DNA from: Lonepinella koalarum
GTDB lineage: Bacteria > Pseudomonadota > Gammaproteobacteria > Enterobacterales > Pasteurellaceae
Direction of reading: 5' to 3'
NCBI RefSeq assembly: GCF_004565475.1
Contig: NZ_SRHX01000001.1
Location: 1 to 64,000, forward strand
DNA length: 64,000 nt
Part shown: piece after piece, positions 1 to 64,000 of the stretch
Layout: every line of letters begins with the position of its first letter
Numbering within the stretch: position 1 is the first letter of the stretch
Notes under the pieces: generated by a model
Database searches by the model: none
Seen by the model: the letters and a program-made list of their open reading frames with translations, nothing else
Told to the model about the DNA's origin: nothing
Made by a program: the position numbers and the translations under genes

Positions 1-333
1 TGGACCGTGTCTCAGTTCCAGTGTGGCTGGTCATCCTCTCAGACCAGCTAGAGATCGTCGGCTTGGTAGGCCTTTACCCCACCAACTACCTAATCCCACT
101 TGGGCTCATCTTATGGCATATGGTCTTGCGATCCCATACTTTAATCCGAAGATATTACGCGGTATTAGCTACAGTTTCCCGTAGTTATCCCCCTCCATAA
201 GCCAGATTCCCAAGCATTACTCACCCGTCCGCCACTCTCACGAAAAGTACAAGTACTCTCCGCTACCGTTCGACTTGCATGTGTTAAGCCTGCCGCCAGC
301 GTTCAATCTGAGCCATGATCAAACTCTTCAATT
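1..333 (-). rRNA. rrs: 16S ribosomal RNA, 5' part only
   Basis: The complement reads the universal 16S 5' region. The start near 333 is followed by GAGTTTGATCATGGCTCAG, and the helix region ending at base 1 matches the conserved sequence near E. coli position 300. The gene runs off the left edge, so only about a fifth is present. Its position next to hemG-trkH is the same as E. coli rrnA. Confidence 0.97.
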
Positions 334-507
334 CAAGTTTTTTTTAAACTTAATCAAGTTCAATCGCTCAATAAATACTGACTTTTGCAAGGGCGTATGC
401 AATACGCCCCCAATGAATTTCTAAGTTAAGCACCTATCAAGACTTCAAGTTTTAAAATTTTTAAACCGAAATCAATCAACAAGTGCCCACACAGATTGTC
501 TGATAAA

Positions 508-520
508 TTGTTAAAGAACG
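508..520 (-). promoter_or_regulatory. rrn leader boxA antitermination site
   Basis: On the minus strand CGTTCTTTAACAA lies in the leader about 175 bases upstream of mature 16S. It matches E. coli boxA (TGCTCTTTAACAA) at 11 of 13 positions. BoxA recruits NusB/NusE to make rRNA transcription resistant to Rho. Confidence 0.75.
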
Positions 521-543
521 ATTGCATTTGTGCAAGATTTAGA

Positions 544-572
544 ATGATATTAATTTCTCCCATTTCTGTCAA
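544..572 (-). promoter_or_regulatory. rrn promoter P2
   Basis: Minus strand: -35 TTGACA (572-567), 17-bp spacer, -10 TATCAT (549-544). It lies downstream of P1 and just upstream of boxA, the usual P2 position. Together with P1 and boxA it accounts for most of the 436-base gap between 16S and hemG. Confidence 0.7.
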
Positions 573-657
573 GTGATCTTCTAAATTTTTTTCAGAATTT
601 TAACTTAATCTATTCATTTCGTTACATTCACTTGACAACCTTGCGGTGCGGTGGTGC

Positions 658-685
658 ATTATAGGGATATTTCTCTTGTTCGCAA
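658..685 (-). promoter_or_regulatory. rrn promoter P1
   Basis: Minus strand: -35 TTGCGA (685-680), 16-bp spacer, consensus -10 TATAAT (663-658), followed by a G/C-rich discriminator (GCACCACCGC). This combination is typical of stringently controlled rrn P1 promoters. An AT-rich tract lies immediately upstream, where an UP element would be. Confidence 0.75.
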
Positions 686-769
686 GATCTTTCTGATAAA
701 AAAAATTTAACTGCACTTTTATTAAACAATAATAAAAGAAATGCTGTAAAAAAATGCAATATTTGAATA

Positions 770-1282
770 TTAATCCAACATATCAAACTCCAAAGCAAAT
801 TCAGCTACTTTATCCCAGTTTGTATATTCAATTTCTTTGCTGGTATCCGTTTCACCGCCAGTGATCTGCATAATAAATTTAATCATAGTACGATCAAACC
901 AAGTATATCTTGGATATAACAATGCACCAGCAAATACTGCTGAACATCTGGGTTGCCAATAAATACGCTGTAAAAATTTACGAACATAAACATTCGTTTC
1001 TGGCGTGTTTTTATCTTCTTTTCTTGCGGTCAAATTTACCCCAAAGAAAGCACTCGGCTTATCATTTAAAAGTGCGGTATTTTTTTTGATAAATTTATAT
1101 AATTGTTTATTAAAATATCCATAACGTATTGATGCACCAATAATAATCTTATCCACATTATCGCAAGAAAAAGTTTCAGAAATAGACCGCACTTCTACAT
1201 TGCCAGATAATTTAGATGCGATAAATTCGGCAATTTTCTTGGTTTGACCATCATGGCTTGAATATACAATAAGTGTTTTCAT
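770..1282 (-). CDS. hemG: Menaquinone-dependent protoporphyrinogen IX dehydrogenase HemG
   Basis: HemG oxidises protoporphyrinogen IX to protoporphyrin IX, the penultimate step of haem synthesis, and passes electrons to the quinone pool at the inner membrane. The protein (170 aa from this start; E. coli 181) is a long-chain flavodoxin. It opens with MKTLIVYSSHDGQTKKIA, the FMN phosphate-binding loop, and has the family's inserted loop with basic and aromatic residues around 105-130. An ATG four codons upstream (1294) is possible, but 1282 has GGAAAAC at good spacing and matches E. coli HemG. The ATG shares one base with the trkH stop (TAATG), so the two genes are translationally coupled, as in E. 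coli trkH-hemG-rrnA. Confidence 0.93.
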   Translation of the reverse strand: MKTLIVYSSHDGQTKKIAEFIASKLSGNVEVRSISETFSCDNVDKIIIGASIRYGYFNKQLYKFIKKNTALLNDKPSAFFGVNLTARKEDKNTPETNVYVRKFLQRIYWQPRCSAVFAGALLYPRYTWFDRTMIKFIMQITGGETDTSKEIEYTNWDKVAEFALEFDMLD

Positions 1283-2745
1283 TAAGTTTTCCAAAAAGAA
1301 GGACTAAACAAAATTAACAAAGAAAAAATCTCAAGTCGCCCAGCAATCATTGCAAAAGATAAAACATATTTTGCACCGTTAGACGCTTCTGCAAATCCAA
1401 CATTAGCCGATCCAAGTCCCGGTCCGACATTGGTTAAGGTCGAAAATATAGCGACTAATGCATCAAGAGGAGCCATGCCACATAAAATTACCCCAAATAC
1501 GCACAGCCAATAGGTTAAAAAGAAAGCAATTAAAAACGCCCATATACCTTCAATGACCCGAGAGGATAATAACGTACCACCTAATTTTATCGGCACTACT
1601 AAATTCGGATGTACTAAAAATTTAATTTCTCGCTTAAGTTGTAACCAAATCACTAAAACACGAATCATCTTCAATCCGCCTGAAGTAGAGCCAGCACAAC
1701 CGCCTAAAATAGCCGCGAAGACTAATAGCATAGCTAAAAATGTCGGTAGTTCATTAAAATTAAATAAAGTAAATCCAGCCGTCATAGACATGGATGACAT
1801 CTGTGCGGAACCCTGTGAAAATGCATCGAAAAGTGACATATTCTGGAATGAAATATATAACCCAATAGACATAATGGCGATCAACACAATTTGCACTACA
1901 CAAAAAAAACGGAATTCGGGATCTCTAGCGTAGGTTTTCCAAACCGATTGATATTTTCGATTCATTAATGCTCGAACATGCAAACCGAAGTTACAACCGG
2001 TAAATAGCATAAAAAAACTAGATAATAAATAAATAGTAGAATTCTGAAAATAACCTAAGTTTGCATCATGGGTTGATAATCCGCCATTTGATACAGTTGA
2101 GAAACTGTGACAAATGGCATCAAAAAAGGTCATGCCAGCTAACCAGTAAGTTAATGTACATAATATGGTTAAGCCGCCATAAATCATCCAAAGTAATTTT
2201 GCCATTTCACCAATACGTGGTAAGGTTTTCTGATCTTTCAACGGGCTAGCCGACTCAGCACGATACAACTGCCCGCCTCCAATACCTAATAAAGGGGTAA
2301 CAGCAACCACTAAAACGATTAATCCGATCCCGCCAATCCACTGCAAAAATTGTCGATAAAATAAAATGGATTTGGGTAAATTATCCAATCCTGAAATTGC
2401 AGTTGCACCAGTGGTTGTTACGGCAGAAATTGCTTCAAAAATTGCCTGTGCAAAATCAATATTCAGTTCATCAAAAAATAAAAATGGAATCACTGACAGT
2501 CCACATAATAGAAACCAAAACATGACAACTATCAAGAAACCCTCACGCGAACGTAATTCTTCTTTATGATAATAGCATGAACGCCATAACAATGCCCCTA
2601 ACAATAAGCTAAACACAAAGGTTTCAATAAAGGCTTTACCACCTCCATCACCATAAATTAACGCCACAAAAGCCGGTACAAACATAGATAATGAAAAACA
2701 CATTATCAAAATGCCGACAATTCTAATAATTGATAAAATATGCAC
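1282..2745 (-). CDS. trkH: Trk potassium uptake channel subunit TrkH
   Basis: TrkH is the inner-membrane K+ channel subunit of the Trk system, gated by the peripheral NAD/ATP-binding protein TrkA (not in this window). The 487-aa protein (E. coli 483) has the four M1-P-M2 repeats. The filter-like loops are visible near residues 110 (TTTGA), 217 (TVSNGG), 321 (MTAGF) and 438 (TNVGPG), each with the critical glycine. It ends FSPSFWKT, similar to the E. coli end. It is first gene of a two-gene operon with hemG, whose start overlaps its stop by one base. Confidence 0.95.
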   Translation of the reverse strand: MHILSIIRIVGILIMCFSLSMFVPAFVALIYGDGGGKAFIETFVFSLLLGALLWRSCYYHKEELRSREGFLIVVMFWFLLCGLSVIPFLFFDELNIDFAQAIFEAISAVTTTGATAISGLDNLPKSILFYRQFLQWIGGIGLIVLVVAVTPLLGIGGGQLYRAESASPLKDQKTLPRIGEMAKLLWMIYGGLTILCTLTYWLAGMTFFDAICHSFSTVSNGGLSTHDANLGYFQNSTIYLLSSFFMLFTGCNFGLHVRALMNRKYQSVWKTYARDPEFRFFCVVQIVLIAIMSIGLYISFQNMSLFDAFSQGSAQMSSMSMTAGFTLFNFNELPTFLAMLLVFAAILGGCAGSTSGGLKMIRVLVIWLQLKREIKFLVHPNLVVPIKLGGTLLSSRVIEGIWAFLIAFFLTYWLCVFGVILCGMAPLDALVAIFSTLTNVGPGLGSANVGFAEASNGAKYVLSFAMIAGRLEIFSLLILFSPSFWKT

Positions 2746-2877
2746 GATATACCTGCTCTTGTTATGCCAAAAGATTGATTACATAATGACGATCTGATTT
2801 TATCATATACACCCTAACTTTTGACCAAATACTTGCTTCACGCTATTATACGTTAATAATAGAATAAATTGAAAATT

Positions 2878-3135
2878 ATGATAATGAATGATATTGCTAT
2901 AAACTATACCCTAGACGCTCAAGGATTACGCTGTCCCGAACCCGTCATGTTAGTGCGTAAACAAATCCGATATATGTCAAATGGCGATGTATTACTGGTC
3001 ATTGCCGATGATCCTGCAACAACACGAGATATTCCAAGTTTTTGTCAATTTATGGATCATCAATTATTACATTCACAAACCAGTAATAACCCTTATAAAT
3101 ATTGGATAAAAAAAGGAATTGAGAAAAAAAGCTAA
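2878..3135 (+). CDS. tusA: Sulfurtransferase TusA
   Basis: TusA is a small cytosolic persulfide carrier. It takes sulfur from IscS and hands it to TusBCD for 2-thiolation of tRNA wobble uridine. The family signature is clear: [12 protein letters not shown] with the catalytic Cys, then [12 protein letters not shown]. Length (85 aa) fits the family (E. coli 81). The start is uncertain between ATG 2878 and ATG 2884 because neither has a convincing Shine-Dalgarno; a TTG at 2869 would also be in frame. The gene is divergent from trkH and convergent with ndh. Confidence 0.93.
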
Positions 3136-3155
3136 ATAACAACATGTTATTTAGC
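3131..3155. terminator. Hairpin between convergent tusA and ndh
   Basis: GCTAAATAAC and GTTATTTAGC form a perfect 10-bp stem around a 5-base loop, starting on the tusA stop codon. It is AT-rich and lacks a long T run, so its strength as an intrinsic terminator is doubtful. Confidence 0.4.
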
Positions 3156-3166
3156 TCTTAAATGAC

Positions 3167-4501
3167 TTAGTACAACTTCAACGATGGACGAATAAACCGA
3201 TTCAGGCGTCCAATCAGAATAATTAATCCTACTTTAAAACAGCCATGTAAGCGTTGCTGATGTACTCGATATAACGAAATATAAGCTAAACGTGCCAAGT
3301 TTCCTTCAATGGTTAATGAGCTTTTTTTGCCAGTAGTTATATTACCAAGTGTGGTGAATTTTGATAGCGAAACTAAGGAGCCTTTATCACGAAAAACAAA
3401 AGGTTTAAGTTCCACTTTACCTTCAAATAACGCCACAATATTTTGCCCGCAGACTGTTGCCATTTGCGTGGCAGCTTGCCCGCGTGGTGGGACTGGCGTG
3501 CCATCTTTTTGTAATAAAAAGGCACAATCGCCAATCGCAAATACACTATCGTCTAGGGTTGTTTGTAAAGTATCTTTAACACACAACTGATTGATTCGAT
3601 TAACTGCTAAACCATCAAATTGTTGGGTAACCGTGGAAATACGCACACCCGCCGCCCATACCATTAAGTCGGCTTTAATTTCTCCACCGTCTTTAGTTAA
3701 CAAACTATTTGTACTCGCTTCTGTAATCATAGTGCTAGTTTTGACTCGCACACCTAATTCTTCTAATTCCATTCGCACTGCATTAGAAATACGCTCTGGT
3801 AATGCTGGCAACAAACGATCACCGGCTTCAATGAGAGTAACTTGCAAACAATCACTTCGAATTTTACCGTAACCATAAGAAGACAAATGCTTGGCTGCAT
3901 TAAATAATTCTGCGGAAAGTTCAACACCCGTTGCGCCACCACCGACAATAGCAATATTGACTTTATCTTCTTGCACTAAGGTTTGTTTACTTTCATCTTC
4001 ACCAATCTCAGCTAATGCATTATTTTCAGAGAATTTTAAAAATAGCTCTAACATTTTATGCTGAAAACGTAAGGCTTGCTCGGGCGAATCTAGGAAAATA
4101 CAGTTTTCTGCCACACCTTTGGTATTAAAATCATTTGATTTACTGCCAATAGAAAGCACCAAGTAATCATAAGGAATACGGCGAGCGACTACAATAACAT
4201 CCCCTTCCGAACCATATACCGGTTCAAGTTCAACATATTTGTTGGCGCGATCAATACGAACAATGGATCCTTGTTCAAAATTAAAACCGTGGTTATAAGC
4301 ATGCGCTCGAAAACTGACGGCATCCGTTTCCGAATCTAATACCCCCGTGGCGACTTCATGTAATAACGGTTTCCAAAGATGAGTTTGATTACGATCGATT
4401 AAAACAACATTCGCTTTTTGCTTTTTACCCAGTTTATGTCCTAAGAAAGTAGCGAGTTCTAAACCGCCCGCACCACCACCGACAATCACAATGTTTTTCA
4501 T
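3167..4501 (-). CDS. ndh: Type II NADH:quinone oxidoreductase Ndh
   Basis: NDH-2 is a single-subunit, non-proton-pumping NADH dehydrogenase on the cytoplasmic face of the inner membrane that reduces quinone. The 444-aa protein (E. coli 434) has two Rossmann motifs: GGGAGG at residues 8-13 for FAD, and VGGGATG near 186-192 for NADH. The FAD-contact AIGDCA lies near 326. The hydrophobic/basic C-terminal segment (about 400-444) is expected to anchor it to the membrane. It is a monocistronic minus-strand gene, divergent from the lipoprotein-rep pair. Confidence 0.94.
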
Positions 4502-4645
4502 AGCTTCACATTCCTAAAAATAAAAAATTTTACAAATTATCAACAATTTTAATCTGTACGCTATAGAAAGTCTATTTATAAAGCAAAAATGGTGTAAAAA
4601 GGGTATAATATTTCACTGATATAGACTCAAGGAAAATCCCATCAC

Positions 4646-4873
4646 GTGAAAAAAACCTTATTCATTTTAACCGCACTATTGTTGCTCAATGGTCTAACTG
4701 GCTGCGGGACAATCGTACAATTAATTGATCCGACAGAAAAATACCAAGCCTACGATGGTACCAAGTTTGACTGGCAACAAGCGCAAAAATGGGGCTTGCC
4801 AATTTTGGATTTACCCCTGTCTTTTCTGTTAGATACGGCGTTATTGCCCTATGTTTGGTCACAAGAAGAATAA
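4646..4873 (+). CDS. YceK/YidQ-family (DUF1375) lipoprotein
   Basis: This is a small lipoprotein (75 aa) of unknown function. A GTG start at 4646 follows AAGGAAAA at good spacing. The protein has a signal peptide and a lipobox ending LTGC near residue 20, so it should be lipidated. The C-terminal [17 protein letters not shown] is the hallmark of the YceK/YidQ family. The signal-peptide codons contain TTAACCGCACT, close to the uptake signal. Its stop overlaps the rep start by one base (TAATG), so rep translation is probably coupled to it. Confidence 0.8.
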
Positions 4874-6900
4874 TGAAACTTAACACACAACAACAACAAG
4901 CTGTCGAATTTAGCACCGGTCCTTGCCTTGTGTTGGCGGGGGCTGGTTCAGGTAAAACGCGCGTCATTATTAATAAGATCGCCTATTTAATCGGTCAATG
5001 CGGTTATTTACCAAAGCATATTGCTGCCGTCACTTTCACCAATAAAGCGGCACGAGAAATGAAAGAACGCGTTGCTCATTCTATTGGTAAAGATAAAACC
5101 AAGGGATTAACCGTTTCAACCTTTCATACTCTAGGCTTTGATATTATTAAACGAGAATATAAACAACTTGGCTTTAAAGCCAATATGACGTTGTTTGATG
5201 AGCACGACCAACTCGCATTATTAAAAGACTTAACTGCCGACGAATTACAACAAGATAAGGATTTATTACGAGAGTTAATCTCCGCTATTTCCAACTGGAA
5301 AAACGATTTGATTATGCCTGATACGGCGTTAGCGCTCGCTCGTGATCAAAAATATCAAACCTTTGCGCAATGTTATGAACGTTATGCTAAACAAATTCGA
5401 GCCTACAATGCGTTGGATTTTGATGATTTGATTATGTTGCCAACGTTGCTATTCCGACAGAACGAAGAAGTGCGGTCAAAATGGCAACAAAAAATTCGTT
5501 ATTTACTGGTGGACGAATATCAAGACACCAACACTAGCCAATATGAATTCATAAAGCTCTTGGTGGGTAGTCGAGCCAATTTTACCGTGGTAGGGGATGA
5601 TGATCAGTCTATTTATTCATGGCGTGGTGCAAAACCACAAAATATGATGCGGTTACGTCATGATTTTCCGACACTTAATGTGATTAAATTAGAACAGAAT
5701 TATCGTTCTACCCAACGAATTCTACATTGTGCCAATATTTTAATTGATAACAATGATCATGTATTTGACAAAAAATTGTTTTCTAATTTAGGTCAAGGGG
5801 AAACATTACAAGTTATTGAAGCCAAAAATGAAGAACATGAAGCAGAACGTGTCGTAGCTGAATTGATCGCTCACCGATTTACCTATAAAACCAAATATAA
5901 AGATTATGCTGTGTTATATCGAGGCAATCACCAATCTCGTTTGCTCGAAAAAGTATTAATGCAAAACCGAATTCCCTATAAAATCTCCGGTGGGACATCC
6001 TTTTTTAGCCGTGCGGAAATTAAAGATATGATGGCATATTTACGCGTGTTGGTTAATCAAGATGATGATGCCGCATTTTTACGTATTGTGAACACCCCCA
6101 AACGTGAAATCGGTACCGCTACCCTCGAAAAATTGGGATTATTAGCTCACGAAAAGCATATTAGCTTATTCGCCGCAATCTTTGAATTTGAGTTAATTCA
6201 TCGAATTACAGCAAAGGCTTATCATGCGTTACAACACTTCGGGCAGTGGATGATGGAACTCAATGATGCGCTATTACGTTCTGATCCTGAACGAGTCGTA
6301 AAACGGATGCTAGCACAAATTCAATATGAAGAATATTTATATGAAACTGCAAATAGCCCAAAAGTGGCAGAGATGCAAAGTAAAAATGTCGCCACGCTAT
6401 TTGACTGGGTAGCAAACATGTTACAAGGAGATGACGTAAATGAGCCGATGACCTTAAATCAGGTCATCACCAGCTTAACCTTGCGAGATATGCTAGAACG
6501 TAGTGAAGATGATGATAGCAGTGATCAAGTACAATTAATGACCCTACATGCATCCAAAGGGTTGGAATTTCCCCATGTTTTTTTAATCGGCATGGAAGAA
6601 GGATTGTTACCGCATCAAACTAGTATAGATGAAGATAATGTAGATGAAGAACGCCGTTTGGCTTATGTAGGCATCACCAGAGCGCAACAGACATTACGCT
6701 TTACCTTGTGTAAAGAACGTCGTCAATATGGTGAGTTAATTACGCCAGAACCCAGCCGTTTTTTATTGGAGTTACCGCAAGACGATGTACAATGGGAACG
6801 AGATAAGCCACCTTTAACGGAGCAACAACAAGCACAGAAAACGACGGCACATCTTGCTAATTTACGAGAAATCTTAGCCACTGCACAGCGTAAACCCTAA
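4873..6900 (+). CDS. rep: ATP-dependent 3'-5' DNA helicase Rep
   Basis: Rep is an SF1A helicase that clears protein roadblocks ahead of replication forks and restarts stalled forks. The 675-aa length is close to E. coli Rep (673). Walker A GAGSGKT is at residues 23-29, the DEXX box LLVDEYQDT near 210-220, motif [16 protein letters not shown] follows, and the C-terminal RecA lobe carries [10 protein letters not shown] and VGITRAQ. The frame is open upstream to 4789, but ATG 4873 gives the family N-terminus [11 protein letters not shown] and overlaps the lipoprotein stop. The C-terminal tail has no further domain. Confidence 0.95.
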
Positions 6901-6997
6901 ATAAATTGTAGATGATTTAGACAAATAAACGGTTTTTAACAAAAAGCGTTTGACTTGTTTATATAAAACCGTATCATATCGTCCACAAACCAGTTGC

Positions 6998-7091
6998 GGT
7001 GAGATGGCCGAGCAGGCTGAAGGCGCTCCCCTGCTAAGGGAGTATGGGGTTAAAAGCTCCATCGAGGGTTCGAATCCCTCTTTCACCGCCA
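6998..7091 (+). tRNA. tRNA-Ser (anticodon GCT)
   Basis: A 94-base class II tRNA. The acceptor arms 6998-7004 and 7081-7087 pair, it has a long variable arm, anticodon GCT is at 7033-7035, the T-loop contains GGTTCGAATCC, and CCA is encoded. It decodes AGC/AGU serine codons. Confidence 0.96.
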
Positions 7092-7126
7092 TTTTATGGT
7101 TTTGACAAATTGTTTTATTATAATCT

Positions 7127-7203
7127 GCACCCGTAGCTCAGCTGGATAGAGTACTCGGCTACGAACCGAGCGGTCAAAGGTTCGAATCCTTTCGGGTGCG
7201 CCA
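7127..7203 (+). tRNA. tRNA-Arg (anticodon ACG), copy 1
   Basis: A 77-base cloverleaf. The acceptor GCACCCG pairs with CGGGTGC, the anticodon loop reads CTACGAA (ACG, deaminated to ICG in the mature tRNA), the T-loop is canonical and CCA is encoded. It lies 35 bases after tRNA-Ser, probably in one transcript. Confidence 0.96.
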
Positions 7204-7253
7204 TTTCATTTTTACTCTAGGTGGATTGGTATAGATTAAATAAAACTCCCTAC

Positions 7254-7330
7254 GCACCCGTAGCTCAGCTGGATAGAGTACTCGGCTACGAACCGAGCGG
7301 TCAAAGGTTCGAATCCTTTCGGGTGCGCCA
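7254..7330 (+). tRNA. tRNA-Arg (anticodon ACG), copy 2
   Basis: The 77 bases are identical to the copy at 7127-7203, separated by a 50-base spacer. Tandem identical copies suggest dosage for the CGU/CGC/CGA arginine codons. Confidence 0.96.
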
Positions 7331-7430
7331 TTCTACTTTTTATTTTATTAAAAATACCTAGCACTTACGTACTAGGTTAAGCATAGTGACGCTACTCCGT
7401 AGCTTAAAAAATATCTATTTTTCAACCGCA

Positions 7431-7660
7431 CTTTTATTTACGCTCGATCAAAACTTGGGGCCCCGTCTGAACCGCCTGAGCGTTTTGGTATTTTTAGCTA
7501 AATTTTGCATGTCTGAGCGAAGCGAGTTCAAAATTTAGCGTGAAGAAAATGCCAAATAAGCGAAGAAAAGTGGTGAAATCGGGGTGTGCTTTTCTTTGCC
7601 TACTTTCTTTTGCACAAGCAAAAGAAAGTACGGCCGCCCATCGGGCGAAACCCGCTCCTA
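7431..7660. repeat. Hairpin-rich, REP-like intergenic element
   Basis: This lies in the 424-base gap between tRNA-Arg and yqaB. Three imperfectly nested structures are visible: an 11-bp inverted repeat (7497-7507 with 7529-7539) around a TCTGAGCGAAGCGAG core; a perfect 13-bp stem with an ACAA loop (7601-7613 with 7618-7630); and a short G/C hairpin CGCCC/GGGCG just after it (about 7636-7648). A USS lies at about 7425-7433. The open frame across it (7540-7758) translates to low-complexity sequence and is not a credible gene. The pattern resembles dispersed palindromic elements of other proteobacteria; the family name is inferred. Confidence 0.5.
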
Positions 7661-7754
7661 AAAAACTAAAATTTGCAATAAAAACAAAAAAACTAATTAC
7701 ATCTCCCCCATTTTATAGCAAAATACCCCACATGCTCCCAAACAGGAAACAAAC

Positions 7755-8357
7755 ATGATTGAGCACGAAACATTACAAAATTACACCGCACTTATCTTCG
7801 ACATGGACGGCACCATCATCGACACCATGCCAAGCCATGCTCTTGCTTGGCAAAAAGTAGGCGAAATCTTAGGCTACCCCATTACCGGCGATATTATGTA
7901 CGAACTTGGAGGCGCAACCGTTTCTATTATTGCGCGTGAAACCATGAAGCGTCATAATATCCCTGAACAGCATTTTGATGAAATGGTTCGTTTAAAACGT
8001 CAACTCGGATTTGAAATGGTAGAGAAAAATGCCAAATTACTCCCCGCCTTTGACATTATCAAAGCAAATTTCGGTAAGTTTCCCATGGCATTAGGCACTG
8101 GCTCGCATGGTTTTATGGTAGATTTATTACTGGATAAATTCAATTTACGCCAATATTTTAATGCGGTCGTCAATGCCGATCAAGTGACCTATCATAAACC
8201 GAATCCTGAAACGTTCTTGCGTTGTGCGACATTATTAAATACTGATCCACAACATTGCCTTGTGTTTGAAGATGCCGATCTCGGTGTACAAGCTGGATTA
8301 GCTGGGGGAATGGATGTGTTTGATGTACGAATTAATCAAGTTATCAAAGCCAAATAA
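7755..8357 (+). CDS. yqaB: HAD-family sugar-phosphate phosphatase, YqaB-like
   Basis: A cytosolic HAD-superfamily phosphatase. In E. coli, YqaB hydrolyses fructose-1-phosphate and similar sugar phosphates. The 200-aa protein has HAD motif I DMDGT (residues 16-20), motif II near 107 (LGTGSH), the motif III lysine in HKPNPETF, and motif IV EDADLG. It belongs to the beta-phosphoglucomutase-like branch. AGGAAAC precedes the ATG. The remnant of yqaA immediately downstream, the same neighbour as in E. coli, supports the assignment. The exact substrate is inferred. Confidence 0.82.
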   Translation: MIEHETLQNYTALIFDMDGTIIDTMPSHALAWQKVGEILGYPITGDIMYELGGATVSIIARETMKRHNIPEQHFDEMVRLKRQLGFEMVEKNAKLLPAFDIIKANFGKFPMALGTGSHGFMVDLLLDKFNLRQYFNAVVNADQVTYHKPNPETFLRCATLLNTDPQHCLVFEDADLGVQAGLAGGMDVFDVRINQVIKAK

Positions 8358-8397
8358 CAAGAAAAATGTTTGATTTTTACCGTACTGTTAGGCAATT

Positions 8398-8562
8398 TTA
8401 TTGTTATTCAGTTGGCTACCCATTTTAGGTGATTTGATGTGTGCTGTTGCAGATTGGCTACGCCTGAATTTCTGGTAAACCTTAATTTATATGCGGATCG
8501 GTAAAAACTTACGCTATTTATTTTTATTGAGTATGGTGATCGGTTATACTTTTTGGGCGTAA
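8398..8562 (+). pseudogene. yqaA: Remnant of yqaA (SNARE-like membrane protein), C-terminal part
   Basis: Reading 8398-8562 in frame gives LLLFSWLPILGDLMCAVADW, then an in-frame TAA (8476-8478), then a second segment containing IGKNLRYLFLLS and ending at TAA 8560-8562. This follows the C-terminal half of E. coli YqaA (LLLSWMPVVGDLLCLLAGW ... LGKALRY). The N-terminal half is missing; only about 40 bases separate the homologous part from the yqaB stop. The gene is therefore deleted at the 5' end and interrupted by a stop. E. coli also has yqaB followed by yqaA. Confidence 0.75.
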
Positions 8563-8603
8563 ATGTGTAGAATATTCAGCAACCAATTTTTTATTTCTAA
8601 TAC

Positions 8604-8681
8604 GTAAAAAAAGCCCATCACGAAGATGGGCAAATATAACCTAAGGAACCAATTTTTTATTATACAACTGCAAGTTGCTTA
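8604..8681 (-). ncRNA. Candidate MicA-like small RNA divergent from luxS
   Basis: On the minus strand a strong intrinsic terminator (GCCCATC, loop TTCGT, GATGGGC region at about 8612-8630, then seven T) lies with no gene to terminate. About 76 bases upstream a sigma-E-like promoter is present (-35 at 8714-8708, -10 at 8691-8687). The implied transcript begins near 8681, ends near 8604, and contains GGTTCCTTAGG, which could pair with AAGGAACC-type ribosome binding sites. E. coli micA (about 72 nt, sigma-E dependent) sits in the same place and orientation relative to luxS. There is little primary-sequence identity, so this is a positional and structural inference. Confidence 0.5.
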
Positions 8682-8685
8682 TAAT
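8680..8685 (+). promoter_or_regulatory. Candidate luxS promoter -10
   Basis: Consensus TATAAT at 8680-8685 would start transcription near 8692, giving a 5' UTR of about 49 bases for luxS. No good -35 is seen (TTATTA at 8657-8662). Confidence 0.4.
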
Positions 8686-8686
8686 A

Positions 8687-8714
8687 TAAGACTTGCACAA
8701 TTCCATAAAGTTCA
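8687..8714 (-). promoter_or_regulatory. Candidate sigma-E promoter of the luxS-divergent sRNA
   Basis: Minus strand: TGAACTT (8714-8708; consensus GGAACTT, 6 of 7), 16-bp spacer, TCTTA (8691-8687; consensus TCTGA, 4 of 5). Spacing is right for RpoE. Confidence 0.45.
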
Positions 8715-8740
8715 AACTTTTTTTAAAAAAAGGAAAAAAT

Positions 8741-9253
8741 ATGCCATTACTTGATAGTTTCAAAGTCGATCATACTATTATGCACGCTCCCGCAGTACGA
8801 ATTGCGAAAACCATGACCACGCCCAAAGGTGATATTATCAGTGTTTTTGACCTACGTTTTTGTCAACCGAACAAAGAAATTATTTCGCCGCGTGGAATTC
8901 ATACCCTTGAACATTTATTCGCTGGCTTTATGCGTGATCATTTAAATAGCGATGATGTGGAAATTATTGATATTTCACCAATGGGGTGTCGCACGGGATT
9001 TTATATGTCGTTAATTGGAACACCTGATGAGAAGCTGGTAGCGGATGCGTGGTTAAAAGCAATGCACGATGCATTAGCAGTCAAAGATCAAAATACCATT
9101 CCTGAAATTAATGAATACCAATGCGGTTCATTCAAGGAACATTCACTTGAAGACGCTCACAAAGCGGTACAACACGTGATTGATAAAGGCATTGGCATTA
9201 ATAAAAATGAAGATTTAATGTTAGACGAGAAACTGCTTTATCCACAAGCATAA
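8741..9253 (+). CDS. luxS: S-ribosylhomocysteine lyase LuxS
   Basis: LuxS cleaves S-ribosylhomocysteine to homocysteine and DPD, the autoinducer-2 precursor, in the activated methyl cycle. The 170-aa enzyme starts [12 protein letters not shown] and has the metal-binding HTLEH (residues 54-58), catalytic C83 in MGCRTG, and the third ligand C128 in QCGS. The frame is open to a TTG at 8693, but ATG 8741 has AGGAAAAA upstream and gives the universal LuxS N-terminus. The purT gene follows after 13 bases, so the two are probably cotranscribed. Confidence 0.96.
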
Positions 9254-9266
9254 AGGAAAAAACAAG

Positions 9267-10448
9267 ATGACAACTATCGGTACTCCCTTAACGGCAAAAG
9301 CCACCAAAGTGATGATGCTGGGTTCAGGCGAGCTTGGCAAAGAAGTGGTGATTGAATTAATGCGACTTGGCGTAGAAGTGATTGCCGTAGATCGCTATGC
9401 AAACGCCCCTGCTCAACAAGTCGCTCACCGAGCTTATACCATTTCTATGTTAGACGGTAACGCCTTGTGTGAACTCGTGGAAAAAGAACAGCCTGATTAT
9501 ATCGTTCCCGAAGTCGAAGCCATCGCCACCGATACGCTGGTAGAATTGGAACAGCAAGGTTTTAATGTGATCCCAACCGCCAAGGCCACCAAACTCACTA
9601 TGAACCGTGAAGGTATTCGCCGTTTAGCTTCGGAACAATTAGGCTTGCCAACTTCACCCTACCAATTTGTGGATAACCTTGCCGACTTTGAAAGTGCGGT
9701 GCAAAAAATCGGCGTGCCTTGCGTGGTGAAACCGATTATGTCTTCATCTGGTCATGGTCAATCGGTGGTGAAATCCTTTGATGACGTGCAAAAAGCATGG
9801 GATTATGCTCAACAAGGAGGGCGTGCCGGAGCCGGACGTGTAATCGTAGAGGGGTTTGTTAAATTTGATTATGAAATCACCTTGCTGACTGTTCGTCATA
9901 TCGGCGGTACCTCTTTCTTAGCCCCGATCGGACACCGCCAAGAAGATGGCGACTACCGTGAAAGTTGGCAACCACAAGCCATGTCAGACATTGCCTTGCA
10001 AAAAGCCCAAGACATTGCAGAAAAAATTACCGGAGCTTTAGGAGGCCGTGGCATTTTCGGGGTGGAAATGTTTGTGTGTGGTGATGAAGTGATTTTCAAC
10101 GAAGTATCGCCACGTCCACACGATACGGGAATGGTCACCTTAATTTCGCAAGAATTGTCTGAATTTGCCTTACATGCTCGTGCAATTCTCGGTTTGCCTA
10201 TTCCACAAATCAACCTCATCAGTCCGTCTGCATCAAAAGCCATTGTAGTGGAGGGAAAATCCAATCAAGTACAATTTGGCAATCTGGCGGAAGTATTATG
10301 CGAACCGAATACCGATTTACGTATTTTCGGCAAAGCCGAAGTGAACGGACACCGCCGTTTAGGTGTGATTTTAGCTCGTGATGAAAACGTGGAAAAAGCC
10401 TTAGCTAAAGCGGTTAGAGCGTATGAGAAGTTAGACGTAACACTTTAG
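9267..10448 (+). CDS. purT: Formate-dependent GAR transformylase PurT
   Basis: PurT makes formyl-GAR from GAR, formate and ATP in purine synthesis, an alternative to folate-dependent PurN. The 393-aa ATP-grasp protein (E. coli 392) has the N-terminal Rossmann-like domain with [10 protein letters not shown], the ATP-grasp core ([14 protein letters not shown] near 155-170), and metal ligands near GVEMFV and NEVSPRPHD. It lies 13 bases after luxS with its own AAGGAAAAA. No purine operator was recognised here. The convergent terminator lies inside the trmO coding end. Confidence 0.95.
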
Positions 10449-10452
10449 TTTT

Positions 10453-11205
10453 TCAAATTATGTAAGCCTGTAAATTAACAGGCTTTTTTGCCACATTTTC
10501 AATCTCCACCACTTCCACTACCCCATTCTCTCTAATCCAAAACCGCACATTATAGTTCCACAAATTCACGCCATAAATCCGATCGGAAATCTGTCCTTGT
10601 TGATACGCCGGTCTAGGATCTTGCTGTAACACTTCGATAATAAATCGCTGAAAGTGCGGTTGAAATTTTTCAATTTTTTGTACCGCAGTTTGCGCGATTG
10701 GACTAAATCTAACTTGCAATAATGCAGTTGGTTTTTCCTGAGCAAAGCCTGACATCGCATTGGGTTCACTGTCGGCATAGGCAATATAAGGTTTGATGTC
10801 GAAAATCGGCGTGCCATTGACAAGATCGACAGAACCTAAATGGAGCAACACTTTGCCATGACCACATTCAATTTTACGTAATTCTACTTTAGATAAACCT
10901 AAAGGATTAGGACGGTGCGTAGAACGTGATGCAAATACGCCCACTCGTTGATTCCCACCTAAACGGGGTGGACGAACGGTCGGTTGCCATTTGCCTTGAG
11001 GAATTTTATCAAATTGGAAAATCAGCCATAAATGGCTAAATTGCTCCAACCCCCGAACCGTTTCAGGGACGTTGTAAGGAAAAATCAATTCCACCATCCC
11101 TGTACCATCTTGCACTAAATTCGGCTGGCGTGGCACGGAGAATTTTTCTTGATAGGGCGTATGAATCCTCCCTATAGGTTGTAAAGTTAAGCTCAAATCA
11201 GACAT
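10453..11205 (-). CDS. trmO: tRNA (N6-threonylcarbamoyl-A37) N6-methyltransferase TrmO
   Basis: TrmO (YaeB/TsaA) uses SAM to methylate t6A37 of threonine tRNA. The 250-aa protein (E. coli 235) opens with the beta-barrel signature [15 protein letters not shown]. It carries [11 protein letters not shown], then RPPRLGG and [15 protein letters not shown] (about 96-115), the SAM-binding core, and [10 protein letters not shown]. The C-terminal 60 residues form the family's small accessory domain. The stop is 5 bases from the purT stop, and its last codons contain the purT terminator hairpin. Confidence 0.92.
10464..10489 (+). terminator. purT terminator inside the trmO 3' end
   Basis: AAGCCTGT and ACAGGCTT form an 8-bp stem with a 6-base loop, followed by six T. 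It lies within the last codons of the convergent trmO gene. Confidence 0.75.
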
Positions 11206-11287
11206 CTTTTTTAATCTATGTTAAAATATTCGCCTTTATCTTACCTTATCCGACATAAAGTGCGGTGTATTTTTTTAGAAATTTATT

Positions 11288-12184
11288 ATGGCAACAATGA
11301 AAGCATGGTTCGATACGATTCGACCAAAAACTTTACCCCTCGCGGTGGCAATTATTTTAACCGGTTCTGCATTAGCGCAGTGGCATGGAACATTGAATTG
11401 GTCAGTAACATTACTCTGTTTACTGACCGCCACCTTATTACAAATCGTCTCTAACTTTGCCAATGATTATGGGGATTACCAAAAAGGTTCGGATACCGCT
11501 GAACGTATCGGACCATTACGCGGTATTCAGCAAGGACAAATGACGGCAACCCAATTGCGAAATGGCTTAATGGCAGTTTGTGTGGCGAGTTTTATTTCCG
11601 GTGCCAGTTTAATTGCACTTGCCTATGAAACCACACAAGATCTAATTGCCTTTGCTATTTTAGGTGTCTTAGCGATTTTAGCCGCTATTACTTACACGGT
11701 GGGTAAAAAACCCTATGGTTACTTGGGATTGGGCGATATTTCCGTCTTCCTGTTTTTTGGTTTGTTAGCAGTCTGTGGTACTTATTATTTACAAGCGCAC
11801 AGTCTAGACTGGTCAATTTTCTTACCCGCGGCAGCTTGTGGTTTTCTTTCTACTGCGGTATTAAATATCAATAATTTACGTGATATTGAACAAGATCGAA
11901 AAGCCGGTAAAAACACCTTAATTGTGCGAATCGGTGCGGAAAATGGACGCATTTATCATTGCATTTTATTATCCAGTGCGGTGCTTTGTTATGCGATTTT
12001 TGCTATTGTACATAAACCGTTACTGCTGATTATTATTGCCATTATTGCGGTATTATTAGCTAAACATGCTCGTTTTGTTTATCAACAAAAAGATCCGATG
12101 GCACTCCGTCCGATGTTGGGAAAAATGTCAATGTTGGCTTTAGTTAGCACGGTTTTATTCAGTTTAGGCTTGCTAATTTTATAA
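11288..12184 (+). CDS. menA: 1,4-dihydroxy-2-naphthoate polyprenyltransferase MenA
   Basis: MenA attaches the isoprenoid chain to DHNA, forming demethylmenaquinone at the inner membrane. The 298-aa UbiA-superfamily protein has the first Asp-rich motif NDYGDYQKGSD (about 57-67) and the second, NNLRDIEQDRKAGK (about 196-209), with about eight hydrophobic helices. RraA follows in the same direction after 45 bases, the same order as E. coli menA-rraA. Menaquinone made here also serves HemG and Ndh elsewhere in the window. Confidence 0.94.
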   Translation: MATMKAWFDTIRPKTLPLAVAIILTGSALAQWHGTLNWSVTLLCLLTATLLQIVSNFANDYGDYQKGSDTAERIGPLRGIQQGQMTATQLRNGLMAVCVASFISGASLIALAYETTQDLIAFAILGVLAILAAITYTVGKKPYGYLGLGDISVFLFFGLLAVCGTYYLQAHSLDWSIFLPAAACGFLSTAVLNINNLRDIEQDRKAGKNTLIVRIGAENGRIYHCILLSSAVLCYAIFAIVHKPLLLIIIAIIAVLLAKHARFVYQQKDPMALRPMLGKMSMLALVSTVLFSLGLLIL

Positions 12185-12229
12185 GATCGAGCATATACTA
12201 CAGTAAAATTTTGATATAAGGAAAATGCT

Positions 12230-12730
12230 ATGCAAATTGATACTTCTGAACTCTGCGATATTTATCTGGATCAAGTGGATGTAGTGGATCCGATTTTTTC
12301 TAGCTTTGGCGGTATAACGAATTTTTATGGTAAAGTCACCACGGTAAAATGTTTTGAAAAAAACGGTTTAATTGCAGAATTATTAGAAGAAGACGGTGCG
12401 GGTCGTGTATTAGTGATTGATGGTGGAGGTGCTGTTCGTCGTGCATTAATTGATGCCGAATTAGCTCAGCTCGCCGCAGATAATCGTTGGGAAGGCATTA
12501 TTGTATATGGTGCAGTTCGCCAATTAGCCGAATTAGAAAATATTGATATTGGTATTCACGCCCTTGCACCGATTCCGGTGGGCGCGGATGTGGAAACCCA
12601 AGGTGAAAGTGATGTACCCGTAAATTTTGCCGGTGTAACGTTCTTTCCTGAAGATCATGTGTATGCCGATTTAACCGGGATTATCCTTTCTCAAGAACCT
12701 TTAGAGCTAGATGATCTCAATAATGAATAA
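12230..12730 (+). CDS. rraA: Ribonuclease E activity regulator RraA
   Basis: RraA is a trimeric ring protein that binds the RNase E C-terminal scaffold and inhibits RNA degradation. The 166-aa length is near E. coli RraA (161). Conserved features are [11 protein letters not shown], the [14 protein letters not shown] loop, and [10 protein letters not shown]. The fold is shared with class II aldolases but it is not considered an enzyme in E. coli. AAGGAAAA lies upstream of the ATG. The gene ends just before a USS-pair terminator. Confidence 0.94.
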
Positions 12731-12744
12731 AGACAAATTTCAGC

Positions 12745-12786
12745 AAAGTGCGGTTAAATTTTAAAAAATTTTAACCGCACTTTTTT
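12745..12786. terminator. Paired uptake-signal terminator after rraA
   Basis: AAAGTGCGGTTAAA and its complement TTTAACCGCACTTT flank a short AT loop and are followed by T6. Two inverted 9-bp USS form the stem. Confidence 0.85.
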
Positions 12787-12790
12787 ATTT

Positions 12791-12806
12791 TATGATCGCC
12801 ATCACA
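12791..12806 (+). promoter_or_regulatory. Candidate CRP site upstream of the DASS symporter
   Basis: TATGA-N6-TCACA (12791-12806), with flanking TTT and AAT, matches the CRP consensus TGTGA-N6-TCACA at 9 of 10 core positions. It lies 79 bases upstream of the symporter start, so catabolite control is plausible. Confidence 0.5.
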
Positions 12807-12884
12807 AATCCATAAAAAAAGTGTTGCTTTTTCTTAACAAGTTGCTAATTTGACATTATTGAGTTATTCAATACAAGGAGATTA

Positions 12885-14279
12885 ATGATGGAGTTCACCC
12901 CTGAGAAAAAAAGTAGTTTAAATCCGAAAGGCATTATTCTACTGTTAGATATTGTTTTATTTTTTGTTTTACTAAATGTGCTACCCTTTGATCCTAAAGC
13001 GAACAAAGGGTTAGCGTTGCTCGCTTTTGTGGCTATTTTATGGTTAACCGAAGCATTACACGTAACGATTACCGCTATCATCGTGCCGATACTAGCTATC
13101 GGGTTAGGGCTAGTCACCACTAAAAATGCCTTAGTTGCCTTTGCGGATCCCACCATCTTCTTATTCTTTGGTGGATTTGCGTTATCAACCGCTCTTCATA
13201 TTCAAAAATTAGATCGCTTGATTGCAAACCGCATCATGGCGCTAGCTGGTGGTAATTTATTTGTCGCTACGCTATATTTATTTAGTGTGACAGCGTTTCT
13301 TTCCATGTGGATTAGTAATACCGCTACGGCAGCGATGATGTTGCCACTTGCCATGGGGGTATTAAGTCAGTTAGATCGCGAAAGAGAACATGGCACCTAT
13401 ATTTTTGTGTTATTAGGTATTGCATACAGTGCCAGTATCGGTGGGATGGGAACGTTAGTAGGGAGTCCTCCAAATGCTATCGTAGCATCGCAATTGCATT
13501 TAACCTTTGCGGATTGGTTATGGTATGGTTTACCGATCATGATTATTTTAATGCCATTGATGATTGGTACGCTTTATATCGTATTTAAACCCAATCTAAA
13601 CATAAAATTTGAGCAACATTTTGAACAGATTAAAATGAATAACGATCGCATTATTACCTTGATCATCTTCATTTTTGTTGCCCTTTGCTGGATTTTCAGT
13701 GGTTATATTAATCCGATATTATCATCATTATTCGGTTTAGAGAAAAACATTGCCAGTTTTGATAGTGTCATTGCGCTATTAGCCGCAGTTTTAATCGTGG
13801 TATTTAATGTGGCATCTTGGAAGCAAATTCAGAATAACACCGAATGGGGTGTCCTCATGTTATTCGGGGGGGGGTTAACCTTGAGTGCGGTGTTAAAAGA
13901 TTCGGGTGCAAGTAAAATTATGGCGGATGGTATTGTATTTATGATTGAAGGTGGTCATTATTACATTATTGGCTTAGTAGTTGCGGCATTTATTATTTTC
14001 TTAACCGAATTTACGTCTAATACCGCCAGTGCTGCCTTACTCGTTCCAATCTTTATTTCTATTGCTGAAGCGTTAGGCATGGCACCTATTGGTTTAGCCT
14101 TAATTATTGGTCTCGGTGCGTCTTGTGCCTTTATGTTGCCAGTGGCAACACCACCAAATGCCATCGTATTTGGTACAGGAGAAGTGAAACAAAGTGAAAT
14201 GGTAAAAGTAGGATTTATTTTAAATCTGACTTCTGTCTTTGCTATCGCTACTATCGGTTATTTACTTTGGTTGAACTAA
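12885..14279 (+). CDS. DASS-family (SLC13) sodium/anion symporter
   Basis: An inner-membrane Na+-coupled carrier for dicarboxylates, citrate or related anions (VcINDY-like). The 464-aa protein has about 11 helices and both substrate-site SNT hairpins: SNTATAAMM (about 143-151) and TSNTASAAL (about 379-387), each followed by a proline-rich loop (SPPNAI, TPPNAI). These inverted-repeat signatures are diagnostic. AAGGAG precedes ATG 12885; ATG 12888 is equally possible. It is a single gene with a candidate CRP site upstream and a terminator downstream. The substrate cannot be told from sequence. Confidence 0.85.
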   Translation: MMEFTPEKKSSLNPKGIILLLDIVLFFVLLNVLPFDPKANKGLALLAFVAILWLTEALHVTITAIIVPILAIGLGLVTTKNALVAFADPTIFLFFGGFALSTALHIQKLDRLIANRIMALAGGNLFVATLYLFSVTAFLSMWISNTATAAMMLPLAMGVLSQLDREREHGTYIFVLLGIAYSASIGGMGTLVGSPPNAIVASQLHLTFADWLWYGLPIMIILMPLMIGTLYIVFKPNLNIKFEQHFEQIKMNNDRIITLIIFIFVALCWIFSGYINPILSSLFGLEKNIASFDSVIALLAAVLIVVFNVASWKQIQNNTEWGVLMLFGGGLTLSAVLKDSGASKIMADGIVFMIEGGHYYIIGLVVAAFIIFLTEFTSNTASAALLVPIFISIAEALGMAPIGLALIIGLGASCAFMLPVATPPNAIVFGTGEVKQSEMVKVGFILNLTSVFAIATIGYLLWLN

Positions 14280-14315
14280 TTTTGAGCTAAACCCAAAGAA
14301 TTGGACGCTTATTTT

Positions 14316-14356
14316 AAGGACTGACCACGATATTATATCGGACTCAGTCCTTTTAA
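14316..14356 (+). terminator. Terminator after the DASS symporter
   Basis: AAGGACTGA (14316-14324) pairs with TCAGTCCTT (14344-14352), followed by TTT. The inner bases can extend the stem partly. Confidence 0.6.
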
Positions 14357-14516
14357 TGTTAATGAAGTACGTTTTTTTATTTAATGGCAAACCTATTGAT
14401 TCATTAGTGCACCTGATATAATATTGATATTTATTCGCATTAAGTCTAGAATAACTAAAAATGCTTGATTAGCCTGTTCGTTGCTAATGTCATACTTATA
14501 TCATAAAGGATTGGTT

Positions 14517-16070
14517 ATGTTTCTCTCCGTACTTAAAGATCAGCACTTGCCCTTTTGTTTGAGTGTTTTGCTTGCGGCGAGTGCCAGCTTGCTGTTATTG
14601 TGCGGTTTTTGGCTGATTGCACAATTTGTGGCAGATGCCGAGTTTAGCCATTTAGGGTGGACAGCGCTGGTGTGGAGCGTGGCGGCGTTGTGTAGCGGTT
14701 TATCCGCTTATCTTGCACACCGTGTAGAAGGGCGTTTAGCCGAGCATTTACGCACCCAAACCGCACAACATTTAAGCTATCTGCCCCATAGCACCCTTTC
14801 TCGTTATAGCAACAGTGATTTACAAGCCTTGCTGACCAGCGATATTGCACGTATCCATCATCTTTTTGCTCACTTACCCAGTGAAATTGCGGTATTTATT
14901 GTTGTGCCGCTGACGGCGTTTAGCCTGTTATGGCTGTTATTGGGGGCAAAAACCCTGCTCATTCTCACCCCGGCACTACTTGCATCGCTGTATTATGTGT
15001 GGATTTTACCCAAAACCAGTGCCAAAGATAGCGAAGCGAGAATGCAAGTAGTCAAACGCATTATTGAGCTGGTAGGAGATTATTTTAAGGGGATAAAAAT
15101 TCAGCGTGTGTTTGGCGGTGAGCAAGATTTCTTGGCTCAATATCAACAACAAACCGCCAAATTTACCAGCGAAATGTTGCAATGGGTGAAAAAAGTTGCC
15201 ACGCTGTCCGCCTTTGCGGTGGCGTTGTTACAAGCGGTGAGTACGTTTGCGATTACTTATGCCCTGACCTATCAACAACCGCTTGACATCATTGCGGCAG
15301 CGCTGTTTTTTAGCCTATCTTTTGTTACCCCTGTGTTGCGACTTGGACACGGCATTGATTATTTACGCATCGGCAAAGGAGCATTGACCCGCATTAAGCA
15401 ATTTTTGAGCGAAGAAAAAATTCAATGGGGAACGCTTACCGCAACAGCAACGCCAGATTTAACCCTTGAAGTGGATAATGCCTGTGTGCAATTTGATAAA
15501 ACGGTATCAGCACATCAGCCCTTTAATCTACGTATTGAACCGCATAAACTGACCGTGATTACAGGGCGAAGTGGCTGTGGTAAAAGCACACTTTTACGCG
15601 CCATTGCAGGTTTAGAACGGCTTAGTTCAGGGGAAATTCGTCTCAATAACACGCCTATTTTTGCCTTTGATGAACATTATTTTCATCAACTATTGCGTTA
15701 TATTCCGCAACAAATTCAACTGCCACCCTGTACCATTGAGCAAATTATAAGCATTGAACAGCCTGATATTGACTCCTTGCGAATGCAACAAACCTTAAGC
15801 CAACTTGGTTTGGATTATCCTTTCAACCAAGCGGCAGATTTGTTATCAGGTGGCGAACGCCAACGGCTACAACTTGCGGCGGCATTTATCAGCAAGGCAC
15901 AAATTTTCCTGCTTGATGAACCGACTAGCCATTTAGATGAACACAGCAGTCAGTTAGTGATTCAAGCCTTACGTACCTTGCAACAACAAGGCAAAACCCT
16001 TGTGCTCGTCAGCCATAGCCAAACGCTGATTCAACAAGCCGATTGTGTCATTCATTTATCTTCAATTTAA
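14517..16070 (+). CDS. ABC transporter half (permease-ATPase fusion), first subunit
   Basis: The 517-aa protein has an N-terminal six-helix exporter-fold membrane domain (about 1-290) and a C-terminal ATPase: Walker A GRSGCGKST near 345, signature LSGGERQR, Walker B IFLLDEPTSHLD. The next gene encodes a similar protein, so they probably form a heterodimer. A TonB-dependent receptor operon converges on the pair, which favours a siderophore importer of the YbtPQ/IrtAB type over the CydDC thiol exporter; this is inferred. ATG 14517 is chosen over the upstream TTG because AAAGGA lies 8 bases before it. Composition looks richer in GC and the gene lacks the 9-bp uptake signal. Confidence 0.75.
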   Translation: MFLSVLKDQHLPFCLSVLLAASASLLLLCGFWLIAQFVADAEFSHLGWTALVWSVAALCSGLSAYLAHRVEGRLAEHLRTQTAQHLSYLPHSTLSRYSNSDLQALLTSDIARIHHLFAHLPSEIAVFIVVPLTAFSLLWLLLGAKTLLILTPALLASLYYVWILPKTSAKDSEARMQVVKRIIELVGDYFKGIKIQRVFGGEQDFLAQYQQQTAKFTSEMLQWVKKVATLSAFAVALLQAVSTFAITYALTYQQPLDIIAAALFFSLSFVTPVLRLGHGIDYLRIGKGALTRIKQFLSEEKIQWGTLTATATPDLTLEVDNACVQFDKTVSAHQPFNLRIEPHKLTVITGRSGCGKSTLLRAIAGLERLSSGEIRLNNTPIFAFDEHYFHQLLRYIPQQIQLPPCTIEQIISIEQPDIDSLRMQQTLSQLGLDYPFNQAADLLSGGERQRLQLAAAFISKAQIFLLDEPTSHLDEHSSQLVIQALRTLQQQGKTLVLVSHSQTLIQQADCVIHLSSI

Positions 16071-16080
16071 CAGGTTTTTT

Positions 16081-17667
16081 ATGCAACATTCCACACTCAA
16101 AAAAATCATCTATCAACGCTTTAGTTTGCCTGTTTTGTTATGGGCGGGAGTGGCATTATTAGAAACCCTGTTTTATTTTGCCTTGATAAATGCCCTTGCC
16201 CAGCAGTCAGGTTTCGCCACGGTGTTATGTTTGGCGGTGATTTGCGTACTGTTTACCACCCTTGCAGGACGCTTCGGCTATTTATCAGGGGTAAAACTCG
16301 CAGGCGATTTATATCAAGGACTTGAACAAGTGTTACGCAATGCCAAATTATCGTGGTTTAGTCTTGCCAATCAAGCCAAAGCCAGCAGTATGGCAGCCGA
16401 AAAAATCCTATTTTTAATGAGTTTACCTGCTCACCAAATGCAAACTTTTGTCTATGCTTCGCTTTTCCCAATATTGATTAGCGGCGGCGTGATTTATGCT
16501 TTTGGTTGGCAAATCGGCTTGTTAGTTATTGTCAGTTTAATTATCGCTTTTGCCTTGCAATTAGTCGGACAACGCACCTTGCAAGGACTTGAACAACAAC
16601 GCCAACAACTGCAACAACAGCTTGATGAACAGAGTTTGCAATTTGTGGATAATTTAGCCTTTTGGCGGAGTGTGCGTGGTATGCAACACGCCGGCGCAGG
16701 CTTAAACGCCTTATGGTACAACAACGCCACATTGTTAGCCAAACTCAACCGTTTAGCGAGTGTAATGATAAGTCTTGCTACCCTAAGTAGCTTATTGCCA
16801 ATGCTGATCGTCGCCATCGGTTTGGCAACCAATGGGGCAACGCCGCTACAAATTTTACTGCTTGTGCTGTTAGTCGCGCGGGCTGCTGCTCCCTTTGAAA
16901 CCCTTGCTATTGCCCTGCTTTCGCTTCCCAGCATAAAAACCGCATTCGCCCAATATCAAGAATTGCTGAATGCTCCCCATCTTAAGCAAAAGGATGTTGA
17001 CGGAAACAATATTTCCCAACACAATGTTACCCCAAACAACGATAAAACTGCGGTGAAAAATAACGCTGTTTTAAGCATTTGCAAGCTACATTATGGCGTA
17101 TTGAAAAATATCAATTTTCAGATAAATCAAGGCGAACGCGTCCAAATTGCAGGGGCAAGCGGTTGTGGCAAAAGCACTTTATTAGAATTACTACTGCGTT
17201 TTGATGACCCCGAACAAGGGCAAATTTTACTCAACAATACCGACATCAAAACCCTGCCTTACCGCAACTTTATGCAACAATTTGCCTATGTGCCACAAGA
17301 ACCTGTGTTATTTGCCGGCACACTTGCCGAAAACTTACGCTTAGGCAACCAAGCCAGCGATGAGCAATTAACCGAGATATTACAGAGCCTTAATTTAGGT
17401 TATTTATTAAACCGTGAGCAAGGGCTAAATCAACAAATCGGCAGAAACGGCGAAAAACTCTCCGGTGGCGAACGCCAACGCCTATGTTTAGCCCGCGCCT
17501 TGCTGAAAAACGCTCCAATTTTGCTATTAGACGAAGTAACCGCCCCCTTAGACGACAGCAGCGAAACCGCCGTATTAGATTACATCAAAGCCCAACACCG
17601 CACGGTGATTTTCACTACGCATAAAAATGACAGTAAATGGGAGAGTGATAAGGTGGTGGGGTTGTAG
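16081..17667 (+). CDS. ABC transporter half (permease-ATPase fusion), second subunit
   Basis: The 528-aa protein has an exporter-type membrane domain (about 1-300) followed by an ATPase with Walker A GASGCGKST, signature LSGGERQR and Walker B ILLLDEVTAPLDD. It starts 11 bases after the previous gene's stop, and the frame is open to GTG 16045 within that gene. ATG 16081 is preferred although its Shine-Dalgarno (CAGG) is weak, suggesting translational coupling. A Gln-rich segment near 165-190 belongs to the intracellular loops. It is the likely partner of the 14517-16070 product. Confidence 0.75.
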   Translation: MQHSTLKKIIYQRFSLPVLLWAGVALLETLFYFALINALAQQSGFATVLCLAVICVLFTTLAGRFGYLSGVKLAGDLYQGLEQVLRNAKLSWFSLANQAKASSMAAEKILFLMSLPAHQMQTFVYASLFPILISGGVIYAFGWQIGLLVIVSLIIAFALQLVGQRTLQGLEQQRQQLQQQLDEQSLQFVDNLAFWRSVRGMQHAGAGLNALWYNNATLLAKLNRLASVMISLATLSSLLPMLIVAIGLATNGATPLQILLLVLLVARAAAPFETLAIALLSLPSIKTAFAQYQELLNAPHLKQKDVDGNNISQHNVTPNNDKTAVKNNAVLSICKLHYGVLKNINFQINQGERVQIAGASGCGKSTLLELLLRFDDPEQGQILLNNTDIKTLPYRNFMQQFAYVPQEPVLFAGTLAENLRLGNQASDEQLTEILQSLNLGYLLNREQGLNQQIGRNGEKLSGGERQRLCLARALLKNAPILLLDEVTAPLDDSSETAVLDYIKAQHRTVIFTTHKNDSKWESDKVVGL

Positions 17668-17839
17668 CTAAACATAATTAAACTATTATGCTAAAAAATA
17701 TCGGTATAGATAAAGTAGATGTCTTTTAGTAGATAAAAAGAGTGAAGCATAAGGGACATGTTTTCGTCATTTACAAAGTAAAAACCTACCACTTATGGTT
17801 TAAAGTTTGGTGGTATTTAGTCATAAAAATCTGCACCTT

Positions 17840-17882
17840 AATGGGTTGGTTATTCGTCCAACTTTTGGGGTACAGATCATTT
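17840..17882. mobile_element. Possible IS3-family terminal remnant
   Basis: GTCCAACTTTTGGGGTACAG (17857-17876) with the preceding bases looks like the terminal inverted repeat of IS3/IS150-group elements. No transposase reading frame or matching opposite end is visible within several kilobases, so at most a solo end remains. The rest of the 249-base gap holds only a TACCAC/GTGGTA hairpin and one USS. Confidence 0.35.
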
Positions 17883-17916
17883 AACAAAAGTGCGGTTAAA
17901 AACGTTTAAGTTTTTA

Positions 17917-19893
17917 CTAGAACGAATACTTCACATTGGCAAAATAAACTCGTCCTTCTTCTACATAACCCTCAGTCAAATAATAATTTTTATCAAAAAT
18001 ATTGGATACCCCCACATCAATACTTAACCCTTGTTTAAAGGCGTAAGTGATTTTGGCATCGGTGGTACCAAAGCCTGATAGGGTTTCGTATTTTTTATTC
18101 ACCAACGCATAACGCCCAGATTCTGCGGTTTGGCTTAAATAAACAGATAATTCTGGAGTAATTTTCCAATCTGTATAAGCAAAGAATTTATGACGGGGTA
18201 AATTGGTGACTTTAATGCTTGAATCACCATTCTTTGCATGAATATAAGTATAATTGGCACCCAAAGTGATGTCTTTAGTGATAAACGTCGTTACGCCTAA
18301 CTCAACACCTTTGTATATGGCTTTATCCACATTTTGGTTTTGCACATCAGCACTGGCATCATTGATCGCCACTTCATTGATCGCATCTTTGACATGACTA
18401 TAGAATAATGCCCCCTCTACCTTAAACATATCACTGAAAGTACGGAAATAACCAATTTCAAAATGATCCGCAATTTCTGGTTTTAAGAATGGGTTTGGTA
18501 AACGATTTCGATCAATCCTACGCGAATAACGCTCTTTCATAGTTGGTAAATGACTTTTATGCGCATAACTTAGGCTTAATTCGTCATTTTGACTAAAATT
18601 ATGCGCTAATTTTGCCTGATAATTGAATGCGTGTTGTGAACCAGTTTCAAAATTATAAAGTCCATACTCTCCACTTGCCGTTGAAAGAAGTTGATAACTT
18701 TGTGCTTTGATAGCATCTTTATAATCATAGCTTATCCCCATGATCACTTTGGTTGTATCGGTAACACGATAAGTATCTTCTAAACCAACACTATAGGTAC
18801 GATCTTCATCTCGAGCCACTGGATTATCATCATCGTGATCGCGATGCACATCAAATTTGTAAAGTGCGGATAATTTTAAAATATTCTTTTCACTGGTATT
18901 TGCCCCGAACTCTAAACCCGCTCCATAGGAATAATCACGGTAATAACTGGTACTTTTACCCTGTGAGCTAAAGGTTTCATTGTTATAAATTTCTAAATCA
19001 TTTTTGAACGTATCGTGGAATAATTTAGTATTTAAATAATATTGACCGTCTGCAAATTCGGTATGTGATAAGAAATAAATGCTTTCTTTATCCCACGCTG
19101 GCCAACGCCAAAATCTTGGTTTACCATTGCCCGTATAAAATGGTTGTTGTTTTCTGCCATCTTGATTGGAATAGGAAATCGCATATTCATCGGTGGCATT
19201 TGGGGTGTAACCCACACGCAAACTTAATTTGCGATCGCGGCTGGATGAATTTTCCGCCCGTCCACCATTTTCATAACTGGTCGGTTGAAAATCACGCGAA
19301 AGCTGTAAGCCTTGGCGTTCAGCAAAACTACCACTCACTTGTGCATAGAATTTTTCTTGTTTGGTACCTAAATTAAAATAAGTTTGATTCACCGCAGTGT
19401 GGCTATTACGTCCTGTTTGATAACCATAGCCGATCGTACCTTCAAGCGCTTTAGTTGGTTTGCGAGTTACCAAATTGACGGCACCCCCCATGGTATTTGC
19501 CCCATATAAGACTGAGCTTGCCCCTTTAGAAATATTAATTTCCGCTAAATCAAAGGTAGTAAAACGCCCTAAATCCATTGTACCATCATAAGGCACATAA
19601 ACCGGAATACCATCAATAAATACAGGTACTCTGAGTGCATCAAAACCTCGCACACGGATATTTTGTTCACCACGAGCACCACCACGTTCAAAAGACACGC
19701 CGGGGGACATTTTAGCCACTTGAGCCACATTGGAAATTTGATTTTGACGAAGTTGATCTTGATTGACAGAAACTGTACTAATATCAGTATCATTTTCCAC
19801 TACATCAATTTGACCAAGAGTAAAGACTTCAGCGTAGCTGGTTGCGGAGCAACAAGCTACGGCTATAGCCGTGCAAATTAACGATTTTTTCAT
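17917..19893 (-). CDS. TonB-dependent outer-membrane receptor (iron/siderophore type)
   Basis: A 22-strand beta-barrel receptor with a plug, energised by TonB-ExbBD. The 658-aa precursor has a signal peptide ending SYAEV near 22. A TonB-box-like FTLGQIDVVEND follows, then the plug (about 35-160) with IRVRGFDALRVPVFIDGIPV and ISKGASSVLYGANTMGGAVN. The barrel ends in an aromatic residue (NVKYSF), needed for assembly by BAM. It lies 11 bases downstream of a small membrane-protein gene on the same strand and converges on the ABC pair, suggesting one uptake pathway. The ligand is unknown. Confidence 0.88.
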   Translation of the reverse strand: MKKSLICTAIAVACCSATSYAEVFTLGQIDVVENDTDISTVSVNQDQLRQNQISNVAQVAKMSPGVSFERGGARGEQNIRVRGFDALRVPVFIDGIPVYVPYDGTMDLGRFTTFDLAEINISKGASSVLYGANTMGGAVNLVTRKPTKALEGTIGYGYQTGRNSHTAVNQTYFNLGTKQEKFYAQVSGSFAERQGLQLSRDFQPTSYENGGRAENSSSRDRKLSLRVGYTPNATDEYAISYSNQDGRKQQPFYTGNGKPRFWRWPAWDKESIYFLSHTEFADGQYYLNTKLFHDTFKNDLEIYNNETFSSQGKSTSYYRDYSYGAGLEFGANTSEKNILKLSALYKFDVHRDHDDDNPVARDEDRTYSVGLEDTYRVTDTTKVIMGISYDYKDAIKAQSYQLLSTASGEYGLYNFETGSQHAFNYQAKLAHNFSQNDELSLSYAHKSHLPTMKERYSRRIDRNRLPNPFLKPEIADHFEIGYFRTFSDMFKVEGALFYSHVKDAINEVAINDASADVQNQNVDKAIYKGVELGVTTFITKDITLGANYTYIHAKNGDSSIKVTNLPRHKFFAYTDWKITPELSVYLSQTAESGRYALVNKKYETLSGFGTTDAKITYAFKQGLSIDVGVSNIFDKNYYLTEGYVEEGRVYFANVKYSF

Positions 19894-19904
19894 TAATAAT
19901 TTCC

Positions 19905-20384
19905 TTATTGGTTAGGGTTGAAACGTAATTTTAAAGCAATGGTGATCGCCGAAAATAAGCGTTCATCATTATCTTTCAAATTTTCTCTAAAGGTTTTATT
20001 GGGGTCCGTAATGTTAACTCGACCTTGATGTAATTCAGTGAGTAAAAACGTTAAAGGAAGACACAATTTTTCTGCTAATTCTTTGACGGTAACATGCTCA
20101 AAAGTCATTAATAATCTATCCAAATTACAATAGGACGGATATTTTTGTTTAAAACAAACATCGGTTAATTGAGCAATCTGTTTCAACGCTTTGCGACGGC
20201 GGTGAATAAAATGAATAATCAATAAAACCATAAAACATGTACCGACTATTTGATGAAGTCGAGCAAAAAATAGCACATTTCCTATGCCAAAAGATAAACA
20301 AATTGCAGAAATCACCATGGATATTAGGCTAAATAACAATAAAAGAATTAACATGCTTTTGGCTATAATCTGTAATTTTTGCAT
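19905..20384 (-). CDS. Two-helix membrane protein upstream of the TonB receptor (DUF4405-like)
   Basis: No firm family assignment. The 159-aa protein has two hydrophobic helices (about 10-35 and 45-65), with His residues in LHQIVGTCFMVLLIIHFIH that could bind haem. A soluble C-terminal part (about 75-159) contains a helix-turn-helix-like VTVKELAEKLCLPLTFLL. DUF4405-type proteins share the HxxxG...H pattern. ATG 20384 is preferred over the upstream TTG at 20402. With an 11-base gap it is cotranscribed with the receptor, so a role in regulating or assisting uptake is possible but inferred. Confidence 0.6.
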   Translation of the reverse strand: MQKLQIIAKSMLILLLLFSLISMVISAICLSFGIGNVLFFARLHQIVGTCFMVLLIIHFIHRRRKALKQIAQLTDVCFKQKYPSYCNLDRLLMTFEHVTVKELAEKLCLPLTFLLTELHQGRVNITDPNKTFRENLKDNDERLFSAITIALKLRFNPNQ

Positions 20385-20569
20385 TAATTTTCTCACAAAC
20401 AAGCAAAGTATAAATGATTATATAATGATAAATAAAAAAATTGAATATTTTTTACGCTATTTTTACAAAAATGTTACTAAAAATATCTATTGCTAACTAA
20501 TTAGCATAGCAATTACCCACCGGATCATCATTTATAAGGAAAACTTATTGTTCATCACGGATTTTTAAA

Positions 20570-20611
20570 TAAAAAAGGTTGCTAAAGAAATAAAAAATAA
20601 TCATTAGCAAC
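20570..20611 (-). terminator. Terminator of the phosphosugar mutase gene
   Basis: On the minus strand GTTGCTAA (20611-20604) pairs with TTAGCAAC (20585-20578) and is followed by CTTTTTT, 40-70 bases after the mutase stop. Confidence 0.7.
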
Positions 20612-20649
20612 ACTTTTGTTTACTATGTCTTTTTTAAGCCATCAACACC

Positions 20650-22302
20650 CTAACAATCCTGCCCGCCATATTTCTCATCACGCAACATGGCACGCACGGC
20701 GTGATCAAAATCATTTAACACCTGATCGGCATTTTCTGCATTTACGCCTTTGGCATCTAAATAGAATTTGATTTTTGGTTCGGTACCAGATGGACGAACA
20801 ATTAAGCGGCTGCCGTTATCTTGCATAAAGACCAAAATATCATTTTGGCGTTCGGTTTTTAAATGATCGATAAATTGGACAACCGCATGTCCGCCAATTT
20901 CACTCGGTGGATTATGGCGAAGTGCGGTCATTAATTCACCGATTTTGCTTAAATCGCTGACACGAATAGAAATTTGACCACTGACATAGGCACCAAATTC
21001 TTGGGTGAATTCTGCGATATAATCGGCAAGGGTTTTGCCTTGTTGTTTTAAATAGCAAATGAGATCAAGGAACACAATAGCAGCAGAAATACCGTCTTTA
21101 TCACGCACTTTATCGGGGTCAACTAAATAGCCTATAGCTTCTTCAAAACCGAATAATAAGCCTTGTACTTTGCCAATATATTTGAACCCTGTTAAGGTTT
21201 CTTCCGATTGGAAACCGTATTTTTTCGCAATTTCTGCTAACGCTGGCGATGATACTAAAGAACAAGCTAGAACGCCTTGTTTTCCTTGATTTTGCTGGGC
21301 TAAATACCAACCCAACAAACAACCGATCACATTACCATGCAAGGCTTTCCAGTTGCCTTGCGCATCAGGCATTGCCACGGCTAAACGGTCTGCGTCTGGG
21401 TCGTTAGCTAAAATAAATTCAGCATTTTTCGCTTTGGCTAATTTAAAAGCTAAATCTAATGCCCCTTTTTCTTCGGGATTAGGGAAATTCACCGTTGGGA
21501 AGGTGCCATCGGGTTGAATTTGTTCAGTGACTAAATGGGGTTGTGGTAAGCCTGCTTTGGTCAAGGTTTTGCTTAACACTTCATAGCCCACACCGTGCAT
21601 CGCCGTATAAACATAGTTAATCTCGGCTTTTGGCTGTTTGGCTAGGCTTGCGGTTTTTTCAATATAAGCGTTGACGACGTCATCATCTAACACAATGTAA
21701 TCTTGGCTGCGTGGTAAATCCTGAATATTGCCAAGGGCGACTTCATCAATTAACGCCGCAATTTGTTTATCAGCGGGCGAAACGATTTGACCGCCACCAT
21801 TGGCTTTGCCTAAATACACTTTATAACCATTATCTTCCGGTGGGTTATGACTGGCAGTCACCATCACGCCTGCGGTGGTGTCAAAATGTTGGATAGCGTA
21901 GGCTAACACTGGGGTTGGCAATTTACGGGGTAATAAATAAGTTTTAATCCCGGCTCCCGCCATGATTTCAGCGGTATCTTTAGCAAAGACATCAGAATTT
22001 TTTCGACCATCATAACCTAAAACAATGGAGGGTTTTTCATCATAACCTTGAATAAATTTGGCTAAACCGCCAGCAGCTTGAGCCACGAGAACACGGTTCA
22101 TCCCCATTGAGCCAGCTTGTAAACGTCCACGTAAGCCAGCGGTACCAAATTGCAAACGTCCGTCAAAACGGGCTTTTAGTTCATCTGTGGCAGTATGATC
22201 ACCTGCTTGAGCTTGTTCAATTAATTGACGTAATTCTGCTTTGGTTTCTGCATCGGGATCTTGTGCTAACCAGTTTTGTGCAATATTAAAAATTGTTGTC
22301 AT
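20650..22302 (-). CDS. Phosphoglucomutase/phosphomannomutase family protein
   Basis: An alpha-D-phosphohexomutase interconverting sugar 1- and 6-phosphates, feeding nucleotide sugars for lipooligosaccharide. The 550-aa protein has four domains. The phosphoserine loop TASHNP is near residue 145, the Mg2+ loop NDPDADRLAV near 297, a sugar-binding GFEEAIGY near 378, and the phosphate-binding RPSGTEPKIK near 510. Length and motifs resemble the PgcA/YhxB branch of H. influenzae and Bacillus rather than E. coli Pgm. The Glc versus Man preference cannot be read from sequence. Confidence 0.88.
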   Translation of the reverse strand: MTTIFNIAQNWLAQDPDAETKAELRQLIEQAQAGDHTATDELKARFDGRLQFGTAGLRGRLQAGSMGMNRVLVAQAAGGLAKFIQGYDEKPSIVLGYDGRKNSDVFAKDTAEIMAGAGIKTYLLPRKLPTPVLAYAIQHFDTTAGVMVTASHNPPEDNGYKVYLGKANGGGQIVSPADKQIAALIDEVALGNIQDLPRSQDYIVLDDDVVNAYIEKTASLAKQPKAEINYVYTAMHGVGYEVLSKTLTKAGLPQPHLVTEQIQPDGTFPTVNFPNPEEKGALDLAFKLAKAKNAEFILANDPDADRLAVAMPDAQGNWKALHGNVIGCLLGWYLAQQNQGKQGVLACSLVSSPALAEIAKKYGFQSEETLTGFKYIGKVQGLLFGFEEAIGYLVDPDKVRDKDGISAAIVFLDLICYLKQQGKTLADYIAEFTQEFGAYVSGQISIRVSDLSKIGELMTALRHNPPSEIGGHAVVQFIDHLKTERQNDILVFMQDNGSRLIVRPSGTEPKIKFYLDAKGVNAENADQVLNDFDHAVRAMLRDEKYGGQDC

Positions 22303-22352
22303 AGTATCTCCTTATTTTTATTAAAATAATCATTAACAGGATTGTTAATGAT

Positions 22353-23246
22353 TTAGCCTATCTTTTTCAAGGCTAAAATACAACCTAAAATCACGATTAT
22401 TCCGCCTAATCCTTGATATAGGTTAATTTTTTCACCGAGTGTGAAATAGCCAATAACGGCGGTGGAAAGAGGAATGATTAATTGAATAATATTAAACACC
22501 ACCACCCCTTGTTTTTGTACGATATAAAATGCCATTAACATGCCTGTGAGTAATCCATAAATACCGGCTAATCCGAGTCCAATTAACATTACCTGACTGA
22601 CATTTTGCAATTGTTCAATGGTATGAGTGTGAATGGCGAGTATTAAATAAAGTATGCCTGATAATGTGGCGGTGGAGGCACTAATCACAATCGCGTGTAG
22701 TCTTTTTGATACCTGTTTTACCACCAAATTCATGATAGACTGAATAAATATGGCGGTAGCTAAAAATACGGAACCGAGTATAAAATCACTGTTTTCACTA
22801 CTTTTATCACTAAAAAGCACAAACAATAATGACCCAATGACAGCCACGACACTTCCCAAATAAAACCGTTTTTGTTTTGCTCGTTGTCGTTCATCTTTAA
22901 AGAAAATGGCAGCCATAATAATGGCCAATGGCATAGCGAGAATGCCAAAAATACTGCCTGCTACGGCAGAAGTATATTTTAATCCATTAATAAAAAAATA
23001 CATGTTGCTTGTCATTAACACAGCGAGCAGTAACAGGCTAAAAATAATGGTCGGTTCAGCGAATATTTTTTTCAGCTCTTGGCAGAATTTAACTAGGCAG
23101 ATTAATATAAAAAATAATCCTCCCGCTAAACAGCGCACCGCATTATTATTTAGCGTGTCAAAATGTAGGCTGGTAAATCGCATAATGGGAAAACCGAAGC
23201 CCATTAAAATAATATAAGAAATGCGCGTGAGTTGTTCGTTGTTCAT
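22353..23246 (-). CDS. DMT-superfamily (EamA) permease
   Basis: An inner-membrane drug/metabolite transporter with ten predicted helices in two EamA repeats (about 5-135 and 150-295). The 297-aa length is standard. Conserved features include the N-terminal GFGFPIMRF, NMYFFINGLKYTSA at the start of helix 4, and the C-terminal PLSTAVIGYFTLGEKINLYQ. It lies 50 bases upstream of the mutase on the same strand, so cotranscription is possible. The substrate is unknown; many family members export amino acids or metabolites. Confidence 0.8.
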   Translation of the reverse strand: MNNEQLTRISYIILMGFGFPIMRFTSLHFDTLNNNAVRCLAGGLFFILICLVKFCQELKKIFAEPTIIFSLLLLAVLMTSNMYFFINGLKYTSAVAGSIFGILAMPLAIIMAAIFFKDERQRAKQKRFYLGSVVAVIGSLLFVLFSDKSSENSDFILGSVFLATAIFIQSIMNLVVKQVSKRLHAIVISASTATLSGILYLILAIHTHTIEQLQNVSQVMLIGLGLAGIYGLLTGMLMAFYIVQKQGVVVFNIIQLIIPLSTAVIGYFTLGEKINLYQGLGGIIVILGCILALKKIG

Positions 23247-23440
23247 TGATCATCAAAAAGTAACATTACTTACCTAAATGGTGGCGTAAAATCCGTAAAA
23301 AATAAAGCAAGAAATATTCAAAATGAGAGATACTTCACAAAATTTCGAGCTAGATAATGCAGCTTGAAGAATAGAACAACTATTTATGTATTTATGGTAA
23401 TATAATGAAATCTAAACAATAGTTTATTTATCGCTAATAT

Positions 23441-24775
23441 ATGAATATCCGTTACTTTTTACACAAAAAATTACGCCAAACGCACCGCATTTCTCGAAAA
23501 ACCATTGAATTTTCTTGCTTATTGATTGGAGCGAGTTTAGTTGCTTTATTTTCTCTTGGTTTTGCGAAATTAGCAGAATTAGGGCTGGAATGGAACGCAC
23601 TTTGGACGGCTAAATATCCCCTTGCAGTTTGGCTAGTATTACCTTTGGGTATGGCGTTGTTAGCTTGGTTTACACCGAGATATACGCCTTATGTGGGCGG
23701 TAGTGGCATTCCGCAAGTGATTGCTGCATTGAGCTTGCCACATGGTGCGAGAAAGTCCTATTTAGTACAATTTGTGCAAACTTTGTGGAAAATCCCATTA
23801 ACCTTTTTAGCCATGTTATTTGGTGCATCGGTGGGGCGTGAAGGTCCTTCGGTGCAAGTGGGGGCAGCGGTGATGTTGGCTTGGGGAAATTGGTGTCATC
23901 ATCATAATATTGCGTTTCGTGGTTTGAATGCCAATGAATTAATGGCAGCTGGTGCAGGTGGTGGTTTAGCGGCTGCCTTTAATGCACCCTTAGCTGGGGT
24001 TATTTTTGCCCTTGAAGAATTGGGGCGTGGGGTAATTTTGCGTTGGGAACGTCGTGTGTTATTAGGCGTTCTTGCAGCGGGTTTTATTTTAGTGGCGATT
24101 GACGGTAACAACCCTTATTTTCCATTATACAAAGGTGCTACAAATACAAAAGATATTTTGCTTTGGGTGCTAATGTGTGGTGTTATTTGTGGAATTTTAG
24201 GGGGGATTTTTGCTCGTTTATTGGCAAAAGGTGTAGTTGGCGTGGTGCCTGCTCTGATTCGTGGTTGGGTTCGCCATCACCCCGTTACTATGGCATTAAT
24301 TTTAGGGCTAATTCTTGCGGGATTAGGCACTTATACTAACGGACAAACCTATGGCACGGGTTATGAAGTGGTCACGCAAGCCTTAGATGGGCAACTGATT
24401 CAACCAGAAACGACTGGCATTGCCAAATTATTTGCCACGGTGGCGACCTATTGGACGGGGATTGCTGGCGGTATTTTTACCCCTGCATTGACAGTGGGAG
24501 CTGGAATCGGCTCACAGATTTCTGGTTTCACTGGTGAACTCGTAGATGGTCGTTTATTGGTGTTATTATGTATGGCAGCCTTTTTAGCAGGTGCCACGCA
24601 ATCACCCGTGACAGCTGCTGTCGTAGTGATGGAAATGACGGGTAGTCAACCCGTGTTAATCTGGTTATTAATTGGTGGGATTGTATCGACTATTGTGTCA
24701 CGTCAAATTATGCCAAAACCGTTTTACCATTTTGCCGCAGGACGTTTTCGTCAACGTATTCAAGAACAAGGATAA
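23441..24775 (+). CDS. ClC-family chloride channel or Cl-/H+ antiporter
   Basis: A dimeric ClC protein of the inner membrane (444 aa). The anion pore signatures are present: GSGIPQ near residue 87, [11 protein letters not shown] near 129 including the external gating glutamate, GGIFTPAL near 341, and the internal EE pair in FALEELGRG. Retention of both glutamates suggests H+-coupled exchange, as in E. coli ClcA. There is no C-terminal CBS pair. dusA follows after 11 bases, so the two may be cotranscribed. Confidence 0.85.
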
Positions 24776-24786
24776 TTCAAAAACTT

Positions 24787-25782
24787 ATGCAAAATCAACC
24801 GCACTTTCCTACGCCTTATTACCGTGGACGTTTTTCCGTGGCACCAATGTTAGATTGGACGACACGTCATTGCCGTTATTTTCATCGTCAATTTAGCAAG
24901 CAGGCTTTGCTTTATACGGAAATGGTAACGGCTCAAGCGATTATTCACGCCAAATATGATCATTTAGCGTTTGATTTAGCGGAAAATCCAGTTGCCTTAC
25001 AATTAGGTGGTAGCGACCCTGAACAGCTCAAACAATGTGCGATTTTAGCCGAACAACGGGGCTATCAGGAAATCAACTTAAATGTGGGTTGTCCGTCTGA
25101 TCGTGTACAGAACGGCATGTTTGGCGCGTGTTTAATGGCAAAAGCCGATTTAGTGGCAGACTGTGTGCAAGCTATGCAGAGTGCGGTGCAAATTCCTGTC
25201 ACAGTGAAAACCAGAATTGGCATTGATGAGTTAGATAGCTATGATTTTCTGTGTGATTTTGTGCAAAAAGTGCAAGCTGTGGGCTGTCAGGATTTTATCG
25301 TCCATGCTCGCAAAGCATGGCTTTCTGGCTTAAGCCCAAAACAAAATCGTGAAATTCCACCTTTAGATTACGAGCGAGTGTATCAGCTCAAACGAGATTT
25401 CCCGCACCTTTGGATTAGCATTAACGGTGGCATTAAAACCATTGCAGAAATACAAACCCATTTGCAATACGTTGATGGGGTAATGGTGGGCCGTGAAGCC
25501 TATCAAAATCCATCTTTATTAGGCGAAATTGATCAAGCCTTATTTGACCCTAATGCACCGATCATCACCGCTCATCAAGCGGTACGCAATATGTTCCCTT
25601 ATATTGAAAGCCAACTCAGTCAGGGTGTGTATTTAAATCATATTGTTCGCCATATATTGGGTGCATTCCAAAATTGCAAAGGGGCAAGACAATGGCGACG
25701 ACATTTAAGTGAAAATGCGTGCAAGCCGAATGCGGGGGTGGACGTGGTGGAAACGGCGTTAGGGTTTGTGGAGCAAGACTAA
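24787..25782 (+). CDS. dusA: tRNA-dihydrouridine(20/20a) synthase DusA
   Basis: DusA uses FMN and NADPH to reduce uridines 20 and 20a in the tRNA D-loop. The 331-aa TIM-barrel protein has [13 protein letters not shown] at the N-terminus, [19 protein letters not shown] with the catalytic Cys (about 100-118), and the DusA hallmark [16 protein letters not shown] (about 177-192), which separates it from DusB and DusC. It lies 11 bases downstream of the ClC gene. Confidence 0.94.
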
Positions 25783-25843
25783 ATGATTAAAGCATGTTAG
25801 ACTGAAAAGTGAATAGATACCTGATAATTTAAAAGGAGGCAGT

Positions 25844-26143
25844 ATGAAACAACATCAATATCAAGTCAATGTCAAATACCTCAGTGATCATGAGGGGAAC
25901 GAAGTGAATCAAGAAATCACCTTTTCCGCTCCCAATCATGATAATATTTTTGCAATTATTGAAAGAACACAACAGCGTGACGGTTTTACTTTAGAAATGG
26001 CACAACGTTTTGCGGTGGGATTGAAGTTAATGACCGAGGTGGTCATGGAACATCGTAATAATCCATTGTTCAAGGAACTGAAGCCCCAAATTGCAGAAAT
26101 GATGAAGATTATTAAGGGAAAATCAAGAAAGGTTGAAGATTAA
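25844..26143 (+). CDS. DUF3861 family protein
   Basis: A 99-aa cytosolic protein without signal peptide or membrane segment. The pattern YQVNVKYLSDHEGNEV...ITFSAPNHDNIFAIIER is that of DUF3861, of unknown function. AAAGGAGG lies just before the ATG, a strong ribosome binding site. It lies 61 bases after dusA and ends before a USS-pair terminator, so it may be the last gene of the ClC-dusA transcript. Confidence 0.75.
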   Translation: MKQHQYQVNVKYLSDHEGNEVNQEITFSAPNHDNIFAIIERTQQRDGFTLEMAQRFAVGLKLMTEVVMEHRNNPLFKELKPQIAEMMKIIKGKSRKVED

Positions 26144-26162
26144 GACGTGTAAATGAATGGTG

Positions 26163-26203
26163 AAGTGCGGTGAAAAAATAAACTTTTTTCACCGCACTTT
26201 TGG
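26163..26203. terminator. Paired uptake-signal terminator between DUF3861 gene and TonB receptor
   Basis: AAGTGCGGTGAAAAAA and TTTTTTCACCGCACTT pair around a short loop, between convergent genes. Confidence 0.85.
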
Positions 26204-26261
26204 GTTTGCTGTTATGAAGTTTTTATGATTATGACCATAAAAATACTATCTTTAAATAAAA

Positions 26262-28409
26262 CTAAAAGCGTTTTTCTACTTGAACATAGTAATTACGTCC
26301 CGGTCCCCCGGTTGCTGTGGTATCCAATGTTCCTGCAGGTTTGTATTTTTTATTCAATAGGTTGTTAACCCCAAACATTACCTTGAGATCTTGGTCGATA
26401 AAGCCAAATCCAGTACTTTTGGGTTGCCATATGCCGTTAAAATCCACTTGGGTAAAGGTACCATTTACATAGGAATAATGCTTGTCTCTTGAATAATAAT
26501 CAAAGGTATCGGCTTTTGGTTTAAACCAATGTTTTACTTTAAACCCTGCGGTTAAATCCCAAGGATGATAGCTATAAGCGATACCTGCGGTGATACGATC
26601 GGCAAAAGTGGATACGCGTTTGCCAGTGGCGGTATTTTTTAATTTCAAATGACCATAACTACTACTTAATAGTAAATCGCCGATGGCATATTTAAGTTCC
26701 GCTTCCACCCCAGTACGTTTCACATTGGATACGTTGAGATATTGCGCATATTGTGCTGGGTAGTTTGGATACATTCTTTCAGGCGGCTCCCCCAATTCTG
26801 GTCTGGCTTGGAGCGAAATCATATCTTTAATTTTGCCATTAAAGTATGTGGCTTTAAAATAAATAGCATGCCCTAGATTAAACAAATTATTTTTAGACAC
26901 AGAAAAACCGGTTTCATATTCTTTGGCGGTTTCAGGTTTTAAGTCTGGATTTGGAAGATAGTAATAATGTGGATTTAATAATCCTTGTGATGAGGTTTCA
27001 TCTGGTGTCGGTGCGCGAAATGTTTCTGAATAGCCAGCGAGTAAATTAATGCCGTCTAACACTTCATAGCTCAATGCCACACGAGGAGAAAAGCGTTTTT
27101 CTTTATAAGATTGTCCGCCTGCTTTTTCTACCTTACGTTTAAAAATATCATAACGTCCGCCAAGGGTGAGAATGAGACGATTAAATTGAATATTATCTTG
27201 GAAATACAAGCCAATATCGTGGCTGGTATTCGGGAATGCGCCGGTATCGTTTTTTCCTGCTAAGGTTATAAAAGTGGCATCCATTTTTTTGTTTTTATAA
27301 TCTGCACCAAGCACTAATTCATGATCTAAATGACCTGTCTGAAACTTGGCAATGTTTTTAGCAGAAAAACCGTAACGTTTATCTGAGTTGGTGTAATCGC
27401 TTAGAGATGTTGTACTTTTCGCAATACGATGATATTCCGCTTCGGAATAAAATGCTCGCAAAGTAAGATTAATCCAAGGATTGCTAGGGTTATATTGATG
27501 GGTTAATACATAGTCTTTTTGACTAAGTTTACCGCGTACAGGATTATCTTCATCATAATCATGATAAAGGGTCTGCCAACCAGTGTTGAGTTTATCGGTA
27601 TAATTAAAAGCAGAAAGAGTTAAGCGATGATTGGTATTCATATCCCAACCAAATTTAGCAAAATAGCTATTAATATGTTCATCATTTTTATTATGGGTTA
27701 TACCATCTTGCCCGCCATCTGCAATTTTCACATTGCCATGTAACGCTCGCTTAGCGTGGAATAAAATATCTACTGGGGCAGCATTGGGGCGAGCATAAAG
27801 CTGTACCATGCCACTTTTCATATTATTAGATTCTAAACGTCCTCCAATACTTGCACCATATTGTTGTCCTGGGCGAAGATAATCAGAGGCATCTTTTGTC
27901 GTCATGCTGATAATCCCTCCAATGGCACCCGAACCATGTAATATTGAGGACGCTCCTTTTACAGTTTCGATATTTTTAAGAATGTCGCTATCGCTTCTAA
28001 AACTAGAAATATGATTGGAATAAAGCGTTGGATCTCGTGGTACATCATCTTGTTGAATAATCACGCGATCAATATCGCCATAACCAAAGCCACGAACTTT
28101 GAAATTTTGTCCAATTTGGCGGCTCATATCTCGACCAAAGTCCACATTTGGACTTTCACCCAAAACATCAATTAAGCGACTTTGACTTAATAATGAGTCC
28201 GATTCAAATTTAGAGGCTTGTCCTACAAATTTGGCACTGTCAGTTGCACTTCGATTTGCACTGACAATAATCGTATCAAGGGTGTTTTTACATTGTTTTA
28301 GGCTGCGATCTTGCTGGCATTCTTCATTTTGGGCGTAAGCCAAACTACAAGGAAGTACAGCAAAGGAAAGGCTCATTGAGAGTGTGGAAAGGGTAAATTT
28401 TTTTTTCAT
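26262..28409 (-). CDS. TonB-dependent outer-membrane receptor (haem-receptor-like)
   Basis: The 715-aa precursor has a signal peptide ending AYAQN near 27, a TonB-box-like TIIVSANR near 45, and a plug with RLIDVLGESPNVDF, FKVRGFGYGDIDRVII and KGASSILHGSGAIGGIIS. The barrel has FRAPTPDE and the FRAP/NPxL-type region (LNPHYYYLPNPDLKPETA) common in haem receptors, and ends YYVQVEKRF. A good Fur box lies 64 bases upstream, so iron-repressed expression is expected. Haem or a haemoprotein is the likely ligand, but this is inferred from family pattern only. Confidence 0.87.
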   Translation of the reverse strand: MKKKFTLSTLSMSLSFAVLPCSLAYAQNEECQQDRSLKQCKNTLDTIIVSANRSATDSAKFVGQASKFESDSLLSQSRLIDVLGESPNVDFGRDMSRQIGQNFKVRGFGYGDIDRVIIQQDDVPRDPTLYSNHISSFRSDSDILKNIETVKGASSILHGSGAIGGIISMTTKDASDYLRPGQQYGASIGGRLESNNMKSGMVQLYARPNAAPVDILFHAKRALHGNVKIADGGQDGITHNKNDEHINSYFAKFGWDMNTNHRLTLSAFNYTDKLNTGWQTLYHDYDEDNPVRGKLSQKDYVLTHQYNPSNPWINLTLRAFYSEAEYHRIAKSTTSLSDYTNSDKRYGFSAKNIAKFQTGHLDHELVLGADYKNKKMDATFITLAGKNDTGAFPNTSHDIGLYFQDNIQFNRLILTLGGRYDIFKRKVEKAGGQSYKEKRFSPRVALSYEVLDGINLLAGYSETFRAPTPDETSSQGLLNPHYYYLPNPDLKPETAKEYETGFSVSKNNLFNLGHAIYFKATYFNGKIKDMISLQARPELGEPPERMYPNYPAQYAQYLNVSNVKRTGVEAELKYAIGDLLLSSSYGHLKLKNTATGKRVSTFADRITAGIAYSYHPWDLTAGFKVKHWFKPKADTFDYYSRDKHYSYVNGTFTQVDFNGIWQPKSTGFGFIDQDLKVMFGVNNLLNKKYKPAGTLDTTATGGPGRNYYVQVEKRF

Positions 28410-28472
28410 ATTTAAGCTCCATTTAAGATGTGATTAAAAAAATAAACAGCTAAAACGCGAGCTAATATTAAT

Positions 28473-28491
28473 CGTAATGATAATTATAATC
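28473..28491 (-). promoter_or_regulatory. Fur box upstream of the haem-type receptor
   Basis: The 19-mer at 28473-28491 (CGTAATGATAATTATAATC) matches the Fur consensus GATAATGATAATCATTATC at 15 of 19 positions. Confidence 0.7.
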
Positions 28492-28518
28492 AATAACATT
28501 TGTTGTTTTTTTGTTAAA

Positions 28519-28556
28519 AATGCGGTGAAACAATAAATTTTTTCACCGCACTTCGA
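28519..28556 (-). terminator. Terminator of the 28578-30413 ABC gene, uptake-signal type
   Basis: TGCGGTGAAA (28521-28530) pairs with TTTCACCGCA (28541-28550). On the minus strand it is followed by TTTTT. One arm is a perfect USS, the other has one change. Confidence 0.75.
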
Positions 28557-28577
28557 ACCGTTTAAATAAAGAAACCC

Positions 28578-30413
28578 TTATTCCGCCAAAAATCCCCCAC
28601 TCTGGTGTTGCCATAATTTGGCATATAAGCCATTTAGTGCCAATAATTCAGCGTGGGTACCTTGTTCTACAATTTGTCCTTGATCTAACACAATTAAACG
28701 ATCCATCGCGGCAATGGTGGATAAACGATGGGCGATGGCGATCACGGTTTTGTTTTCCATCATTTTATCAAGACTTTGCTGAATGGCTGCTTCCACTTCA
28801 CTGTCTAACGCACTCGTCGCTTCGTCAAGTAACAAAATTGGGGCATTTTTTAACATCACTCGGGCAATGGCAATACGTTGGCGTTGTCCGCCGGAGAGTT
28901 TTACGCCACGTTCTCCAACGTGAGCATCATAGCCTCGGCGACCATTTGCATCAGTTAATAGCGGAATGAAATCAGCGGCTTCTGCTCGTTGAGCTGCATT
29001 GAGCATATCTTGTTCAGTGGCATTAGGACAACCATAAATGATATTTTCACGTACAGAACGGTGTAACAATGAAGTATCTTGTGTGACTAATCCAATTTGG
29101 CTACGTAGGCTTTCTTGTTGTACATCTAATATGTTTTGCCCGTCAATCGTAATGGCGCCTTGTTGGGTTTCATAGAAACGTAATAATAAATTGACAATGG
29201 TGGATTTACCCGCACCAGAACGACCAATTAACCCTACTTTTTCACCTGCCTTAATGGTTAAGTTAAACTGTTGTAACAGTGGTTTTTCGGGCGTATAAGC
29301 AAAACTGACATTATCAAAACGAATTTCCCCTTGGGTAATTCGTAATGTCGTGGCATTTGGTTTATCTACAATGGTATGTGGTTTTGATAAGGTCTGCATA
29401 CCGTCATTTACCGTACCAATATTTTCAAATAAGCGAGCGGATTCCCACATAATCCAATGTGCCAAACCGTTCACTCGTAGTGCCATGGCAGTAGATGTCG
29501 CGATGGCTCCCACGCCAACTGCTCCCCGTTGCCAAAGTATCACGCCTAAAATGGCAGAGCTTAAAGTTAAGAAGATATTGCTCGCATAAGTTAATACATC
29601 TAAGCTTGTGCCTAAGCGCATTTGTGCATGCACAGTCCGCATAAATTCTTCCATCGATCTTTTCGCATAGGAAGCTTCACGCTCGCCATGTGAGAACAAT
29701 TTGACGGTAGCAATATTTGAATAGGCATCCGTTACTCGCCCTGTCATAAGCGAACGAGCATCAGCTTGATGTTCAGCAGTTTTGGCTAATTTAGGAATAA
29801 GATAGTATAAAATACAGCCAAACATAATGGCCCATAGAATAAAGGGCACCAGAAACCAACTATCAAAGGCGACTAATACTGCTCCTGACGTGATAAAATA
29901 AACCCCAACATAAATCACCATGTTGGCTACAGTGAGAACGGTGTCTCGTACCGCAAGAGCGGTTTGCATCACTTTAGCAGAGACACGACCGGCAAATTCA
30001 TCTTGGTAAAAACTTAAACTTTGTCCCAGCATTAAACGGTGGAAATTCCAACGTAACCGCATCGGAAAAACCCCTTGTAGGGTTTGCAAACGGACCATAG
30101 ATGTGAGAAATGTCCAACCGATACTTAACACCAAAATAGCGAACATTCCGATTAAATAATGTCCTTTTTCAGCCCATAAGGTTTCTGGTGTATAAGCACT
30201 GAGCCAATCGACCAACTTCCCCATAAATTGAAACATGAGGGCTTCCATAACCCCTACACCAATGGTTAAAAAAGCGAAAAACGCAATCCAGGCTTTCGTG
30301 CCTTCTAGATTTGACCATAAAAACCGCCATAACCCTTTTTCTGGGGTTTTAGGGGGCGTATCTGGGTAGGCATTAATTCGATTCTCAAACCAAGAAAATA
30401 TTTTATTTAGCAT
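28578..30413 (-). CDS. ABC transporter, permease-ATPase fusion
   Basis: A homodimer-type exporter half transporter of 611 aa. It has an N-terminal cytosolic stretch, six helices (about 40-340), and an ATPase with Walker A GRSGAGKST near 403, signature LSGGQRQR, and Walker B ILLLDEATSALD. The MRLRWNFHR segment and the long N-terminal part resemble uncharacterised Haemophilus transporters of the multidrug/lipid type. The frame is open to 30500, but ATG 30413 is chosen because the upstream part overlaps the MFS terminator. Placement between a haem receptor and an MFS permease does not fix the substrate. Confidence 0.82.
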   Translation of the reverse strand: MLNKIFSWFENRINAYPDTPPKTPEKGLWRFLWSNLEGTKAWIAFFAFLTIGVGVMEALMFQFMGKLVDWLSAYTPETLWAEKGHYLIGMFAILVLSIGWTFLTSMVRLQTLQGVFPMRLRWNFHRLMLGQSLSFYQDEFAGRVSAKVMQTALAVRDTVLTVANMVIYVGVYFITSGAVLVAFDSWFLVPFILWAIMFGCILYYLIPKLAKTAEHQADARSLMTGRVTDAYSNIATVKLFSHGEREASYAKRSMEEFMRTVHAQMRLGTSLDVLTYASNIFLTLSSAILGVILWQRGAVGVGAIATSTAMALRVNGLAHWIMWESARLFENIGTVNDGMQTLSKPHTIVDKPNATTLRITQGEIRFDNVSFAYTPEKPLLQQFNLTIKAGEKVGLIGRSGAGKSTIVNLLLRFYETQQGAITIDGQNILDVQQESLRSQIGLVTQDTSLLHRSVRENIIYGCPNATEQDMLNAAQRAEAADFIPLLTDANGRRGYDAHVGERGVKLSGGQRQRIAIARVMLKNAPILLLDEATSALDSEVEAAIQQSLDKMMENKTVIAIAHRLSTIAAMDRLIVLDQGQIVEQGTHAELLALNGLYAKLWQHQSGGFLAE

Positions 30414-30428
30414 GTTGTTATACCTATA

Positions 30429-30459
30429 AGAAAACAAAAGGCAACGGGAACGTTGCCTT
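30429..30459 (-). terminator. Terminator of the MFS gene, close to the next start codon
   Basis: On the minus strand AAGGCAACG, loop TTCC, CGTTGCCTT is followed by TTGTTTTCTT. A -10-like TATAAT lies upstream at 30476-30471, so the hairpin sits between that hexamer and the ABC start at 30413. Confidence 0.65.
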
Positions 30460-30542
30460 AAACTGATGGTATTATAACGCAAAATCTCGCAAAAAAGCAC
30501 CGCACTTTTATATTTTGAATTAAAGTGAGGTGAAAATAAGGG

Positions 30543-31754
30543 TTATTCTAATGCTTTGCCTTTGAGTTCTGGTATTAAGAAAAATGTCGCTAGCATATCA
30601 AGCACATAGATCGTGGCAAGAAATGCGATAGCAATTGGGAACGAATAAGCTGAAACCACCGCCCCAACCACAATGGGTCCAAAGCCACCCACCGCACGTC
30701 CGATATTAAATAAGACATTTTGCGCAGTAGCACGTGCTTCGGTTGGATAAGCTTCTGACATTAACGCCCCATAACCTCCCATCATACCGTTCACAAAGGC
30801 ACCTAATAACGCACCGGCAAACAACATAGCCGTTGGGTCAGTTAATTGGGAATAGGTCACAATACTGAGCACGGCACCCAATTGGAAGATGAGGAAACTT
30901 GGTTTACGTCCGATAGCATCTGCTAACCGACCAAAAATCCAAATGCCAGCCATCATGCCACAAATTGTCACTGCCGTCCAAAGCCCAGATTTAGTTAAAC
31001 TAAAGCCGAGTTGTTTAGATAAAAAGTTAGGTAACCAAATCATAATACCGTAATAGCCAAAGTTTTGTACTGATGTCAGGACAACAATTCCAAGGCTGAC
31101 TTTTGTGGTGTTCTTATCTTTGATTAATAATTTGAAAGGTGATTTTTTCGGTTTATTGCTACTCGCTTGTTTTCTAACAAACACCTCAGGTTCATGTAAC
31201 TTAGCGCGCAAATACCAAGCCACAAAAGCAGGGAAAATTCCCACTAAGAACATACCTCGCCAACCGATAATCGGTAATAATAATGGGGTCAATAATGCTG
31301 CAGCGAGGACCCCAATTTGCCAACCTAATGCGACATAAGATGACGCTTTAGCTCGATGACGAGCCGGCCATGCTTCCGCTGCCAATGCCATACCGATACC
31401 AAATTCGCCACCTAAACCTATACCCGCAATGGTGCGATAAATCAGTAAATCCCAATAACCTTGAGCGAAAGCACAAAGTCCCGTGAACACCGCAAATAAT
31501 ACAATTGTCCAAGTCAGTACTCGCACTCGACCATATTTGTCGCTTAATGCACCAAAAATTAGCCCACCGGCTACCGCACCAATCAGAGTCCAAGTGACTA
31601 ATGAACCGCCTTGCGCTGGGGTTAACGCTAAATCCGCTGAAATCGCGCTGAGCATAAAGCCGAGAATCAATAAGTCAAAACCGTCCATGGCATAGCCAAC
31701 GGCGGATCCTAATAAGGCTTTCCAGCTATATTTATCAACATGATGAGTTGTCAT
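30543..31754 (-). CDS. MFS permease (metabolite:H+ symporter, AAHS/SHS-like)
   Basis: A 12-helix major facilitator of 403 aa. The helix 1 motif YAMDGFDLLILGF is characteristic of aromatic acid/sialate-type symporters. The loop 2-3 motif GALSDKYGRVRV and its second-half equivalent GRLADAIGRKPS are intact. The helix 4 RTIAGIGLGGEFG is the family signature. The substrate is most likely an organic anion, but cannot be specified. It has its own terminator and lies 137 bases downstream of fabR on the same strand. Confidence 0.82.
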   Translation of the reverse strand: MTTHHVDKYSWKALLGSAVGYAMDGFDLLILGFMLSAISADLALTPAQGGSLVTWTLIGAVAGGLIFGALSDKYGRVRVLTWTIVLFAVFTGLCAFAQGYWDLLIYRTIAGIGLGGEFGIGMALAAEAWPARHRAKASSYVALGWQIGVLAAALLTPLLLPIIGWRGMFLVGIFPAFVAWYLRAKLHEPEVFVRKQASSNKPKKSPFKLLIKDKNTTKVSLGIVVLTSVQNFGYYGIMIWLPNFLSKQLGFSLTKSGLWTAVTICGMMAGIWIFGRLADAIGRKPSFLIFQLGAVLSIVTYSQLTDPTAMLFAGALLGAFVNGMMGGYGALMSEAYPTEARATAQNVLFNIGRAVGGFGPIVVGAVVSAYSFPIAIAFLATIYVLDMLATFFLIPELKGKALE

Positions 31755-31891
31755 GATTTGATCCTTTTGTTGCTCACAGGCAACGTTTAAAGTTAAAAGA
31801 AAGGTATTTTTTCATTTCCTGAAGGGAAATCGGCGGTATTTTAGAGAGTCTTGCCTAATTTGGCAACTGAATTTTTTACCTTGCCTATGTT

Positions 31892-32503
31892 CTATTTTTC
31901 TTTAATCGCCATAAATTGAGCGCCTTTAGCAATCATCCGCAGTTGTAAAATTACCCGTTCTTTTAATGCCGTCCGATCTTTTTCATCCATATCTAAGGCT
32001 TTCGACATGGCACTAAAAGTTAATGTGACACTGGCTTCTGCTTGCATATAGCCAACATATCTGGAGTAATTAAAACGATAAGTAATAAATTCGCCTAATT
32101 CTTCGATAAAATGCTTAATTTCTCGCGAAACTGCGGTGCGAAACAGTAAAGAAATACCGGTACTTTCACGTAATAGCAAACGAAATACATTCGGGTTGTT
32201 TTCAATAAACTCAAAGAACGTATCAATGGATACCTCGATCACACTACCGCCATTACGCAAGCGTTTCTGGGCTTGTCGCATTAATTGACGTAAGGTTAGC
32301 CCCGCTTCATCCACCATGGTTAACCCTAATTCTTCCATATCTTTAAAATGACGATAAAAGGAAGTGGGAGCAATACCCGCTTCTCGTGAAACTTCACGTA
32401 AACTCAAGTTAGCAAAACTTTTTTCCGCGGTTAATTGATTAAACGCCGCATTAATTAATGCTTGGCGTGTTTTTTCTTTTTGTAAAGCACGAATTCCAGC
32501 CAT
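31892..32503 (-). CDS. fabR: TetR-family regulator FabR of unsaturated fatty acid synthesis
   Basis: FabR senses the balance of unsaturated and saturated acyl chains and represses fabB/fabA. The 203-aa protein has the N-terminal HTH ([21 protein letters not shown], about 34-54, in two overlapping parts) typical of FabR. Starting [13 protein letters not shown], it is close to E. coli FabR. The ATG is one base after the oxyR stop, so the two are an operon. In E. coli, sthA lies between them; here it is absent. Confidence 0.92.
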
Positions 32504-32504
32504 A

Positions 32505-33407
32505 TTATTTATCTTCTAAAATCGGTTTAACCGCACCGGCAATAGCCTGTGCAATACGTTCATAACGTTGGCGTAATGGCGAGCCGGGGCGATAAATTAA
32601 CATAATAGAACGTTTCGGTTCGAGATCTACACAAGGAATATATTTCACCCCTTGACGATTACCTTCATTATATACTGCTAATTCGGGCATTAACGTTATA
32701 CCAGCATTGGCGGCGACCATATTACGTAAGGTTTCTAAGCTCGTGGCTTGAAAATGGGAATTTTCTTTTGCCCCAGCAGAAAAACAATATCCAAGCGCTT
32801 GTTCTCTCAAACAATGTCCATCATCTAACATTAAAATTTCTTTATTTTTCAATGCGGAAAGGGGAATTTGTGGTTCATTAGCCCAAGGATGTTTTTCCGA
32901 TACCGCAATCAGCATTTTTTCATAAAAAAGTGGCACTTCAATAAAAGATTGGGTTTCTTCTACTGATGCCACAATGGCACAGTCTAAATGTCCGGTTTCT
33001 AATTGATCAATTAAATGTGCTGTTTGTTGTTCATATAAAAATAACTCTAATTCAGGGAATTTTTGCGTTAACAGGGGCATAATATGCGGGAGTAAGTATG
33101 GACCGACGGTCGGAATTACCCCAATATGCAACGGTCCCGTCATATCTTTCCCCTGATTGCTTGCCATTTCTTTGAGTAATTTAACTTCACGTAACACCGT
33201 TTTCGCTTGATCTACTAACAACAAACCAGATTGTGTAAACAACACTTTGCGACTGGTACGTTCTAATAAAATAATACCGAGTTCGTCTTCTAATTTGCGA
33301 ATTTGTCCGCTTAATGTCGGTTGACTTACATGGCAAGCATCCGCTGCACGGCGAAAATGTTTATATTCGGCAAGTGCGACCAAATATTCTAAATCACGAA
33401 TATTCAT
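32505..33407 (-). CDS. oxyR: Hydrogen peroxide sensor and regulator OxyR
   Basis: OxyR is a LysR-type regulator activated by disulfide formation. The 300-aa protein starts [20 protein letters not shown] with the winged helix (about 1-60). The redox cysteines are C199 (DDGHCLRE) and C208 (LGYCF), exactly at E. coli numbering. ATG 33407 is preferred over the frame opening at 33434 because it has AGGAAC upstream and the family N-terminus. It is divergent from the hybrid peroxiredoxin gene, and the 121-base gap holds a clear OxyR operator. fabR is its downstream partner. Confidence 0.96.
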
Positions 33408-33420
33408 AAAAAAGTTCCTT

Positions 33421-33457
33421 ATAGGTATAAACAATTAAAAGGATAGAATTAATTGAT
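33421..33457. promoter_or_regulatory. OxyR operator between oxyR and the hybrid peroxiredoxin
   Basis: Two 15-mers, 33421-33435 (ATAGGTATAAACAAT) and 33443-33457 (ATAGAATTAATTGAT), are separated by 7 bases. They follow the consensus ATAGnTnnnAnCTAT-N7-ATAGnTnnnAnCTAT, with both ATAG half-sites perfect. The site ends next to the -35 of the peroxiredoxin promoter and 14 bases from the oxyR start, fitting activation of one gene and autorepression of the other. Confidence 0.75.
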
Positions 33458-33486
33458 TGTAACTATACCACAAAATTACCTATAAT
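33457..33486 (+). promoter_or_regulatory. Promoter of the hybrid peroxiredoxin gene
   Basis: -35 TTGTAA (33457-33462), 18-bp spacer, -10 TATAAT (33481-33486). The weak -35 abuts the OxyR operator, as expected for an activated promoter. Confidence 0.65.
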
Positions 33487-33528
33487 CCACTCAGTAAAAA
33501 CAACTAACCACTTAAATTGGAGAAAATT

Positions 33529-34254
33529 ATGTCAAATATGGAAGGAAAAAAAGTTCCTCAAGTTACATTCCATACTCGCCAAGGTGATGCATGGGTTGAT
33601 GTAACATCAGCTGAATTATTCGACAACAAAACTGTTGTATTATTTTCATTACCGGGTGCATTTACCCCAACTTGTTCATCAACACACTTACCACGTTACA
33701 ACGAATTAGCCTGTGAATTTCAAGCATTGGGTGTTGACGACATTATCTGTATGTCTGTCAATGATACATTCGTGATGAACGCCTGGAAAGCAGACCAAGA
33801 ATCAGAAAATATTACCGTTATTCCAGATGGTAACGGTGAATTTACCGAAGGTATGGGTATGCTTGTTGGTAAGGAAGATTTAGGTTTTGGCAAACGTTCA
33901 TGGCGTTATTCTGCATTAGTACGCAATGGCGTAGTAGAAAAAATGTTCATTGAACCACAAGAGCCGGGCGACCCGTTCAAAGTTTCTGATGCCGATACCA
34001 TGATCAAATATTTAAATCCAAAATGGGAAGCTAAACCATCAGTTTCTATCATCACTAAACCAGGTTGTCCATTCTGTGCGAAAGCCAAAGGGTTATTAAA
34101 AGTGAAAGGCTATACCTTTGAAGAAATCGTATTAGGTCGTGATGCTTCAACTATCTCTGTACGTGCTATTACAGGCAAAACATCTGTTCCACAAGTCTTT
34201 ATTGGTGGTCAGTACATCGGTGGTAGCGAAGATTTAGAAAAATATTTAGCTTAA
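33529..34254 (+). CDS. Hybrid peroxiredoxin-glutaredoxin (PGdx, Prx5 type)
   Basis: A glutathione-dependent peroxidase in which a Prx5 domain (about 1-165) is fused to a glutaredoxin domain (about 170-241). The peroxidatic cysteine is C49 (AFTPTCSS) and the glutaredoxin motif CPFC is at 180-183, so the protein recycles itself with GSH. The same fusion is known from H. influenzae. The frame is open to TTG 33517, but that overlaps the Shine-Dalgarno GGAG; ATG 33529 is chosen, giving 241 aa. OxyR control is indicated by the operator upstream, and a USS-pair terminator follows. Confidence 0.93.
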   Translation: MSNMEGKKVPQVTFHTRQGDAWVDVTSAELFDNKTVVLFSLPGAFTPTCSSTHLPRYNELACEFQALGVDDIICMSVNDTFVMNAWKADQESENITVIPDGNGEFTEGMGMLVGKEDLGFGKRSWRYSALVRNGVVEKMFIEPQEPGDPFKVSDADTMIKYLNPKWEAKPSVSIITKPGCPFCAKAKGLLKVKGYTFEEIVLGRDASTISVRAITGKTSVPQVFIGGQYIGGSEDLEKYLA

Positions 34255-34280
34255 TTTAAGCTGAAAGCTTAGGAAGTTTG

Positions 34281-34310
34281 AACCGCACTTTTGGTAAAGT
34301 GCGGTTTTTT
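34281..34310. terminator. Paired uptake-signal terminator between peroxiredoxin and recQ
   Basis: AACCGCACTTT (34281-34291) pairs with AAAGTGCGGTT (34296-34306) around a 4-base loop and is followed by TTTT. It can serve both convergent genes. Confidence 0.85.
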
Positions 34311-34313
34311 ATA

Positions 34314-36194
34314 CTAGCTTTTTTCTAATATTGCCTTATGTTCTTGAATAATCGCCATAAACGGTTGAGCGAATCGTTCCCATTTAATTGCCCCTACGCC
34401 ATTAATTTGTAGCATTTCCACTTTGTTGGTTGGTAGGTAGAGGGACATTTCTTGTAAGGTCGCATCACTAAATACAATATATGGCGGAATATTTTCTCGG
34501 TCGGCAATTTGTTTGCGTAGAAAACGTAAGCGAGCAAATAAATCTTTATCGTAATTGGTCACTGCACTACGTTGTGGGGCAGAAACCGTTGCAATAGCGG
34601 ATAAGCGTGGCGTTGCCAGCTCTAAAGGGATTTCACCACGTAAAATGGGTCTGGCACTTTCGGTGAGTTGTAATTGTACGCCAACCTCATTCATGACTTG
34701 ATGAATAAAACCGAGATGAATTAATTGGCGAATCACGGATTGCCAATATTCTTTGCTTTTGTCTTTGCCAATGCCATAGACGCTTAGTTTATCATGTTGG
34801 TAATCACGAATACGTTGATTATTCATGCCACGCATAACGCCTATCACGTATTGCATACCAAAGCGTTGACCCGTGCGATAAATAGTAGAAAGGATTTTTT
34901 GTGCATCCATTAAGCCATCATACTTTTTCGGTGGATCTAAGCAAATATCACAGTTATTACAAGGCGTTTGGCGATTTTCGCCGAAATAATTGAGTAATAC
35001 TAAACGGCGACAAGTTTGGCTTTCGGCAAATTCACCGATGGCTTCTAGTTTGTGTTGTTTAATCTCTCGTTGTGGCGATTCAGGTTCTTCCAGTAGCATT
35101 TTGTGTAACCAGCCGTAATCGGCGGGTTCATAAAATAATACCGCTTCGGCAGGTAAATCATCACGCCCTGCTCGCCCCGTTTCTTGATAATAGGCTTCGA
35201 TACTGCGAGATAAATCAAAGTGAGCAACAAATCGCACGTTAGATTTATTAATTCCCATACCAAAAGCAATGGTGGCAACCACCACTTGAATATTATCTCG
35301 CTGAAAGGCTCGTTGCACACGTTCACGTTCGGCAAAATCCATGCCTGCATGATAGAAATCTGCGGATACCCCACGTTTTTTTAAGGCTTCAGCGACTTTT
35401 TCCGATTTATTGCGACTGTTGCAATATACAATACCACTTTTGCCTTTTTGTGCCGCCACGAAATTACAGAGCTGTTCCATTGGCTTGAATTTTTCCACTA
35501 AGGTGTAACGAATATTCGGGCGATCAAAGCTGCCTACATATAAGTGCGGTTGATTTAAACGAAGATTTTGCCAAATATCCTGTCTGGTGGTGTTATCTGC
35601 TGTGGCGGTTAATGCCATAATTGGCACATTTGGAAAAGTAGCCTTTAATCCGCCGAGTTGAGCATATTCAGGACGGAAATCATGCCCCCATTGGGAGATG
35701 CAATGGGCTTCATCAATAGCAATAAAGCTGACTAAACAATGGGAAATAAAAGAGAAAAAGTGATTCGTCATCACCTTCTCAGGGGAAAGATAAAGTAATT
35801 TGAGTTGACCAGAAATGGCTTTATTTTGCACCTGTTGCTGCTGTTCAAAGGTTTGTGTGGAATTGAGATAATCCGCAGCGATGCCGTTTGCCAGCAGTTG
35901 ATCGACTTGATCTTTCATCAAGGAAATTAATGGCGAAATAACTAAGGTTAGACCTGAAAAACACAAGGCTGGAATTTGATAACACAGGGATTTCCCGTTC
36001 CCTGTCGCCATCACGACAAGGCTATCTTGTCCATGTAATGCAGATTGAATGACTTCTTGTTGCCCTTTGCGGAAAGATTGATAGCCGAATACATCCTTTA
36101 ATACTTGTAAAGGATCAGCAAGTGCGGTGGAAAAATCGTGTTTTTTTGGCACCGTACTATTGTCGTTCAAATCAAAGGAAGACAGCGATTCCAT
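34314..36194 (-). CDS. recQ: ATP-dependent DNA helicase RecQ
   Basis: RecQ is a 3'-5' helicase of the RecF recombination pathway. The 626-aa protein (E. coli 609) contains motif [12 protein letters not shown] (about 63-73), DEAH in [16 protein letters not shown], and the aromatic-rich loop. The C-terminal lobe has [12 protein letters not shown], the zinc-binding RQC domain carries cysteines in CRRL and CNNCDIC, and an HRDC domain lies at about 545-626. Its ATG overlaps the cyaY stop (TAATG), so it is translated after cyaY. It has a slightly extended N-terminus of about 25 residues before the helicase core. Confidence 0.95.
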
Positions 36195-36502
36195 TAGCCA
36201 AATGTCACTTCTTCACCGTGAGCCGCACAGGCTTCAGCTAAACAATCGTAAAAGCGTTTACCATCGTGGTTAATCCAGTCGTTATCTTTCCAAGCAAAAT
36301 GTAAACCACCTAAACGGCTAGCCAGCCAAAGTTCTAACATGGATTCTTGTTTATTAATGACAATTTGTGTACGGTTGCCAAAAGTCATGGTGAAGACGGA
36401 TCCTTGCCGTTCAAAATCGACGTCCACATCTTGCTCATCACATTGTTCTTCAATGTGATCCCACACTTGTTCAATATTTTGATGAAATTCAGCTAGGTTC
36501 AT
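36194..36502 (-). CDS. cyaY: Frataxin-like iron donor CyaY
   Basis: CyaY binds iron and regulates IscS-dependent iron-sulfur cluster assembly in the cytosol. The 102-aa protein has the acidic first helix ([15 protein letters not shown]) and the beta-sheet motif [24 protein letters not shown] with the conserved Trp and Leu-Gly-Gly. It matches the family length (E. coli 106). It is first gene of a two-gene unit with recQ, overlapping by one base. Confidence 0.94.
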
Positions 36503-36738
36503 TTTTGTTCTCTTAATAGATCTATTATTTTAAAGATGAATTATAGATATTTTCTGTGATTAAGGATAGGGGGAATTTCTACCAAAGTCACGATTAAATA
36601 AGAATAATCATCAAATTTTGGAATGCAGATCACAAATTTAGTTTTGAATGAGGGGTTATTTTAAGGCATACTTATCTCTTGAAATAGGAAAAATGGTGAG
36701 TCATTTTTTACTTTTACGAACATCAGATAGGAGGGGGT

Positions 36739-36900
36739 ATGAAATTAACCAAAACTCAAGAACAATATCTTACTGAGCTATGGCAAAATGGGATGGATAA
36801 TGATTTATTTGAAGAAATTAGCCTAGATAAAATTAAAGCAAAACGAGCAGAGAGATTAGAATATCTAGAGAATAAAAAACTCTCTCGATCCAATTACTAA
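36739..36900 (+). CDS. Small unknown protein, probably frameshifted
   Basis: Not recognised. ATG 36739 follows a very strong AGGAGGGGG. The 53-aa product is highly charged (MKLTKTQEQYLTELWQNGMD then a Lys/Glu-rich helix) and stops at 36900. A second open stretch in another frame continues without stop from 36876 to TAA 36983 (KEKYFSSNQFIHLPVKQKRR). One extra A in the A6 run at 36874-36879 would join both into an 81-aa basic protein. This is either a frameshift mutation, a slippage site, or chance. The rest of the gap 36503-36738 shows no convincing feature beyond AT-rich promoter-like sequence. Confidence 0.5.
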   Translation: MKLTKTQEQYLTELWQNGMDNDLFEEISLDKIKAKRAERLEYLENKKLSRSNY

Positions 36901-37047
36901 AAGAGAAATATTTTTCTAGTAATCAGTTTATTCACCTTCCTGTCAAGCAAAAAAGACGATTAAATAAATTGCTTAAAAAATAATAGATACTACCATTTAT
37001 TCAAACAAAATAGTGTAAAATAACTAAAATACTTAACACGGAAAATC

Positions 37048-37170
37048 ATGATGAAAAAACTCACTTTTTTAACCGCACTTTTAGTGCTAGTAACCTTTAT
37101 AACAGGCTGTGGCGTGAAAGGACCTTTATATTACCCACAACAGAATACCCAACAAACCCAACAAAAATAG
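37048..37170 (+). CDS. lptM: LPS translocon-associated lipoprotein LptM (YifL)
   Basis: A 40-aa lipoprotein. In E. coli, LptM assists oxidative maturation of the LptD-LptE outer-membrane translocon. The sequence MMKKLTFLTALLVLVTFITG is a signal peptide ending at a lipobox Cys, followed by GCGVKGPLYYP, the family signature, and a Gln/Thr-rich tail. Two adjacent ATGs (37048, 37051) are possible; GGAAAA precedes both. The uptake signal AACCGCACTT is read inside the signal-peptide codons as T-A-L. It lies 9 bases upstream of lysA, as in E. coli relatives with lptM next to diaminopimelate genes. Confidence 0.85.
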   Translation: MMKKLTFLTALLVLVTFITGCGVKGPLYYPQQNTQQTQQK

Positions 37171-37179
37171 GATTTCTAA

Positions 37180-38427
37180 ATGGATTTCTTTCAATATCAG
37201 AACAATAAACTTTTTGCTGAAGCATTGCCAGTAAGTCAGTTAGCACAGCAATTTGGTACGCCGCTTTATGTCTATTCTAAAGCCACTTTGGAGCGTCATT
37301 GGTATGCTTTTGATAAGGCTTTTGGAGATCATCCGCATCTGATTTGCTTTGCGGTAAAAGCAAATTCAAACATTGCTGTATTGCAAACCATGGCAAGATT
37401 GGGGTCGGGGTTTGATATTGTGTCGCAAGGGGAATTGGAGCGTGTGCTGAAAGCGGGCGGTGATCCTGCGAAAGTGGTATTTTCTGGTGTTGCGAAAACA
37501 GAAAGAGAAATTGCTCGTGCGTTGGAAGTCGGGATTCGTTGTTTTAATGTAGAAAGCCTGCCTGAACTCTATCGGATTAATGACGTTGCAGGTAAAATGG
37601 CGAAAATTGCACCGATTTCGTTACGTGTTAATCCTGATGTAGATGCACATACGCACCCTTATATTTCTACTGGATTGAAAGAAAATAAATTTGGTGTGAG
37701 CGTGGAACAGGCTCGAGATGTCTATTGCCAAGCGAGTCAATTAGCCCATATTCAAATTGTTGGAATGGATTGTCATATCGGTTCACAACTCACTGAATTA
37801 CAACCATTTTTAGATGCTGCCGATCGTTTAATTCATTTAATGAAACAATTAAATGCAGACGGTATTCAGCTTAAACACTTAGATTTAGGTGGTGGTCTAG
37901 GTGTGCCTTATACTAACGAAACACCGCCACATCCGACTGAATATGCCAAAGCATTACTTGAAAAATTGCAACAATTTGATTTAGAAATTATCCTTGAACC
38001 AGGGCGTGCAATCACAGCGAATGCGGGGATTTTAGTGACTAAAGTAGAATATATTAAAACCAACGAAAGCCGAAACTTTGCGATTGTTGATGCAGGTATG
38101 AACGATATGATTCGCCCTGCTTTGTATCAGGCTTATATGAATATTATTGAAGCGGATCGCAGTTTGGCACGTGAAAAAGCCGTTTATGATGTTGTTGGTC
38201 CCGTGTGTGAAACCTCAGATTTTCTTGGAAAACAACGTGAATTGGCGATAGCACAAGGCGACTATTTGGTGCAACGTTCCGCTGGTGCTTATGGGGCGAC
38301 CATGAGTTCAAATTATAATTCTCGACCACGTACCGCAGAAATCATAGTAGATGGTGATCAGGCTCATTTGATTCGGCAGCGTGAGAGCTATGAGAATTTA
38401 TGGCAATTAGAACGTTTATTGCCGTAA
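37180..38427 (+). CDS. lysA: Diaminopimelate decarboxylase LysA
   Basis: LysA decarboxylates meso-diaminopimelate to L-lysine, the last lysine step. The 415-aa alanine-racemase-fold enzyme binds PLP on K60 (FAVKANSN). The glycine loop GGGLGVPY lies near 237, LEPGRAI near 272, and the active-site Cys in GPVCETSDFLG near 345. It lies 9 bases after lptM and 39 bases before the GST gene, so these may form a single transcript. No lysine riboswitch is visible upstream. Confidence 0.96.
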   Translation: MDFFQYQNNKLFAEALPVSQLAQQFGTPLYVYSKATLERHWYAFDKAFGDHPHLICFAVKANSNIAVLQTMARLGSGFDIVSQGELERVLKAGGDPAKVVFSGVAKTEREIARALEVGIRCFNVESLPELYRINDVAGKMAKIAPISLRVNPDVDAHTHPYISTGLKENKFGVSVEQARDVYCQASQLAHIQIVGMDCHIGSQLTELQPFLDAADRLIHLMKQLNADGIQLKHLDLGGGLGVPYTNETPPHPTEYAKALLEKLQQFDLEIILEPGRAITANAGILVTKVEYIKTNESRNFAIVDAGMNDMIRPALYQAYMNIIEADRSLAREKAVYDVVGPVCETSDFLGKQRELAIAQGDYLVQRSAGAYGATMSSNYNSRPRTAEIIVDGDQAHLIRQRESYENLWQLERLLP

Positions 38428-38466
38428 ATAATGATAAAAAAGTAGAGATAAAAAGGAGAAATTGAT

Positions 38467-39084
38467 ATGAAATTATATTATTTAAAAGGCTCTTGTTCTA
38501 CCGTGCCACATATTGCGTTAGAGTGGATTGGACAGCCTTACGAAGCGGTCGAAATGAGTCGGGAAGCTATTAAACAGGCGGATTATTTAGCGTTAAATCC
38601 ACAGGGTTCAGTGCCGTTATTAGTGGATGGCGATTTTGCCTTATCACAAAATGTTGCCATTCTAACTTATTTAGATAATTTATATCCAGATGCTAAAATA
38701 TTTGGCAGTAAAACGGTGCAAGATAAAGCGAAAGCAACTAAATGGCTGGCTTTTTGTAATGCGGATATTCACCCGATCTTTGGACGTATTTTTAATGTAC
38801 CTACCTATTTGCAAGGCAATGAAGAATTAATTAAACAATATCGCCAAGAATTGGCAGAGAGATTATTGCGTCTATATGCGATTGCCGATGAGTATTTAAG
38901 TCAACACCAATTTTTCGGCGAGCAAATTTCTGTTGCTGATGTGTATCTTTATATCACATTGCGTTGGAGCCAAGCCATTGGTTTGGATTATAGTCATTTA
39001 CACCATTTAACAGCTCATTATCAACGAGTAGGACAAAATGCTGGTGTGCAATCGGTGCTAAAACAACAAGGATTACCTGCCTAA
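38467..39084 (+). CDS. Beta-class glutathione S-transferase
   Basis: A cytosolic GST of 205 aa: thioredoxin-like domain (about 1-80) and all-helical domain (about 87-205). The beta-class catalytic Cys is C10 ([11 protein letters not shown]), and the GSH-contact NPQGSVPLL and the cis-Pro are at 53-61. A helical-domain motif ISVADVYLY (N-capping box) is present near 157. GGAGAA precedes the start. The stop overlaps the murB start by one base (TAATG), so murB is coupled to it. Confidence 0.88.
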
Positions 39085-40109
39085 TGCAAAGTTTACGTCA
39101 TTATCATACCTTTGCCATTGATGTTCAGGCAAAAAATATTGTAGAAATCACCGCGGTTGAGCAATTTACGCAAGTTTGGTCAACGGCAAAAGCGGATAAT
39201 CAGCTTGTATTGTTGTTAGGTGAGGGGAGTAACGTCTTATTTGTGCAAGATTTTAACGGTACCGTATTAATCAATCGGTTAAACGGCATTGAACATAGAC
39301 AGGATAATGACTTTCACTATTTGCACGTTGCAGGGGGCGAAAATTGGCATCATTTAGTGCAATGGTCGCTATCACAAGGCATTCAGGGCTTAGAGAATTT
39401 AGCCTTAATTCCAGGCTGTGCGGGTTCTGCACCGATACAAAATATCGGAGCCTATGGTGTTGAATTTAAAGATATTTGCGATTATGTTGAGGTGTTAGAT
39501 TTAAACCAAGGCGAAGTATTTCGTTTAAGTCATGAAGACTGTGGTTTTGCTTATCGCCATTCAGTATTTAAACATCAATATGCAGAGGGTTTTGTGATCG
39601 TCGCTGTCGGGCTAAAATTAGCCAAAAACTGGCAACCTGTGTTGAAATATGGATCACTCGCCAATCTTGATGCGAATACGGTGACAGCTCAACAAGTTTT
39701 TGCTGAAGTCTGTACGATTCGCCAAGCGAAGTTACCTGATCCAAAGCAAATCGGGAATGCGGGGAGTTTCTTTAAAAATCCTGTGGTGACTGCTCGTCAA
39801 TTCCACGATTTACAAGCAGAATATCCCACTATTCCAAATTATCCACAAGCAGATGGCTTTGTTAAGCTGGCAGCAGGCTGGTTAATTGATCAATGCGGTT
39901 TAAAAGGCTATCAAATTGGTGGTGCGATGGTGCATCAACAACAGGCATTAGTGTTAGTGAATACGGGCAATGCGACCAGTTCTGATGTCATAGAATTAGC
40001 TCATCATGTGCGTCAAGCGGTAGCAGCGAAGTTTGATGTTTATCTTTCACCTGAAGTGCGTTTTATCGGTGAACATGGCGAGATAAATGCGGAAAATGTG
40101 ATTAGTTGA
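39084..40109 (+). CDS. murB: UDP-N-acetylenolpyruvoylglucosamine reductase MurB
   Basis: MurB reduces UDP-GlcNAc-enolpyruvate with NADPH via FAD to UDP-MurNAc in peptidoglycan synthesis. The 341-aa type I enzyme (E. coli 342) has the FAD-binding [10 protein letters not shown] (about 45-54) and [20 protein letters not shown]. The catalytic serine lies in [10 protein letters not shown] near 229 and the final glutamate in [11 protein letters not shown] near 325. The start overlaps the GST stop. It ends before a strong bidirectional terminator shared with hupA. Confidence 0.96.
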
Positions 40110-40113
40110 TAGA

Positions 40114-40147
40114 CTCCAAAACCCTGCCGTATAGCAGGGTTTTGGAG
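40114..40147. terminator. Bidirectional terminator between murB and hupA
   Basis: A perfect 14-bp stem (40114-40127 with 40134-40147) and a 6-base loop. The AAAA and TTTT inside the arms give U runs in both directions. Confidence 0.85.
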
Positions 40148-40164
40148 AAAGCATGCAATATCAA

Positions 40165-40440
40165 TTATGCGTTTACTTCGTCTTTTAACGCTTTACCTGC
40201 AACGAATGCAGGTACTTTTGATGCTTTAATTTGGATTTCTTCACCTGTTTGTGGGTTGCGACCTGTACGTGCTTTACGTTCGTTTACTTTAAATGTACCA
40301 AAACCAATTAATTGTACTGGATCGCCCGCTTTTAAACTGCCAGAAATTGCATTTAAAGTGGCTTCTAACGCTGCTTTTGCATCTTTTTTAGTTAAATTCG
40401 CTTCTGCTGCAATTGCATCGATTAAATCTGTTTTGTTCAT
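40165..40440 (-). CDS. hupA: DNA-binding protein HU
   Basis: A nucleoid protein that bends DNA as a dimer. The 91-aa protein has the N-terminal helices [20 protein letters not shown], the hinge [20 protein letters not shown], and the beta-arm with the intercalating proline region [10 protein letters not shown]. It is HU rather than IHF by the arm sequence and by its position near hemE and yjaG, as for E. coli hupA. It is probably monocistronic, with a strong terminator after it. Confidence 0.94.
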
Positions 40441-40587
40441 AATTGAATACCTTATAATGTTTTATTAAATGTTGCGGTAAAGTTTCTGTTTACCAGATTT
40501 CAATAACTGTAAGCACAGTGCCGTATAGACTAAACAAAATTCGTTTGAAAGCAAGCACTATTTTGTAAATTTGCGGTAAAGATCACA

Positions 40588-41178
40588 TTATTGGGTAATT
40601 TCTATACCAATATTTGAGATTCCCGCACTACGAATCTCATTTTTTAGGTCTAAAATTAGATCCACATTGCGTTTCTCACATTCATTTAAGATACGGTAAA
40701 TTTGCCATTGCACATCTAATTCCTGCTCAATTTCCACCGCACTTTTCAGATCATTTTCCAATAATTCACGTTCTTGTTCGGTTTCTAACAAGGTTGCGAC
40801 CGTTTGTAAGGAAAGCTGACTTATTTTAATGGCCTGCTCTAAGGTTGAGCCAGCAATGATAGAATGCAATAATTCCCCCAAACTTTCCGCTGCATCCAAC
40901 GCGGGTACCACACCGAAAAAGTCGTAATCATTGACATCGGGAATAATGTCTTCTAATTTTTGCAACTGATGATCAAAATTAATTTTAGCATCTTTCACGG
41001 TTAAATATTCCCACACCAGATTTAAGATATTTTGGTAGGTTTTGGCTTGTTCTGGTTGTTCCGTCATTTGGCAGAACAACTTAAAGTTCGGATACATCCG
41101 TTCACATAAGCAAGCCATAAAGGTTAAATGTTGCCAACTTGCAAAATGTTCAAGGCGTTTATGAATAGGGTTTCGCAT
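40588..41178 (-). CDS. yjaG: YjaG family protein (DUF416)
   Basis: A cytosolic protein of 196 aa, mostly helical, function unknown. The start MRNPIHKRLEHFASWQHLTFMACLCERMYPNF (in parts) and YDFFGVVPALDAAESLGELLH are typical of DUF416. It starts 11 bases after the hemE stop and lies upstream of hupA, the E. coli order hemE-nfi-yjaG-hupA without nfi. Cotranscription with hemE is likely. Confidence 0.85.
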   Translation of the reverse strand: MRNPIHKRLEHFASWQHLTFMACLCERMYPNFKLFCQMTEQPEQAKTYQNILNLVWEYLTVKDAKINFDHQLQKLEDIIPDVNDYDFFGVVPALDAAESLGELLHSIIAGSTLEQAIKISQLSLQTVATLLETEQERELLENDLKSAVEIEQELDVQWQIYRILNECEKRNVDLILDLKNEIRSAGISNIGIEITQ

Positions 41179-41189
41179 AGCCGTTCCTT

Positions 41190-42254
41190 TTATTGATGAT
41201 AAGGTTTGGAATAGTGGTGAATGGCATCCACCAACACTTTTGGGCTTTCCACTGGCACATCTTGATGAATGCCATGCCCGAGATTAAATACATGTCCAGA
41301 GCCTGTGCCAAAGTCCGCCAAAATTGACCGCACTTCTTGTATGATGCGTTCAGGTGAAGCATATAACACTGATGGATCAATATTGCCTTGTAAGGCAACT
41401 TTATGCCCCACTAGAGCTTTCGCTTTAGCAATATCTACGGTCCAATCTGAACCAATAGCATCACAGCCTGTGTTCGCAATCTGTTCCAACCATAAGCCAC
41501 CACCTTTAGTGAATAAGGTCACCGGCACTTTACGTCCATCGTTTTCACGAATTAAACCATCAACAATTTTGTGCATATATTGCAAGGAAAAATCGACATA
41601 ATCACGATGTGCCAACACGCCTCCCCAAGTATCAAATATCATCACAGATTGAGCCCCTGCTTTGATTTGAGCATTGAGATATAAAATCACCGCATCAGCC
41701 ACTTTATCCAACAGTTGATGTAATAATTGCGGTTCGGAATACAGCATTTTTTTGATTTTAGTGAATGTTTTGCTTGAGCCACCTTCTACCATATAGGTCG
41801 CCAACGTCCACGGACTGCCTGAAAAACCAATTAATGGCACCTCGCCGTTGAGTTCCCGGCGAATGGTACGCACCGCATTCATCACATATTGTAATTCGAC
41901 TTCAGGATCAGGAATCGGCAAATTTTGCACCGCACTTTTGCTTTCTACTGGACGAGCAAATTTTGGTCCTTCACCCACACCAAAACTTAGCCCTAAGCCC
42001 ATCGCATCAGGAATGGTTAAAATATCAGAAAATAAAATAGCGGCATCTAACGCATAACGGCGCAGCGGTTGTAACGTGACTTCACAAGCTAAATCCGCAT
42101 GACGACAAAGCGACATAAAATCGCCCGCTTTCGCTCGAGTCGCTTTATATTCTGGCAAATATCGCCCAGCTTGTCGCATTAGCCAAACAGGGGTGTAATC
42201 GACAGGTTCACGCAATAAGGCTTTTAAATAGCGATCGTTTTTTAATGGTGGCAT
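41190..42254 (-). CDS. hemE: Uroporphyrinogen decarboxylase HemE
   Basis: HemE removes four carboxyl groups from uroporphyrinogen III to give coproporphyrinogen III. The 354-aa TIM barrel matches E. coli HemE. The conserved [13 protein letters not shown] (about 23-35) has the active-site arginines, the aspartate is in [12 protein letters not shown], and [17 protein letters not shown] and [12 protein letters not shown] are intact. The frame is open to 42449, but the upstream 65 codons have no family similarity and would overlap the divergent small gene; ATG 42254 gives [14 protein letters not shown]. Its Shine-Dalgarno is weak. Confidence 0.95.
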
Positions 42255-42442
42255 AAAATTTTGTTGATAAATAAAAATAAAGTGTAGGAAGTGTATATGA
42301 GATAGATAGTGATTGCAAGATTCCAGTGAGTATATATCCATTGGCTTTTTTTGTGAGTTGAGTTCCAAAAATGAAATTTTATCATTTACCTTTTCTCCTG
42401 ATGGTTTAAGATAACTTTTAATATCATCACTGAGGAAAAAAT

Positions 42443-42697
42443 ATGTCAATTTTATCTAACTTAAATTTGTTTAAAGTGCCGATTGAGCAAGACACGCTAG
42501 ATGCTTGGGCTAAGATGGCTGAAGATATTGCGAAAGTTGCCATATTGGCTTTACCTGTGGTAGTATTGGGGCAAGGCGAAGCATCATTGAAAGTTTGGAG
42601 TAGTGTGGCTTTGCTTGTTGTTATTTATAGTTTTTTGTTGGGCGGAAGGCTCTTTCGGCAAAACAAATCTCGTTCATCAACAATACAGGAGAATTAA
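42443..42697 (+). CDS. Small two-helix membrane protein
   Basis: Not recognised with confidence. The 84-aa protein has an amphipathic N-terminal part (about 1-28) and two hydrophobic helices (about 29-48 and 54-68), ending in a basic and polar tail. GAGGAAAA lies just upstream of the ATG. A second, smaller membrane protein starts 3 bases after its stop. Divergent from hemE. The tight pairing suggests a functional unit. A toxin-antitoxin role is not supported by any recognised motif. Confidence 0.65.
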
Positions 42698-42700
42698 TCT

Positions 42701-42817
42701 ATGTGGTTAAGTATCGGTCTGACAATTCTTGCTTTTATGGGGATTGGTGTGTGTATTTTTGCTTATAGTTTGCTCAATAATGCTGAGCAACATAATAATA
42801 CTCACCAACCCAAATAA
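42701..42817 (+). CDS. Very small single-helix membrane protein
   Basis: ATG 42701 lies 9 bases after AGGAG and 3 bases after the previous stop. The 38-aa product (MWLSIGLTILAFMGIGVCIF then AYSLLNNAEQ) has one transmembrane helix (about 3-26) and a polar, Asn/His-rich tail. The coding spacing and ribosome binding site support it as the second gene of a two-gene unit. Function is unknown. Confidence 0.6.
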   Translation: MWLSIGLTILAFMGIGVCIFAYSLLNNAEQHNNTHQPK

Positions 42818-42839
42818 AAACCATTTTGTGGGTAACAAC

Positions 42840-43601
42840 CTATTCTGTTTTAGTTCTCACCCATAAATCTGCATACTTCACAAAAGTGGAATGAGCGGAT
42901 AACACCGCCAATAAAAATCCCTGTTTACCATCTAAAAATCCCGCTTTCAGTAAATACATTTTCACAAAGCAACCTACAGCATGCGTAACACCGTCCAAAA
43001 GACTGGCTGTTTTGCCCTGTGCCTGCCGTTGTTCCGCCCAGGCTTTGGCATAAGCAGCGGATTTTACTAAATAATGATGAATATTTTTATAGGTAAAATG
43101 AGCCAAATCGCCTGTTAATTTTTCGACCTTAGCACTACTTGGATAATGCACTCGTTCATGCACTAATTCATCACCATATTTTGCATAATCGGTTTTATAC
43201 AAACGTACTACATAATCAGGATACCAACCCGAATGACGGATTTCACGCCCGAAAACCGTGCTTAAACGGTTGAGTTGATACACTGTATTTTCGGTATTTT
43301 TTTGCACCGCAGTTTGAATAGATTGTGCTAATTCGGTAGTAACACGTTCATCGGCATCCAGCCATAATACATAATCACTGGTAACATATTGTTGAGCGAG
43401 CTGACGTTGTTTGCCAAAGCCTTGCCAATCCGTATGTTGATAAAATTTTGCCCCATAAGATTGAGCAATTTGTGCAGTATTATCAGTGCTACCGCTGTCT
43501 AAAATCACGATTTCATTTACCCAATCTTTGACGGTGTCTAAGCATTCCGCCAAATCTTGGCTTTCATTTTTCACAATCATTGCAACGGTGATGGTTGGCA
43601 T
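42840..43601 (-). CDS. lgtF: Family 2 glycosyltransferase of lipooligosaccharide (LgtF/WaaE-like)
   Basis: Probably the beta-glucosyltransferase that adds glucose to heptose I of the LOS inner core. The 253-aa GT-A protein has the nucleotide-binding [15 protein letters not shown] at the N-terminus, [10 protein letters not shown] (about 34-43), the metal-binding LWLDADER (about 83-90), and [11 protein letters not shown]. This pattern fits the WaaE/KdtX/LgtF branch of H. influenzae. A start at 43613 is possible; 43601 gives [13 protein letters not shown]. Acceptor specificity is inferred from family. Confidence 0.7.
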
Positions 43602-43723
43602 AGTGTTTCTCATTTTGTAGGATAAAATTTTTCATTATTCTAACCGCACTTTGTAGCAAAACCAACTAAATATCGCTATAATCAAATTGTTTATTCACAT
43701 TAATTGACAAAAGGAAGATTAAC

Positions 43724-44251
43724 ATGGGCTTAGAAAGTGTACCAGCAGGCAAAGAATTACCAGATGATATTTATGTCGTGATTGAAATCCCTGCTAATTC
43801 AGATCCAATTAAATACGAAGTTGATAAAGAAACCGGCACATTATTTGTTGACCGTTTTATGGCAACCGCAATGTTCTATCCAGCTAACTATGGTTATGTT
43901 AATAATACATTATCTTCTGACGGCGACCCTGTTGATGTATTAGTGCCAACCCCATATCCATTACAACCGGGTTCGGTGATTCGTTGCCGTCCAGTAGGTG
44001 TATTAAAAATGACTGATGAAGCGGGTGGTGATGCGAAAGTGGTCGCAGTTCCGCATACTAAATTAAGCAAAGAATACGATCACATTAAAGATGTAGGCGA
44101 TTTACCAGCCTTATTAAAAGCGCAAATTCAGCATTTCTTTGAAAGCTATAAAGCACTAGAAGCGGGTAAATGGGTAAAAGTGGAAGGCTGGGGCGATGTA
44201 AACGAAGCTCGTCAAGAAATTTTAGACTCATTTGAGCGTGCGAAAAAATAA
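43724..44251 (+). CDS. ppa: Inorganic pyrophosphatase (family I)
   Basis: A cytosolic Mg2+-dependent hexamer that hydrolyses PPi. The 175-aa enzyme (E. coli 176) has the active-site DGDPVDVL, with D66, D68 and D71, FYPANYGYV at 51-59, and the metal-binding DEAGGDAK near 97. AAAGGAAG precedes the start. It is followed by a terminator, so it is independent of loiP. Confidence 0.96.
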
Positions 44252-44258
44252 TTAGCTT

Positions 44259-44291
44259 ATTATGCCGTCTTATCTTGTTAAGGCGGTATTT
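44259..44291 (+). terminator. ppa terminator
   Basis: TGCCGTCTTA and TAAGGCGGTA form a stem with two G-U pairs, followed by T7. Confidence 0.75.
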
Positions 44292-44315
44292 TTTTGCCAA
44301 ATTAGGGAAAATCAC

Positions 44316-45077
44316 ATGTTGAAACGCCAAAAGAAAATCGTTGCGACCTGTTGTGCGGTTGCGGTTTTAGTGAGCTGTGCAACCAGTACGGAAATAAACC
44401 AACAATCTGAAAGTCAGTATGCTCAAGTTTTAGCACAAGCTAGACAGAAAGGCATATTAGATACCAGTTCTACTACATCAAAACGGGTACACAAAATCTT
44501 TCACGTAATGCAGCCTTATGCTGAACAAGAAAATAATACGGGTACAAAATTTAACTGGCAAATTGCGGTGGTTAGAAGTAATGATCTGAATGCTTGGGCT
44601 ATGCCCGGTGGTAAAATGATGTTCTATACTGGGTTGGTGGATAAATTATCCTTAAGCGACGATGAAATTGCCACGGTAATGGGGCATGAAATGGCTCATG
44701 CATTAAAAGAACACGGCAAATCTTCACGTAATTTGGGTGTGTTCACCTCAGTACTCGGTGCCGCAGTAGAAATTGGCGCAGGGGCTGCTCTAGGAGTAGA
44801 TTTACAGGGGCTAGGTAGCGAAACAGTAGATTTGATTACGAATAAACCCTATTCTCGCAGCAATGAAACGGAAGCAGATGAAATCGGCTTAATGTTAATG
44901 GCAAAATCGGGTTATAACCCACAAGCCGCCCCAAAACTTTGGCAAAAAATGCAGGCACAAGGTGGCTCAAGTAAAGTCGCCAGTTTATTCTCAACTCACC
45001 CGAGTGATGCGGCTCGTCAAGCAAATTTACAACGTTTATTGCCTGAAGCAATGAAAGTTTATAATGCGAGAAAATAA
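44316..45077 (+). CDS. loiP: M48 metalloprotease lipoprotein, LoiP (YggG) family
   Basis: An outer-membrane-associated Zn protease. In E. coli, LoiP works with BepA in cell-envelope quality control and cleaves Phe-Phe bonds. The 253-aa protein has a signal peptide with lipobox LVSC near residue 23, the zinc motif HEMAH near 124, and the third ligand in ETEADEIGL near 182. The GGKMMFYTGL motif precedes HExxH. ATG 44316 is chosen over the open 44262 because it gives the signal peptide. It ends near a USS-pair terminator. Confidence 0.85.
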   Translation: MLKRQKKIVATCCAVAVLVSCATSTEINQQSESQYAQVLAQARQKGILDTSSTTSKRVHKIFHVMQPYAEQENNTGTKFNWQIAVVRSNDLNAWAMPGGKMMFYTGLVDKLSLSDDEIATVMGHEMAHALKEHGKSSRNLGVFTSVLGAAVEIGAGAALGVDLQGLGSETVDLITNKPYSRSNETEADEIGLMLMAKSGYNPQAAPKLWQKMQAQGGSSKVASLFSTHPSDAARQANLQRLLPEAMKVYNARK

Positions 45078-45089
45078 CCAAATGCCACT

Positions 45090-45117
45090 AAGTGCGGTAG
45101 AAATTACCGCACTTTTT
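45090..45117 (+). terminator. Paired uptake-signal terminator after loiP
   Basis: AAGTGCGGTA (45090-45099), loop GAAAT, TACCGCACTT (45105-45114), then TTT. The right arm contains the stop codon of the convergent glycosyltransferase. Confidence 0.85.
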
Positions 45118-45982
45118 GCTTAAAATAATAAATATTTTTATCTGGAAAAATCCAATCAATGAATTTCTTGAATTTAGCGTTAGTATTGCGTTGTTTCTTA
45201 CCTAAAGGTAATGCATTCCAGTCTTTTTCTGCTAATAATGCAATACAATCTTGTAGCGATAAGTTTTTTAATTGCGCATTCACAAAAAAATCTGCAATCA
45301 TATTATTCCATTCGGTTTTATTGCCCCAATAATGTCCGATAATGGTATTACAAGGCTGTAAAGGTTGATGCTGATTTAACGCTATAGAAAAAGAAAATTG
45401 TTCCACTAATTTACGTTCACAATTTGTAGCACACATTTCATCACAGAGTTGAATAGCAAGTGCGAGGATGGCTTGAGCCTTTTCTGCGGGTAAAGCAATC
45501 ACGCCAGCATTCCACATCGCACTATCAGGTTTAATGTCAATATTGGCAAAGGTTTTTCCTACTAAAGTGCGGTACATTTTTTGCCAAGTTCGATTGGATT
45601 GTTCGCTTAATGCCCCTTCTTTTAAGTGCATAAAGGTTTGCCCTTGATTAAGCTGGTGTTGCATTTCCGTTAATGGCATGGCTAAAAAAGTATCGCTATC
45701 CACATAGAGCAAATGTTGAGCGGGATACCGGTCTTGGACGGTTTGCAACGCCTTAATTTTTACTCGCCAAAAGAACTGATATTTTCCTTGCCATTGCTGT
45801 AAGATGGTTTGGTCAATTGTAACAAATTCAATACGATCGCCAAAAACACGGTAAAAATCCGGGCGATCGGTGATGACAATCACTTTTTCAATTTGCGGAT
45901 CTCGCAAAAAAGTTAAAATGGCAAAACAGGCTTGATAATGGTTTTCAAGCTGTTCGCCGAAAGTGAGTAAGGTTAAATTCAT
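45104..45982 (-). CDS. GT-A-type glycosyltransferase (LOS, unassigned)
   Basis: A 292-aa protein without signal peptide or membrane span. A Rossmann-like start (MNLTLLTFGEQLENHYQA), the metal-binding LLYVDSDTFLAMP near 93-105, and a conserved MWNAGVIALP suggest a GT8-like retaining transferase. The start at 45982 is 2 bases after the GT9 gene stop, so they are cotranscribed. Its last three codons and stop (AAAGTGCGGTAA) contain an uptake signal that is also an arm of the loiP terminator. The sugar is unknown. Confidence 0.7.
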   Translation of the reverse strand: MNLTLLTFGEQLENHYQACFAILTFLRDPQIEKVIVITDRPDFYRVFGDRIEFVTIDQTILQQWQGKYQFFWRVKIKALQTVQDRYPAQHLLYVDSDTFLAMPLTEMQHQLNQGQTFMHLKEGALSEQSNRTWQKMYRTLVGKTFANIDIKPDSAMWNAGVIALPAEKAQAILALAIQLCDEMCATNCERKLVEQFSFSIALNQHQPLQPCNTIIGHYWGNKTEWNNMIADFFVNAQLKNLSLQDCIALLAEKDWNALPLGKKQRNTNAKFKKFIDWIFPDKNIYYFKQKVR

Positions 45983-45984
45983 GT

Positions 45985-47049
45985 TTATATTATCCATTCT
46001 GGACTAATCTGTTCTGGTGAAATTTCATTGATATTATGTTGGTAGCGTACAATTTCAGTTCGATTTTGATTATTAGGGTGCCAATTTAGCCAATTTTGTT
46101 GACCTTGACTGTAAAAACCAATAATCGGTTTTTTTAGACCTGCTGCAATATGAATGGTGGCAGTATCAGGTGAAATTAACAAATCAGAATAGCGAATAAG
46201 TTCAATGGTATGAAATATACTTTTCGTGTTTTCATTAATAAAAATTTTTGCAAAAAAGGTATTATTCTCCATTGACCATTGACCATTGACCATTGCTATC
46301 AATTTTTTTAATTTTTCTGTTACTGTGGGATAGGTGAGTACGACTATTGGCAAGCTACTTTTTTTGGCTAAATATTCAAGTATTGCAACGATATGTTTGT
46401 CATCAAATTGGCGAGCCGACCCATTACCAAAAAAATTCAAGGTAATAAATCTTTCTAATTTATTTTTCTGGATAAAATCAATGGTTTCAGTATTAGCTAA
46501 CGGATTAAAGGGAATATCATATTGCGTATTAATATCAGTAAATCCTATTTTTTCTAACACTGTTTTATAAACGTCAGCAAAATGTAATTTAGGATCATCA
46601 ATATTGATATTAAAAAGTTGATAATTTTGTTTTAAATAACCGACATTGATTGAGGCTTTAATTAGGCGAATAAACAGTAAATCTCGGTTACGTAATAGTA
46701 CCGTAGGATCAATTAACACATCATAGTGAAATTTCCGCAAATTTAGACCGCACTTTATTCGATCCCAGATACTGCGTTTTTGCACAAAATGGAGTTGATC
46801 AATATAAGGATTATTCTCAAATAAATAGGCGTTATTTTTCGTACAGGTTACGCCAATATATAGCTCAGGATCCTGTTTTTTCAGTTCACGAAATACAAAA
46901 GAACTGACAATATAATCACCAATTTTTCCGTCTTGGCGGAGAAAGAGGATTTTTTTAATGGGTAAATTGGTTTGTGTATAATTTTTCTTATCTAACAGTA
47001 ATTTACCGAGCGAAAGGCGAACTCTTTGTAACAATTTTTTTAGTTTCAT
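45985..47049 (-). CDS. Family 9 glycosyltransferase (heptosyltransferase-like)
   Basis: A GT-B enzyme of LOS assembly, 354 aa. The N-terminal domain begins ILFLRQDGKIGDYIVSSF near 32-49, and the C-terminal nucleotide-binding part has ISPDTATIHIAAGLKKPIIG near 292-311, the GT9 signature. The coding region contains a 7-bp tandem repeat (CATTGAC on the plus strand, 3.7 copies, 46270-46295), translated as NGQWSM. Copy number change would shift the frame. ATG 47049 is chosen over 47061. The upstream region is divergent from another GT9 gene. Specificity (heptose or other) is not clear. Confidence 0.75.
   Translation of the reverse strand: MKLKKLLQRVRLSLGKLLLDKKNYTQTNLPIKKILFLRQDGKIGDYIVSSFVFRELKKQDPELYIGVTCTKNNAYLFENNPYIDQLHFVQKRSIWDRIKCGLNLRKFHYDVLIDPTVLLRNRDLLFIRLIKASINVGYLKQNYQLFNINIDDPKLHFADVYKTVLEKIGFTDINTQYDIPFNPLANTETIDFIQKNKLERFITLNFFGNGSARQFDDKHIVAILEYLAKKSSLPIVVLTYPTVTEKLKKLIAMVNGQWSMENNTFFAKIFINENTKSIFHTIELIRYSDLLISPDTATIHIAAGLKKPIIGFYSQGQQNWLNWHPNNQNRTEIVRYQHNINEISPEQISPEWII
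46270..46295. repeat. Heptanucleotide tandem repeat in a glycosyltransferase gene
   Basis: Three full CATTGAC units (46270-46290) and CATTG (46291-46295). A unit of seven bases is not a multiple of three. Confidence 0.85.
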
Positions 47050-47149
47050 TGGGCATATCAAACGTCTATTGGCTTGCTAGTCTGCCATATTATCATTAAT
47101 ATAGGCATTTGAGAATTTATTCAGTAGATAAATGATTTTTTGGGGTGCT

Positions 47150-48217
47150 ATGTTAATAAAAAAACTCATGGTGATCTTTTGGGGTTCTCGTAAACCGACG
47201 AAATGCCGTGATTTATCTCAGGTTAAGTCAGTGTTACTCAATCCTATCGGTGATGCCATTGGCGATGCAATCGTGCATGGGTTACATTTAAGACAATTGA
47301 AATCTCGTTATCCTAATTTGAAAATTGGTGTATTGGTTACGGATCGTAATAAAGTAGTTTTTGAAGCAAGTGGTCTGGTGGATGAATTTATTCAGATGAC
47401 ATTCATCAATTACTGCCGGCAAAGAAAGAAATGGGATCTCTATCTTGATTTTACGCCACAATTTACCTCTCGAGCATTAATGTTAGATAAAATATTAGCG
47501 CCGCAGCGAGTGATGATTTTTAGTAAGGCGGCTAAAAAATATTATTCCTTAGACAATATTCATAATTATGATTTTTATCAACCAATTTCACCGAATACGC
47601 ATCTGAAAGATTATTTAATGCACAGTGATTTTGCTCCTGAGTTGTCGGGGCAGGCGCCAGAAGTTTATCAGTTAAATTTGGCGGAGGAGGTCAAGCAAAA
47701 AGCAGAAAAATTATGGGAAAGCGATAAAGTTCGAATCTTGATTTGTCCACAAGGGAGTTCGGTAAAACGTTTATCACCTGAAGAATGTGGGCGTATTTTA
47801 CAACACATTCACGTACAATCTTGGGGGCAAATTGATATTCAATTAGGTTATAGTGCGATGAATGAGGAATATTTGGTTGGGTTAAAGCAATTTTCTTCTC
47901 TCCCGAACGTTCGTGCCTCTGAACGTACTACGGTCGAGCAATATTTAGCACTAGTTAATTCAAGTGATATTGTACTTGCGGTGGATAGTGGCGGTGTACA
48001 TGTGGCTTGTGCATTGCGCAAACCATTGTTGGCATTTTATGCGAATTTCCCGAGTAATATTGGGAAATGGGGGCCTTATAGTCAGAATATGAACCAGGTA
48101 GAAATGTTAGTGGGGCAATCTGTGGCATCAAGCGCTGATGATACCTATGGATTTGATATAGAAAAAGCAGGCAAATGGTTAAATCAACAGATTGAACAGA
48201 AATTAGCTTTGATGTAG
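47150..48217 (+). CDS. Family 9 glycosyltransferase, paralogue A
   Basis: A GT9 (heptosyltransferase superfamily) protein of 355 aa. The N-terminal glycine loop is VLLNPIGDAIGDA, and the C-terminal donor-binding motif is VLAVDSGGVHVACALRKPL. It is paralogous to the 50257-51354 product: both share QRKKWDLxLDF, SA/LAPxxxMIF, and the C-terminal DxTYxFDxxKAxxWL pattern. ATG 47150 (GGGGTGC upstream) aligns with the paralogue's start; ATG 47132 is also in frame. A hairpin follows the stop. Acceptor and sugar are unknown. Confidence 0.75.
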   Translation: MLIKKLMVIFWGSRKPTKCRDLSQVKSVLLNPIGDAIGDAIVHGLHLRQLKSRYPNLKIGVLVTDRNKVVFEASGLVDEFIQMTFINYCRQRKKWDLYLDFTPQFTSRALMLDKILAPQRVMIFSKAAKKYYSLDNIHNYDFYQPISPNTHLKDYLMHSDFAPELSGQAPEVYQLNLAEEVKQKAEKLWESDKVRILICPQGSSVKRLSPEECGRILQHIHVQSWGQIDIQLGYSAMNEEYLVGLKQFSSLPNVRASERTTVEQYLALVNSSDIVLAVDSGGVHVACALRKPLLAFYANFPSNIGKWGPYSQNMNQVEMLVGQSVASSADDTYGFDIEKAGKWLNQQIEQKLALM

Positions 48218-48225
48218 AAAAAACT

Positions 48226-48246
48226 AACCCCTGCCTAGCAGGGGTT
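48226..48246. terminator. Hairpin between GT9 gene and relE-like gene
   Basis: AACCCCTGC, loop CTA, GCAGGGGTT. On the minus strand it is followed by AGTTTTTT, so it terminates leftward transcription best. Confidence 0.7.
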
Positions 48247-48298
48247 CATTCCATACAAAGGGACTCAAATATTAGCAATAATTTTTGCGTAATATTGC

Positions 48299-48571
48299 TT
48301 AAACCAAATGCCCTAACTGGCGATAAACTTCCGCATCATTGCGTTTACCAATACGCAAAACAAGGATTTCTAATATATCGTTATTAATTTGATAAATAAT
48401 ACGATATTCTCCTGATTTAATCCGTCTAAGCGTTGGATAGCCTGTAAGTTGTTTAGATTGAAGTATCAGTGGGTTTTCTACTAATAGATCAATCTTAGCC
48501 ATATTAGCCAATAGCGTCAAATTTTTGTTCATTTTGGAATCAAGATCACGAAAATAGCCTGAAATTTACAT
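48299..48571 (-). pseudogene. RelE/ParE-superfamily toxin gene with a nonsense second codon
   Basis: The frame reads ATG TAA at 48571-48566, then continues open as ISGYFRDLDSKMNKNLTLLA to a stop at 48299. If codon 2 were AAA, the product would be 90 aa, the normal RelE length, with TLRRIKSGEYRIIYQI and ILVLRIGKRNDAEVY as the toxin core. As it stands, only an internal ATG (48532) gives a 77-aa product lacking the first strand and helix start. No antitoxin gene lies beside it; upstream on the other strand is the Rpn gene. An intact but alternatively started toxin cannot be excluded. Confidence 0.65.
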
Positions 48572-49084
48572 TTTACTGATGTTAAGATCTTATTGAAATT
48601 ACTGGCTACAAGCTAAGGAAAAACAATGAAAACGCCTTCTCGCTATATTGATTTAACCACCGATTATGGATTCAAAAGAGTTTTTGGCACAGATGTAAAT
48701 AAAGATTTACTTATAGACTTTCTTAATGAACTTTTTCAAGGTAAAAAAGTGATCAAAGATCTCACTTACAATAAGAATGAACAACAGGGCGACATTGCCG
48801 AACAAGGGTTGGTGATTTTTGACCTAACTTGTACAAGTGAGGACGACTCGCAATTTATTATTGAAGTACAACGTAGTAAGCAAAATCATTTTAAAGAACG
48901 CACCATTTATTACGGCAGTAAACTCATCAGCGATCAAGCCCCTAAAGGCGGTGTAAATGGTTGGAATTATGCTATTACTGAAGTTTATGTCATCGCCATT
49001 ATGGACGGTTTTTACTTTTCTGACAGTAAAGAATATCTACACGATATTTGCCTTTTCAATCAAAAGACAGGGCAAAAGTTTTAT

Positions 49085-49352
49085 CTGATCGTGCCGTAAA
49101 ACACTGCCCTTTAGGGCGGTGTTTTACGGCACAAATAAAAATAGAAAATTACTCAAAATTTGAGTACAATCAATTCGTGTTAACAGAGATATGCTTAGGC
49201 TTTCTCAATGACGACATATTCAGGGTAGGACATACCCGTAGAGCTTGTGAAGTGAATATCGTTAGATGTCAGCAACAAGAACCCACCGAGAGTAGCCCCC
49301 GAAAGGGGGAGCTAGTAGGAATCCCCGTCCTTTAGGGTGGGGAGGATGTCAA
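49085..49352 (+). mobile_element. 268-bp IS200/IS605-type deletion derivative with TnpB tail and putative omega RNA end
   Basis: The left end carries a 19-bp stem with a TTTA loop (49091-49109 with 49114-49132). The right end has CCCCGTCC/GGGTGGGG with a TTTA loop (49323-49342) and terminates GATGTCAA, as in IS605-group elements. There is no target duplication. Bases 49225-49335 still encode the last 36 residues of TnpB (VGHTRRACEVNIV ... GELVGIPVL, then stop). No tnpA or other tnpB remains. In this family, the 3' end of tnpB plus the right end encodes the guide RNA; a CCCCC-GAAA-GGGGG hairpin is at 49296-49309. It inserted after TTTAT within the Rpn gene. Confidence 0.85.
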
Positions 49353-49619
49353 GATAGACTAGCTCTTATCTATATTGAATTACTAAATTTCAATAAGCCG
49401 GAGACAGTACTGGAAAGTGATTTGGACAAATGGTTATTTGTATTGAAAAATATGGCAAGACTGGATAAATTGCCTACGTTTTTGAAAAAGCCTGTTTTCC
49501 AGAAACTATTTCAAATTGCCGAGTACAGCAACTTAAACAAAGGGGAAAAACAGATGTACGATGTCAGTTTAAAACGCAAATGGGATGAGTATGCCGTACG
49601 TGAATATTGGGAAACCGAA

Positions 49620-49706
49620 GGTATGCAAAAAGGTATAGAGAAAGGCATAGAGAAAGGTATGCAAAAAGGTATAGAGAAAGGCATAGAGAAAGGTATGCAA
49701 AAAGGA
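49620..49706 (+). repeat. 36-bp tandem repeat in the Rpn gene tail
   Basis: Two full 36-bp units (49620-49655, 49656-49691) and a partial third encode G-M-Q-K-G-I-E-K-G-I-E-K. In-frame coding repeats; such tails are common in Rpn proteins. Confidence 0.85.
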
Positions 49707-49831
49707 ATACAAGAAACGCAAAGAAAAAATGCGTTAAATATGCTTAGTCTTGGATTGAGTTTAGAGATTATTTCAAAATCAGTTGATTTACCCATTGATG
49801 AAATTAAAAAACTTTGTAGCCTATAAAACAA

Positions 49832-49857
49832 AACCCCAGTTCTCACTGGGGTTAGTT
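49832..49857. terminator. Bidirectional terminator between Rpn and rpmE
   Basis: AACCCCAGT, loop TCTC, ACTGGGGTT, with T-rich sequence on the right and TTTTGTTTT on the minus strand to the left. Confidence 0.8.
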
Positions 49858-49882
49858 TTATCAAATAGAATCCAAAAACAGA

Positions 49883-50095
49883 TTATTTTGAACTTGGAAT
49901 ACTAAAACGTTTGTTGAAACGTTCTACACGACCACCCGTGTCAACCACACGTTGTTTACCTGTGTAAAATGGATGACAGTTGCCACAAACGTCTAAGTTT
50001 AAATCTTTGCCTACGGTTGAGCGAGTTTTGATGACATTACCGCAAGAACAAGTTGCCGTAATTTCTTTATATTCTGGATGAATACCTTGTTTCAT
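49883..50095 (-). CDS. rpmE: 50S ribosomal protein L31 (zinc-binding, C+ type)
   Basis: A 70-aa ribosomal protein. It has the four zinc cysteines (CSC near 16-18 and CGNC near 37-40), so it is the C+ form; a C- paralogue under Zur control is not in the window. The start ATG 50095 gives [12 protein letters not shown] and has GAGG upstream; the open frame reaches 50107. In E. coli rpmE is next to priA; here a GT9 gene lies between them. Confidence 0.95.
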
Positions 50096-50256
50096 AGAAA
50101 ACCTCAAATTGAAGCCATGCCGCTATAAGATCGATTCTAAAAGAACATCAAACACCGCATGTGATTAATAATACACTATCGAAAATCCCAACAAATTTAA
50201 ATAGGGTTTTCTGATAGCACGCTAAAAAGAGCCGAAATTATACAATAATTTGAAAA

Positions 50257-51354
50257 TTATGCAAGATTCTGGGCTTGAATAAATTGTTTAAGCCATGCAA
50301 TGGCTTTTGCGGTATCAAAATTATAGGTTTCATCAACGCCAGTGTGAATCCTTAATGGATTTCGTGCCACTAAATAACATTGTGGTATATTTGCTGGCAA
50401 TAATGGTTTCCAAGCGCTGAGTGTGGGTTCACTATTGGCATGAAAACTTAACAAAGGTTTATCAAAAGCACAAGCTAAATGTAACGAACCACCATTAACG
50501 GCAAACACTAAATCAGCTTTTTTCATTAATGAGAAATATTCAGCAGCACTCGTTTTGGGCGATAAGTGAATGGTTAAATCAGGGCAGAGTGCTTGCAATT
50601 CTTGTTGATAGCGTTCTGCTGCACTTGTAAAACTGACAACAATTTGGAAAAATTGTGGTTGAGTAATACTTTTATTTAAAATTTCAGCTATCTCAACCGC
50701 TGGCACTTCTCTTGAGCTACCTTGCAAACAAAGCAAAATATTGATTGATTTAGCAACAATATTGTTGGCTACACAAGATTGCCAATATTTTTGCATTTTT
50801 TCATCATTACTAGGTGACGTGTGTACGACTGAATGAGCGGGATTAAGTGTCGCCATTTTAGCTAGTATAGATTGATTGACATATTTACTAAATAGTACTT
50901 TTTCACCTAAATTAGCATTAAAATCAAAATGTTTTACATTGTTAAAATGGTAATGTTTTTTCTCGTATTTACGGAAAATCATCAGATATTTAGGTGCCGA
51001 AATAAGATCCATAATCAGGCTACTCGTATTGAAATTATTTTCAAAGTCTAATAATAAATCCCATTTTTTACGTTGCTTAAAGCAATTTCCAATCTTTATC
51101 TCAATCAATTCGTCAACTACTCCACAAGCCTCAAAAATAGCTCGATTGGAGGGGCCAACCCAGACTGCAATTTTTGCCTTAGGATAAATTTGGCGGATTT
51201 GTTGCAAATGAGCAGTATGCACACAAGCATCACCAAAAGCGCGACCTAATGGGCGAAATAAAATAGATTTTACTTCATGCAAAACGGATTCATGTATTGG
51301 ATTTTTTCGTCTATTAGGTAAACAAGCCAATAACAAATTTTTAAATAGGCTCAT
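50257..51354 (-). CDS. Family 9 glycosyltransferase, paralogue B
   Basis: A GT-B glycosyltransferase of 365 aa, related to the 47150-48217 product. Its N-terminal loop is ILFRPLGRAFGDACVHTAHL and its C-terminal donor motif VFAVNGGSLHLACAFDKPL, in which the usual DSG aspartate is replaced by N (VNGG). It lies in a short minus-strand insertion between rpmE and priA, which are neighbours in other gammaproteobacteria. It may be an LOS-specific accessory gene. Confidence 0.72.
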   Translation of the reverse strand: MSLFKNLLLACLPNRRKNPIHESVLHEVKSILFRPLGRAFGDACVHTAHLQQIRQIYPKAKIAVWVGPSNRAIFEACGVVDELIEIKIGNCFKQRKKWDLLLDFENNFNTSSLIMDLISAPKYLMIFRKYEKKHYHFNNVKHFDFNANLGEKVLFSKYVNQSILAKMATLNPAHSVVHTSPSNDEKMQKYWQSCVANNIVAKSINILLCLQGSSREVPAVEIAEILNKSITQPQFFQIVVSFTSAAERYQQELQALCPDLTIHLSPKTSAAEYFSLMKKADLVFAVNGGSLHLACAFDKPLLSFHANSEPTLSAWKPLLPANIPQCYLVARNPLRIHTGVDETYNFDTAKAIAWLKQFIQAQNLA

Positions 51355-51458
51355 AAAATCATTCTCAAAAAATCGTTCTAAAAATAAAAATTGGGCTGAT
51401 TATATCTTAAATTTTTCCGCTATAATACTGCTCAATTTTATTCCACAGAGAAAAATAA

Positions 51459-53663
51459 ATGCAAATTGTTCGTGCCGCTTTAAATGTTCCGCTCATGCGT
51501 TGTTTCGATTACCTCTTACCGCAAAGGGTAAAGGCTCAAATCGGCGTACGTGTGCTGGTGCCTTTTGGAACAAGAAAATTGGTGGGAGTGGTGACAGAAT
51601 TGCCCGAACAATCGGATTTTCCACTAGAACAGCTTAAGCAAGTGATTGAGGTGCTTGATAAACAATCTATTTTTAGCGAACCGTCTTGGAAATTATTGAA
51701 TTGGGCATCAAACTATTATCATGCTTCTTTAGGTGAAGTGTTAATTTCTGCTTTGCCCGTTAAATTGCGAAATGGCGAAAGTGCGGTGCAAAAATCGAAA
51801 ATTTTGTGGAAAATCACCGCACTTGGTGAGCAAGCACTTTTATCTGGTGCATTGAAACAAGCAAAGAAACAGATTGCAGCCTTGCAAGCATTAAGTCAAT
51901 CTTCGTTAGAAAAAAGCAATAATGAATTTAATTCCGCCATTTGGTCTGCCTTAAAAGAAAAACAATTTGTCGAAGAAATTGAGCAAGTTGTTGAGATAAA
52001 AAGTTGGCAACATAGCTTGGGTGATTTGCCGGTGGCGAAAGCGGAAAATCGCTTAACGTTAAATAAACAACAGGCGTTAGCGTTTACTCAGGTGCTGTTT
52101 CAACAAGGGTTTGCGGCATTTTTGTTAGATGGCGTAACAGGTTCGGGCAAGACTGAAATTTATTTACAACTGATCGAAGAAACCCTGAAAAAAGATAAGC
52201 AAGTTTTAGTGTTAGTGCCTGAAATTGGCTTAACGCCACAAACGGTGCAACGGTTTCAATCTCGTTTTAATGCGCAAATAGATGTATTGCATTCAAATTT
52301 AAACGATACGCAACGTTTAAATGTGTGGCAACGAGCGAAAACGGGACAAAGTGCGGTGGTCATTGGTACAAGATCGGCGTTGTTCACGCAATTTGCTGAT
52401 TTAGGGCTGATTATTTTAGATGAAGAACATGATAGTTCTTTCAAACAGCAAGACGGCTGGCGTTACCATGCTCGAGATTTGGCGGTGGTGTATGCGAAAC
52501 AGTTGGATATTCCCGTGTTAATGGGATCCGCAACGCCAAGTTTAGAAAGTTTAAATAATGTTAATTTAGGTAAATATCAGCATATTTTATTATCTAAACG
52601 AGCGGGTAATGCGCTCATGGTTGAATGTCAATTAATTGATTTAAAAAAGCAAAATGTCATCAATGGATTGTCGGTGGCATTATTAAAGAAAATAGAAGAT
52701 CATTTGCAAAAAGGCAATCAGGTACTGTTATTTTTAAATCGGCGGGGTTTTGCACCCGTATTATTATGCCATGAATGTGGTTGGATAGCGGATTGTCAGC
52801 ATTGTGATAAACCATTAACTTATCATCAACATCAACGTGTTATGCGATGCCATCATTGTGCTTCACAACGTCCGATTCCACGTCAATGTGCGAAATGTGG
52901 TTCAACTAATTTAGTCACTACGGGGCAAGGAACGGAACAGCTAGAACAGACGCTACAACAGCGTTTCCCCCAATATGGCATTACTCGAATTGACCGAGAT
53001 AGCACCGCTCGCAAAGGTAAATTAGAAAGTCATTTAAATGATATTCAGCAAGGTAAAAGCCAGATTCTAATTGGTACACAAATGTTAGCCAAGGGGCATC
53101 ATTTTCCGAATGTAACATTGGTCGCATTGATTAATGTGGATAGCGGTTTGTTTTCCTTAGATTTTCGTGCAGAAGAACGGTTAGCTCAGCTTTATGTGCA
53201 AGTAGCAGGGCGTGCAGGACGGGCGGAAAAACAAGGTGAAGTGGTGTTACAAACCCATTATCCAGAACATCCTTTATTGCAACGTTTATTGCAAGAGGGG
53301 TATAACGCCTTTGCGGTAGATGCTTTACACATGCGGCAGGTTATGGGCTTGCCACCGTTTAGTTCACAAGCCTTATTTAAGGCACAAAGTCGTAACAGTA
53401 TCGAAGCAGAGCAATGTTTACAGCAAATTGCCGATTATTTCCAACAATGGAAACTGGCTCAAAATCAACCGCACTTGCAGATTTTAGGGGCGATGCCCGC
53501 TCCATTTGCCAAAAAAGCCGATCAATTTCGTTGGCAATTATTGTTACAACATGAAAACCGAGCGATATTACAACAAGCATTACGAGATTTTGACCAGCAA
53601 GAAATAGAAAAATCGTGGCAAGTGAGGTTAAATTTGGATGTGGATCCGCAAGATCTGTCTTAA
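51459..53663 (+). CDS. priA: Primosomal replication restart helicase PriA
   Basis: PriA recognises stalled or D-loop forks and loads DnaB. The 734-aa protein (E. coli 732) has an N-terminal 3'BD domain (about 1-105), helicase motif I GVTGSGKTEIYL (about 221-232), DEEHD (motif II), and a zinc region with four paired cysteines (CHECGWIADCQHC, CHHC, CAKCGS). The C-terminal lobe has LIGTQMLAKGHHFPNV and QVAGRAGRAEK. It is upstream of ftsN, as in E. coli priA-cytR-ftsN. Confidence 0.95.
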   Translation: MQIVRAALNVPLMRCFDYLLPQRVKAQIGVRVLVPFGTRKLVGVVTELPEQSDFPLEQLKQVIEVLDKQSIFSEPSWKLLNWASNYYHASLGEVLISALPVKLRNGESAVQKSKILWKITALGEQALLSGALKQAKKQIAALQALSQSSLEKSNNEFNSAIWSALKEKQFVEEIEQVVEIKSWQHSLGDLPVAKAENRLTLNKQQALAFTQVLFQQGFAAFLLDGVTGSGKTEIYLQLIEETLKKDKQVLVLVPEIGLTPQTVQRFQSRFNAQIDVLHSNLNDTQRLNVWQRAKTGQSAVVIGTRSALFTQFADLGLIILDEEHDSSFKQQDGWRYHARDLAVVYAKQLDIPVLMGSATPSLESLNNVNLGKYQHILLSKRAGNALMVECQLIDLKKQNVINGLSVALLKKIEDHLQKGNQVLLFLNRRGFAPVLLCHECGWIADCQHCDKPLTYHQHQRVMRCHHCASQRPIPRQCAKCGSTNLVTTGQGTEQLEQTLQQRFPQYGITRIDRDSTARKGKLESHLNDIQQGKSQILIGTQMLAKGHHFPNVTLVALINVDSGLFSLDFRAEERLAQLYVQVAGRAGRAEKQGEVVLQTHYPEHPLLQRLLQEGYNAFAVDALHMRQVMGLPPFSSQALFKAQSRNSIEAEQCLQQIADYFQQWKLAQNQPHLQILGAMPAPFAKKADQFRWQLLLQHENRAILQQALRDFDQQEIEKSWQVRLNLDVDPQDLS

Positions 53664-53757
53664 TTTCCTCGCCAAATGAACAATAATTGAGTAGAATTAG
53701 CGACTATTTAGTCATTTCACTTATCTATCAACATATTATTTATCGGAATATTATATA

Positions 53758-54573
53758 GTGGCACAGCGTGATTACGCCGCACGTAGCGGTTCAAAAAAGA
53801 AGAAATCAGCCAACAAATCTCGGTTATTAGCTATTGCAATTGGTGTTGTTGTTGCTTTTGTTCTTGCTCTTTATTTATTAAAAGAAAAAGCACCTGAGCC
53901 GGTCAAGCAAAATACGCCGTCCGTAGTATCTGAAGCAAAAGACAAGCATAAGAGTCAATTGCCAAGTAAACTTGAAGAAACCTTTTCTTATATTAAGGAA
54001 TTAGAAAGCCGTTCTATTACGAATAGCCAACCAGCGCAATTAAGTGAAGCCCAGAAAGCGGAGTTGAAACGTTTGCAAGAAGAAGAACAGGCGAGACAAG
54101 CGGCTTTAGAAAAACTAAAACAGACAGAATCGACAAATATGACCATGACCCCAAACGCTGGTGTTCAAGTGGTCGATGCTAAGTTAACGGACAGCGCGAC
54201 TGAGTCAGCAGTGAGTGATGAAGCCAAATTAACGGCAGAACAAGAACGAAAAGTCGCAGAACAGAAAAAACTGGCAGATCAACGTAAAAAAGAAGAAGAA
54301 CGTAAACTTGCTGAACAGAAAAAAGCAGAAAGCAAAAAAGTGGATTCAGCAAAATCGGCGGGAAAATTTGGCTTACAATGTGGCGCTTTTAATGATCGTG
54401 CGAAAGCAGAAAGTTTACAAGCTCGTTTGGCAATGGCGGGATTAAATGCACGTATTACCGAAAGCGGTAAATGGAACCGGGTTTTAATTGGACCGATTGG
54501 TGATCGCCCCGCAGCAGCATCTGCTCAACAACAAGCAAGTGCTATTGCTGGCTGTGTGATAATTGGAATGTAG
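53758..54573 (+). CDS. ftsN: Cell division protein FtsN
   Basis: FtsN is the late divisome protein that triggers septal peptidoglycan synthesis. The 271-aa bitopic protein has a short cytosolic part, a transmembrane helix (about 22-41), three weak helices in the periplasm, a Glu/Lys-rich coiled-coil-like linker (about 95-195), and a C-terminal SPOR domain (about 197-271, starting GKFGLQCGAF) that binds denuded glycan. GTG 53758 is the start. Shorter than E. coli FtsN (319), mainly in the linker. Confidence 0.9.
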   Translation: MAQRDYAARSGSKKKKSANKSRLLAIAIGVVVAFVLALYLLKEKAPEPVKQNTPSVVSEAKDKHKSQLPSKLEETFSYIKELESRSITNSQPAQLSEAQKAELKRLQEEEQARQAALEKLKQTESTNMTMTPNAGVQVVDAKLTDSATESAVSDEAKLTAEQERKVAEQKKLADQRKKEEERKLAEQKKAESKKVDSAKSAGKFGLQCGAFNDRAKAESLQARLAMAGLNARITESGKWNRVLIGPIGDRPAAASAQQQASAIAGCVIIGM

Positions 54574-54602
54574 GTCAGAAGACTGAGGTCAGGGGACAGA
54601 AT

Positions 54603-54636
54603 AAAAAGACAGAAAAAATTTCTGTCTTTTTTATTG
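54603..54636 (+). terminator. ftsN terminator
   Basis: AAAAAGACAGAAA and TTTCTGTCTTTTT pair around a 3-base loop and the arm ends in a T run. Confidence 0.85.
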
Positions 54637-54660
54637 CTTAATTTTTGAAAATCATTAAAA

Positions 54661-54678
54661 TGAACGAACGTTCATTCA
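54661..54678. promoter_or_regulatory. Candidate TetR-type operator of acrRAB
   Basis: TGAACGAAC-GTTCATTCA is an 18-bp palindrome with one mismatch pair. It lies 78 bases upstream of acrR, where autoregulation by the encoded repressor is expected. Confidence 0.6.
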
Positions 54679-54755
54679 CTGGAGAGGAGAGTGGATTTGG
54701 CAAATCAGTAGAAGTTACTGATTTATTTGTTTTTTAGCTAAACAAAGTGATTTTT

Positions 54756-55328
54756 ATGCAAAATTCTGAACTAGATATGGTAGAGCAAATTTTTATCGCA
54801 ACAGAAAAGTTAATGGCGGAATATGGTTTGCCTTACTTATCTATGCATAAAATTGCTAAAGAAGCCAAAATATCTGCTGGCACAATTTATATTTATTTTA
54901 AAAGTAAAGAAGAATTGTTAGAGCAATTTGCGAGGCGAGTGTTTTCCAATTTTCAACGGGAAATCGCACGAAATTTTGATGAAACCAAGCCTTTTTTTGA
55001 GCAGTATCGACAAATGTGGAAAAATATTTGGTCCCATTTGTTAAAAAATCAAATGATGGTGGCGAATATACATCAATATAGAGCCTTACCTAAATTTAAT
55101 GAAATTTGTCAGGAATTGGATAAACAAAATCTATGGACGAATTTTTGTACTAAAGCAAAACAGGCTGGTGAAGTATGTGATTTACCCACCGATGTATTGT
55201 TTTCTATCAGTTTAGAAAGTGCGATGAAATTGTCATTTAGAGCGTTAGACTCTGCTGTCAAAGAGCCCCTTTCTGATGATACCTTAGAAATGATTATTGA
55301 AAGAACTTGGCGTTCTATTCAAAAATAA
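54756..55328 (+). CDS. acrR: TetR-family repressor of the efflux operon (AcrR)
   Basis: A 190-aa repressor with an N-terminal HTH (about 27-50: MHKIAKEAKISAGTIYIYFK) and a ligand-binding helical domain. It lies 30 bases upstream of the RND adaptor gene in the same direction, so it is the first gene of an acrRAB operon, an arrangement also seen in H. influenzae, unlike the divergent E. coli arrangement. ATG 54756 is chosen over the GTG at 54747. Loss of this gene in Haemophilus raises efflux-mediated resistance; here it looks intact. Confidence 0.85.
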   Translation: MQNSELDMVEQIFIATEKLMAEYGLPYLSMHKIAKEAKISAGTIYIYFKSKEELLEQFARRVFSNFQREIARNFDETKPFFEQYRQMWKNIWSHLLKNQMMVANIHQYRALPKFNEICQELDKQNLWTNFCTKAKQAGEVCDLPTDVLFSISLESAMKLSFRALDSAVKEPLSDDTLEMIIERTWRSIQK

Positions 55329-55358
55329 ATTTAGTTAATTATTTTACGGAGTTTTTTT

Positions 55359-56555
55359 ATGACCCAAATTGAAAAGAAAAAACCAAAACGTTCCCATGTT
55401 TTCTTATTGAAAGTGGGGCTTACTGTGGCGGTGATTGTTTTTGCTGGCGTAATTGGTATGAATATGCTGAAACAGCATAATATTGCGAGAGCTATGGCAA
55501 ATGCACCAGAAAATTCAAGTCCAGTAAAAGCGATGGATATTACCGGCACAGAATGGACACCCGTGATTAAATCCACCGGCCTTGTTCGTCCTAATCAAGG
55601 GGCAATGTTAAGTGCGGAAGCTTCTGGCACGGTAAAACGTATTCTGGTGAAATCTGGTCAAACTGTTAATAAAGGTGATGTCCTTGTTGAATTAGATAAC
55701 GATGTAGAAATGGCGACCTTACGTGCTACAGAAGCACAATTGCCCGCTCTTCGTTTGACCTATCAACGTTATGCTAACTTGTTGAAATCTCAATCTGTTT
55801 CGCAAACTGAATTTGACAATGCGAAAGCCAATTATGATCAAGTGGTGGCAACTATTAATTCATTAAAAGCGGCGGTAGAACGTCGTAAAATTGTTGCTCC
55901 TTTTGCCGGTAAATTAGGTATCGTTAAAGTAAATGAAGGACAATATATTACCGTCGGTACTGAAATTGTACGTGTTGAAGATAACTCGTCGATGAAAGTT
56001 GACTTTGCTATTACACAAAAACGCCTAGAGCAACTTGAAATCGGTCAAAAAGTGACGGCAACTGCGGATGCCCGTGAAGGTCAAACCTTTGCAGCCCGTA
56101 TTACTGCCATTGATCCTGCGGTTGATACCTCTACTGGTTTAATTGATTTACAAGCAACTTTTGAGCCGTCAGATGGTAAAAAATTATTAAGCGGTATGTT
56201 TACCCGTTTAAATATTGCCTTACCAACGCAATACGGTCAGATTGTCGTGCCCCAAGTCGCTATTAGTTACAATATGTACGGTGAATTTATCTATGTACTA
56301 GAAGATTTAAACGATGAAGATAAAGAGAAATTAGCGGGTAGTCCAACCTTAGACAAAACCTATCGTGCTAAACAAATCACCGTTATGACGGAAGATCGCC
56401 AAGGTATTTATGCTAAGTTAAAAGCAGGTGATTTAAAACCGGGTGATAAAATTATTACTGCGGGTACACAACGTATCAGTAACGGTAGTTTAGTGGTCGT
56501 TTCTGATGAAAAAGCGGTAGGTACAGAACAACCAGCCGAAAAAACTAATATGTAA
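55359..56555 (+). CDS. acrA: RND efflux periplasmic adaptor AcrA
   Basis: The membrane fusion protein of a tripartite multidrug pump. The 398-aa protein has an N-terminal membrane anchor (about 14-34), with no lipobox Cys, so it is not a lipoprotein, unlike E. coli AcrA. A lipoyl/barrel half with GTVKRILVKSGQTVNKGDVLVELD (in two stretches, about 88-111), a coiled-coil hairpin (about 115-165), IVAPFAGKLGIVKVNEGQYI, and a beta-barrel domain follow. It is second gene in acrR-acrA-acrB. Confidence 0.9.
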   Translation: MTQIEKKKPKRSHVFLLKVGLTVAVIVFAGVIGMNMLKQHNIARAMANAPENSSPVKAMDITGTEWTPVIKSTGLVRPNQGAMLSAEASGTVKRILVKSGQTVNKGDVLVELDNDVEMATLRATEAQLPALRLTYQRYANLLKSQSVSQTEFDNAKANYDQVVATINSLKAAVERRKIVAPFAGKLGIVKVNEGQYITVGTEIVRVEDNSSMKVDFAITQKRLEQLEIGQKVTATADAREGQTFAARITAIDPAVDTSTGLIDLQATFEPSDGKKLLSGMFTRLNIALPTQYGQIVVPQVAISYNMYGEFIYVLEDLNDEDKEKLAGSPTLDKTYRAKQITVMTEDRQGIYAKLKAGDLKPGDKIITAGTQRISNGSLVVVSDEKAVGTEQPAEKTNM

Positions 56556-56571
56556 TTAAGGATTTAGGTTA

Positions 56572-59500
56572 ATGAAATTCACCGATATTTTTATTAAACG
56601 TCCTGTGTTGGCAATTTCGATTAGTTTGCTGATCGTGATTCTCGGTCTGCAGGCTATTTCAAAATTAGCAGTGCGTGAATATCCGAAGATGACTACTACG
56701 GTTTTGACGGTGCAAACCAATTATCCGGGGGCGGATGCGAGCTTGGTGCAAGCATTGATTACATCTAAACTGGAAGAAGCCATAGCTCAGGCCGATAACA
56801 TCGACTATTTATCATCTCAAAGTGCACAAAGTTCATCAACGATTACGGTTAAAATGAAACTCAACACTGACCCAAGTGCGGCGCTTGCGGATGTGCTGGG
56901 GAAAATAAATTCTGTACGTTCCGAATTACCAACGGATATTGAAGACCCGACTTTAACATCTTCAACGGGTGGTACGGCGTTAATGTATTTGAGTTTCTCA
57001 TCTGAACGTTTAGATGCGAGCCAAGTTACCGACTATTTACAACGTATTGTTAAACCACAACTTTTCACTGTTCAGGGGATTGCCAAACTTGAAATTTACG
57101 GTGCGGGCGAATACGCAATGCGTATTTGGTTAGACCCAGAAAAAATGGCCGCCCAAAAACTATCAGCAGGTCAGGTTGCTAATGCTTTAGCCAACAACAA
57201 TATTCAAACCGCAGCAGGTAGTTCAAAAGGGTATTTCAATATTTATAAAAACAAAGTGGAAACCACCACGACGACAGTAGAAGAGCTCAGTAATCTCATT
57301 GTTTCGTCAGATGGTGATAACCTTGTACGTTTACGTGATATTGCAACCGTTGAATTAAACTCGGAAGCCGATGACAGCCGTACCAGTGCGAATGGTAAAG
57401 ATGCGGTAGTATTAGCGGTAGAAACCACTTCTGATGCCAACCCATTAGATGTAGCCAATGCCATTTATCCAGTATATGACCAGATTAAAGCGGAGATCCC
57501 TGATAGTATTCAAACCAATATTCTTTATGATACCACCACAGCGATTAATAGCTCAATCCACGATGTAATCCATACTATCGTGGAAGCCATGGTGATTGTA
57601 TTAGTGGTCATTCTTCTGTTTTTGGGGTCATTCCGAGCGATTATTATTCCAATTATTACTATTCCAATTTCAATCATTGGGGTATTATTCATCCTACAAG
57701 GCTTAGGATACTCTATTAACCTGATGACTTTGTTAGCTATGATTTTAGCTATCGGTTTAGTGGTAGATGATGCTATCGTGGTATTGGAAAACGTGGATCG
57801 TCATATTAAAGAAGGGGAAACCCCATTCCGTGCGGCGATTATTGGTACCCGTGAAATTGCTACCCCGGTAATTTCAATGACCATTGCCTTGGTGGCGGTA
57901 TATTCTCCAATGGCATTAATGGACGGTATTACAGGTTCATTATTTAAAGAGTTCGCCCTGACCCTTGCAGGTTCGGTATTTATTTCTGGTATCGTAGCAT
58001 TAACGCTTTCACCAATGATGTCAGGGGCGTTATTGCGTCATTCTCACAGTAAGTTTGAAGAGAGAGTGAATAATACCCTAAATAAAGTGACTGAAAGTTA
58101 TGGACGTTGGTTAAATGTAATAATGGCTTCGCGTAGATCAGTGCTATTATTCGCTGTCATTATTTTTGCTACAATCCCTGTATTGTTAAATTCACTTTCA
58201 AGCGAATTAACGCCAGCGGAAGATAAAGGCGGTTTCTTAGGGGTGGCATCTGCTCCGTCTCACGTAAACTTAGATTATATGCAAGGGGCAGTGGCTGAGT
58301 ATGACGCAATTTTACAGGCGTTACCAGAATCAAAATTTTCATTGATTATCTCTGGTGTACCGACCACGAACCAAGCGATTATTATTTCTACCTTGAAAGA
58401 TTGGAAAGAACGTAGCCGTAAACAGCCTGCTATTATGAATGAATTAAACCAAAAGGCAGCAGCTATTCCTGAAATTTCTATTTCAAACTTTGCTTTCCCG
58501 GAAATTAATACCGGTGAGCAAGGGGCAAGTGTTGGCTTCGTATTAATGTCACCCGCTGACAATAAGCAGCTTGCTGAAGAGGCTGAGCGTTTCCTTGCGA
58601 AAATTCGTGCTTCAGGTAAATTTGTATATGCGGATACGGACTTAAAATATGAAACCGCTCAGGCGACATTCGCGGTAGATAAAGAGAAAGCCGGTACTTA
58701 TGGTATCACTATGGCGGATATTTCTGCTACCCTAGGTTACTATTTAGCAGAAGCAACTATCACCCGTGTGGATATTGAAGGTCGTGGTTATAAAATGATT
58801 TCCCAAGTTAAACGTGATAATCGTTTATCACCCGAATCAATGGATAAATACTATGTCAGTGCATCGAATGGGGAAAGTGTACCGTTAAGTAGCTTGGTAA
58901 CTATGACGCTTGAACCGCAGCCAATGTCATTGAACCATTTCAGCCAGTTAAATGCGGCAACCTTTCAATTAGTTCCGTCGCCAACGTCAACAACAGGGGA
59001 TGCGGTTGCTTGGTTAAAAGAAGCGGCTAAAGATTTACCGGCAGGTTATCGTTATGACTTCAAAAGTGAAGCCCGTCAGTTAGAACAAGAAGGTAATTCA
59101 TTAGTTATTACGTTCGCTCTTGCGGTGGCAATTATTTTCTTAGTATTAGCTATCCAATTTGAGAGCTGGCGTGATCCTACGGTGATTCTTGTATCGGTAC
59201 CTTTAGCATTAAGTGGTGCGTTATTAACCTTAAATGTTCTTTCATTATTTGGTGTCGAAGGAGTAACCTTAAATATTTACTCAGAAGTTGGTCTGATTAC
59301 TTTAGTTGGTCTGATTACCAAACACGGTATCTTAATGTGTGAAGTGGCAATGGAAGAACAATTACATCGTGGCGCTAGCAGAATTGATGCGATTAAACTT
59401 GCGGCTCGCCAACGTTTACGCCCAATCTTAATGACAACCGCAGCGATGATCGCAGGTCTGGTTCCGCTACTCTACGCAAGCGGTGCAGGTGCAGTAATGC

Positions 59501-59661
59501 GTTTCAGTATGGGGGTGGTAATCGTAGCAGGTCTTGCTATCGGTACATTATTTACTTTGTTCGTGTTACCTGTAATCTATTCATACCTTGCAAGTGAACA
59601 CAAACCATTACCAGAATTTGATGAAAATGCACCACGTGTGAGCGGAGCAAGTCATCATTAA
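56572..59661 (+). CDS. acrB: RND multidrug efflux transporter AcrB
   Basis: An inner-membrane proton-driven trimeric pump, 1029 aa, 12 helices, two large periplasmic loops. The proton-relay Asp pair is in GLVVDDAIVVLENV near 397-410 and a Lys is expected near helix 10. The N-terminus FIKRPVLAISISLLIVILG is typical. The second half has a similar helix set (NIYSEVGLITLVGLITKHG). It starts 16 bases after acrA. No tolC-like gene follows; the outer-membrane channel must be encoded elsewhere. Confidence 0.93.
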   Translation: MKFTDIFIKRPVLAISISLLIVILGLQAISKLAVREYPKMTTTVLTVQTNYPGADASLVQALITSKLEEAIAQADNIDYLSSQSAQSSSTITVKMKLNTDPSAALADVLGKINSVRSELPTDIEDPTLTSSTGGTALMYLSFSSERLDASQVTDYLQRIVKPQLFTVQGIAKLEIYGAGEYAMRIWLDPEKMAAQKLSAGQVANALANNNIQTAAGSSKGYFNIYKNKVETTTTTVEELSNLIVSSDGDNLVRLRDIATVELNSEADDSRTSANGKDAVVLAVETTSDANPLDVANAIYPVYDQIKAEIPDSIQTNILYDTTTAINSSIHDVIHTIVEAMVIVLVVILLFLGSFRAIIIPIITIPISIIGVLFILQGLGYSINLMTLLAMILAIGLVVDDAIVVLENVDRHIKEGETPFRAAIIGTREIATPVISMTIALVAVYSPMALMDGITGSLFKEFALTLAGSVFISGIVALTLSPMMSGALLRHSHSKFEERVNNTLNKVTESYGRWLNVIMASRRSVLLFAVIIFATIPVLLNSLSSELTPAEDKGGFLGVASAPSHVNLDYMQGAVAEYDAILQALPESKFSLIISGVPTTNQAIIISTLKDWKERSRKQPAIMNELNQKAAAIPEISISNFAFPEINTGEQGASVGFVLMSPADNKQLAEEAERFLAKIRASGKFVYADTDLKYETAQATFAVDKEKAGTYGITMADISATLGYYLAEATITRVDIEGRGYKMISQVKRDNRLSPESMDKYYVSASNGESVPLSSLVTMTLEPQPMSLNHFSQLNAATFQLVPSPTSTTGDAVAWLKEAAKDLPAGYRYDFKSEARQLEQEGNSLVITFALAVAIIFLVLAIQFESWRDPTVILVSVPLALSGALLTLNVLSLFGVEGVTLNIYSEVGLITLVGLITKHGILMCEVAMEEQLHRGASRIDAIKLAARQRLRPILMTTAAMIAGLVPLLYASGAGAVMRFSMGVVIVAGLAIGTLFTLFVLPVIYSYLASEHKPLPEFDENAPRVSGASHH

Positions 59662-59677
59662 AACTCGCTAAAAAAAT

Positions 59678-59716
59678 ACCGCACTTTTGTGAAATGCAAA
59701 AGTGCGGTTATTTTTT
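59678..59716 (+). terminator. Paired uptake-signal terminator after acrB
   Basis: ACCGCACTTTTG (59678-59689) pairs with CAAAAGTGCGGT (59697-59708) around a 7-base loop and is followed by TATTTTTT. Confidence 0.85.
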
Positions 59717-59728
59717 CTAAAATATTGT

Positions 59729-60148
59729 TTATTGTTCAGTTTGAAATAAGTTAGCCAGAGTTTCTGCAGTATGGTTATCCACATCACCACTCGCCCCACT
59801 CACGCCAACTGCTCCAATAATTTTATTTTCTATTAACAAAGGTATTCCGCCCTGTAATGGTAAAATATTAGGTGTCGCCAGCATGGCAGGTGCACCATTA
59901 TTCACAAAATCTTCAAATAATTTTGACGGGGCTTTTAAATAAGCGGCGGTACGCGCTTTGCCGATAGCCACATCAATGGTCACTAAGGATGCGTTATCCA
60001 TACGCGCAAAAGCAAGCAAATGCCCAGATCGATCCACCACAGCAATCGATAAATTTAAGCCTTGTTGAGTAGCAATCTGGATACCTTGTGCAATTAAATG
60101 ATTAGCTTGTGTAAGGCTAATATCAGATTGAATTGATAAAGTCGTCAT
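59729..60148 (-). CDS. GlcG/HbpS family protein
   Basis: A 139-aa protein of the GlcG/HbpS (DUF336) fold, members of which bind haem or cofactors and are associated with glycolate or propanediol pathways. Features are QGIQIATQQGLNLSIAVVDR with GHLLAFARMDNA, IAVGKART-type DVAIGKARTAAYL, and GGIPLLIENKIIGAVGVSGA. No signal peptide, so cytosolic. ATG 60148 has AAGGA at 6 bases upstream; the frame is open to 60196. It lies next to acrB on the other strand with no clear partner, so its function is unknown. Confidence 0.78.
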   Translation of the reverse strand: MTTLSIQSDISLTQANHLIAQGIQIATQQGLNLSIAVVDRSGHLLAFARMDNASLVTIDVAIGKARTAAYLKAPSKLFEDFVNNGAPAMLATPNILPLQGGIPLLIENKIIGAVGVSGASGDVDNHTAETLANLFQTEQ

Positions 60149-60322
60149 AATCATTCCTTTTTGAAATAAAACATAAATTTGCTCAATTGTACACAATGAA
60201 AAAAAATAATGTCAGCAAAATATTGCAAGAAAAAAGGAATAACTTCAATAGGTAAGATAAATTGTATAATTCAATTCTGCTTACTTATAATATTTTATAT
60301 TGAATTATTAGGAGATTAAACC

Positions 60323-60901
60323 ATGAATATTTTACTTTTAGACGGCGGAAAAGCCTTTGCACATAGTCAAGGTGAATTAAATCATACCTTGCATCACATT
60401 GCAGTTGAAACCTTGCAACAGCTCGGACATAAAATTGATGAAACTATCATTGATAACGGCTATGATACAGAAAAAGAAGTCGCTAAATTTTTATGGGCGG
60501 ATGTGGTGATTTGGCAGATGCCCGGTTGGTGGATGGGTGAGCCGTGGACCGTGAAAAAATATATTGATGAAGTGTTCACCGCGGGTTATGGCAAACTTAA
60601 TGCCAGCGACGGCAGACACCGCGTGAATCCGACCGAAGGTTATGGTACGGGAGGCTTGTTACATGGTAAAAAATATATGCTTTCTTTAACATGGAATGCA
60701 CCAATTGAAGCCTTTACTCGTCCAAATGATTTTTTTGAAGGTAAAGGGGTAGATACTGTCTATTTTCATTTTCATAAAGCCAATCAATTTTTGGCCATGC
60801 TACCCTTACCTACTTTTATTTGTAATGATGTGATGAAAAATCCGAATGTAGAGAAGTTTATTGCAGATTATAAAAGACATTTAACTAACATTTTTGGTTA
60901 A
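60323..60901 (+). CDS. mdaB: NAD(P)H:quinone oxidoreductase MdaB
   Basis: A flavodoxin-fold FAD enzyme that reduces quinones by two electrons, protecting from redox stress. The 192-aa protein (E. coli 193) begins MNILLLDGGKAFAHSQGELN and has WQMPGWWMGEPWTVKKYIDEVF with the family's FAD-binding pattern. TGGLLHGKKYMLSLTWNAP follows in the middle. A promoter-like TTGTAT-N18-TATAAT lies at 60262-60291. GGAG precedes the ATG. Confidence 0.9.
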   Translation: MNILLLDGGKAFAHSQGELNHTLHHIAVETLQQLGHKIDETIIDNGYDTEKEVAKFLWADVVIWQMPGWWMGEPWTVKKYIDEVFTAGYGKLNASDGRHRVNPTEGYGTGGLLHGKKYMLSLTWNAPIEAFTRPNDFFEGKGVDTVYFHFHKANQFLAMLPLPTFICNDVMKNPNVEKFIADYKRHLTNIFG

Positions 60902-60909
60902 ATAGACAT

Positions 60910-60950
60910 AACCGCACTTTGAGAAAGAGTATAAAGTGCGGTTAATTTTT
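60910..60950 (+). terminator. Paired uptake-signal terminator after mdaB
   Basis: AACCGCACTTT (60910-60920) pairs with AAAGTGCGGTT (60933-60943) and is followed by AATTTTT. A third USS lies at about 60990-60998. Confidence 0.8.
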
Positions 60951-61035
60951 ATTGATAATTTGCAATTTAATATATTTGCTAAAATTTCACCGCACTTTTG
61001 TGTAAAATAACCTAAAATCTACAATAGGACTATTT

Positions 61036-61938
61036 ATGCGGTACCCATTTTCCAATATCAAACAGTCTTTACCGTTATTACCTTTTTTACTGCTCCCCCC
61101 ACTCTTTTGGGCGGGCAATTTTGCCGTGGGTCGAGCGGTGCGAGCAGATATTCCGCCTTATACGCTCTCTTTTGGGCGTTGGATTATCGCGTTGCTTGTA
61201 TTGTTACCTTTTGTGTTAGCAACAATGAAACGTGATTGGCAGCAATATCGCCAACATTGGGGCAGGATTATCACGGTGTCTATTTTTGGGGTGGCGGCAT
61301 TTAATACACTTGTCTATAAAGGTTTACATAGTACCACCACAACCAATGCGATTTTATTAAATTCTTGTATTCCAGTGTTAATCATGCTGATTGGTGTCTT
61401 GTTTTATCATCAAAAAATTAAGCTTATACAAGCTATCGGATTGTCTATTTCACTTTTCGGCGTGTTGGTTATTGTGTTACAAGGGCAATGGGCGAATTTT
61501 GTGGCGTTATCTTTTAATCCCGGTGATATTATCGTGTTTATGGCGATGATCTGTTGGGCGATTTATACCCTGTTAATGAAAGATATTCCCGCTAATATTG
61601 ATCGCAAGGGATTAATGGGTGTACAAATTATTATCGCGTTAATTTCCCTTTTTCCATTATTTTTATGGGAACAATTACAAGGCTCCCAAACTATTATATG
61701 GAATAGTTCAACTTTGTTGGGGTTGGCTTATGTGGGTGTATTTCCGTCGGTGATTGCTTATATTTTGTATAACGTGGCGATTCAAAAAGTCGGTCCTGTG
61801 ATTTCAGGGTTATCCATTCATTTAATGCCCGTGTTCGGCGTATTATTGTCGGTATCATTATTGGGCGAGTCTTTTCATTTGTATCATTTGTGTGGAATTG
61901 GGTTGATTGGGTTAGGGTTAGTTTTATCACAAAAATGA
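61036..61938 (+). CDS. DMT-superfamily (EamA) permease
   Basis: A ten-helix drug/metabolite transporter of 300 aa with two EamA repeats. Conserved features include LFWAGNFAVGRAVR in helix 1, SFGRWIIALLVLLP, TTTTNAILLNSCIPVLIMLI and the C-terminal GVFPSVIAYILYNVAIQKVG with PVFGVLLS and LLGE. It may be an amino-acid or metabolite exporter; the substrate is unknown. It is different from the 22353-23246 DMT protein. The hairpin at 61968-61998 ends its transcript. Confidence 0.8.
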   Translation: MRYPFSNIKQSLPLLPFLLLPPLFWAGNFAVGRAVRADIPPYTLSFGRWIIALLVLLPFVLATMKRDWQQYRQHWGRIITVSIFGVAAFNTLVYKGLHSTTTTNAILLNSCIPVLIMLIGVLFYHQKIKLIQAIGLSISLFGVLVIVLQGQWANFVALSFNPGDIIVFMAMICWAIYTLLMKDIPANIDRKGLMGVQIIIALISLFPLFLWEQLQGSQTIIWNSSTLLGLAYVGVFPSVIAYILYNVAIQKVGPVISGLSIHLMPVFGVLLSVSLLGESFHLYHLCGIGLIGLGLVLSQK

Positions 61939-61967
61939 CTTATATTTATCATCTAATGACGTATAGT

Positions 61968-61998
61968 GCATTTTCCAAGTAGGGAAAATGCGCGTTTT
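61968..61998 (+). terminator. Terminator before hslV
   Basis: GCATTTTCC (61968-61976) pairs with GGAAAATGC (61983-61991), then GCGTTTTT. Confidence 0.75.
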
Positions 61999-62011
61999 TA
62001 TGAGAATTTAC

Positions 62012-62040
62012 CTTGAAATTAACTATCCAGCCCCCATTTA
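62012..62040 (+). promoter_or_regulatory. Sigma-32 (heat-shock) promoter of hslVU
   Basis: CTTGAAA (62012-62018), 14-bp spacer, CCCATTTA (62033-62040). This is a near-perfect RpoH promoter (CTTGAA-N13-17-CCCCATNT), 31 bases upstream of hslV. Confidence 0.8.
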
Positions 62041-62070
62041 CTGTTTAAATTTTGATAAAAAGGATTAAAA

Positions 62071-62592
62071 ATGACAACGATAGTATGTGTACGTAAAGAC
62101 GGTAAAGTCGCTATTGGTGGTGATGGTCAAGCAACACTTGGAAATTGTGTCGAAAAAGGCACGGTGCGTAAGGTTCGCCGTTTGTATAAAGATAAGGTGG
62201 TTACTGGTTTTGCCGGTTCAACGGCAGATGCGTTTATTTTACGGGATTTATTTGAGAAGAAATTAGAATTACATCAAGGGCATTTGGTAAAAAGTGCGGT
62301 GGAATTGGCTAAAGAATGGCGAACAGAACGTGCTTTACGCCGTTTGGAAGCGATGATGATTGTAGCCAATGAAAGTGATTTTTTATTGGTGTCAGGTAGT
62401 GGCGATGTGATTGAGCCTGAATTTGATGTGTTGGCGATTGGATCGGGTGGTAATTATGCAAAATCCGCAGCATTAGCATTACTTCGTACGAATAGTAATT
62501 TGACCGCAGCGGAGATTGTTAAACAGGCCTTAATCATTGCTGGTGATATTGATATTTATACTAATCATAATCACATTATTGAAGAATTATAA
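62071..62592 (+). CDS. hslV: ATP-dependent protease peptidase subunit HslV
   Basis: HslV is the proteasome-like peptidase of the HslUV heat-shock protease. The 173-aa protein starts [20 protein letters not shown]; after Met removal Thr2 is the nucleophile. [10 protein letters not shown] and [11 protein letters not shown] are conserved. AAAGGA precedes the ATG. hslU follows after 12 bases and both are driven by a sigma-32 promoter. Confidence 0.96.
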
Positions 62593-62604
62593 GGAATAAA
62601 ATTT

Positions 62605-63927
62605 ATGTCTATGACACCCAGAGAAATTGTTTCAGAATTAGATGCACATATTATTGGACAAAGTGATGCTAAACGCGCTGTGGCGATTGCCTTACGTAAC
62701 CGCTGGAGACGGATGCAGTTATCCGAAGAACTACGTCAAGAAGTGACGCCTAAAAATATTTTGATGATTGGACCGACTGGTGTGGGGAAAACTGAAATTG
62801 CTCGTCGCTTAGCAAAACTTGCCAACGCCCCATTTATTAAAGTAGAAGCCACTAAATTTACTGAAGTAGGTTATGTGGGAAAGGAAGTGGATTCGATTAT
62901 CCGTGATTTAACTGATGTTTCCATGAAATTGGTACGTCAACAAGCGGTGGAAAAAAATCGAATGAAAGCCAAAGATGCGGCTGAAGAGCGAATTTTAGAT
63001 GTGTTATTACCGCCAGCTAAAGATCAGTGGGGCAATGCAGAAGAAAGCAATAATGAAGCTACTCGCCAAGTATTCCGCAAAAAATTGCGTGAAGGGCAAT
63101 TAGATCAGCGCGAGATTGAAATTGATGTATCTCATCCGGTTAGCGTAGAAATCATGACGCCACCGGGTATGGAAGAAATGACATCGCAACTGCAATCCAT
63201 ATTTGAAGGCATGTCACCAAGTAAAACCAAAAAACGCAAAATGAAAATCAAAGATGCGTTAAAAGTAATGATTGATGAAGAAGCAGCCAAGTTGGTGAAT
63301 CCAGAAGATTTAAAACAGCAAGCTGTAGAATCTGTCGAGCAACATGGTATCGTATTTATTGATGAAATTGATAAAATCTGTAAAAAGGGGGAATACAGTG
63401 GCGGTGATGTCTCCCGTGAAGGGGTACAGCGTGACTTGTTACCGATTATTGAGGGTTCAACAGTTAATACTAAACATGGTATGGTAAAAACTGACCATAT
63501 TTTATTTATTTGTTCCGGTGCCTTCCAAGTGGCTCGTCCATCGGATTTACTTCCTGAATTACAAGGTCGTTTGCCGATTCGTGTAGAATTAAGATCACTT
63601 ACTAAAGAAGATTTTGAACGTATTCTCACTGAACCCAATGCATCATTAACACTTCAATATCGTGAATTAATGAAAACCGAAGGGGTAGAAATTGAATTTA
63701 CTCAAGATGGTATCAGCAAAATCGCTGAATCCGCTTTTCGTGTGAATGAAAAAACTGAAAATATTGGCGCAAGACGTTTACATACTGTATTAGAGCGTTT
63801 AATGGATGGTATTTCGTTTGATGCAAGTGAGCGTTCAGGAGAAAAAATTACGATTGATGAAAATTATGTTTCTACCGCATTAAATGATGTGGTAGATAAC
63901 GAAGATTTGAGTCGATTTATTTTATAA
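62605..63927 (+). CDS. hslU: HslUV protease ATPase subunit HslU
   Basis: HslU is the AAA+ unfoldase ring that feeds substrates into HslV. The 440-aa protein (E. coli 443) has Walker A GPTGVGKT (56-63), the pore motif GYVGKEVDS near 91, the I-domain (about 110-240), Walker [11 protein letters not shown] near 249-258, sensor motifs in [11 protein letters not shown] and [16 protein letters not shown], and a C-terminal tail ending SRFIL, which docks on HslV. Confidence 0.96.
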
Positions 63928-63943
63928 TTTATTTTTATATTGA

Positions 63944-63970
63944 GGGCGTTGTTTACAACGCCCTTTTGTT
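63944..63970 (+). terminator. hslU terminator
   Basis: GGGCGTTGT, loop TT, ACAACGCCC and TTTTGTT: a 9-bp stem with a U tract, 16 bases after the stop. Confidence 0.85.
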
Positions 63971-64000
63971 ATGTTAAAAATCGCATAACAAAATATAAAA

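Follow-up and report, generated by a model that had tools for sequence, protein, structure and literature searches.

A transposase-less IS200/IS605 miniature of Lonepinella koalarum with a predicted TnpB guide-RNA gene of its own

The analysed window, i.e., the whole stretch of 64,000 nucleotides at the start of Lonepinella koalarum contig NZ_SRHX01000001.1, contains a gene of the PD-(D/E)XK Rpn/transposase family that is split by a 268-bp insert, the boundaries of which (49085-49352) are exact to the base in the window sequence (Table 1). Rejoining the two halves without the 268 bp yields one PDDEXK_2 domain (235.5 bits, profile positions 2-225 of 229), and thus the insertion was clean and left no duplication. 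No intact copy of the host gene was found by DNA and protein searches of 140 genomes of the family; beyond the two halves in the window, these searches yielded a single 26-base match, in genome G054. Rpn proteins less than 60% identical are found on plasmids of other groups, e.g., Priestia, Leptospira and Bacteroides.

Table 1. Features of the insert and of the gene it splits (window positions).
Feature	Position	Strand	Basis
Host gene 5' part, Rpn/PDDEXK_2 family	48626..49084	+	154.1 bits
Target / presumed TAM TTTAT	49080..49084	+	same pentamer ahead of LE in other miniatures
Left end (LE) with 19-bp hairpin inside 49091-49132	49085..49138	+	similarity to L017 LE; hairpin
Promoter-like site TAGAAA-17 nt-TACAAT, -10 at 49165-49170	49142..49170	+	promoter scan, 9/12
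Leader domain GTTAACAGAG...TCTCAATGACGACA, predicted RNA 5' end	49179..49220	+	recognisable only in the miniatures read
Right end (RE) and predicted omega-RNA scaffold	49221..49352	+	similarity to L017 RE; covariance model R1; pair counts
Putative fossil frame, homologous to C-terminal tail of some TnpBs	49222..49335	+	frame comparison
Stem 1 GGGTA/TACCC, loop GGACA; pseudoknot 5' arm 49229-49232	49223..49237	+	both-side changes
Scaffold stem-loop CCCCC-GAAA-GGGGG (helix 6)	49296..49309	+	both-side changes in 2/6 pairs
RE hairpin, TTTA loop (helix 7)	49322..49343	+	sequence; pair counts; ISDra2 UUUA likeness
Pseudoknot 3' arm TGTC, then AA and guide	49347..49350	+	pairs with 49229-49232
Predicted 16-nt guide GATAGACTAGCTCTTA = host DNA	49353..49368	+	inferred from ISDra2
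Host gene 3' part	49353..49826	+	ORF from 49422 alone 43.5 bits

The left end starts at C49085, directly 3' of TTTAT, and its hairpin comprises 19 pairs and a 4-nt loop, with 20-nt arms complementary at 95%; the 3' terminus of the element, GATGTCAA, closes at 49352. As single-stranded DNA the element folds 7.5 standard deviations below shuffled sequences, and none of 200 shuffles equals this value. Neither a transposase nor a tnpB reading frame lies within the 268 bp, and since a Y1 transposase is not encoded there, the element is non-autonomous. An initial annotation of this DNA had described the insert, its 19-bp left hairpin and the lack of both genes, and coordinates, fold and reading frames bear it out. 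At the gathering score, Rfam assigns no family over the element. At 49243-49365 the sequence resembles HgcC (RF00062), but with 26.6 bits (E 4.6e-4, 701 bases searched) against a gathering score of 50 it stays below the threshold, and membership in that family was rejected.

The source genome (G000; 2.5 Mb in 47 contigs) was searched as a whole with the element, and all 268 bp are present three times, in the window, in a second copy at 100% and in a third at 96%, and hence are not due to chance. Another miniature (C46) is cut by a contig end, and further right ends lie at contig ends. Contig C20 harbours a full-length relative, L017, with the order LE-tnpA-tnpB-RE, to which the element is 92.6% identical in the left end (over 54 bp) and 93.2% in the right end. 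Its tnpA lies on the minus strand and codes for 138 aa with a Y1_Tnp domain (151.2 bits), and its tnpB on the plus strand codes for 380 aa with OrfB_IS605, Cas12f1-like TNB and HTH domains. By sequence, the L017 transposase matches ISHp608 and other solved IS200/IS605 transposases, and the L017 TnpB matches the solved ISDra2 TnpB (8bf8, 1.6e-48). We take DHVHL to be the HUH motif of this TnpA, and GIDMG, VEDL and NADVVGA to harbour the RuvC-like D, E and D positions of this TnpB. Judged by its ends, the subterminal hairpins of which match those of an autonomous element, the insert is an IS200/IS605 derivative, and being without transposase, with near-terminal palindromes and with ends related to IS605, it can be classed with the PATEs. 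The annotation had likewise proposed a transposase-less IS200/IS605 derivative and named further genomic copies and a full-length tnpB with the same right end as checks; the second and third copies and L017 agree with it.

The 268-bp query matched 27 of the 140 family genomes, mostly via the right end alone. A covariance model (R1), built from 12 miniatures, has matches in 30 of these genomes, in 40 of 394 genomes of the order (under strict filters and with few candidates per genome) and in two of the five genomes of the genus of G481, with 55 matches in G481 and 12 in G501. The scores of miniatures reach 213 bits and that of the best identified tnpB-bearing copy is 156 (G135, cut by a contig end), yet some miniatures fall below the latter value (151.4 in G012, 137.7 in G055 and, in G481, decayed copies); owing to this overlap, score alone does not separate the two kinds of copies. 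They were told apart by reading the sequences around the matches, and, the model matches in the 140 genomes having been read in part, the numbers of miniatures are minima. Miniatures occur in at least six of the 140 Pasteurellaceae genomes, with three complete and one cut in G000, six in G084, five in G052, four in G013 and one each in G012 and G055.

A degenerate leader pattern retrieved 21 stretches from the genome-contig collection, where a long exact right-end pattern had no match. Its carriers include Histophilus somni DSM 23850 (G084), Gallibacterium anatis DSM 16844 (G052) and Actinobacillus seminis ATCC 15768 (G013), as well as two metagenome-assembled genomes (MAGs) from another family, Succinivibrionaceae Tb.RUG.285 (G481) and uncultured Aeromonadales RUG14131 (G501), which to judge from their labels may originate from the rumen. 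Among the predicted viral contigs of IMG/VR, eight contain nine miniature stretches. The H. somni plasmid pHS129 and a 4.4-kb G. anatis plasmid carry copies 96.4% and 97.5% identical to a chromosomal H. somni miniature, from which it follows that the element moved between genera. At the level of sequence, the ends, the precise insertion, the covarying scaffold and the presence on chromosomes, plasmids and predicted viral contigs are documented for these elements; copies that were measured are 218-270 bp long. Counts across the family were scripted on all rows of a set of 76 miniatures, i.e., 77 model hits minus a second hit in L254 (21.9 bits). The set contains 40 of the 55 hits in G481 and nine of the 12 in G501, and L210, L211, L212 and L215 were left out, as they repeat the L063 and L165 sites; the left end was located in 67 rows and missed by the pattern in nine.

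The pentamer TTTAT precedes the left end in 48 of the 67 rows in which that end was located, and in another five it lies one base out of register. Patterns for the empty site of four viral-contig insertions found one, for the miniature shared by L209 and L213, and no match for the other three. On this IMG/VR contig (L239), flanks of about 1.5 kb each are 99.4 and 99.6% identical to those of L209 and join exactly at TTTAT. Related Pasteurellaceae plasmids lack the insertion at the pHS129 site: its joined flanks matched 17 records including pHS129 itself, nine other records among the matches listed span positions 23 to 101 unbroken across the junction at 63, and one related plasmid that was opened is identical over the pHS129 junction. 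By comparison with these two empty sites, insertion occurred precisely 3' of TTTAT without target duplication, and the miniature has been mobile in the past. The movement would have been brought about by TnpA in trans. Among the eight genomes, which are mostly draft assemblies and include two MAGs, an intact cognate tnpA is found only in G000 and G013; the gene is broken in G084, a piece in G055 and fragmented in G481, G012 has only distant relatives at 27%, and in G052 and G501 no cognate tnpA was found.

The right half of the miniature is predicted to form the scaffold of a TnpB guide RNA. In the alignment of the 12 miniatures 95.6% of cells pair, compared to 40.6-46.5% when the partners are slid by 1-3 columns, and 36 cells show changes on both sides versus 14.2 in shuffles, none of 500 of which reaches this number. 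When the pseudoknot is included, 95.4% of cells are paired and 11 pairs are changed on both sides. For two of the five covariation measures, shuffles attain the observed value, namely in 17 of 500 cases for changed pairs and in 106 of 500 for pair types (22 and 102 with the pseudoknot). Stem 1 and the pseudoknot (helices 2 and 3) are paired in 96.7% and 97.9% of cells, respectively; both-side changes affect three of the five pairs of the former and one of four, the last, of the latter. Fourteen full-length scaffolds, scored with the pseudoknot, are 97.1% paired and contain 50 both-side cells versus 16.3.

Most scored miniatures have A-U as the final pseudoknot pair, and those of the H. somni type have G-C. 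Its states were scored in 35 of the 76 rows: GACG coincides with GACGTCA in nine rows and with GATGTCA in one, GACA never occurs with GACGTCA, and two rows have other ends and a broken pairing. As the nine G-C rows represent one lineage, they reflect one or few events, albeit events found in miniatures only, since none of the 14 aligned full-length scaffolds has the G-C state. RNAalifold first proposed a helix UGACG/YGUCA, in place of which the ISDra2-type pseudoknot was adopted; both draw on the same bases at the 3' end and both agree with the counts, with 98.3% of cells paired in the RNAalifold helix. UGACG of the leader is accordingly predicted to be able to bind the 3' end and so to compete with the pseudoknot.

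The solved ISDra2 omega RNA comprises a stem 1, a UUUA tetraloop and a pseudoknot, in which positions -3 to -5 pair with -103 to -105 and which is joined by a non-canonical -2A:-106G pair; the segment upstream of stem 1 was disordered, and a variant shortened by this segment was tested as well (PMC10097598). The same layout is seen in the miniature, with the stem GGGUA/UACCC, the loop GGACA, the 3' end UGUCAA, a UUUA loop at 49331-49334, a possible G.A beside the pseudoknot and a guide that would derive from the 3' flank. In ISDra2 the last ~16 nt of the reRNA derive from flanking DNA and serve as the TnpB guide (PMC8612924). There the guide RNA stems from the tnpB 3' end and the right end, and the corresponding region would be used likewise in the miniature; the ISDra2 RNA, however, comes from the element that holds tnpB, whereas the putative RNA gene of the miniature stands alone. 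The initial annotation had taken the right end for the omega-RNA region and suggested a covariance model as a check; R1 matches widespread related miniatures, and fold and pseudoknot counts fit an omega RNA.

The frame at 49222-49335 translates as RVGHTRRACEVNIVRCQQQEPTESSPRKGELVGIPVL followed by a stop and resembles a TnpB tail that is open in relatives, e.g., L096 (RAGHVQLACEVNGISHQQQEPTESSPRQSRGS). The tnpB of L017, the cognate full-length gene, stops upstream of the right end and in another frame, and the matching stretch there has a stop; a coding tail of the cognate TnpB was therefore rejected. Because the L017 gene ends before the right end and the tail is open in relatives, the stretch is, as far as the frames tell, a former coding tail that is now RNA only. 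Of the annotated "last 36 codons of TnpB" the homology to the tails of some relatives thus holds, but not the placement at the end of the cognate protein.

Between left and right end the miniatures contain a -10-like hexamer, a gap of about 7 nt and a leader of the general form GCTAACAG...TCTCAATGACGGCA, also given as GCTAACAGAG...TCTCAATGACGGCA. TATAAT is matched at the expected place at four or more of six positions in 68 of the 76 rows, 48 of which have the box 7 nt ahead of the leader, and at five or more in 50 rows; these rows are related, not independent copies, and a few leader anchors are misplaced (e.g., L260 and L243). Twenty control offsets gave 4 to 52 and 0 to 39 rows at the two thresholds, the highest at offsets -60, -42, -18 and -12, all in upstream, AT-rich sequence. 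In the window, the site has a weak -35 (TAGAAA) and is one of eight on both strands of 601 bases, where shuffles expect 1.6; such sites are in excess across the AT-rich region, and thus the window scan alone says little. Neither leader nor -10-like box occurs in the 24 right ends downstream of tnpB that were aligned. The two features, which the initial annotation did not name, strengthen the idea of a candidate free-standing guide gene.

The miniature is probably a non-autonomous, PATE-like IS200/IS605 element, whose cargo would be a self-promoted omega-RNA gene; TnpA would mobilise it and TnpB would probably employ it, both acting in trans. TnpA from a full-length copy would recognise the hairpins and mobilise the miniature. 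RNA polymerase would start at about 49179, read the leader and the scaffold and proceed through the right end into the flank. TnpB made elsewhere would trim the leader, bind the RNA, use its ~16 nt of flank as a guide and cut the TTTAT-flanked empty site, and repair would restore or copy the miniature like a full element. We infer the transcription, the TnpB binding and the homing of the miniature from these features; processing of its own mRNA by TnpB has been reported in vitro (PMC10278001), and TnpB elements reportedly form a gene drive in plasmids (PMC11870625, preprint). An open cognate tnpB exists in all six miniature-bearing Pasteurellaceae genomes, although of the G055 copies the open one is truncated where its contig begins and another has a stop.

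The miniature might instead be an ordinary PATE or MITE, a passive TnpA substrate that keeps its scaffold merely along with the right end and makes an inert RNA, which we regard as rather unlikely. IS605-related PATEs are known (PMC3119063), and G481 and G501 hold many miniature copies and TnpB only as fragments with stops, a finding that weakens function in these two genomes; as both are MAGs, multicopy insertion sequences may be missing from them. Yet miniatures of different genera keep a leader, a -10-like box and a scaffold of ~130 nt, which is more than hairpin ends, and within the miniatures both partners of one pseudoknot pair have changed. The same source, in its accessible part, mentions a 52-bp terminal-only PATE, although its own movement is left open there (PMC3119063).

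A decoy or regulator RNA, which would occupy TnpB (or, via the leader, another partner) and damp the full-length element without homing, appears improbable. Compared to their own consensus, the 49 copies of G481 and G501 are 87.9% identical in the leader, 85.1% in the right-end hairpin and end, 80.0% in the left end and ~78% in the remaining scaffold; the leader is the best-kept long part, which is not predicted by pure guide function. Such a role would also agree with the predicted pairing of leader and 3' end and with a report that a portion of tnpB mRNA lowered cleavage by another TnpB in vitro (PMC10278001). Against this role, the scaffold, the pseudoknot and the position of the flank correspond to those in an active omega RNA of solved structure.

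Recurrent internal deletion of full-length copies, fresh and short-lived in each genome, is very hard to reconcile with a leader that is common to the miniature lineages and occurs in no aligned full-length copy. In favour of such deletions, the G000 miniatures most closely resemble the full copy of their own genome at the right end, with 91.1-97.0% identity versus no more than 83.5% for any other full copy in the comparison. The shared leader, however, indicates an older lineage, and the resemblance to the local copy is compatible with exchange. C46 consists of the first half of one G000 variant and the second half of another, and L209 and L213 share an insertion site but not the sequence of one scaffold stem; these mosaics argue that scaffolds recombine while the leader stays. 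In G000 the predicted scaffold matches the cognate TnpB in this sense, and elsewhere the picture is mixed: G052 C22 is 96.3% identical to a local full copy and the G055 miniature 81.9% to its own, G052 C66 is closest to a full copy of G055, from the same genus, and the miniatures of G084, G013 and G012 and the H. somni-type ones in G052 have no preference for a local full copy. Given such exchange, part of the covariation may stem from selection on full copies.

As a tentative extension of the preferred reading, the elements may be homing miniatures, which comprise two ends and a self-promoted guide gene and parasitise TnpA for movement and TnpB for homing. Their scaffold would be renewed by recombination with resident full-length copies, they would spread between genera on small plasmids and prophages, and the leader would be their own invention; we consider this fuller account possible, yet somewhat doubtful as a whole.

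ISDra2 and ISHp608 (IS608) share with the miniature the subterminal hairpins and the insertion 3' of a short motif without duplication, which is described in PMC8612924. Unlike these elements, the miniature lacks tnpA and tnpB, possesses its own promoter-like site and a new leader and targets TTTAT. The right end of IS608 is TCAA, like that of the miniature. The PATEs of Haloquadratum are transposase-free IS605 derivatives with near-terminal palindromes, as is the miniature, and the available part of the 2011 report mentions no guide-RNA gene (PMC3119063), whereas the miniature keeps leader, promoter-like site and scaffold. Guide loci without an adjacent nuclease gene reportedly exist in Ktedonobacter racemifer as stand-alone omega RNAs, which belong to IscB, in contrast to TnpB for the miniature. 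Thus PATEs and omega RNAs are each known, and their combination for TnpB could be new as far as the open-access literature indicates; among the best matches listed there, no title or abstract beginning describes a non-autonomous element with a TnpB guide RNA.

If the proposed working is true, guide and nuclease separate in natural transposons, the nuclease of one element homes a protein-less other, and a natural guide RNA of ~175 nt has its own promoter-like site. Two questions would then become testable. One is whether the benefit of TnpB is confined to the copy that encodes it or extends to every element whose RNA fits; the other is by what route omega RNAs can turn into free genes, on the way toward separate guide genes like those of CRISPR-Cas12.

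Several minor observations were made among the copies and in the window. Just upstream of the second, identical miniature lies a left-end-like remnant (TTTTTATCTGATTGTACCACC...; L018 ~912-950, G000:C11 ~539425-539463), and G000 codes for more TnpB homologues at 35-40% identity (C11:529706, C40:84449, C11:513513, C11:537017 and C46:70852). L242 (G481:C121:21228-21833) contains two miniature RNA hits ~230 bp apart in the same orientation, and upstream of position 167 in L216 the left end of the miniature, inspected by eye, is apparently swapped for an inverted full-length left end. Five right-end pieces at 92% in G020 (C11, C9, C3, C2 and C1), of which the fetched C11 and C9 end their contig, are probably a repeated element. 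The 3' part of the split Rpn gene includes 12-base repeats (49618-49700, coding for runs of MQKGIEKG), and beside the gene resides a ParE-like toxin ORF (48299-48532, minus strand, 34 bits). Finally, an L31 ribosomal-protein leader (Rfam RF03157, 47.2 bits) is located on the minus strand at 50101-50161.
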